Below, piece by piece: positions 1 to 33,453 of a stretch of 33,453 nt of DNA. Both the position numbers and the translations under genes were made by a program. Each line of letters opens with the position of its first letter. Within the stretch, counting starts at the first letter, position 1. Under the pieces are notes generated by a model that searched no databases, had not been told where the DNA came from, and saw nothing but the letters and a program-made list of their open reading frames with translations. Source of the stretch: Balneolaceae bacterium (GTDB lineage Bacteria > Bacteroidota > Rhodothermia > Balneolales > Balneolaceae); NCBI GenBank assembly GCA_007694095.1, contig RECI01000208.1:1-33453 (forward strand), read 5' to 3'.

Positions 1-1389
1 GCCTCTTGGTGCCGGTGGTATGCCATCGAGGTGGAAGCGGCCAAGGGTTCGGTTATCCTGGGCTTTTGCCCGTTCACCCTGGAGAATATGAATCTCCACA
101 CTTGTTTGGCTGTCGGCAGCAGTAGAGAATACCTCCTTCTTGCTGGTTGGTATAGTTGTGTTGGATTCAATCAATTTGGTCATTACTCCGCCAAGTGTTT
201 CAATGCCAAGTGTAAGTGGTGTAACATCCAGAAGCACTACATCGTCCACTTCACCGGAAAGAACACCTCCTTGAATAGCAGCTCCAACAGCCACTACTTC
301 ATCCGGATTCACACCTTTGCTGGGTTCCTTGCCAAAAAACTCTTTTACAACTTCCTGGATTTTTGGAATCCTGGTTGAACCACCCACAAGAATCACCTGG
401 TCAATTTCTTTTTTAGTGATTCCGGCATCTTTAATGGCTTTCTCGCATGGACCAATGGTTCGTTTCACGAGATCGTCAACAAGCTGCTCAAATTTCGGCC
501 TGGTAACATCTATGTTCAGGTGTTTCGGGCCCGACTCGGTTGCCGTGATAAATGGCAGGTTTACATTGGTTTTTTGTGAGCTTGAGAGTTCAATCTTGGC
601 TTTCTCAGCCGCATCTTTCAGCCGCTGCATAGCCATTGGGTCTTTTCGAAGGTCGATACCCTCGTCTTTCCTGAATTCATCAGCCAGAAAATTAATAAGG
701 CGCTGATCAAAATCATCTCCGCCAAGGTGGGTATCGCCACTGGTAGATTTTACTTCGAATACACCATCACCCAGTTCAAGAACCGATACGTCGAATGTAC
801 CACCACCCAAATCGTAAACAATGATGGTTTGATCGGTATCTCTTTTATCAAGACCGTATGCCAGTGATGCAGCCGTTGGCTCGTTGATAATTCTCTTCAC
901 ATCAAGACCGGCAATTTTACCTGCTTCCTGGGTCGCCTTTCTCTGTGCATCGTTAAAGTATGCAGGTACCGTAATCACTGCTTCTGTTACCTTTTCCCCC
1001 AGGTATTCCTCGGCAGTTTGCTTCATTTTCTGAAGAATCATTGCCGAAATTTCCTGTGGAGCGTATTTTCTGTCGTCAATCTGTACACGGGCTGTGCCAT
1101 CATCTTCAGATTTCACAACCTTGTAAGATACCTGGCCAATCTCCTCTTTTACCTCGTTATACATCCGGCCCATAAACCTTTTAATTGAAGAGACGGTCTT
1201 CTGGGGATTTGTAATAGCCTGTCTTTTGGCAGGTGCTCCAACCAAACGCTCTCCGTCTTTGCTAAATGCTACAACCGAAGGCGTGGTTCGGCCGCCTTCT
1301 GAGTTTTGAATCACAATAGGCTCGTTGCCTTCCATTACTGAAACGCAGGAGTTCGTAGTGCCCAAGTCAATTCCTATGATTTTACCCAT
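1..1389 (-). CDS. dnaK: Chaperone DnaK (Hsp70), C-terminus cut off by window edge
   Basis: ATP-driven chaperone that binds exposed hydrophobic segments of unfolded proteins in the cytoplasm with DnaJ and GrpE. The reading frame is open from the ATG at 1389 to the window edge and gives the first 463 of about 640 residues. It begins [15 protein letters not shown], the classic Hsp70 phosphate-1 motif. The interdomain linker appears as [12 protein letters not shown], and the last visible residues ([16 protein letters not shown]) lie in the substrate-binding beta-sandwich. The whole ATPase domain is therefore present and intact; the lid is outside the window. A good ribosome binding site (AAGGA) lies 8 nt before the ATG. 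The Hsp20 gene ends 40 bp upstream on the same strand, so the two chaperones are probably co-transcribed. No CIRCE element is visible. Confidence 0.97.
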
Positions 1390-1429
1390 AATTATATTCC
1401 TTTTTTCTTTATTACTTTGATTATACTCG

Positions 1430-1861
1430 TTATTTGATCGGGATGGATTGCGAACTGTCTTCGCTTTCCAAACCAGTTTTTGAAATTTTTATTCGTAAAA
1501 CACCGTCTTTAAAAGCTGCTGATATGGATGCAGTATCCACATTATCCGGAAGGGCGAATGATCGGGAAAATGAACCCTGCCTTCTTCCGGTTTTTTTCAG
1601 TACTTCTCCATCTTCAAGATACAGTTCGCGCTCACCGTTAACGGTAAGTACCCTGTCTTTTAATTTTATCTGGATCTGTTTTTTGTTCATGCCCGGTAAA
1701 TCCATCAGAATGGAATAAATTTCATCACTTTCCACCAGGTCGCAATCGGGATTAAATCCGATATGAGGACTGTGAGGTTGAGCCACTTTTTCCACAAACT
1801 GCTGGATATCCTTACCAAGCTTTGAAAGTTGTTTTTCTATATCGATGGTGAAATTGCTCAT
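1430..1861 (-). CDS. Small heat shock protein, Hsp20/alpha-crystallin family
   Basis: An ATP-independent holdase that keeps denaturing proteins soluble until Hsp70 can refold them. The 143-residue length is usual for the family. The alpha-crystallin domain spans about residues 40-130, with the typical [20 protein letters not shown] strand region and the [12 protein letters not shown] stretch near its end. The C-terminal tail carries IPI, an I-x-I motif that docks into neighbouring subunits in sHsp oligomers. It lies 40 bp upstream of dnaK and downstream of aroA (123 bp gap), so a heat-inducible promoter probably sits in 1862-1983. I could not identify a clear promoter consensus there. Confidence 0.93.
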
Positions 1862-1914
1862 AGTGTGTCTTTTTCCCTCTTAATAGAGCAACCTCAATGC
1901 CAAATAATTTCACT

Positions 1915-1929
1915 TCAGTGGTTCACTGA
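1915..1929. repeat. Short inverted repeat between aroA and hsp20
   Basis: TCAGTG (1915-1920) and CACTGA (1924-1929) form perfect 6-bp arms around a 3-nt loop, about 55 bp in front of the Hsp20 start and about 55 bp after the aroA stop. No U-tract follows on the minus strand, so it is a poor intrinsic terminator. An operator for the heat-shock pair is the alternative reading. With arms this short, chance is possible. Confidence 0.3.
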
Positions 1930-1983
1930 CGTATTGACATAGATAAAATAAAAAATGTGACCTGATGCCAGTTTCCGGAATTG

Positions 1984-3270
1984 TTACCTGCTGATTTGTT
2001 CCAGGTGATTCCAGAATTCAGGATAAGATATGGCAGTACACTCTGCATCCATAATCGCAGATACTTCTTGCGACTTTGTTGCAAGTACAGCAGCAGCCAT
2101 GGCCATACGATGGTCATGATAACTTGGAAAAACAGCTGCTTTGGGTATAAAATCTTTTTTCCCGTGAATTGTAATCCCGTCGTTTTTCAGTTCAACTGCG
2201 GCCCCGGAAAGTGTCAAAATCTCTGCCATGGCAGAAAGCCTGTCAGTTTCTTTATGACGTAATTCGCCGGCTCCTGTAATATTTGATGTGCCTTCCGCAA
2301 AACACATCGCAACCATTAAAACGGGAAGTTCATCGATACAATTAGGAATGAATGCCGGATTGAGATCTATTGCCTTTAATTCAGCAGGTTCTATTCTTAC
2401 ATCGGCAACCGGTTCTTTTCCTTCCATCCGGGGATTTTCAGTAATAATGGATGCACCCATTTCTTCCAGTATCCGCAGAGCAGCAATTCTGCTTGGATTC
2501 ATTCCAGTATGTTTGATGATAAGTGAGGCGTTGTTATGAATGGTTCCCGAGACAAGCCAAAATGCTGCCGCCGAAAAATCACCCGGTACGGTATAATTCT
2601 GTGCCGGTAAAATATCACCCCTGCTGCTGCGAATAATTTTTCCCGTTCCATAAGGTTCTGATTTTAAATCCAGCAATCGCTCGGTATGGTCCCTGCTGAG
2701 AACCTGTTCTATTACTTCAACAGGTTCTTCGCTGAACAGGCCAGCGAGTAATACTGCCGATTTTAGTTGTGCACTTGCTATCGGTAGCGGGAATCTCATG
2801 CCCCGGAGCCCACTGTGCCCGGATACCAGCAGCGGAGCAAAATCACCATTTTTCCCCTTTATTATACAGCCAAGTGCATTCAGCGGATCGATTATTCGTT
2901 TCATTGTCCGGGAAGAGAGTGATTCGTCTCCAATAAGCTCACACGTAATTCCTGCCCCTGCCACAATGCCGCCAAGCAGCCTCATCGTTGTACCGGAATT
3001 GCCGCAATCGAGCGGTTCTCCGGGAATTTGAAGACCATCCCTGCCAACTCCCCGGATTGTAACTCCGTTTTCATCAGATTCAATCCTCACACCAAGCTGT
3101 TTCAGGCAAGCGAGCGTGCTTTGCGGATCTGCGGCAGCAGAATAATTACGTATCACACTCAGTCCGTCCGAAATGGCTGCAAACATGGCTGATCTGTGAG
3201 AAATGGATTTATCGGGTGGCGGGGTTATTGTACCATTCAGTACGTTAACCGGTTTTATCTGCTGAATCAT
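1984..3270 (-). CDS. aroA: 3-phosphoshikimate 1-carboxyvinyltransferase (EPSP synthase)
   Basis: Sixth step of the shikimate pathway: transfers enolpyruvyl from PEP to shikimate 3-phosphate, leading to chorismate and aromatic amino acids. The protein is 428 residues, the normal length. PPDKSISHRS at 18-27 supplies the substrate-binding Lys and Arg. LDCGNSGTTMR (87-97) is the PEP-loop region, and RDHTER follows at 193-198. The acid/base pair is Asp313 (in IDELP) and Glu341 (in LRHKETDR), and DHRMAMA sits at 386-392. The start ATG is 3 bp after the stop of the large TPR gene, so the two are translated from one message. The GNSGTT form of the PEP loop differs from the enterobacterial GNAGTAMRP form; I draw no conclusion about inhibitor sensitivity. 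Confidence 0.97.
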   Translation of the reverse strand: MIQQIKPVNVLNGTITPPPDKSISHRSAMFAAISDGLSVIRNYSAAADPQSTLACLKQLGVRIESDENGVTIRGVGRDGLQIPGEPLDCGNSGTTMRLLGGIVAGAGITCELIGDESLSSRTMKRIIDPLNALGCIIKGKNGDFAPLLVSGHSGLRGMRFPLPIASAQLKSAVLLAGLFSEEPVEVIEQVLSRDHTERLLDLKSEPYGTGKIIRSSRGDILPAQNYTVPGDFSAAAFWLVSGTIHNNASLIIKHTGMNPSRIAALRILEEMGASIITENPRMEGKEPVADVRIEPAELKAIDLNPAFIPNCIDELPVLMVAMCFAEGTSNITGAGELRHKETDRLSAMAEILTLSGAAVELKNDGITIHGKKDFIPKAAVFPSYHDHRMAMAAAVLATKSQEVSAIMDAECTAISYPEFWNHLEQISR

Positions 3271-3273
3271 CTG

Positions 3274-6264
3274 TTAGTTACTTTGGAGCAGGCGCTGCGC
3301 TTTTCTTGCCCCGGAAGTTCCCGGGTAGTTCTCCACTATGGAATTGAGCAGGGCAATAGCATCGCCTCTTCTGCCTTCCCTTATGTATATTTCTGCCGTT
3401 TTGTACTGTGCCTCTGCCACCCAATCGCCGAATGCTTCAAAAAGCACTCTCACTTTTGAATACTCGTCGAGTGCAGCCTGTCTGTTGCCCTCAGAAAAAT
3501 ATGTTTCTCCAATTAAAAATTGCGCCTCGGCTCCAACTTCTGTTGTATTCGATCCTGCCACCAGGTTAAAAAAGCGCCGGGCTTCTTCAACCCTCCCATC
3601 ACTATACAGCACTTTACCCAAACCAACCCGTGCTGCATCATTTTCCGAATTAACGGACAGCACCCTTTCGAAGTTTTGCCGGGCATTCGACCTGTTTTGA
3701 AGTGCAAGATGGGCATTCCCCATGCCAAGATATGCATCCTGCAGGTATTGTGGATCGAGGCTAGCGAGCTGTTCAAACCTTCTCAACGACTCCTGATAAT
3801 TTCCGCGTATATAATGAATTCTTCCCAATTCAATTAAGGCAGGGCCTATTCTCTCCGATTCCGGAAAATCATTGACAAGTGTTTCATAAGCTTCCACCGC
3901 ACCAGCCAGGTTATTTGTCCGCTGAAACGCATCAGCCATATTGAAGTAGGCTTCCGGCATCAGGTTTCTGTTATTTGTGATCCGGAGGTATTGTCTGAAT
4001 TCCCTTACGGCTGCTTCATAATCACCTGACTGGAATACATTCTCTGCCTGACGGAATCTGAGACGGTCTGCGGTGGCTGATGTCGGGTTATCTGCAAGAA
4101 ATTCTTCAAGAATATCCGTACTTGTATCAAAGCCTCCTGCAGAAAGCTGGGCAAATTGAATACCGTCAATTGCTTCAATGATATACCGGCTTCGCGGGTA
4201 CTCGTCCAGAACCCGCTGATACGCTGCAATAGCCGCTTCAAAATTACCGGCATTATAATGTGAATCCCCGATATTATATTGCGCCCTGGCAGCCCACTCC
4301 GTTCCGGGATATCTGCTGATCACCGATTGGAATTCTTCGATGGCCTGATCATAGTTGCCTGTATTAAGGTAGATATAAGCTATGTTATACTGTGCCTGTT
4401 CTCTCAGACGGCTGAACGGATAAATCCTTAACAATCTTCGAAACTGGGTTACTGCTTCAAAATTGCGGTTCATTCTGTAATAACTATTGGCAACCTGGTA
4501 CATGGCATAATCACCGCCGGGGTCGGCACCGATTGTTGCACTGTAGTATTCCATCGCTTCATTGTACCTGCTCTGTGCAAAAAAAGCGTCCCCAATTCTG
4601 AGCCTCACATCGGTTTCGTACGGGTAAAGTGCAATGGGTGGGGGCTCATAATTATTCAGAAAATCGATCAGTGGGCCGGTTACATTGGCAAAGTCTCCCA
4701 TCATAAAGTACGACCAGCCCAAGCTGTATTTAGCGGCACCAATCATTTCATGATCGGGGAATCGGCGAATAAATTCTGCAAACTGTGCTGCAGCCCTATC
4801 GTAATTACCCGACATATAATTGGCATCTGCGCTCCAAAACAGGGCTTCCTGCCCAATTTCTGAATTCGGTGCCTCTCTGTATACACTTTCAAAATCCGGC
4901 AGTGCTTCATCATAAGCCATGTTGTAATACATAACCCATGCACGTTGAAATCTTGCCTGCCTCTTCAGTGCAGGATCAAGGTCATCAATTTGGCTGGCTA
5001 AATCGAATGAATCAATTGCCCTTGAATATTCACCGTTTGCATAAAACGCTTCACCTAAAAATGTTAAAACCTGTGCAGGATTTTCAAGTGTCCGATACTC
5101 CCTTGCCAAAGGAAGCAGAATATCAATAGCCTCTACATAATTACCGAATTCAAGTGCGGCAACAGCCCACTCGGTATGTGCCTGTTCGTAAAAAACCCCT
5201 CTTTCACTAAAACGGCTGCCAAATTCCCGAAATGCGTCGAGTGATGTTCTGTAGCGGCCTGCCAGCTTTTCGTTCACTGCCCTGTAGTACAGAGCTTTTC
5301 GTGCAATATCATCATTTCCGATAGCAGCTTCACCAAACGCCCGGGCAGCCCAATGAAAAATATCCTGTTTGTGATATACCCAGCCAAGGCCATAATACGC
5401 AATCCTCTCATCTTCGGGGTTGTCAACCCTTGTGAGATACTGACGGTAATACCTGGAAGCTTCAGGGAAATTATTAAGTGCATTGTAGCTTTCTGCAATC
5501 AGGTAGATGGCCTTTGTCCGGTTTTCCTCGTCCAGGTAAGGCAAAGCATCCTGGAATGCCTCAACGGCCTCATTAAACCGTCGCTGCTTGTAGTACGATT
5601 CACCTAAAGCTGTTCCAATACGTCTCGCTTCTGTGGTATTTGGATGCCTCTGGCGAAGTAATTCAAATGCATCGGCTGATTCATTAAATTTTTCTTCCTC
5701 AAGATAAAGGCGGCCCCTTGCATATAAAGCCCTTGCCGACCATACACTTCTGCGATGATCATTCGACAGGTCGAGAAAGTATTTTCTGGCTAGGTCATTA
5801 TTACCACTTTCTGCAGCAGTTTCTGCCAGCGTATAGTAAAGTTCCGCGCGTTCATTATACGACTGCGGATAATTTAGTGCCTGATCCATCCGCCGGATTG
5901 CATCAGCATATTCCATTCTTTCCAGGTGATGGTATCCAAGCTCTTTTAATAAAACGGCTGAACGGTTGCTTCCAGGGTATCTCTGTACAAAACGGTCGGT
6001 ATGTACCTCATTTCCTCTCGGATCAATTTTGAGAAATGCCCTTGCCCGGTAAAAATCAGCGGTTTCTGCAGCAACTTCGGTTGTACTCTCTGATTTTGCA
6101 CTTTCAAAGTATGGGATCGATTCCGCAAACAGACCCAATTCGAATAGATGCAGACCGGCTTGGAACTCTTTTTGATAAGAGTCCTGCTGTTGCTGAGCGT
6201 ATACGCTTCCACTCATCACTATGAATATCAGCGCGATAATAGGTTTAAGGAAACTGCGGCTCAT
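3274..6264 (-). CDS. Exported tetratricopeptide repeat protein (996 aa)
   Basis: The N-terminus (MSRSFLKPIIALIFIVMSGS, then VYAQ) is a clear Sec signal peptide, so the mature protein is periplasmic or attached to the outer membrane. Almost all of the remainder is tandem TPR-like helical hairpins of about 34-37 residues, with repeated patterns such as A..QYNIG.....GNY..AI..F..V...YP. Stacks of this kind are protein-protein scaffolds, and several units resemble the YbgF/BamD-type TPRs of envelope assembly factors. No catalytic domain or membrane anchor is visible. It is first in a likely operon with aroA (3-bp gap), and its own promoter should be in 6265-6360. The exact role is unknown; envelope assembly or secretion is an inference from export and fold only. 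Confidence 0.9.
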   Translation of the reverse strand: MSRSFLKPIIALIFIVMSGSVYAQQQQDSYQKEFQAGLHLFELGLFAESIPYFESAKSESTTEVAAETADFYRARAFLKIDPRGNEVHTDRFVQRYPGSNRSAVLLKELGYHHLERMEYADAIRRMDQALNYPQSYNERAELYYTLAETAAESGNNDLARKYFLDLSNDHRRSVWSARALYARGRLYLEEEKFNESADAFELLRQRHPNTTEARRIGTALGESYYKQRRFNEAVEAFQDALPYLDEENRTKAIYLIAESYNALNNFPEASRYYRQYLTRVDNPEDERIAYYGLGWVYHKQDIFHWAARAFGEAAIGNDDIARKALYYRAVNEKLAGRYRTSLDAFREFGSRFSERGVFYEQAHTEWAVAALEFGNYVEAIDILLPLAREYRTLENPAQVLTFLGEAFYANGEYSRAIDSFDLASQIDDLDPALKRQARFQRAWVMYYNMAYDEALPDFESVYREAPNSEIGQEALFWSADANYMSGNYDRAAAQFAEFIRRFPDHEMIGAAKYSLGWSYFMMGDFANVTGPLIDFLNNYEPPPIALYPYETDVRLRIGDAFFAQSRYNEAMEYYSATIGADPGGDYAMYQVANSYYRMNRNFEAVTQFRRLLRIYPFSRLREQAQYNIAYIYLNTGNYDQAIEEFQSVISRYPGTEWAARAQYNIGDSHYNAGNFEAAIAAYQRVLDEYPRSRYIIEAIDGIQFAQLSAGGFDTSTDILEEFLADNPTSATADRLRFRQAENVFQSGDYEAAVREFRQYLRITNNRNLMPEAYFNMADAFQRTNNLAGAVEAYETLVNDFPESERIGPALIELGRIHYIRGNYQESLRRFEQLASLDPQYLQDAYLGMGNAHLALQNRSNARQNFERVLSVNSENDAARVGLGKVLYSDGRVEEARRFFNLVAGSNTTEVGAEAQFLIGETYFSEGNRQAALDEYSKVRVLFEAFGDWVAEAQYKTAEIYIREGRRGDAIALLNSIVENYPGTSGARKAQRLLQSN

Positions 6265-6360
6265 GTATAAATTAAATCTGTGGATAACAAATGGGCAATA
6301 AGCTATGAATATATCAACTCGAAATGATTTGTTCCCGATATTTCAGGAATTTTTCAACAT

Positions 6361-7029
6361 TTATAGTTCGAGATAGCGCATCAGCTCATCGGCTCTTGTT
6401 GTGAGATCGATCTGGAGAATGTCGTCACGATTTTCAGTTACAGCAATATAACCATGGCGCTCAAGTGATGACACAATTGCAGAAGTATCTTCATGGCTTA
6501 ATTTAAGTGAAACCTGTATCATTACATCATTATTATTCGGCTGCTCTACCGTCAGCCCGAGAATTTTTGCTCCTTCGCTCTCAATTAAATGCACCAGTTT
6601 TGCCAGTGTAAAATCTGACCTGAGCATATGTACGGTGATAACTGAACCACTGGTGGTAATATTTAGCATATTGGAGAGTGATTCCAGCACGTCTCTCTTC
6701 TCAATAATTCCAATGTATTCGCCATTCCTGTCGGTAACCGCAAGAAGTCGTACTTCATGATGCAACATTTTCCGTGCAATCTCAAAAATATGCTGGTCAA
6801 CATATGCGTAAATCGGGAAACGAATGTCTAGATCAGATATTGGAGCAGTTTCATCAACTACTTTGGCGAGATCATCAAAACGTACATGGCCTATGATGGT
6901 TTGCGTTTCCGGTTCCAAAACAGGTATGTTGGATGTTTGCCAGGCATCCATTTTGGCTAATGCCGCTGATACTGAACTTGATGGTTCAAGTGGTTTAAAA
7001 TCTTTATTAACTAACTTTTTTGCTAACAT
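6361..7029 (-). CDS. CBS-domain pair protein with ACT-like C-terminus
   Basis: Two CBS domains (about residues 1-60 and 68-125) form a Bateman module, which in other proteins senses adenine nucleotides or similar ligands. The last 90 residues (from about SVITVHML) resemble an ACT-type regulatory fold. There is no enzyme domain. I use the ATG at 7029, giving 222 aa, because it lies 1 bp after the hflX stop and starts at MLAKKLVNKDF, just before the first CBS helix. An in-frame ATG at 7083 would add 18 residues but overlap hflX by 53 bp. The layout resembles AcuB-like proteins; what it regulates cannot be read from the sequence. It is probably co-transcribed with hflX. Confidence 0.85.
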   Translation of the reverse strand: MLAKKLVNKDFKPLEPSSSVSAALAKMDAWQTSNIPVLEPETQTIIGHVRFDDLAKVVDETAPISDLDIRFPIYAYVDQHIFEIARKMLHHEVRLLAVTDRNGEYIGIIEKRDVLESLSNMLNITTSGSVITVHMLRSDFTLAKLVHLIESEGAKILGLTVEQPNNNDVMIQVSLKLSHEDTSAIVSSLERHGYIAVTENRDDILQIDLTTRADELMRYLEL

Positions 7030-7030
7030 G

Positions 7031-8317
7031 TTAAACTTCACTAAATGGTTTAATATCTGAAAGCATCGCCTCGAATTTTTCACGGTCTGCTTTAGACGTG
7101 GATCCTTTTATTTGAACGCTGTTTTCTTCATAAAGTTCTTTGTCAATCACTGCAACCTCGTGTAAAAATGCTACTGCTTTATAGTGTGATAACGGTACAT
7201 TGTAAGAAAATGCTACGTAATCTTCCTCAATTAGTTTTTCCAGCCTTTCTTCAAGTTTTCCAATTCCAATTTCACGATGAGCAGATACATAAACTGCTCC
7301 GGGGTATTCACGTTTCAAATTTATCAACTCTTCTGGCAATAGCAGATCAATTTTATTAAAAACAAGAATTTTTTTGGCATTCTGAATCCCAAGCTCTTCC
7401 AGCGTCTTGTTCACAACATCAATATAGTCTTCAACCATACGTCCCGATGCATCAACAACATGAAGAAGCACATCAGCATCACGTACTTCATCTAGGGTGG
7501 ATTTGAAGCTTTCTATTAAATGATGCGGAAGTTTCCTGATAAAACCCACGGTATCCGACAAAAGCACCTGATGATTTTCGAGTTCAAGCCGCCTCACCGT
7601 TGAATCGAGTGTTGCAAAAAGCCTGTTTTCTGCCAGAACATTTGAGGCTGTCATGGTATTCATCAAAGTGGATTTACCTGCGTTGGTATACCCTACAAGT
7701 GCAACTCTGGTAATGTGCTCCCTCCCTTTTCGCTGTGTTGTACGCTGCCGATCCAGTTTTTCTAGCTTGTCCTTAAGTACGGAAATACGCTTGCCAACCA
7801 GCCGGCGGTCGGTTTCGATCTGGGTTTCGCCCGGCCCTTTTGTTCCAATACCGCCTTTTTGCCTCGAAAGGTGGGTCCAGAATCGTGTGAGCCTTGGCAG
7901 CAGGTATTGCAGCTGAGCTAATTCCACCTGTGTTTTTGCAGCGGCAGTTTTAGCCCGCGAAGCAAAGATATCCAGAATAAGCCCGCTGCGGTCCAGAACT
8001 TTCACTTTTGTGATCTTCTCAATATTCCGGATTTGGGTTGCTGTAAGATCATCATCAAAAATTAAAATATCAGCATTTTTGTCTGCCACAACCTGCTTAA
8101 GTTCATGCAGCTTTCCTTTCCCGATGTACGTAGTGGGATCAGGATGGGGCCTGTTTTGCAGAATTTTTTCAACAGTTACAGCACCTGCCGTATCGCTGAG
8201 TAACGCGAGTTCATTGAGGTACTCTTCGGCAAGCCAGCGTGGTAATTCCGGGCCAAAAATTCCTACCAATACAGCTCTCTCCTTTTCAAAAGAGGGTTTT
8301 CTGATATCTTCTAACAA
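7031..8317 (-). CDS. hflX: GTPase HflX, ribosome-associated
   Basis: HflX binds the 50S subunit, splits stalled 70S ribosomes in stress and acts as a translational GTPase. The 428-residue protein has the glycine-rich HflX N-terminal domain (YIGKGKL at 64-70), the family signature GGIGTKGPGETQIETDRR (155-172) and a full G domain: GYTNAGKST (G1, 209-217), DTVGF (G3, 255-259) and NKID (G4, 321-324), then SAHR as G5. The start is TTG at 8317; no in-frame ATG exists upstream before a stop, and the next Met is inside the G domain, so a TTG start is well supported. It is followed after 1 bp by the CBS-domain gene. Confidence 0.96.
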   Translation of the reverse strand: MLEDIRKPSFEKERAVLVGIFGPELPRWLAEEYLNELALLSDTAGAVTVEKILQNRPHPDPTTYIGKGKLHELKQVVADKNADILIFDDDLTATQIRNIEKITKVKVLDRSGLILDIFASRAKTAAAKTQVELAQLQYLLPRLTRFWTHLSRQKGGIGTKGPGETQIETDRRLVGKRISVLKDKLEKLDRQRTTQRKGREHITRVALVGYTNAGKSTLMNTMTASNVLAENRLFATLDSTVRRLELENHQVLLSDTVGFIRKLPHHLIESFKSTLDEVRDADVLLHVVDASGRMVEDYIDVVNKTLEELGIQNAKKILVFNKIDLLLPEELINLKREYPGAVYVSAHREIGIGKLEERLEKLIEEDYVAFSYNVPLSHYKAVAFLHEVAVIDKELYEENSVQIKGSTSKADREKFEAMLSDIKPFSEV

Positions 8318-8342
8318 ATTTTGATGACTTTAATGAAATGGT

Positions 8343-8930
8343 TTATTCGAATGCCTTGAAATCGAAAGACGAATCTGCTACCGGTGTCATGGTTTTTCCG
8401 ATTTTCAATGAAACAATCTTATTGAATTTATCTGTTTTCTTATCTGGCACAAAGAGTTCGAGCCTTATTAATCGCCTGTTAAAAGCATAGAGAGGCTTCT
8501 CCTGGTAAATAAAAACATAATCAGAACCCCTAAGTGATGGCTTTTCCACGTAATCATTAATCTGATGCCAGGCTATTGTTTGAGACGGATCGTTAATATT
8601 TTTTACAATTCCGTGGTCAGTAATGTAAGCTTTTGAAGTGATAAAACTCGAAACAAACCAGCATAAACCCATCCAGGTGTAGCACCCTACAATAGAATAA
8701 TAGATTTCAAGCTGGTTATGAATAACCACAACTGCCAAAAGTGCGGAAAATCCTAAAAAAAGAGTGGAAAAAAGCGGGTATCCTTTCAATTTACCCGATT
8801 TCCAACTAATACGGATGTTTCGCAGACGAAGTGCATTCGCTACAGTGTATGCCGCAAGAAAAGTTGAACCCAGCGTAAATAATGAAAGCAGCAATACAAA
8901 CAGGCTGTGTATGTCAGTTGAAAAATTCAT
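8343..8930 (-). CDS. Membrane protein with C-terminal PH-like domain (unknown)
   Basis: The 195-residue protein has a hydrophobic N-terminal helix (about 8-32), two more helices (about 52-70 and 78-96) and then a soluble region beginning ITSKAYITDHGIVKN. That region, with an aromatic W..I..Y pattern and alternating strands, resembles bacterial PH-like (bPH/DUF5673-type) domains that follow membrane helices; the assignment is by pattern only. Its ATG overlaps the stop of the upstream BatA-like gene by 4 bp (ATGA), so the two are translationally coupled and probably work together in the membrane. No catalytic motif is visible. Confidence 0.75.
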   Translation of the reverse strand: MNFSTDIHSLFVLLLSLFTLGSTFLAAYTVANALRLRNIRISWKSGKLKGYPLFSTLFLGFSALLAVVVIHNQLEIYYSIVGCYTWMGLCWFVSSFITSKAYITDHGIVKNINDPSQTIAWHQINDYVEKPSLRGSDYVFIYQEKPLYAFNRRLIRLELFVPDKKTDKFNKIVSLKIGKTMTPVADSSFDFKAFE

Positions 8931-11038
8931 CCAAGTGTTTCTGCTTTATAATGTCGTGACACCATCGACTCCAATAGTAACAAAATGATTGCAATTATTA
9001 CAAACCAATACCAAATTTCCCGTCCAAAAGTTGCAAATTCCAACTCCGTTAACAGGTCAGAACTGTCAAGGCCGGCATCAGCAGCTTTAACGTAACGAAA
9101 TTTTGAGGCTAAAATCCTTTCCATCTCTGATAATCTTAACGTTGAGAGCTGTGATTCCATTGCATTTTGATTTGATGAATAGAGATAATTTCTCCCATTC
9201 ACTTCTACTGTAAGCCATCCAGGCTTCCATTCAATTGCAGGATATGATATTAATGTTCCCCTGAAGGATTGTCTCCGTTCAGGCAAAATTATTTCTTCAT
9301 CCTTAATGATCCGCACCGTTTCCACGTTCTGCTCCAATAAAGCGGTAAACTCTTCCCCAAGCGTATGGGTATTGAGATTTGCACCCTCACCCCTAACAAG
9401 GTATTCGAGGGTTCGGAAATAGAATGGTGCAAAGAATGGTTTAATCGGGAAATTAGACCAGCCAGGGTCGCTGCCAATAGCAGATATCATGATATTCCCA
9501 TTACCAACCCGGACATCTGTTACCAGCGGGCTTCCAGTCCTTGTTTCAAGTACATTAACGGTTGAAGCACGGGATCTCCGTTCAATTTCGTAGAAATAGA
9601 ATAATTCAGGTACATTGAGCCGGATTTCCTCATCTTCAGCTTTATCAAACATGTTGTTAAGAATGGGATGACCATCGCTGGGGGTCTGCATCCGGTCTAC
9701 CGGGATAAATGAACCGTAACTGCCCCTCACGTTTTGGTAAGAACCTGCACCACTGTAGCTTAAGAGTCGGTTATAACTGTTTATATTTCCATCAGCAGCA
9801 GGCAACAACAGCAGTCCAGCCCCTTCCTGTACATAATCAACCAATGCCTGTGAAACATAATCCGGAATGTTTCTCACCCCATCCAGTATAACCGCATGAT
9901 AGGTTGTCAGTTCTGAAATTGTGATTTCATCAATTCCCCTGAAATCAAACTGAAAGCGGTTCATTTCTTCATCTGCAATTTCTAACATCGGGCGCAGGTA
10001 GGAGGTGAAGCTTTGGGATGTTTGATTATCTGAAACCACAAGTATGTTCCGTGTTTCAGGCAACTGAATGGCTGCATAGTACCTGTTATCGAAAGTCAGT
10101 TCATCACCTTCAATCACCAATTCAATCGGTATGCTGCGTGTTTCGGTTAACGGAATTTCAAATAAAAATTCTTCGGCCAATCCTGTACCAAGGCCAAATG
10201 TTTGTTGTGACAATAGCTCTCCATCCATCATCATGCTGATGAATTTGTTGCTCGCACTGCGGTCTCCGAAATTTCTCACTGCAACCCTCAGCTGTATATT
10301 TCCGGTGCCATCACGCCCGCCATATTCAATACCAACACCTTCGAATCCGATATTAGAGGTTTCTGCTTCGCCAATTCTCATTACCTGGACATTGATATCC
10401 CTGAAACGTTCTGCTGATTCAAATTCTAAACCATCAAATTGGGTTGCCTGCGCATCGGTTATTATATAAAGCAGTTTATTGGGTTCGGGTGCATCTTTCA
10501 AATTTCTGGCCAGTGCATTCATTCGCTCTTTGACAAAATTGCCTGCATTCACGGATTCAATATTCCCCAACTGCCTCTCGGCAGCGCGTTTCGACAAAGC
10601 AGGCAGGTTCAGTGACTCACCGTTCGTTACATTCAGTAGAAACATGTCTTCATTACCCGAAATTTCAGTGAGCTTTCCCGCAAGGCTCAAAGCCTGGTCA
10701 AGGTACGGACCATTCCGGTCTACACGGTCCATACTCGGGCTGTTATCAATTAAAATTCCTATTACTTTTGGTTCCGATCCGGCAGTCCATCCAAATTCGG
10801 GCGGTAAAAACGGCCTGGCGGCAGCAAACACAAGGGCAATGATGGCTAAAACACGTATGGCAAGTAACAGCCACCTTTTCAATTTAATACGTTTTAAAGC
10901 TGTACTTTTCAGTGCATCAAAAAAAGCCAGTGTTGAAAAACGGATCTTTTTTGGTTTGCGAATATTCAACAGATATATCAACAAAGGCACTGCAACCGTT
11001 AACAGTGCGAATAAAAAAATTGGATTTAGAAAGCTCAT
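8927..11038 (-). CDS. BatA-type membrane protein with VWA domain
   Basis: The N-terminus MSFLNPIFLFALLTVAVP is the BatA/aerotolerance N-terminal module: two membrane helices (about 3-24 and 57-77) separated by a basic loop, RKPKKIRF. A von Willebrand factor A domain follows, with a metal-site motif DNSPS (DxSxS) in GILIDNSPSMD. The middle holds a glutamine-amidotransferase-like stretch (YHAVILDGVRN, then AGLLLLPAADG), and a last helix near the C-terminus (WYWFVIIAIILLLLE) re-anchors the protein. I chose the ATG at 11038 (703 aa) because the family begins at this motif; an ATG at 11119 would add 27 polar residues. Bacteroidota proteins of this type accompany MoxR ATPases and are thought to act in envelope stress; no MoxR gene is in this window. 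Confidence 0.88.
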   Translation of the reverse strand: MSFLNPIFLFALLTVAVPLLIYLLNIRKPKKIRFSTLAFFDALKSTALKRIKLKRWLLLAIRVLAIIALVFAAARPFLPPEFGWTAGSEPKVIGILIDNSPSMDRVDRNGPYLDQALSLAGKLTEISGNEDMFLLNVTNGESLNLPALSKRAAERQLGNIESVNAGNFVKERMNALARNLKDAPEPNKLLYIITDAQATQFDGLEFESAERFRDINVQVMRIGEAETSNIGFEGVGIEYGGRDGTGNIQLRVAVRNFGDRSASNKFISMMMDGELLSQQTFGLGTGLAEEFLFEIPLTETRSIPIELVIEGDELTFDNRYYAAIQLPETRNILVVSDNQTSQSFTSYLRPMLEIADEEMNRFQFDFRGIDEITISELTTYHAVILDGVRNIPDYVSQALVDYVQEGAGLLLLPAADGNINSYNRLLSYSGAGSYQNVRGSYGSFIPVDRMQTPSDGHPILNNMFDKAEDEEIRLNVPELFYFYEIERRSRASTVNVLETRTGSPLVTDVRVGNGNIMISAIGSDPGWSNFPIKPFFAPFYFRTLEYLVRGEGANLNTHTLGEEFTALLEQNVETVRIIKDEEIILPERRQSFRGTLISYPAIEWKPGWLTVEVNGRNYLYSSNQNAMESQLSTLRLSEMERILASKFRYVKAADAGLDSSDLLTELEFATFGREIWYWFVIIAIILLLLESMVSRHYKAETLG

Positions 11039-11126
11039 TAAAAGAAAAGTTTTTACCTTAACATGCTTACAGATCGAAACATTTCTGCTCGTTCGGAAAT
11101 AAGCTATGCTAATAACCATTCCATAA

Positions 11127-11134
11127 CAAACATA
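11127..11134 (-). promoter_or_regulatory. Candidate -7 box for the BatA-like gene
   Basis: On the minus strand this reads TATGTTTG, an exact fit to the Bacteroidota -7 consensus TAnnTTTG. About 21 bp upstream lies TTTA, a one-base miss of the -33 TTTG. Transcription would start near 11120, giving an 80-nt leader before the chosen ATG at 11038, or almost no leader before the alternative ATG at 11119. The site sits in the 109-bp divergent gap shared with the lipoprotein gene. Confidence 0.4.
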
Positions 11135-11147
11135 TTATCTAAAATCG

Positions 11148-13808
11148 GTGCAGTCTAAAGAAATTTTTCGGGTTGTTGGCTTATTCATCATATCGGTGTT
11201 CATATTAAAGGGATGCGGAAAACCAACAGCCGGCCATTGGTCTGAGCTCGTTCCCGAATCAACACTGTTCATTATTGTTCCGGAACAGCAAACTACCCTT
11301 GAACAGATGTTGTCGGCTCCATACATTCCTTGGTTTGATGATATCAGCCCGGCCGCTTTTCAGCTTGTGTCTGCTGTTCAGGAACATTCTGATGTACCTG
11401 TAATTACCGAAGCACTTCTACTGTATCCTGATACATCCAATGACTGGCAGCCCGTTTGGATTACACGGCGTGTTGACGGGCTATCAGGAACACTTTCTGC
11501 CAGATATCAGATGGAATTCGAACAAAACAGTTATGGATTTAAAAGGCATACCATTGAAAAACTTTTCCTGGCTGACCGAATCATATTCATTATTGATATC
11601 GGGAATTATACCATACTCTCCGAATCGAGCCTCGCAATCGAGAATATCCTGAGAACCATCAGCAGACAAAATCGTGCTGCAAATTTACGGGCAGAACAAA
11701 TTGAACCCGGATCAATCATATTTAATACTCCCAGTCTCGATTTCTGGATTAAACAAATCGCCCAGGTTATTTACAGGCCTTACCTTACCGGAATCTTTGA
11801 TGGCACATCACCGGTTTCCTTCCAATTCTTAAAAGGGGAAAATGAACCCTGGCAATGGCAATTACGGGGTGAACTTTCACTTGAGCCTGAAAAATCGTCA
11901 CTGGTACAAAACTTCAGCCATGAAGCGGGCAGTTATCAATTAGAACGATTTATCCCCGCAAATGCAGCCTCTTTTGCCATCTTTCGCTCCGACCCGATCA
12001 GGGTCTCATTTGATGATATTGTACCGTCTTCTGAAGCCGACACTTTTTTGCTCAATGAAGGCAGGTATACCCTGGATTTGCGGCAGCACCTTGGCAATGA
12101 AACCGCATTTGTCTCATTTGCAGATTCCGGGCCTGCAAGCACCAGCGAATTTTTGTATCTGCGGATTGTACAAAACCCAAATGCTGTAAGGTCAATCTTT
12201 AATGAACTTTCATCTTCCAATATTGCTGTAAGAGATGAAAACACCTATTTCTTTAATAGCCAGGTTTTGGGCAGGCTGTTAGGTTCCGAGTTAAACCCGT
12301 CTGATAATTTTTATGTAACGGTTTATGACCGGGTAATTGCAATTGCGCAAAGAAAAGGACTGGCCGAAAGCATTGTAGGCGATACTGAGAGGCGCAGAGT
12401 TATGTTTTTTGACGATGAATATTCCCGAATCAGGGGATCTTTTTCTCAGCAAATCAGTGCACTTTTTTATGCTGATGCATCACGGTTCAGCCAATATGTT
12501 CAGCCGTGGTTGTATCCCCAAAATTATATGGGAACCTTGACTGGTATTGTTGATCAGTTAACTATTACAACGAGCTTGCAGCCTGGCGGGAATAAACTGG
12601 ATGTTAAAATAACCAACTTTGAACGTGAACGAACCAGAAGGCCTTTCCGGGAGCATTGGGTCTTTCCTCTGAGTGATGCTGATATCACCGGAACTCCTGT
12701 TTTGGCTGATATAACAGGCAGCAACCGTAACGAGGTGATCTTCTCCACTGAAAACGGTACAGTATATGTACTGGCTTCAGATGGCACACTTGTGGTTCAA
12801 ATGGCTACCGACGGTTCAGCGCCAGTAGGCAGTCCTGTAGTTTATGACTGGTATGGCAACAACCAAAATGTAATTATGCAGGCCGCCGGTAACAGAGTCT
12901 ATGCATGGAACCAAAATGGTGAAATACTACCAAGCTTTCCCGTAACTCTCAACGAAGAAATTACTACACCTCTTACAATAATGGATGTTACCGGCAACGG
13001 TGTGGCAGAAATGATAGTTGCAACTGCCGACCGGTCAATCCATATACTGAACGCCCGCGGCGCCGCCATTACCGGCTGGCCTCAAAATACCAATACGGTT
13101 GTGCGTTCAAAACCACTCATCAGGGAGTTGAATGGCCAGGTTTCACTGTTTGCATTTGCTGAGAATGCTTTGCATGCGTGGAACATCAATGGGCAGAGAA
13201 GAAACGGGTTCCCTGTATTTATGCCTGCTCAGCTAAACGGATCACCCATAATTTACGGTCGCCACCTTATTGGGGCAGGAATGGACGGAAGTCTATATTC
13301 TGTAGGTACATCACCATTATTCGACGATCGCCTCTCTTCAATTCACCGCGCTGATTCACTTCATGTTCAATCGGTTTCCGTTTCCAACAGCAGCCTCAAT
13401 TCTACGCCAGTTGTCCGTGATCTTATGATGCGTGGTGAAGAAGGTCTTTTCCGTGAAGATTTAATTCTTGTACAATCATCAAATGGGTCACTCTATCTTT
13501 ACAACGGCAATGGTGAATTGAGATTCGCAGAATCGATGGGACAACCCGGATCATCTTCCTTCTTGCCAACGATTAATGATATTAACAGCGATCAGCGGAT
13601 GGACATTATTGCACTCTCTGATTTTGGCAGGCTCTATGCATGGGATGTAACCAGCGCTGAACGCCACCTCGACCTGCCTACATCCAGCATGAGATATCCA
13701 TTGATCAGCGACTTTTTCAGGGACGGAAATATGGAAGTGATTGCGCAAACCCGTGAGGGCTTGCAGGCCTGGACGATTAACTTTACAAGGAGAGAATCCA
13801 GTCCCTGA
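11148..13808 (+). CDS. Large lipoprotein with C-terminal beta-propeller
   Basis: An 886-residue protein starting at GTG (11148). The N-terminus QSKEIFRVVGLFIISVFILKGC is a signal peptide ending in a lipobox-like LKGC, so Cys23 is probably lipidated; the Lys at -2 is unusual. Residues about 30-480 form a domain I recognise only loosely (DUF3352-like, with paired halves). From about 510 to the end there are at least six propeller blades of the FG-GAP/VCBS kind, each with a D.(T/N/S).....E/D.I....DG.(L/V)(Y/H)(V/A)W pattern, for example IMDVTGNGVAEMIVAT and INDINSDQRMDIIALS. Such propellers bind ligands or partners outside the cell membrane. It is transcribed away from the BatA-like gene through a 109-bp shared gap. 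Function unknown. Confidence 0.85.
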   Translation: MQSKEIFRVVGLFIISVFILKGCGKPTAGHWSELVPESTLFIIVPEQQTTLEQMLSAPYIPWFDDISPAAFQLVSAVQEHSDVPVITEALLLYPDTSNDWQPVWITRRVDGLSGTLSARYQMEFEQNSYGFKRHTIEKLFLADRIIFIIDIGNYTILSESSLAIENILRTISRQNRAANLRAEQIEPGSIIFNTPSLDFWIKQIAQVIYRPYLTGIFDGTSPVSFQFLKGENEPWQWQLRGELSLEPEKSSLVQNFSHEAGSYQLERFIPANAASFAIFRSDPIRVSFDDIVPSSEADTFLLNEGRYTLDLRQHLGNETAFVSFADSGPASTSEFLYLRIVQNPNAVRSIFNELSSSNIAVRDENTYFFNSQVLGRLLGSELNPSDNFYVTVYDRVIAIAQRKGLAESIVGDTERRRVMFFDDEYSRIRGSFSQQISALFYADASRFSQYVQPWLYPQNYMGTLTGIVDQLTITTSLQPGGNKLDVKITNFERERTRRPFREHWVFPLSDADITGTPVLADITGSNRNEVIFSTENGTVYVLASDGTLVVQMATDGSAPVGSPVVYDWYGNNQNVIMQAAGNRVYAWNQNGEILPSFPVTLNEEITTPLTIMDVTGNGVAEMIVATADRSIHILNARGAAITGWPQNTNTVVRSKPLIRELNGQVSLFAFAENALHAWNINGQRRNGFPVFMPAQLNGSPIIYGRHLIGAGMDGSLYSVGTSPLFDDRLSSIHRADSLHVQSVSVSNSSLNSTPVVRDLMMRGEEGLFREDLILVQSSNGSLYLYNGNGELRFAESMGQPGSSSFLPTINDINSDQRMDIIALSDFGRLYAWDVTSAERHLDLPTSSMRYPLISDFFRDGNMEVIAQTREGLQAWTINFTRRESSP

Positions 13809-13830
13809 TCCAAGACCCAATGGATGAAAT

Positions 13831-13917
13831 GGGTTGAATTGTGGGATTATTGAGTTGTTGAACTGTTGATGCAATCTTTATAATAAACAAACAGTTCCAC
13901 GATTCCACAGTTCCACA
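13831..13917. repeat. Intergenic palindromic repeat of GTTGAACTGT-type units
   Basis: Between the convergent lipoprotein and epimerase genes lie units related to GTTGAACTGTT on the left (13850-13869 area) and their inverse AACAGTTCCACG...CAGTTCCAC on the right. GAACTGTT pairs perfectly with AACAGTTC, so the segment can fold as one hairpin and could serve both genes as a terminator. Very similar words recur at 33080-33100 and 33350-33388, so it belongs to a dispersed family. Confidence 0.7.
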
Positions 13918-13984
13918 TACTTAGTGTGTAAAACTGTCCTGCAGAAATGGCCGGCACATCAAAGAACTGCAACGGATTCATTTT

Positions 13985-14890
13985 TCAGATTACATCAGCC
14001 AGTGCTTCTTCCAGGTCTTCAAATTCAAATTCAAACCCTGATATCTGAAGAATTTTTGGCTGCACCCGCAGGCTGCTGAGTGCCGGTTGTGCTGCTTCGC
14101 CAAGTACCGTTTTTAGCACAAACTCGGGCACCCTGAAAAACGAAGGACGGTTCATCACTTTCCCGAGTGTTTTTGCAAGTTCATTCATGGTAGCCGGTTC
14201 CGGCGAACAGGCATTATATGGCCCGGATATCTCCTGGTTTTCAATAGGGAATAATATGGCCCTGCACAAATCTCCAATATGAATCCATGGCACGTATTGC
14301 AGGCCAGTCCCAATCGGTCCGCCGGCAAATAGCTGGAAGGGCAGTTTCATTTTTTCAAGCATACCACCGGAATCTTCAAGAACAACCCCAATCCTGGGAT
14401 TAGCTACACGCACTCCGGCTGTTGCCGCTTCCTGCGATACCCTTTCCCAGTCGATACAGACGCGGGCAAGAAAATCATTTCCCGAAGGGCTCGATTCATC
14501 CAACATAGCATCACCATTGTCTCCATAGATTCCTACTGCAGATGCCGAGATAAATAATCCGGGGGGTGAAACAGCCTTATTTATTGCATTGGCCAGCTTT
14601 TTGGTAGTATCTATCCTGCTATTATAGATTATTTCTTTTACCTCATTACTCCAGCGCTTGCCAAACAGATTTTCACCCGCCAGATTTATGACAACATCCG
14701 TATTGTCCATTAAGGTTGAAAGATTATCTTCCCAGCCAACGTATGAGCGGTTTTCAGCTTGTTTTTCACCATATTTTTCCGGTGATCGGGTAAGAATTGT
14801 TACAAAATGGCCAGCCTTAAGCAAATCGGATACCAGGAATTCTCCGATAAACCCTGTGCCGCCGGTAATTAATATTTTTTTTGATTCCAT
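13985..14890 (-). CDS. TIGR01777-family NAD(P)-dependent epimerase (YfcH/SDR39U1-like)
   Basis: An extended short-chain dehydrogenase/reductase. ITGGTGFIGEFL (8-19) is the TGxxGxxG dinucleotide loop, INLAGENL marks the fourth strand region, and SASAVGIYGD carries the YG(D/x) signature of this subfamily in place of the usual YxxxK. The C-terminus (from about FRVPEFVLKTVLGE) is the DUF1731 tail typical of YfcH. The 301-residue length is normal. The substrate of this family is not established. It lies 44 bp after cdsA on the same strand, so it is probably the last gene of the 17.0-14.0 kb operon. Confidence 0.92.
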   Translation of the reverse strand: MESKKILITGGTGFIGEFLVSDLLKAGHFVTILTRSPEKYGEKQAENRSYVGWEDNLSTLMDNTDVVINLAGENLFGKRWSNEVKEIIYNSRIDTTKKLANAINKAVSPPGLFISASAVGIYGDNGDAMLDESSPSGNDFLARVCIDWERVSQEAATAGVRVANPRIGVVLEDSGGMLEKMKLPFQLFAGGPIGTGLQYVPWIHIGDLCRAILFPIENQEISGPYNACSPEPATMNELAKTLGKVMNRPSFFRVPEFVLKTVLGEAAQPALSSLRVQPKILQISGFEFEFEDLEEALADVI

Positions 14891-14934
14891 ATCACTATAA
14901 ACACGAAAGATTTCATTTTCAATCCTGCCATTTA

Positions 14935-15753
14935 TCAGGCGAGAAATTGAGTCAACAGATAATAATAGAAAAAGATAAACGGTGCGCTTAAGATCATGGA
15001 ATCGAACCTGTCAAAAAAGCCTCCGTGACCAGGCAGCAGTGCCGAAGAATCCTTAACTCCCGCTTTTCTCTTCAAGCTGCTTGCAGTAATATCACCCAGC
15101 GGTCCGGCAGTGCTGACAATGATTACAGCTACAAAAACAGTCCAATATGGAAGCGGAAATGTTCCGGTTCCGGCAATCAAAAAAGATATTGAAAAACCGA
15201 TTGCTGCCCCAAGGAAGCCGAACCAGAAACCTTCCCATGTTTTCTTTGGGCTGATCTGGGGTGCAAGAGGGTGTTTTCCGAAATTTTTCCCGCCAAAATA
15301 AGCGAATACATCATTTCCCCAAATCATCAGAAAGAAAGAGAGTATCAGCCAGAAGCCCCCTGTGCCTTCACCAAGATTTCGTATATACACAAGCATGATG
15401 AAACCCACCGGTACATAAATTCCGGTAAAAAAGGAGCTCAGCCATTTCCGGGAAGCTTCACGGTTTTTCCCGATAACTGCCCATACTGTAGTGATTACCA
15501 GGATGGCCGAAATACCAAGCATCACAAGCTCCGGCAGTCTTGACGAGAACCAGAAAAACAACCCGATTAACAGTGAAAGTGCTAAAAACCCGGGATTGCC
15601 TGCCTTAGTTTGAATTCGGTCAACTTCCCATATCGTTAAAATTGCAATAAAGCCGATCAATATTTCAAAATACAAATCGCCAAACCAGGCAACCGTTAAA
15701 AACAGGGCTGCTGCCGGCACTGCAAATAAAACCCGTTTTGTCAGTTCACTCAA
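14935..15753 (-). CDS. cdsA: Phosphatidate cytidylyltransferase
   Basis: Makes CDP-diacylglycerol from phosphatidic acid and CTP, the branch point for membrane phospholipids. The 272-residue integral membrane protein has about seven or eight helices. The conserved block GNDVFAYFGGKNFGKHPLAP, followed by ISPKKTWEGF, and the C-terminal SLKRKAGVKD...LPGHGGFFDRFDS contain the family signature and the metal-binding Asp residues. The start is TTG (15753), which overlaps the stop of the DUF2007 gene as TTGA, so translation is coupled. No ATG fits near this end of the frame. Confidence 0.95.
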   Translation of the reverse strand: MSELTKRVLFAVPAAALFLTVAWFGDLYFEILIGFIAILTIWEVDRIQTKAGNPGFLALSLLIGLFFWFSSRLPELVMLGISAILVITTVWAVIGKNREASRKWLSSFFTGIYVPVGFIMLVYIRNLGEGTGGFWLILSFFLMIWGNDVFAYFGGKNFGKHPLAPQISPKKTWEGFWFGFLGAAIGFSISFLIAGTGTFPLPYWTVFVAVIIVSTAGPLGDITASSLKRKAGVKDSSALLPGHGGFFDRFDSMILSAPFIFFYYYLLTQFLA

Positions 15754-16052
15754 AATGGTTCATCTCCGGTATCAACCTCATCCTCATTTTCGATGTCATC
15801 ATCAACCTCTTCCTCTTCGAGTGCACGCAGAGCTTTGCGGGCCTTTTTTACAAACTCTTCGGGAACATATAGATACACCATCGACATTTCCCCGATATTG
15901 AGGCTGTATGAAGAATCACGCTTCGACAAGATGTTGGATGGTATTTTAAGGCTGGCCAGGTAACTTTTAGCCAGTTCTACCTCATATTCGGTTCCTCTTT
16001 CAAGTACACACACCCAATTATTAATTCTGTTTGGCTCCGATCCTCTTAGCAT
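15750..16052 (-). CDS. DUF2007-type small protein
   Basis: A 100-residue soluble protein. Residues 13-75 (WVCVLERGTEYEVELAKSYL and on) match the DUF2007 pattern of a small ferredoxin-like domain related to the P-II/GlnB fold, annotated in databases as a putative signal-transducing protein. The last 25 residues are highly acidic (EEEEVDDDIENEDEVD). It sits 7 bp after the CPBP protease gene and overlaps cdsA by 4 bp. In Bacteroidota this domain often neighbours membrane lipid genes, which fits here; the role is unknown. Confidence 0.85.
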   Translation of the reverse strand: MLRGSEPNRINNWVCVLERGTEYEVELAKSYLASLKIPSNILSKRDSSYSLNIGEMSMVYLYVPEEFVKKARKALRALEEEEVDDDIENEDEVDTGDEPF

Positions 16053-16059
16053 GATATAA

Positions 16060-16989
16060 TCATTTTTTTACCAGGGTTTGATTCAGCATAACCCGAATAA
16101 GTAACAAAGTGAATAAAATACTGACAATCAACAACCATATTGGCGGCAAAATTTCAAATGTCATCTCCCTGAAAAGCAATTCAGGGTATGTAATTCCAAT
16201 CAATACTGCCATTCCATTGTTGATAAAATGGGCAATTACTGCCGGCCAGATGCTGTTGCTTAACCAGGTCATCAAAGCGAGTATGATTCCAAGTGAAGCC
16301 AATGGAAGCAAATTGCCGAGCTGAATATGAAACATTCCAAATACAATACCCGAAATGATAATGGAGGCTATGATTCCCCAGCTTTTTTCAAAGGCACGCA
16401 TCACATACCCGCGAAAAAGAACTTCCTCGCAAAGAGCCGGTACCATTGCTATGTTCAGCAGTGCGAATAAAAGTATACCTTCAGACTTCAGAAAATTTTC
16501 GATCATCTGGTATTGGGTAATCTGTAAGTCGGAAAACAAATCCGGAACAGGCAATAACGAATTGAGATAGCCAAGGTAAATAACAATGGGCTGCACCGAG
16601 AGCACAAGCAGTACTCCCAGTCCGATAAAGGGAAGTGTTTTTGAATCCCAGTTTAGCCTGAGAAAATTCTTTACCTTTTCTCCGCCCGTATGCAGTTTAA
16701 CCACAACAAATGTTGCCAGGCCTATAAAAAGTATTTGACCAATTGAATTAGCCACGAATAAAACGGCTGTATTCTCGGTTAAAAATTCCTGGAAACCGGC
16801 ACCCGATGTAATACCACCCGTGATAAATAAATAAGCCACCAGCACTAAGCTGGCTACCACCTGGAAAAGCACAAATGCCAGAATAAGCCAGAGTATGGCG
16901 ATAGCCCAATGCGCGAAACCGTTCCGTTCGGCCCATGACTCAACATGAATGATAACGTCATTTGTTTCAGGGTCTTGATTATTCATCAT
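16060..16989 (-). CDS. CPBP-family intramembrane glutamic endopeptidase
   Basis: A 309-residue membrane protein with about eight helices. The three family motifs are present: EEVLFRG (EExxxR), FGMFHIQ (FxxxH) and HFINNG (HxxxN), which form the intramembrane active site of the Rce1/CPBP (ABI) family. Some members cleave prenylated or peptide substrates and others have no known activity, so the substrate here is unknown. The ATG at 16989 is followed immediately by a second ATG; either may be used. It is the first gene of the operon ending in the epimerase; its promoter lies in 16990-17325. Confidence 0.92.
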   Translation of the reverse strand: MMNNQDPETNDVIIHVESWAERNGFAHWAIAILWLILAFVLFQVVASLVLVAYLFITGGITSGAGFQEFLTENTAVLFVANSIGQILFIGLATFVVVKLHTGGEKVKNFLRLNWDSKTLPFIGLGVLLVLSVQPIVIYLGYLNSLLPVPDLFSDLQITQYQMIENFLKSEGILLFALLNIAMVPALCEEVLFRGYVMRAFEKSWGIIASIIISGIVFGMFHIQLGNLLPLASLGIILALMTWLSNSIWPAVIAHFINNGMAVLIGITYPELLFREMTFEILPPIWLLIVSILFTLLLIRVMLNQTLVKK

Positions 16990-17143
16990 ATTTTTTGCTG
17001 CAGCTTTAGATTATTTAATTAACTCTACCACAAATTTTGTGGATTCGATTGATTTTGGGTTTCAATAATCTGGAGTTATAAGTTTTGAATGTTTAGTTTT
17101 CACATCGGAGTTTTTGGATTATCGATGCAGTTCCAAGAATTTA

Positions 17144-17163
17144 TCCCGACAAGCATGTCGGGA
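17144..17163. repeat. Palindrome TCCCGACA-agca-TGTCGGGA
   Basis: Perfect 8-bp arms around a 4-nt loop. Near-identical cores recur at 20096-20117 and at the window end (33436-33453), so this is one member of a dispersed intergenic palindrome family. Confidence 0.85.
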
Positions 17164-17181
17164 CTGTCGCTACCGCTCCAG

Positions 17182-17209
17182 CTTTTCACTTTTCACTTTT
17201 CACTTTTCA
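17182..17209. repeat. Tandem CTTTTCA x4
   Basis: Four exact 7-bp copies in a row, directly upstream of the right arm of the 14-bp inverted repeat. Slippage here would change the spacing upstream of the candidate -7 box at 17215. Confidence 0.9.
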
Positions 17210-17325
17210 TCCATTAAATTTGTGGTAGAACCATTTTATTTATTTCATTAGTTTAATTGCGGGTGATGTATACCTTTTCCAAAGATTTGATACATAAACT
17301 TTAATTAAATAAAGGGGACTTAAGC

Positions 17326-17565
17326 ATGGATCAAATTCAGACTAACCAGGCTAAGGTAATGTCGTTTGGTGACTGGATGATAACCATTCTGATTACTGCC
17401 ATTCCAATTGTAAATATTATCATGATCATTGTCTGGGCTGTTAGCAGTACAGATAATCCAAACAGGGTAAACTGGGCTCGAGCTACTCTCGCCTGGTTCG
17501 CAATAATTATCGGTCTTTATATCCTGTTTTTTGTGTTCTTTTTCGGAGTATTTTCGGGTTTCTGA
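17326..17565 (+). CDS. Small two-helix membrane protein (79 aa)
   Basis: The protein has a short polar N-terminus, MDQIQTNQAKVMSFGDWM, and two hydrophobic helices (about 19-39 and 55-75) linked by a polar loop, SSTDNPNRVNWAR. Similar short proteins with a W..T..I.AIP..N....W pattern are common in Bacteroidota and their role is unknown. An SD-like AAAGGGG lies about 9 nt before the ATG and supports translation. It ends 11 bp before the convergent DUF4199 gene. Confidence 0.8.
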   Translation: MDQIQTNQAKVMSFGDWMITILITAIPIVNIIMIIVWAVSSTDNPNRVNWARATLAWFAIIIGLYILFFVFFFGVFSGF

Positions 17566-17600
17566 GCAGTAGAATTTTAAAAATCGTTCTGCTTTTTTTC
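17565..17600 (+). terminator. Probable intrinsic terminator after the small membrane protein
   Basis: AGCAG..AGAA (17565-17574) pairs with TTCTGCT (17587-17593), with a small bulge, and runs into seven T residues on the plus strand. It overlaps the 3' end of the convergent DUF4199 gene. Confidence 0.5.
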
Positions 17601-18161
17601 TGCAAAAATTGCAACACCTATCAGGGCTGTAACAAGGTTAATCAGTCCGGTTATCGGTATACCTATGAATATCTGACGAAAAATTGATTGCTGGGATTCT
17701 ATAGATTCGGCCATGGCATCGATCATATCATCTTTTGTGCTTTGAGGCATATCCATCGCCTCAAAATTTGCTATGACTGATTCAAGCATTTTTTCATTGT
17801 ATTCAGGGTCAACCAGTAAAATCCACAATTCACTTAACAGCACACTCACAACAACGATAACAGCCCCGGTTAAAAACCCGATAACCGCACCCTGGCCAAG
17901 CTTTAAAACAGGAGATACTTCTCTTGTGAAGTGCCATACAGCAATGAGTCCTGCTATCGATGAAACCAGGCAAAGTACACCGCTGCTAATCATAAACGGT
18001 GAAAGAAATGACCCGGATGGTTCCGAATTGATTTGCTGGTATCCGAAAAACAACCCGCCAACAAATGTTATCAAACTGAAAATGGCACCGACTATTCCGA
18101 TGGAAGGCCAGTAATCGCTAAAGGAATATTTCGGATCCTGTTTTTCTGTTATTTCATCCAT
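17577..18161 (-). CDS. DUF4199 membrane protein
   Basis: A 194-residue protein with four predicted helices (about 20-41, 54-74, 88-113 and 163-185) and a cytoplasmic-looking acidic loop (residues 115-160) between helices three and four, the layout of DUF4199 proteins of Bacteroidota. No catalytic motif is seen and the function is unknown. Its ATG lies 8 bp inside the end of the DUF2085 gene, so it is the last gene of the accA-thioesterase-DUF2085-DUF4199 series. Confidence 0.85.
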   Translation of the reverse strand: MDEITEKQDPKYSFSDYWPSIGIVGAIFSLITFVGGLFFGYQQINSEPSGSFLSPFMISSGVLCLVSSIAGLIAVWHFTREVSPVLKLGQGAVIGFLTGAVIVVVSVLLSELWILLVDPEYNEKMLESVIANFEAMDMPQSTKDDMIDAMAESIESQQSIFRQIFIGIPITGLINLVTALIGVAIFAEKKQNDF

Positions 18162-18624
18162 GATCTGTGATTTTTTTATTTATCGGTTTAAAAAGTCTGA
18201 ACACAGCCATAGAGGCTGCCATTCCAAGAAAAAGCCCAAGTACGGTCCTGCTCATATTTGTGTTTTCCCAAAGCTGAAACAGATTGCCCGTATAATCGAT
18301 GATTTGAACGATCACTGCAAGTAGTAACAGCCATAATTCCCATGGTTTTTTTGATGTGAGTCTGGTTAGAGCCGGAATCAGCAGCCACCCTGCAAGAAGC
18401 CCGGAAAAAACTCCAAAACATCGGCTGTTAACAGCCATAGGTACACCGCTGAATAATAAAGAACGTTCCGGATTTTGATGACATACATTTTGAAAAAGGG
18501 CTCCCGTCCAATGGCCAATACTTCGCTCTGCCCCCCATGGGCCACCACCCAGGGAAAGAAACAGCATTACAACCAGGGAGATAAGTACACCGAAATAGAA
18601 CCGGAAATGTTTCAACCGAACCAT
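18154..18624 (-). CDS. DUF2085 membrane protein
   Basis: A 156-residue protein with about four helices. CHQNPERSLLF (about 48-58) matches the CHQxxxRS block of DUF2085. The second family block is normally CxRCxGxxxG; here it reads NSRCFGVFSG, so the first cysteine is replaced by Asn while the second remains. If the cysteines bind metal or form a redox pair in the family, that function may be altered here. It lies 2 bp after the thioesterase stop and overlaps DUF4199 by 8 bp. Function unknown. Confidence 0.85.
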   Translation of the reverse strand: MVRLKHFRFYFGVLISLVVMLFLSLGGGPWGAERSIGHWTGALFQNVCHQNPERSLLFSGVPMAVNSRCFGVFSGLLAGWLLIPALTRLTSKKPWELWLLLLAVIVQIIDYTGNLFQLWENTNMSRTVLGLFLGMAASMAVFRLFKPINKKITDHG

Positions 18625-18626
18625 GA

Positions 18627-19052
18627 TTAAATTAGACGTTCCAGGAAATAATCGGGTGCTTTAGTGGGTTTACGCGTCTCGCTTTTGGTAAAACATAGAT
18701 TTACCTGACCCAATACATGCGGTTCAGTCTGCCGTTTTGTACTGATGCGATAAAAAGTTTCGAGGCGAACGAGCGGTTTATTATAAACCATCACTTCTAT
18801 GTTCATCTCCTCGTCATAAAAAATGGGAGATTTATACTCAACCTGTGTGTATATAACAGGCAGCATAATTCCATCGTCCTCAAGCTGTGAATAGGATATG
18901 CCAATCGCGCGAATCATCTCCGTTCTTGCTGCTTCAAAATATTCGAGATACCTGCCATAGTACACATAGCCCATTTTATCGGTTTCGCTGTATCTGCTTC
19001 TTAAAATGAGTTGATGCTTTAAAACCGGTGTGGTATCGGGAAATTGGATCAT
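18627..19052 (-). CDS. YbgC/FadM-type acyl-CoA thioesterase (hotdog fold)
   Basis: A 141-residue single hotdog domain. RYSETDKMGYVYYGRYLEYF (20-39) is the 4HBT signature, with Asp25 as the likely catalytic residue and the following helix EAARTEMIR. Members hydrolyse acyl-CoA or acyl-ACP thioesters; substrate range cannot be read from the sequence. The gene starts 15 bp after accA, which suits a role in fatty-acid metabolism, and ends 2 bp before the DUF2085 gene. Confidence 0.92.
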   Translation of the reverse strand: MIQFPDTTPVLKHQLILRSRYSETDKMGYVYYGRYLEYFEAARTEMIRAIGISYSQLEDDGIMLPVIYTQVEYKSPIFYDEEMNIEVMVYNKPLVRLETFYRISTKRQTEPHVLGQVNLCFTKSETRKPTKAPDYFLERLI

Positions 19053-19067
19053 AACTTATTTGCCGGC

Positions 19068-20030
19068 TCAGTTATCGGGACCTGCCTGAATCCATACTCC
19101 CATCACAGAGTATTTATCAATTCTCTGTTCAACTAATTTGGCTGGTTTCATTTTTTTCAGCCTTTTCAGGCTTTTGATGATTTGATTTTTTACGGCTTCG
19201 GCAGATTTTTTATAATTACGGTGTGCCCCTCCGAGTGGCTCTTCGATCACACCATCAATAATTTTCATTTCGAGCAGATCGCGTGCGGTTAACTTTAAAG
19301 CGGAAGCGGCCTGTTCTTTGTATTCCCATGTCTTCCATAAAATAGAGGAACATGATTCCGGTGAAATAACTGAATACCAGGTATTTTCCATCATATACAG
19401 TTCGTTTCCCATCCCGATTCCAATAGCCCCTCCGCTTGCACCCTCACCAATAACAATACTAACTATGGGCACTTCCAGCACCGACATCATTTTCAGGTTT
19501 TTGGCTATCGCTTCTGCCTGTCCACGTTCTTCAGCCTCAAGGCCGGGAAATGCACCGGGTGTATCCAGCAGGGTTACCACGGGTATACCAAACTTCTCGG
19601 CAAGTTTCATCAGGCGGAAGGCTTTTCTGTAACCTTCCGGGTTGGCCATACCAAAGTTCCGGTACTGACGCGATTTTGTATCCCTGCCTTTCTGATGGCC
19701 AATAATCATGACCGATTGGCCATCGATCGTTGCAAGTCCTCCCACCATCGCTTTGTCGTCGGAGTAGTACCTGTCGCCATGGAGTTCAATAAAATCTTCG
19801 GTGATTAAATCGATGTAATCCATGGTATAGGGACGCTCTGGATGACGCGCAAGCTGCACCCGCTGCCATCGTGTAAGGTTGCTGAAAATCGATTCCCTGA
19901 GCTGATCTACTTTTTTTCTGAGCCTGTCAATTTCCGGTTTCAGAACTTCATCACCTACCGACAATTCATTCAGTTCTTCAATTTTCTTTTCCAGTTCGGC
20001 AATCGGCTGTTCAAAATCAAGATATTGCAT
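19068..20030 (-). CDS. accA: Acetyl-CoA carboxylase carboxyltransferase subunit alpha
   Basis: Forms the carboxyltransferase with AccD and transfers the carboxyl group from biotin to acetyl-CoA, the committed step of fatty-acid synthesis. The 320-residue protein has the usual N-terminal coiled region ([14 protein letters not shown]), then [46 protein letters not shown], the [18 protein letters not shown] block and [12 protein letters not shown], which make the crotonase-like CoA and biotin sites. No accD is in the window. A 338-bp gap with repeats separates it from gldC, so it probably has its own promoter. Confidence 0.97.
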
Positions 20031-20368
20031 ATAGCAGGTTACGTTACAGGGTTCAGGGTTCCAGTTTTAAGGTTTAACGTTTGACCTGGCAGAGTGCCCC
20101 GACAAGCCTGTCGGGGCTCCTGCCCCATCGGGATCCCTGCGGGACCAGAGTCAAGGTATTGAGGTTTAAGGTATGAATATTAGGCGCTTAAAGTGTGGTT
20201 AATACTCATATGTTGTGCAAAATTTGATTTGCGATGAATCGATATTCCGAAAAAGTCAGGTAAATAATGATCCTAAACTTTTTGGAATTTTTGTTTTTGA
20301 TATTCCGGTTTATCCGGGCTGGGTTGTTTAATATAAGAACAAAAAGCTTTTGGTTTTATATTTAGATA
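20031..20368. other. Intergenic region upstream of accA with palindromes
   Basis: No gene seen in 338 bp. It contains a 9-bp-arm palindrome (20096-20117) with satellite words (CCCATCGGG, TCCCTGCGGGA) to about 20150, and a longer imperfect stem TTCCgAAAAAGT (20245-20256) / ACTTTTTGGAA (20277-20287) followed by a T-rich stretch on the plus strand. The accA promoter should also be here but no exact consensus was found. Confidence 0.65.
20096..20150. repeat. Dispersed palindrome copy, GCCCCGACA-agcc-TGTCGGGGC plus tail
   Basis: Arms 20096-20104 and 20109-20117 are perfect. The following tail (CTCCTGCCCCATCGGG, then ATCCCTGCGGGA) is found in inverse orientation next to the copy at the window end (33408-33453), so the repeat unit is at least 50 bp long and occurs in both orientations. 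Confidence 0.85.
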
Positions 20369-20710
20369 TCAGGTTGTGGTAATCTCCATTTTTTCGGCAA
20401 AATAGCTGCAAAAATCCCGTAAATCACCGCTGATACGTTCATCCGTTGTAGAGCGCTCCAGTGTATCTGCCATGGTGATCAACGTTTGATGGAAAAAAAT
20501 TTTCATTTCATCTATGGTCATCTCCCTGGTCCATAAATCGAGCCGAAGGGTGTCTTTATTTGTATGGTCCCACAACGATAAAATCATCGCACGGCAAGAA
20601 GCATCCTCATACCCCTGCATATCACTTGCCGACCATTTAATATTTTCGGGAATGTTTTGATCATCAAGTTCTACTTCGATCGATATTATTTTGGATTTTT
20701 TCTTTTCCAT
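20369..20710 (-). CDS. gldC: Gliding motility-associated protein GldC
   Basis: A 113-residue soluble protein that matches GldC along its length: the start KIISIEVELDDQNIPENIKW, then MILSLWD, TLRLDLWTREMTIDEMK, FFHQTLITMADT and DFCSYFAEKM at the end. GldC supports gliding in Flavobacterium but is also conserved in non-gliding Bacteroidota; its molecular action is unclear. It sits 3 bp after rluD and is co-transcribed with it. With porX at 27.5 kb, it suggests that a type IX secretion or gliding machinery is encoded elsewhere. Confidence 0.93.
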   Translation of the reverse strand: MEKKKSKIISIEVELDDQNIPENIKWSASDMQGYEDASCRAMILSLWDHTNKDTLRLDLWTREMTIDEMKIFFHQTLITMADTLERSTTDERISGDLRDFCSYFAEKMEITTT

Positions 20711-20713
20711 GGG

Positions 20714-21727
20714 TTAGGCTGTATTACAGTTATTTCTCATTTTTTCCAGAACAGTTGCAAAATCTGCCGGCAGCATCGAATCAAATTCGACAAACTCTTC
20801 TGTTCCCGGGTGCACAAAACCAAGGGTTTTTGCATGCAGTGCCTGCCGTTGTAGTGTTTCGAACATATTTCTGAACATTGCTTTCCTCGAACCGGTATTT
20901 GGCCCGTACCTCACATAATCGCCTCCATATGTACGGTCTCCAAAAACATAATATTTTGCATGATGCAAATGAACCCGGATCTGATGAGTGCGGCCGGTTT
21001 CAAGCTGAATCTCAAGCAGGGCAAGGTGGTCAAATTTCTCGAGTAGTTTAAAATGGGTCACCGCTTCTTTACCCCCTTCTTTAAGCACCTTCATGATTTT
21101 TCTGTCTTTTGGTGACCTGCCAATATTTCCATCAATGGTTCCAGATTCCGGAGGATATCCCCAAACAATGGCCCAATACGTTCGCTTTACTTTCTTTTTC
21201 GAAAATTGTTTGGCCAGTTTTTGGTGAACATATTCATTTTTCGCCACCACTAGCAGACCGCTTGTATCCTTGTCGAGGCGGTGAACAATTCCGGGTCTCA
21301 AGGTTTCATTATCGGCATTCGATAAATGTTGCCCTGTATGATAAAGAAGACCATTAACCAGGGTTCCGGACCAGTTGCCGTATGCAGGGTGTACAACCAT
21401 CTCCGGCGGTTTGTTTACCACAAGCAGGTGATCATCTTCGTACACTATATCGAGATCCATTTTTTCCGGCTTTGCCTTTTGCGGAGGAGGTTTTGGAAGT
21501 GAAATTTCAATTTTATCTCCACCCTGCATTACATATGATGCTTTTTCAAGCCTCCCGTTTACAAGTACATAGCCGTCCTTAATGGCCTTCTGAACCTTGT
21601 TTCGTGTTGCATTTTGCACAAACGAAGTTATGTACTTGTCAAGACGCAGTTCTGTCGATTGACCTTTGGGAACTTCAAGTAGATATTCAGTCTTTTTGGC
21701 ATCTTCTTTTTCTATAAGCATAGACAT
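20714..21727 (-). CDS. rluD: RluA/RluD-family ribosomal large-subunit pseudouridine synthase
   Basis: Converts uridines of 23S rRNA to pseudouridine. An S4 RNA-binding domain (about residues 18-75, RLDKYITSFV...AIKDGYVLVNG) precedes the catalytic domain with motif PGIVHRLDKDTSGLLVVAK, whose HRLD Asp is the nucleophile. GRTHQIRVHLHH follows. The S4 domain and length (337 aa) favour RluD over RluA or RluC. I take the ATG at 21727; the frame continues one TTG codon upstream, and a further ATG lies at 21721. TATGTTTG, a -7 box match, sits directly before the 21727 ATG, so the transcript may begin within these codons and favour the 21721 ATG. Confidence 0.92.
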   Translation of the reverse strand: MSMLIEKEDAKKTEYLLEVPKGQSTELRLDKYITSFVQNATRNKVQKAIKDGYVLVNGRLEKASYVMQGGDKIEISLPKPPPQKAKPEKMDLDIVYEDDHLLVVNKPPEMVVHPAYGNWSGTLVNGLLYHTGQHLSNADNETLRPGIVHRLDKDTSGLLVVAKNEYVHQKLAKQFSKKKVKRTYWAIVWGYPPESGTIDGNIGRSPKDRKIMKVLKEGGKEAVTHFKLLEKFDHLALLEIQLETGRTHQIRVHLHHAKYYVFGDRTYGGDYVRYGPNTGSRKAMFRNMFETLQRQALHAKTLGFVHPGTEEFVEFDSMLPADFATVLEKMRNNCNTA

Positions 21728-21906
21728 CAAACATACAAATAATCTCTCATTTATGCCTGATCCGGACTTTATGGAAATATTTTAACTTTTTTTGTAAGAA
21801 AATTGGAAAAACGGGTTCATACTAATGACTATTTATTAAGGCGAGAGCTATTATCCGCACTTAACAGAGAGAAATTATTAAGGTGAGTAATGAAATCAAG
21901 AGAGGA

Positions 21907-21953
21907 AAAGCCGCTGATAGCATTAATTTGCTGTTTGCGGCTTTCTTTTTTTT
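21907..21953 (+). terminator. Strong hairpin with T-tract, plus strand, no gene upstream
   Basis: AAAGCCGC (21907-21914) pairs with GCGGCTTT (21937-21944), with an inner AGCA/TGCT stem, then a run of eight Ts (21946-21953) on the plus strand. It lies just after the HtrA-like gene on the minus strand, for which the tail is only TTTTCC. It may be bidirectional, but its best T-tract serves a plus-strand transcript that would start somewhere in 21730-21880. Confidence 0.75.
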
Positions 21954-23193
21954 ACTGTGCTGATATTTTCTGCCTTAAAACCATTTCGGTCTCGTAAAGG
22001 TCGTTTTCCCGGATCAGTTCTATGTGCATTGTGTCACCTTCAACATAATCTCTCAGCAGTGCCCAGGCGTGCATTTCACTTACCACCCGTTCATCACCGA
22101 TTTTAACGATCACATCACCCGGCATAATCCCGCATTCGTAGGCCGGGCCGTTTTTATTCACACTGGTTACCAGCAGCCCTTGTACATAAGGCAGCCTGTA
22201 ACGGTAAATTAACTGTTCAGTCATGGAAGTAAATTCCATACCGGGATCGTAATCGAGCATCACAACCCCGGTGGCAAGCAGCTGGGTAACAATTCGATCG
22301 ACTCTGTTGCTGGGTATTGCAAAACCTAAACCCACAAAACCGGCACTTGTGCCTCCGGTGTAGATAAATGTGTTCACACCCACTACTTTACCCTCACTGT
22401 TCAGTAGCGGCCCTCCGGAATTGCCCCTGTTAATTGCGGCATCGGTCTGGATCATGTCAATATATACCCTGGGATTATTCGGATCGGCCCGAAAATCCCG
22501 GTTAATGGCGCTCACAACACCCACGGTTACGGTTGGTTTGCCGTCATCAAAAAGACCAAAAGGATTGCCCAGTGCAATTGCCCATTCACCAACAATGATT
22601 TCATCGGAATTGCTGAATTCCAAAAACGGAAACACACTGTTCTCCGATTTCACGCGCAGCAAGGCGATATCGGTGAGTTCATCGCTGCCGATCAATGTAG
22701 CATTGTATGACCGTCCATCCGTGGTGTGGATCATAATTTCAGCAGGATTACTACCAACCACGTGCTGATTCGTTACAATCAAACCATCCTCACTGATGAT
22801 AAATCCGGATCCCATATTGGTATTTTCGCGGGGAAATTGTTCTCCAAAGAAAAAACGGAGCAGTTCTTCATGAAACGGATCTATCCTCGCAGCCGGGCTG
22901 GTTGACATTACACTCACTACCGCCCCGCTTGCCTGTTCAACCGCCCTTGTAATGGCATTTGTACGGCTTAATGTCAGATCTTCGATGAGTATTTGCCGGT
23001 TCATATCCAGGTTTTCAATCCCCGGTATTTCATCTTCATTTTCGATAAAGGCAGCCGAGAAAGGAACTTCCGTCTCATCTGCAGCAGTTTCCGGGTTTTC
23101 CCCTTCACAACCGGTAAGAAGAAACATCATGCCGGTGATGAAAACAGTTTTAAGAAGAAGTTGTGTCACTTTTCCCAAGTTGTTTCGCTCCAA
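21952..23193 (-). CDS. HtrA/DegS-like serine protease, predicted lipoprotein
   Basis: Envelope quality-control protease. A signal peptide ends in the lipobox LLTGC (Cys29 in the longest form), so it is likely membrane-tethered by lipid. The trypsin-like domain has a complete triad: His144 in TNQHVV, Asp175 in TDIALLR and Ser259 in NRGNSGGPL. One PDZ domain follows (about 325-405, with GLLVTSVNKNGPAYECGIMPGDVIVKIGDE). A single PDZ and an anchor resemble DegS more than DegP. The start is uncertain: TTG at 23193, TTG at 23178 or GTG at 23169 all keep the signal peptide; all overlap nrnA, by 44, 29 or 20 bp. It is translationally coupled to nrnA. Confidence 0.93.
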   Translation of the reverse strand: MERNNLGKVTQLLLKTVFITGMMFLLTGCEGENPETAADETEVPFSAAFIENEDEIPGIENLDMNRQILIEDLTLSRTNAITRAVEQASGAVVSVMSTSPAARIDPFHEELLRFFFGEQFPRENTNMGSGFIISEDGLIVTNQHVVGSNPAEIMIHTTDGRSYNATLIGSDELTDIALLRVKSENSVFPFLEFSNSDEIIVGEWAIALGNPFGLFDDGKPTVTVGVVSAINRDFRADPNNPRVYIDMIQTDAAINRGNSGGPLLNSEGKVVGVNTFIYTGGTSAGFVGLGFAIPSNRVDRIVTQLLATGVVMLDYDPGMEFTSMTEQLIYRYRLPYVQGLLVTSVNKNGPAYECGIMPGDVIVKIGDERVVSEMHAWALLRDYVEGDTMHIELIRENDLYETEMVLRQKISAQ

Positions 23194-24139
23194 TTTGTAT
23201 CAGATCTTTTATTGCCAATTCCAGGGGGCCTTTGTGCCATGCGCCGGCAGCTTTTTTATGTCCGCCGCCCTGAAGTTCGCGTGCCCATATGTTCACGTCA
23301 ATACTACTACGGGACCGCAGGCTGATTCGTACCCCATCATCATAAAAATCTTTCATTAATACAGCGGCTTTTACCCCGGTGATGCTCAGAGGATAGGTCA
23401 CAAAGCCTTCTGTATCCGGCGGTGTGGTATTTGTTAATTCTAACATCTCCTTTGTAACGCTCATCACTGCAATTTGATTATTCTCAAACAACCGGATGGA
23501 TTGCAGCGCCCTGCTGAGAAGGTTCAACTGGCCAATGGATTTATTGGAGTAAATAACCTCAATGATCTCATTTGGAGTGAATTTACCGAGACGCATCAGT
23601 TCCGCTACAATCTCAACCGTTTCGGGTGATACACTTTCAAACTGCAATGATCCCGTATCCGTGATGATTCCGGTGTAGAGTGCCTTTGCGGTCTCCGCAT
23701 CCAAGAATGCCGGATTATCTTCAGAAATAAGCTTGTAAACCAGTTCACATGTCGAGGATGCATCTTCAACCGATATGGATAGTTCAAAATGGTCCTGAGG
23801 ATTGGGATGGTGATCGATCATCCAAACAGGAATTTTTTTCCCCTCGATCCACTCTTCAAACAGTCCAAAACGTGCAAGCGAGTTCCCGTCCAGGCAGATA
23901 AATAAATCACATGTGTCAAAATGTCGGGCGGTTGGCTTTTCGACCGGGAAAAAATCCAGCAGCCACTGCAAATTTTCGGGTACCTCATCATCATTATAGG
24001 CGGCAGCATCAATGCCCTTTTTTTTAAGCCAACGCGACAATGCAACCTGCGCTCCGAGACAGTCACCATCTGGGCGTATATGGGATATAACTCCTATTTT
24101 TTGATACTTTTTGATTTTTTCCAGAAACTCGCTGAACAT
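23150..24139 (-). CDS. nrnA: DHH-family oligoribonuclease / pAp phosphatase (NrnA-like)
   Basis: Degrades short RNA oligonucleotides and dephosphorylates 3'-phosphoadenosine 5'-phosphate in organisms lacking Orn; members of the family also take cyclic-dinucleotide products. The 329-residue protein shows the DHH metal motifs: HIRPDGDCLG (20-29), Asp84 in CLDGNS, and DHHPNP (109-114). The DHHA1 domain at the end carries GGGHKKAAG (291-299). An SD-like AAAGG lies about 6 nt before the ATG. It diverges from thiN and overlaps the HtrA-like gene at its 3' end. Confidence 0.94.
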   Translation of the reverse strand: MFSEFLEKIKKYQKIGVISHIRPDGDCLGAQVALSRWLKKKGIDAAAYNDDEVPENLQWLLDFFPVEKPTARHFDTCDLFICLDGNSLARFGLFEEWIEGKKIPVWMIDHHPNPQDHFELSISVEDASSTCELVYKLISEDNPAFLDAETAKALYTGIITDTGSLQFESVSPETVEIVAELMRLGKFTPNEIIEVIYSNKSIGQLNLLSRALQSIRLFENNQIAVMSVTKEMLELTNTTPPDTEGFVTYPLSITGVKAAVLMKDFYDDGVRISLRSRSSIDVNIWARELQGGGHKKAAGAWHKGPLELAIKDLIQIGAKQLGKSDTTSS

Positions 24140-24459
24140 TGTGACCTTTCTTACTGAATGTAAATTGTAATGTAAATTTGGAACCTCAAAACATAAAACA
24201 TTTTATTCATTGATTCTGATTAAGTTTTCCATACTGGAAAATATTCCCCGTACGGATGCAGGATGGCGTCGCGCTTGTGACCCGCTTGTGACCTCAGGAT
24301 GGCGCAAGTGACCCACTCCATGATGGCGCAAGCGTCCCCGCTTGTGCCCCTCGGGGCTTGTGTCCCACTTGTGACTGAGATGTCGCAGCAGGAACAGATC
24401 CATCTGATCAACATTGCGGCTAAAATTGATATATTTCGGTCAAATCAAATCCGAGTTTT
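24140..24459. other. Divergent intergenic region nrnA/thiN with degenerate repeats
   Basis: No gene is seen. 24255-24390 is a patch of degenerate repeats built from GATGGCGCAAG and CGCTTGTGACCC-like words; it includes hairpins GGCGCAAGC/GCTTGTGCC (24325-24348) and GCCCCTCGGGGC (24346-24357). The promoters of nrnA and thiN must flank it. I looked for a TPP riboswitch in front of thiN and did not find one. Confidence 0.7.
24255..24390. repeat. Patch of degenerate GATGGCGCAAG / CGCTTGTGAC repeats
   Basis: At least three GATGGCG words (near 24262, 24298, 24323) alternate with CTTGTG words (near 24277, 24288, 24341, 24358, 24370). Direct and inverted pairing of these words allows several alternative hairpins. 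The GC content is clearly higher than in the flanks. Confidence 0.75.
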
Positions 24460-25089
24460 ATGAAAGCTGTAATTATTTGTGATGGCGAACTTGCACCGAA
24501 ATATGTAATTGAGAGGGATTTGGAGAACTCTTCCCTTTTGATTGCAGCGGATGGGGGGGCATATAAAGCCATCGAATCAGGATTTTCACCGGATGTGATC
24601 ATCGGGGATCTTGACAGCTACATCCCTTCCGGAGATGAAAAAGCGGAAATCTTCAGGGATCAGAGCCAGGAAACCAACGATCTCGAAAAAGCGCTGAATT
24701 ATGCCAGGCAAACATCAGCAACCGAAGTTGTGGTTTTTGGCGCAACAGGCAATCGGCTCGACCACACCCTGAAGAATTTGTCTGTACTGCTTCAGTTTAA
24801 CCGGCAATTTCATACAATCCTGTTCAAAGACAGGTATTCTGAGATCAGGGTTATCCACTCACCTTTTAGTGAAGAATTTCCGCTTCATACATCCATTTCA
24901 CTTTTTCCGCTCTCAGGTACAGTGGAAGGAATCACAACCAATGGCCTCAAATACCCACTTGTTAATGGTACCCTGGAAAACGGTGTACAGGATGGGAGTT
25001 CCAACGAAACAATCAAAAAAACAGTCGAAATTGAATTCAAAAAGGGAGACCTTCTTCTTCTTGTAAATTATAAAACCGAGCGTGAGTGA
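24460..25089 (+). CDS. thiN: Thiamine pyrophosphokinase
   Basis: Makes thiamine pyrophosphate directly from thiamine and ATP, the salvage route to the cofactor. The 209-residue protein has the family motifs in order: AADGGAYKA (29-37), IGDLDS (48-53), DQSQETNDLEKAL (67-79) and FGATGNRLDHTL (93-104), which hold the metal and ATP-binding Asp residues. The C-terminal beta-domain that binds thiamine follows. Its stop overlaps the start of the sodium:solute symporter as GTGA, so the two are translationally coupled. No THI-box was found upstream. Confidence 0.95.
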   Translation: MKAVIICDGELAPKYVIERDLENSSLLIAADGGAYKAIESGFSPDVIIGDLDSYIPSGDEKAEIFRDQSQETNDLEKALNYARQTSATEVVVFGATGNRLDHTLKNLSVLLQFNRQFHTILFKDRYSEIRVIHSPFSEEFPLHTSISLFPLSGTVEGITTNGLKYPLVNGTLENGVQDGSSNETIKKTVEIEFKKGDLLLLVNYKTERE

Positions 25090-26504
25090 ATTCTGAATTT
25101 GCATTGATCGACTGGCTGTTTATTGCAGCATATTTCTTGTTTCTCATCTGGATAAGCTGGAAAAAAGGGTGGAAAGCCGAAAGTGAAGAAGATTTCTTAT
25201 TAAGCGGGCGCAAAGTAACCCTGCCTGCCTTTATAGCCACACTTGTATCCACATGGTATGGAGGTATACTTGGGATCGGGGAATGGAGCTACCAGTTCGG
25301 AATATCCCAATGGCTGATTCTCGGTGCCCCTTTTTATATCTTTTCGGCACTTTTTGCCGTTTTCCTTGCAGGTAAAATCCGTCTGAATAAAGCACTCACA
25401 ATCCCGGAAGCCATAGCCAATCAGTACAGTGAGCGGGCAGGGCGAATCAGCGCGCTGCCGATTTTTATCCTTGTAAGCCCGGCCCCCTACATCCTGATGC
25501 TGGGACTGCTTTTTCAATATTTAAGCGGCGGCGATGCCCCTTTCCTTTTTTATGCTTCCCTGGTTGCGCTCTTCTCGGTGCTTTACATTACTATTGGCGG
25601 CTTTGGCGCTGTTATCAGGACAGATATCCTCCAGGTTATCCTCATGTTCAGCGGCTTCGTGATCCTGTTGATTTATGCCGTGATCGAGTTCGGAGGTTTC
25701 GGGACACTGATCGGATCGCTGCCTGATGGCCATATGGACATCACCGGCGGACACAACTGGCAGTATATTCTGGTATGGTTTTTCATTGCGTTGTGGACGT
25801 TCGTGGATCCGAGTTTTCATCAGCGGGCGGCAGCAGCAGAATCACCGGCTGTAGCACGCAAGGGAATTTTTTATTCCATTGGGTTTTGGATGTTGTTCGA
25901 TTTTCTCACCTGCTTTGCTGGGCTCTACGCCTTCGCCATTCTGGGCAGCGGACTTGAACAGCCTGTACTCGCCTATCCCATTCTTGCCGACCAGATTCTG
26001 CCTGCCGGAATAAAAGGGCTGTTTTTCCTTTCGTTGCTGGCCACGATTATGTCTACATTGGACAGCTACCTCTTCATCTCCGGTCAAACCCTCGGGCGGG
26101 ATTACCTGCTTAAGTACTTCCCTGCAGTAAAACCAAACCTTCTTACACGGATCAGCATCCTGATATCGGCACTGATCGGTATCCTGCTCATCATTATCTA
26201 TCCAAGCGTGATCGACCTCTGGTATGTTATCGGGTCTATCTTCATTCCCGGGCTGCTTGTGCCTGTTCTCGGCATTTACCTCGTACCATTTCGCTTGCCG
26301 GCACGCTTTGTGCTGTACTCCATCATTGGCTGTACATGCATCTCATTATCTTGGCTTATTCTTGGAACCTGGTATCCGGACTATGACGGTTCCTACACAT
26401 TTTTTGGTATTGAACCATTTTATCCTGGTCTGTTTGCCGCAGCTTTATTGTGGGGCACGGGGAGGTTGAAATTGAGGAGAGGGAGTGAGGGAGTGAGGGA
26501 GTGA
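25086..26504 (+). CDS. Sodium:solute symporter family transporter, thiN-linked
   Basis: A 472-residue protein with about 12-13 membrane helices. The N-terminal part (LIDWLFIAAYFLFLIWISW, then EDFLLSGRKVTLPAFIATLV) and the later GGFGAVIRTDILQ and ATIMSTLDSYLFI segments match the SSS (LeuT-fold) family, which uses Na+ to import solutes. The start is GTG at 25086, inside the thiN stop. Coupling to thiN makes thiamine or a precursor the most likely cargo, as an inference from context; no residue proves it. The last codons are encoded by three GGGAGTGA repeats (26481-26504), the last of which supplies the stop. Confidence 0.9.
   Translation: MNSEFALIDWLFIAAYFLFLIWISWKKGWKAESEEDFLLSGRKVTLPAFIATLVSTWYGGILGIGEWSYQFGISQWLILGAPFYIFSALFAVFLAGKIRLNKALTIPEAIANQYSERAGRISALPIFILVSPAPYILMLGLLFQYLSGGDAPFLFYASLVALFSVLYITIGGFGAVIRTDILQVILMFSGFVILLIYAVIEFGGFGTLIGSLPDGHMDITGGHNWQYILVWFFIALWTFVDPSFHQRAAAAESPAVARKGIFYSIGFWMLFDFLTCFAGLYAFAILGSGLEQPVLAYPILADQILPAGIKGLFFLSLLATIMSTLDSYLFISGQTLGRDYLLKYFPAVKPNLLTRISILISALIGILLIIIYPSVIDLWYVIGSIFIPGLLVPVLGIYLVPFRLPARFVLYSIIGCTCISLSWLILGTWYPDYDGSYTFFGIEPFYPGLFAAALLWGTGRLKLRRGSEGVRE
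26481..26504. repeat. Minisatellite GGGAGTGA x3 ending the symporter gene
   Basis: Three exact 8-bp units, the third containing the TGA stop (26502-26504). Because the unit is not a multiple of three, gain or loss of one would change the C-terminal codons. Purine-rich words continue to 26585. Confidence 0.9.
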
Positions 26505-26805
26505 GGAAGAAGACCTGCCAGAGTGCGCTGCTTTTGCGCTCCTGGCAGAGTCTGGCGTTTGTGAGTGGGAGAGAGGGAGAGAGAGTCTGAATGATTTGCG
26601 GTAGACCGATGAATCGAATTATCGAATGACCGATTTTTCCCTATTTGTAAATGGGTTTATTTGTTCATTGCAAATCGAATTTTGTACAACATTGTGGATT
26701 AGGAAATGTTTGAAAATTGGTGCTTGCGCCAAAGGCGTCCCGTTGGGAGAAATTGAAATTACTGCCATTTTAGGTCGGAATTTAAATTTAAAGACACTAA
26801 CCAAA
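26505..26805. other. Convergent intergenic region with hairpins
   Basis: No credible gene. Hairpin CTGCCAG/CTGGCAG with inner GCGC/GCGC (26515-26548) may terminate the symporter transcript, though no T-tract follows. GCGCCAAAGGCGTCCCGTTGGGA at about 26727-26749 (here given as two words, GCGCCAAAGGCG and TCCCGTTGGGA) belongs to the palindrome family seen at 33420. Confidence 0.6.
26515..26548. repeat. Hairpin CTGCCAG...CTGGCAG
   Basis: Outer 7-bp arms (26515-26521, 26542-26548) and inner GCGC stem (26525-26528, 26536-26539). The words CTGCCAGAGTG and GCTCCTGGCAG echo those flanking the 20096 palindrome (CTGGCAGAGTG and GCTCCTGCC), which links it to the same family. Confidence 0.7.
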
Positions 26806-27090
26806 TCAGGTCGATTTAAGTATATGCCCTAAATTAAGCTTATGGATAGGGATTAGGTACTTGTTTGAAAAAACGTCTTTCTGAATGCCAAGAAGCCCGG
26901 TTCCGCGAAAATCTACCACGCAAAATTTTTCCTCGGTCCCTACAATCTCTCCAATGCCGTAATATTCGGGCGACGGGCCGTAGTAAACAAGGTCGCCGAG
27001 TTGAAGGTTATTCGATGCCCTCCTGTGATAAGGGTAAATCACCGGTAATAAATCGAGTCTGTAAGATAATCGTCGGTTCCTGGTTGCCAT
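26806..27090 (-). CDS. Small uncharacterised protein, barrel-like (94 aa)
   Basis: The gene lies 2 bp after tsaE on the same strand, which supports it being real. The protein opens with a basic stretch (ATRNRRLSYRLDLLPVIYPY, then HRRA), followed by a GDLVYYGP...GIGEIVGTEEKFCVVDFRG pattern that resembles small SH3/KOW or DUF3553-type barrels, which often bind nucleic acid or proteins. The similarity is by pattern only, and I assign no function. Confidence 0.65.
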   Translation of the reverse strand: MATRNRRLSYRLDLLPVIYPYHRRASNNLQLGDLVYYGPSPEYYGIGEIVGTEEKFCVVDFRGTGLLGIQKDVFSNKYLIPIHKLNLGHILKST

Positions 27091-27092
27091 TA

Positions 27093-27515
27093 TTAAACTG
27101 CCTGATGGATGGTGATTTTCCTTTCGTTTTTTTCTGTTGTTTCAATTGTAATTTTTTTGATATCGGGCGGTAAAATTTCCGAAATTTTTTCCGGCCATTC
27201 GACAATGCAAACGCCATCGCCAAAAAAATATTCTTCAGCACCAAATTCAAGCGCTTCCCGAACATGTTTCAGCCTGTAGCAATCAAAATGGTATACGGGG
27301 ATAACCCCTTCATACTCATTGATTATCGTGAATGTAGGTGAACTCACCTCATCCCCTGATAATCCAAAATGACGTACAAAACCGCGCACAAACCGGGTTT
27401 TGCCAGCGCCAAGATTGCCATAAAGGCATATAACATCCCCTTCTTTTACCTTTTTTGCAAACTCCTGTGCAATATCCATGGTTTCTTCCTCGCTTTGGCT
27501 TGTGTACTGCTCCAT
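27093..27515 (-). CDS. tsaE: tRNA threonylcarbamoyladenosine biosynthesis ATPase TsaE
   Basis: ATPase partner of TsaD and TsaB in making t6A at position 37 of ANN-reading tRNAs. The 140-residue protein has the Walker A motif GNLGAGKT (33-40), SSPTFTIINEY, the HFDCYRL strand with its metal-binding Asp, and VCIVEWPEKI, the typical end of the fold. It starts 4 bp after the porX stop and ends 2 bp before the small barrel-like gene, so the three form one operon. Confidence 0.95.
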   Translation of the reverse strand: MEQYTSQSEEETMDIAQEFAKKVKEGDVICLYGNLGAGKTRFVRGFVRHFGLSGDEVSSPTFTIINEYEGVIPVYHFDCYRLKHVREALEFGAEEYFFGDGVCIVEWPEKISEILPPDIKKITIETTEKNERKITIHQAV

Positions 27516-27519
27516 TGCC

Positions 27520-29067
27520 TCATCCGCGTGGTTTCATGGTTGCAACCGGCAAGATCATCTCTTCCATCGAAGCCCCTCCGTGCTGGAATGTATCTCTGTA
27601 CCGGTTCTGGAATTTGTTGTAATTATTGGGATATACAAAAAAGTAATCCTCCTTGGCAATAATGTACGTATTGGCCGGCGGATCAACCGGTAACTGATAC
27701 ACATGCGGTTTGTCAATAAAAATTGCCGCACTTTCCTGGGCTTTCAGGTTCCTCCCATATTTATAGCGCAGGTTAGTAGCAGCATCCCTGTCGCCAAAAA
27801 CCTTGGTATCCCTCATGGAGCGCACCGAGCCGTGGTCTGTCGAAACAACAACCGTAACATCCTCTTTAGCGAGTTCCCTGAACATCCGGAAAAGTGATGA
27901 ATGCTGAAACCATGTTTCGGTAAGCGACCGAAAAGCAGATACATCAGGCGCAAGCTGTTTCAGCACCTCAGAATCGGAGCGGCTATGCACCAGCGTATCA
28001 ACAAAATTATAGATAATGGTTGTAAACTGTGTTTGTGTATAGTTCGAAATTTTATCGGCAATTTTATTACCCTCTTCCGGCTGGATTATTTTTTCATACT
28101 TCACATGGTCGGACAGATGGCAACGCTGAAGGTACCTTTTCAGAAGTTCTTCTTCGTGGCGGTTCAGTGATGACTCATCCTGCCCCATTTCCCACAAGCC
28201 CGGGTATCTTTGCTGAATTTCGAGAGGAAAAAGGCCGGAGTAGATTGAGTTACGGGAAAACGGGGTGGCAGTGGGTAATATGGAGTAATAAAAATCGGTG
28301 TCTATAGTGTAATAATCGTCTAACATCCCCTGGAAAAGAAGCCACTGGTCATAACGCATGCAATCAATCAAAAAGAAAACCACAGTTTCGTTATTCTCAA
28401 GCTTTGGGAAAACGTACCTTTTTAATAAATCAGGGCTTAGCGTGGGATGTTCGCCTTCTTTTCGCTGCAGCCAGCTCCGGTATTCCAGTTTAATAAATTT
28501 CCCAAATGTCTGATTTGCCTGTTGAAGCTGGTCCTGAAGCACCTGCTGCAGAGCTTCATCACCCGATTCGAGATTTAGCTCCCAGTGAGTCAGGGTTTTA
28601 TAAATTTCAATCCATTCCCTCCAGTCGGTCTGTTTACTCAATTTTGAAGAAAGCTCGTTGAAATTCTTCAGGTATGTTTGCGCGGCTTTTTCGTTCTGGA
28701 TTCGTTTTTTATCAAGAATACGCTTGATGGTGAGCAAAATCTGGTTTGGGTTCACCGGTTTGATCAGATAATCAGCGATTTTATTACCGATGGCATCTTC
28801 CATAATCGATTCTTCCTCACTTTTGGTAATCATGACCACAGGGAGGGAAGGCCTCACATTCTGTATCTGTTCCAGGGTAGCCAGCCCATCCATTCCGGGC
28901 ATCTGTTCATCAAGAAAAACAATATCATAGATATTCGACCTGATCAGCGAAACGGCATCTTCCCCGTTCGTAACCGGGGTTATTTCAAACCCGCGGCTCT
29001 CCAGGAAAATAATGTGTGATTTAAGCTGATCGATTTCATCATCAGCCCAGATGATTTTATTAGACAT
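27520..29067 (-). CDS. porX: PorX-type response regulator with PglZ domain
   Basis: In Porphyromonas and relatives PorX works with the kinase PorY and controls the type IX secretion system; its PglZ domain is an alkaline-phosphatase-like phosphodiesterase reported to act on nucleotides. The 515-residue protein has a receiver domain (1-120) with Asp53 in FLDEQMPG and Lys103 in YLIKPVNP, a helical linker (120-210), then the PglZ domain with [11 protein letters not shown] (Asp235), [13 protein letters not shown] and VSTDHGSVR metal motifs. All key residues are present. No porY is in the window. It is first in the porX-tsaE operon. Confidence 0.93.
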
Positions 29068-29394
29068 ATAATGAGACTGTTACAATTTCTACCCTGAAAA
29101 TACGATACTAACAATCAAATAACGCATTGAATCCATGAATTAACCGTGATAAACGTCTAAAAAGTATTTTTTTGAGCCGTAACACCGTACCCCGGGTCGT
29201 GCCGCAGGCATCCCACTGGGGCTGACCCGGAAAGAGACAATCTTCGAAAATGGAAATAGTAGAAATACGATGATTTTCGAAAAACATCCATCGAAATAAA
29301 GATATTGCCAGAAACAGAGTCCGGCCGGGTCAGCGACCCGGGCTACGGGGGTGCGGGGTTGCGGGGGTGGAGGGTAATAAGATTCAGTAATTCG
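29068..29394. other. Intergenic region with CCGGGTC palindromes
   Basis: No gene is seen in 327 bp. CCGGGTC (29192-29198) is inverted as GACCCGG at 29224-29230, and CCGGGTCAGCGACCCGG (29325-29341) is a perfect 7-bp-arm hairpin. CAGGCATCCCACTGGGG between them resembles the tail of the 20096 repeat. The porX promoter should lie within 29070-29160. Confidence 0.6.
29192..29341. repeat. Paired CCGGGTC/GACCCGG palindromes
   Basis: The first hairpin has a 25-nt loop (29192-29230); the second has a 3-nt loop (29325-29341). Both use the same 7-bp arm, and the GC-rich words contrast with the AT-rich stretch between them. Confidence 0.7.
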
Positions 29395-29925
29395 TTAAAG
29401 TGTAATTAATGGAATAATAACCTCAAGCCGCCGCTGGCCGATTCCCCTGATTTCAAGTAGCTGATCTTTGGAGGTAAACCTGCCGTTTTCTTCCCGCCAT
29501 TCCACGATGCGCTGCGCGTAAGCCGGCCCGATTCCGGGAAGTTCCTGTAATTGCTGTGCAGTGGCAGTATTAATATTGACAAGGTCACCAGCCGGCTTCT
29601 GCACTGTACGGGTAGTATCGATTGGATTGGAATCAACGGTAGCTGCTGTGATTTGCCTGATTTCCTGTTCAGGTACCTGCAATGCGGGACGGTATCTTGC
29701 CATAATCGTTTCACGTTCCTGATCAATGTCACGGCTTCGTTCAAAAAACAGTTGCTCAAGCTCAGCGTAGTGATCGGGATCGTAGTTATCTTTCGGTTCC
29801 ACAAAAACATAAAAGCTGCCGGTACAGACAAGTAAAACCAGCAGAATTGTAACTGCAATCCGTTCATCGCGCCGGATTTCGAGTTTTTCAATCAGAAAAA
29901 ATAATTTCCGTTTCATACCTGTCAT
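29395..29925 (-). CDS. Membrane-anchored helix-hairpin-helix protein (ComEA-like)
   Basis: A 176-residue protein with one N-terminal helix (about 24-43, IAVTILLVLLVCTGSFYVFV) followed by a polar linker and a C-terminal pair of HhH motifs, VNINTATAQQLQELPGIGPA and FTSKDQLLEIRGIG, as in ComEA. ComEA binds incoming DNA during natural transformation; whether this one does is not shown, as similar proteins in Bacteroidota occur outside competence loci. The ATG at 29925 is followed by a second one three codons on. It stands alone between repeat-rich gaps. Confidence 0.88.
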   Translation of the reverse strand: MTGMKRKLFFLIEKLEIRRDERIAVTILLVLLVCTGSFYVFVEPKDNYDPDHYAELEQLFFERSRDIDQERETIMARYRPALQVPEQEIRQITAATVDSNPIDTTRTVQKPAGDLVNINTATAQQLQELPGIGPAYAQRIVEWREENGRFTSKDQLLEIRGIGQRRLEVIIPLITL

Positions 29926-30151
29926 TGTTTAGCAGGAACACCCAGCAATACTTCCGGTAACAATACCATTACATTTCAATTGCCATTTCGCGTGAGAACC
30001 ATCATAAATTATATTTTTTTACACTTTGCAATCTTTGTGGTAAATACACTTGTTGAATGAAGTAAGGCCTGGTGCTTTGCGCATAGCGCACTGCAAATTG
30101 CTTCCGTATATTTATGAACCAAAAAAAGCCAATCCCTTACAATTTTTTTTG

Positions 30152-30949
30152 ATGAGTTTACATTTTTCTGACATTGATGGTATCAAGATAGCCTGGCAGA
30201 AAACCGGCAGCGGCAAGCCGCTTGTAATTCTGCACGGCTGGGGCAGCAGTTCAAAGGTGATGATGCCGGTTGCAAAACAGCTAGAGCAGATACGGACAAG
30301 TTATCTTCCCGATTTTCCCGGGTTTGGCGACTCACCCGAACCTCCGGCCGCCTGGAGTGTTGGCAATTATGCAATATTGACCGAAAATTTTATAAACCTG
30401 GAGATTCCCGACGGCATGGTTGACCTGCTTGTGCATTCTTACGGGGCGAGGGTTGCACTCAAGCTTCTCAGCGAACACCCCATTGCAAGGCGCATCGACA
30501 AGGTCATTTTTACCGGTGCAGCCGGATTAAAACCAAAGCGGCCTGCCTCGTATTACCTGAAAAAATACACGGCCAAATTCCTGAAACTCCCCTTTTACAT
30601 GCTGCCCGGCTCACTTAGGGAAAAAGGGCTGAACCGCCTTCGGATGACATCATTATGGAAAAAACTCGGCTCCTCCGACTACCGGCAGCTATCGGGTGTA
30701 ATGAGGGAAACATTCGTTAAATCGGTAACTGAACATCTTGACGGGCTGCTTCCATCCATTCAGCATGAAATTTTATTAATTTGGGGGCAAAATGACCAAT
30801 CAACGCCAATAGAACAGGCAGAACGTATGGACAGAAATCTCCCGAAAAGCGCCCTTGTTGTGATGGACAACTGCGGCCATTACGCCTTTTTAGATAAACC
30901 TAAGCAGTTCGCATCAATCGCAAGGGCATACCTTGAACCGGCTTCCTGA
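30152..30949 (+). CDS. Alpha/beta hydrolase (MenH-like fold)
   Basis: A hydrolase of unknown substrate. From the ATG at 30152 the protein is 265 residues and starts MSLHFSDIDGIKIAWQ, a normal first strand for the family; an in-frame ATG at 30050 would add 34 poorly structured residues, so I prefer the shorter form. The oxyanion motif is HGWGSSS, the nucleophile Ser lies in VHSYGAR, the acid is the Asp in GQNDQS, and the His is in NCGHYAFL. The nucleophile elbow has Val in place of the first Gly of GxSxG. A palindrome-like GCGCATAGCGC lies upstream at about 30076-30087. Confidence 0.88.
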   Translation: MSLHFSDIDGIKIAWQKTGSGKPLVILHGWGSSSKVMMPVAKQLEQIRTSYLPDFPGFGDSPEPPAAWSVGNYAILTENFINLEIPDGMVDLLVHSYGARVALKLLSEHPIARRIDKVIFTGAAGLKPKRPASYYLKKYTAKFLKLPFYMLPGSLREKGLNRLRMTSLWKKLGSSDYRQLSGVMRETFVKSVTEHLDGLLPSIQHEILLIWGQNDQSTPIEQAERMDRNLPKSALVVMDNCGHYAFLDKPKQFASIARAYLEPAS

Positions 30950-31050
30950 ATTTAAATCAAAAATCTGGGAGGGAGGAATGTCCAACACACAAATGCGCAT
31001 TACTACAACGAGATCCCTATGCGTACAATGCGTTCATTCCGATAAACACA

Positions 31051-31221
31051 CTAAACCACCAGTTTATAACTGGTACACGGGCCTTCCTCCTTCCCGTTTT
31101 TTTCGCAATCTTCCCTGGTTTCAAAGCCTTGTTTGGAATAGTCAACAATGTTGCCATCCTTATTGGTTCTGCGCCATCGCCACTCGCCTTTTACGTCCTG
31201 GTATATTTCACATTTTGGCAT
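31051..31221 (-). CDS. DUF1508 (YegP-like) mini-protein, 56 aa
   Basis: A short reading frame that runs ATG to TAG without interruption. The protein begins MPKCEIYQDVKGEWRWRR and continues TNKDGNIVDYSKQGFETRED, matching the single DUF1508 domain pattern (E-I-Y-x-D-x-x-G-E-W/Y-R-W-R, then N-G/D-G-x-I, then G-Y/F-x-T/S-x-x-D/A-C). E. coli YegP has two such units; single-unit proteins are common. Its function is unknown. It is transcribed opposite to the alpha/beta hydrolase, ending about 100 bp from it. The plus strand also has an open frame here but its protein has no domain pattern. Confidence 0.75.
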   Translation of the reverse strand: MPKCEIYQDVKGEWRWRRTNKDGNIVDYSKQGFETREDCEKNGKEEGPCTSYKLVV

Positions 31222-31309
31222 AAATCAATGTATTGTTGAATATTTTCATACACCTATATATCCGCATTTTTCTGGCCATTTACAACTTTTTGGGATTGAT
31301 AAAACAAAA

Positions 31310-31859
31310 CTGACCACATAAATGTTTGCGTTTGTAAGCATTGGCAACGCTCACCTTTTGTACACGTGCAGTGTAACCTCATTGATATAGATCGTCTCCA
31401 GCTCAGGGAGATATCGCTACGCGTTCAAAAGATGAGCTCGACTTCGGCCCCACACAGCCCGGGGCATAACGCGCCACACCCCCGCACCCGAGCGATGATC
31501 ACATGAATGCTAAATCAGCATCGAGTGGGGTTATGACCACGCGTTGTAAGCGTTACCATCACCTTGCGGCAGCCACTGACAATTATCACTCCGCTGCCCC
31601 TCGAATACTACCGGCACTTATCCAATTTCATCGCTCGGGGCGGGGGGTGTACGCCTGACTACCCGGGGCGGCGTTCGCTCCGCTCTCTCTGCCCCGGGCT
31701 ATGTGATGACGCCCCTTCAGGGCTACCTGTGATGGATTGCAAAATGTGCCGTTTTCGACGTTTGGAAGTGGGGATTTTTACCTGTAATGCTGCATTAATC
31801 ACAAATCATTTTAATGCTGCATTTATTACCTTTCTTTAAAATTTGACCTGACCACATAA
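31310..31859. repeat. 12-bp direct repeat CTGACCACATAA bracketing a 526-bp insert-like stretch
   Basis: Identical copies at 31310-31321 and 31848-31859, each followed by ATG or a near-ATG. The intervening sequence differs in composition from both flanks and has no gene. The right copy is adjacent to the NYN start codon. An insertion with target duplication, or a local duplication of the gene's upstream end, would both explain it. Confidence 0.6.
31785..31823 (+). promoter_or_regulatory. Tandem palindrome TAATGCTGCATT x2 upstream of NYN gene
   Basis: AATGCTGCATT is an 11-bp palindrome with one central base. Two copies are 27 bp apart, 38-76 bp before the ATG of the NYN-LOTUS gene, a usual place for operator sites. 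A -7-like TAAAATTTG follows at about 31837. The DNA-binding partner is unknown. Confidence 0.45.
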
Positions 31860-31860
31860 T

Positions 31861-32598
31861 ATGGAACCATCTTCGACACAGAAACTTGCCATACTGATTG
31901 ATGCCGATAATGCTCAGCCTTCCATCACGGAAAACCTGCTGGCTGAAATTGCAAAATACGGCACAGCCAATGTGAAACGTATTTACGGCGACTGGACTCA
32001 GCCTCAGCTGCGCGGATGGAAGGAGATTTTGCTGGAATATTCCATTCAGCCCATGCAGCAATTTGGTTACACCAAAGGGAAAAACTCAACCGACAGCGCA
32101 CTCATTATCGACGCGATGGACCTGCTTTATACCGGTCGTTTTGACGGGTTTTGCCTGGTTTCCAGCGACAGTGATTTTACCAAACTTGCCGCCCGTATCC
32201 GTGAGTCGGGATTGGTGGTCTACGGTTTCGGTGAAAAAAAGACACCAGATCCGTTTGTGGCTGCCTGTGATAAATTCATCTATACCGAAGTACTCGCCAA
32301 AGAGGATGAGGACAAAGAAGACCGAAAACGAAAACCAGCCATTATATTAAAACAGGACACCAAACTTGTTAATCTCGTTCGGAATGCAATCGATGCTTCA
32401 TCTGACGAAAGCGGCTGGGCACACCTTGCGCCGGTTGGCAGTTACATTGCCAAACAATCGCCTGAATTTGATCCGCGCAACTACGGCTACCGCAAGCTGG
32501 GAGAATTGCTGAATGCCATGAAGCTGTTCGAAATGGAAGAACGCCGTACCGGCGACGGACAATCAAAAGCGCTCTATATCAAAGACAAGCGGAAATAA
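31861..32598 (+). CDS. NYN-domain protein with C-terminal LOTUS/OST-HTH domain
   Basis: A putative PIN-like RNase of the LabA/DUF88 group joined to an RNA-binding LOTUS (OST-HTH) domain. NYN spans about 8-150: LAILIDADNAQPS gives Asp14 and Asp16, KNSTDSALIIDAMDLL gives Asp78 and Asp84, and LVSSDSDFTKLA gives Asp103 and Asp105, the conserved acidic cluster that would bind Mg2+. After an acidic/basic linker (EDEDKEDRKRK), residues 165-245 fit LOTUS, with HLAPVGSYI and YGYRKLGELLNAMKLFE. Members such as MARF1 and bacterial LabA-like proteins are linked to RNA decay or regulation. All key acidic residues are present. It has no obvious operon partner. Confidence 0.9.
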   Translation: MEPSSTQKLAILIDADNAQPSITENLLAEIAKYGTANVKRIYGDWTQPQLRGWKEILLEYSIQPMQQFGYTKGKNSTDSALIIDAMDLLYTGRFDGFCLVSSDSDFTKLAARIRESGLVVYGFGEKKTPDPFVAACDKFIYTEVLAKEDEDKEDRKRKPAIILKQDTKLVNLVRNAIDASSDESGWAHLAPVGSYIAKQSPEFDPRNYGYRKLGELLNAMKLFEMEERRTGDGQSKALYIKDKRK

Positions 32599-32628
32599 TT
32601 TTCTGCACCATACCATTTAATTATTTCA

Positions 32629-32730
32629 ACCTGACAGGAGCTGCCGCACGCTTTCAAGCCTGAGCTCTGTCTGGCTGCCCATACCCCCGGACGCTGACAG
32701 AAGCCGGAAGGGCACCGGCATGCTGTCAGG
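32629..32730. repeat. Inverted repeat ACCTGACAG / CTGTCAGGT
   Basis: Perfect 9-bp arms at 32629-32637 and 32722-32730, with extra pairing inside (GC-TGCCG against CGGCA-TGC). A third copy of ACCTGACAG lies at 33103-33111, so the 78-aa gene is also bracketed by the inverted pair 32722/33103. The fold sits just after the NYN gene and could act as its terminator or a small RNA. Confidence 0.6.
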
Positions 32731-32827
32731 TCTTATCGGTAAATTCCACTTTATCACACAATAAAATCGGATTTTTTGTATTTTTCCTGTACAAACAGAA
32801 AGGCAAACACGAAACAGTGAGGCTGTT

Positions 32828-33064
32828 ATGTTTGAAAACAATATGCACACCCATTCTACCATTCGTGAGCGGGTTAACATCCTCAGGGACCAGGGATACC
32901 GCGGGTTCACACTTTTTGGAGGTAAGCAGGGATTAGAGGGCTCATTCCGGGTATCGGCAAAAAACAATAAAGGATTGATGCTCAACGCCGATGGCGACTC
33001 GCTGGATGAAGCCTACGAAAATATGATCGAAAAAATCGATTACACCCTCGATGATCATTACTGA
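32828..33064 (+). CDS. Small soluble protein of unknown function (78 aa)
   Basis: The frame runs from ATG at 32828 to TGA at 33064. The predicted protein has an amphipathic helix (RERVNILRDQG), a central strand region with GFTLFGGKQGL and SFRVSAKNNKGLML, and a C-terminal acidic helix (DEAYENMIEKIDYTLDD). The composition is normal for a small folded protein, and codon use resembles the neighbours. I do not recognise the family. It lies about 230 bp after the NYN gene and is flanked by the ACCTGACAG-type repeats. Confidence 0.6.
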   Translation: MFENNMHTHSTIRERVNILRDQGYRGFTLFGGKQGLEGSFRVSAKNNKGLMLNADGDSLDEAYENMIEKIDYTLDDHY

Positions 33065-33131
33065 CAGAGTGGTATCAGACTGTTGAACTGTTGAGAGCGT
33101 AAACCTGACAGCACCTACCGGATCTGTAAGC

Positions 33132-33403
33132 GTTGAAGCGGATTCAGGGGTGGAACTGTAATATTATTGACTGAAACAAATCTTACCCGAGTTCGATGCT
33201 AATTTTTTGTACTTGAAGTATAAGCTCTTTGTTATGGGTAGTCCTCAGCTCAAGGCAAGGGCATTTATATTGATACAGCGGGCATAACGAACGGTATTGA
33301 ACCATGTCTATTCCGCCCGCCGGTGCGGTATTAGTAACGCGTAGTTGATCAACAGTTCCACAATTCAACGATTCCACAGTTCCACCTTTGAATCCGCGTC
33401 AAC
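33132..33403. mobile_element. MITE-like noncoding element with 28-bp terminal inverted repeats
   Basis: The left end (33132-33159) reads GTTGAAGCGGATTCA then GGGGTGGAACTGT. The right end (33376-33403) is its inverse with only three mismatches over 28 bp. The 216 bp between has no open frame of note. The size, terminal inverted repeats and lack of coding are those of a non-autonomous element; no flanking target duplication is clear, and no transposase is in the window to explain its movement. Confidence 0.6.
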
Positions 33404-33407
33404 TCTG

Positions 33408-33453
33408 CTCCCGCGGGGATCCCGTTGGGACAGGAGCCCCGACAAGCCTGTCG
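33408..33453. repeat. Dispersed palindrome copy, truncated by window edge
   Basis: CTCCCGCGGGGA, TCCCGTTGGGA and GCCCCGACA-agcc-TGTCG (33436-33453) are the inverse-oriented equivalent of the 20096-20150 copy. The right arm is cut by the window end. Confidence 0.8.

Follow-up and report, generated by a model that had tools for sequence, protein, structure and literature searches.

The sodium:solute symporter encoded directly after thiN in a Balneolaceae bacterium is in all likelihood the inner-membrane thiamine importer of this predicted thiamine auxotroph, probably driven by Na+ and aided by trapping of the imported vitamin by ThiN. The two genes lie in a contiguous DNA stretch of 33,453 nucleotides (hereafter, the window; Table 1), and both open reading frames, together with the GTGA overlap that joins them, were recovered exactly as the original prediction had described; the arrangement suggests that they are co-translated. 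Profile searches matched the thiN product to the thiamine diphosphokinase model TIGR01378 (149.6 bits; curated cut-off of 76.4) and to both thiamine pyrophosphokinase (TPK) Pfam domains (PF04263 and PF04265), which places it among the ThiN proteins. The symporter belongs to the SSS/SLC5 family by its match to PF00474 (84.1 bits; cut-off of 22.8), which is its sole domain match, PF04973 (PnuT/PnuC) being absent, and its scores against substrate-specific models fall far below the respective cut-offs (PanF, 64 of 328 bits; PutP, 55 of 515 bits). The window yielded no Rfam match, including any thiamine pyrophosphate (TPP) riboswitch, so the pair is without a riboswitch of its own. A short direct repeat (CAGGATGGCGCAAGTGACCC-like; positions 24295-24338) lies in the intergenic region upstream of thiN, and tandem repeats of the GAGGGAGT type (26477-26590) occupy the 3' end of the symporter gene and the region beyond it, possibly making the symporter C-terminus variable.

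Table 1 Features of the thiN-symporter locus, in window coordinates.
Feature	Position	Strand	Evidence
thiN, thiamine pyrophosphokinase (thiamine to TPP), 209 aa, ATG start	24460..25089	+	TIGR01378, PF04263, PF04265
SSS/SLC5-family symporter, predicted Na+:thiamine importer, 472 aa, GTG start overlapping thiN stop	25086..26504	+	PF00474; conserved with thiN; model pLDDT 92.8
GTGA overlap of thiN and symporter genes	25086..25089	+	Sequence
DHH/DHHA1 phosphoesterase, conserved neighbour on thiN side; slot marker, outside the pathway	23150..24139	-	
tsaE, conserved neighbour on symporter side; slot marker, outside the pathway	27093..27515	-	

The pairing of thiN with the symporter is not a chance arrangement. 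Among the 129 genomes surveyed for the order, 83 encode a symporter orthologue and 119 encode thiN (118 over the cut-off). Setting aside two symporter genomes in which a contig edge intervenes (G054 and G101), thiN immediately precedes the symporter gene, in the same orientation, in 78 of the 81 testable genomes; the exceptions are two genomes with the genes on different contigs (G011 and G017) and one with a 1 kb gap (G035). In G011, the DHH and HtrA genes stayed with thiN, and the TsaE and PorX genes with the symporter, a division of the flanking genes which indicates that the block broke between the two partners. The wider block, RluA/D-HtrA-DHH-thiN-X-TsaE-PorX-ComEA (20714-29925 in the window, with the symporter at X), is kept across much of the order. 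Sequences close to the symporter (81-86% identity) bear the label Balneolaceae, in one case Rhodohalobacter, which places the window in this family or very close to it; symporter paralogues in genomes of the order are about 30% identical and located elsewhere. The rest of the class adds only two genomes with an orthologue, which overlaps thiN in both, and a plasmid collection contained no close relative (best identity of about 31%). A scan of GTDB contigs with alignment confirmation retrieved at least 550 relatives from several phyla, the best 80 of which were analysed and originate from Ignavibacteria, Kryptonia, Marinimicrobia, Calditrichota, KSB1, Acidobacteriota, Armatimonadota and other groups; thiN is directly upstream of the symporter in 66 of these 80. 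In this respect the original prediction, which had made its case dependent on conservation of the pair in relatives, is upheld both within the order and well beyond it.

Many of these distant loci also carry the regulatory and outer membrane components expected of a vitamin B1 uptake operon. A TPP riboswitch is found upstream, at the operon level, in 30 of the best 80 relatives (a few short loci being unscanned), and in 26 of the 50 loci among them that offer at least 4.5 kb of upstream sequence. All but one of the 30 riboswitch loci encode a homologue of the receptor that is controlled by a riboswitch in the window genome (E values down to about 1e-131), and a sample of these proteins was identified with Pfam as TonB-dependent receptors; the exception, L144 (Armatimonadota), has a short non-receptor open reading frame between the riboswitch and thiN. 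The order riboswitch-receptor-thiN-symporter was checked in 16 loci, with thiN lacking from L119 and L130. The window genome contains a single TPP riboswitch (C308:88435-88536), directly before the TonB receptor gene and on a different contig from thiN: receptor, thiN and symporter are all present, but in two places, as if an ancestral operon had been split in this lineage. An apparent thiN-symporter fusion in L113 was rejected as an artefact, the frame crossing unknown bases at the junction, and an apparent receptor-TPK fusion (L111) was seen in one metagenome-assembled genome (MAG).

These gene neighbourhoods bear on whether the symporter might instead carry a solute unrelated to thiamine, such as choline, another organic cation or an amino acid, with its position beside thiN an inherited coincidence. 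The substrates of SSS proteins are widely varied and thiamine genes are missing from the surroundings of some clade members, but such a coincidence would have to account for an adjacency kept across several phyla, often behind a TPP riboswitch and a TonB receptor, and for three loci (L119, L130 and L138) that retain the riboswitch, the receptor and the symporter even without thiN. The symporters of these three loci fall in a supported sub-clade together with those of L118, L134, L156 and L161. A separate sub-clade (L123, L164, L172 and L175) lacks thiN at the locus, and a TPP riboswitch was not found nearby; its substrate may differ, in which case the clade is not uniform. Fumarase genes adjoin the symporter in L164 and L172.

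Phylogeny and structure both speak to the same question. In a tree with the Escherichia coli references PanF, PutP, ActP and YidK, paralogues from the same order and plasmid SSS proteins, all 42 clade rows fall on one side of a branch with maximal support (SH-aLRT of 100), and the others on the opposite side, long branches leaving the deeper relations unsure. The symporter is thus outside the PanF, PutP, ActP and YidK groups by tree and, for the PanF and PutP models, by score as well, and the concern raised at the outset that its clade might belong to an SSS group with another proven substrate is not borne out for the known-substrate members included. The AlphaFold2 model (pLDDT 92.8) has a LeuT-type fold whose best matches are CHT1 and SGLT2 (TMq of 0.80-0.84), and it retains the Na2-site hydroxyls of TM8, with S323 in 44 of 44 sequences and T324 in 41 of 44 (Ser in the other three). 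Of the solved structures, the choline transporter CHT1 (SLC5A7) is the top match and the nearest in fold (sequence identity of about 17-18% over the structural alignment), as transport of an unrelated cation might lead one to expect. Choline in CHT1 is held by an aromatic cage formed by W62, Y91, W141, W254 and W406 (PMC11589582, PMC13220886). When mapped through a profile alignment to a bacterial CHT and the published residues, W57 and W379 of the symporter correspond to W62 and W406, and Y/F83 or Y84 lies near Y91; by contrast, S131 takes the position of W141, and no evident equivalent of W254 was seen. Two of the five cage aromatics are thus missing, and the clade instead displays PAPY-like (TM3) and DPxF(H/Y)QR (TM6) motifs where W141 and W254 stand. 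This incomplete choline cage, together with the neighbourhoods described above and the scarcity of ThiC among distant carriers described below, makes a thiamine-unrelated substrate very unlikely, and the partly kept cation cage would be compatible with a thiazolium substrate. For the SSS protein ThiV, the residues described are Tyr78 in TM2, Asp139 in TM3 and, in TM6, Phe254 with His or a polar residue after it (SiaT numbering; PMC11452348). Positions mapped only indirectly give a mixed picture here: Y84 (44 of 44) and F244 (43 of 44; next residue H or Y) may be the equivalents of Tyr78 and Phe254, and PAPY in TM3 leaves no Asp at the presumed position of the ThiV aspartate.

The gene content of the carrier genomes points to a need for the intact vitamin. 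ThiC was found in none of the 129 genomes of the order, with a control search positive in 13 of 14. In the window genome, which is 99% complete, the only ThiE/TenI-family match is partial (25.5 bits), no PF04973 (PnuT/PnuC) or PF02133 (CytX-type) carrier was found, and a candidate ThiY (NMT1 match of 20 bits) was set aside as unconvincing. From the established pathway, a cell that has ThiN but neither ThiC nor ThiE should depend on ready-made thiamine. Across 50 carrier genomes from other groups, for which completeness is not reported, ThiC occurs in 3 (absent from 47) and a confident ThiE in 7, 6 of them over the cut-off (absent from 43); missing sequence can hardly account by itself for a lack of ThiC in 94% of them.

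An uptake of precursors or breakdown products (HMP, aminomethyl-HMP or the thiazole alcohol), with thiN adjacent only by way of the common TPP pool, would be in keeping with the link of ThiV to HMP uptake (PMC11452348) and with the ThiE-family protein that roughly 26 of the order's 83 genomes with the symporter encode. Without ThiE, however, HMP could not be joined to the thiazole, and ThiE is missing from the window genome, from the remaining 57 of the 83 and from most of the distant carriers. Moreover, it is thiN that constantly accompanies the symporter, and ThiN acts on finished thiamine; the carrier that replaces the symporter in some genomes is PnuT, whose Bacteroides family partner imports thiamine (PMC5613172). 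We therefore consider precursor uptake very unlikely and favour intact thiamine, given that ThiE is lacking from the window genome and from most carriers. Several of the order genomes G010-G013 and G015-G017 encode two adjacent ThiE/TenI-family genes, in some cases sharing a contig with thiN and a TPP riboswitch, which suggests an added capacity for precursor salvage.

The replacement by PnuT is seen in the same genomic slot. PF04973 proteins score over the cut-off in 37 of the 129 order genomes and never co-occur with the symporter; nine genomes, mostly incomplete MAGs, have neither. Five PnuT loci (L087, L088, L091, L096 and L105) show the arrangement HtrA-DHH-thiN-[PnuT, convergent]-TsaE-PorX, where symporter genomes have HtrA-DHH-thiN-[symporter]-TsaE-PorX. 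In the tree of the flanking HtrA, DHH, TsaE and PorX genes, the PnuT genomes constitute one clade (SH-aLRT of 100) nested among symporter genomes, pointing to a single replacement event; the mutual exclusion hence does not amount to many independent observations, and a Fisher test of symporter versus PnuT (p of about 4e-24) was dropped as a measure of strength for this reason. Family and position suggest that the PF04973 proteins of the order carry thiamine. In one genome (G111, 92% complete; locus L103), thiN is present and neither carrier was found; the gene after thiN resembles adenosylhomocysteinase by eye, and a search for a third carrier found nothing transporter-like after thiN. The original prediction had asked whether this type of symporter occurs where thiamine biosynthesis genes are missing and PnuT is absent, and the order matches this pattern in lacking ThiC and in never combining the two carriers. 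Conservation of the pair, the absence of ThiC and the exclusion of PnuT jointly support its proposal that the symporter imports thiamine or a phosphate-free precursor, with thiamine itself favoured.

Several described systems share components with this one. The thiamine uptake genes of gut Bacteroidetes, OMthi-PnuT-Tnr3 in Bacteroides (BT2390 and BT2396-2397; PMC5613172), likewise combine a TPP riboswitch, a TonB outer membrane receptor, an inner-membrane carrier and a thiamine pyrophosphokinase, often in one operon and at times at separate sites, which is also the situation in the window genome; here, however, the inner-membrane carrier is of the SSS/SLC5 family rather than PnuT, and the carrier-kinase pair of Balneolales has no riboswitch of its own. 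In Caldithrix abyssi, a TPP riboswitch, a TonB receptor, a sodium:solute symporter and a thiamin pyrophosphokinase were described in one locus (Cabys_3975-3977; PMC5317091), which is very probably the same system; that report deals with one genome and singles out the receptor for thiamine transport, with no clade, survey or PnuT comparison. Among eukaryotes, the SLC5 proteins Dur31 (Candida) and NCU01977 (Neurospora), which contain an SSF domain as the window clade does and are likened to it by description only, have been shown genetically to import thiamine and pyrithiamine, and Dur31-type genes are under TPP-riboswitch control in many fungi (PMC5997356). Finally, ThiV, SSSP and SSSQ are SSS proteins linked to TPP riboswitches and thiamine genes, for which transport of HMP or thiamine has been proposed (PMC4260697, PMC11452348); the window clade resembles them in its operon-level tie to the TPP riboswitch, whereas ThiV of Pelagibacter, compared by description and outside our tree, is tied to HMP and to a pathway with ThiE (PMC11452348). 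The view that an SSS protein would not be among the well-characterised thiamine carriers thus needs qualification: thiamine transport by the family has precedents in Dur31 and in the predicted ThiV, SSSP and SSSQ. A 2021 review devoted to the SSS transporters of prokaryotes nowhere uses the word 'thiamin'. As far as the literature searched shows, what is new is the assignment of thiamine to an entire bacterial SSS clade and its replacement by PnuT, the idea itself being precedented.

Combining these observations, we envision that thiamine would cross the outer membrane through the TonB-dependent receptor encoded elsewhere, behind the only TPP riboswitch of the genome; that the SSS protein would then carry thiamine, an organic cation, over the inner membrane with Na+; and that co-translated ThiN would pyrophosphorylate it to TPP, thereby trapping it. 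Thiamine as the transported substrate, coupling to Na+, co-translation and the kinase trapping step are predictions, and Na+ symport with kinase trapping is the likely mechanism. On a broader scale, the bacterial clade, with at least 550 loci, is probably a Na+-driven thiamine carrier of TPP-riboswitch uptake operons and the counterpart of PnuT, which would make it the first prokaryotic SSS group for intact thiamine, binding the thiazolium through a cage partly common with choline transporters.

The prevailing view of PnuT is that it relies on facilitated diffusion together with trapping by the kinase. With Na+ coupling, a carrier could accumulate thiamine, possibly of relevance in saline habitats. 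If correct, our assignment would provide a substrate for a large clade annotated only as 'sodium:solute symporter' and explain the vitamin B1 supply of many bacteria that lack ThiC, including Balneolota, Ignavibacteriota, Marinimicrobia, Acidobacteriota and others, and the thiN-symporter pair would then serve as a marker of thiamine dependence in metagenomes.
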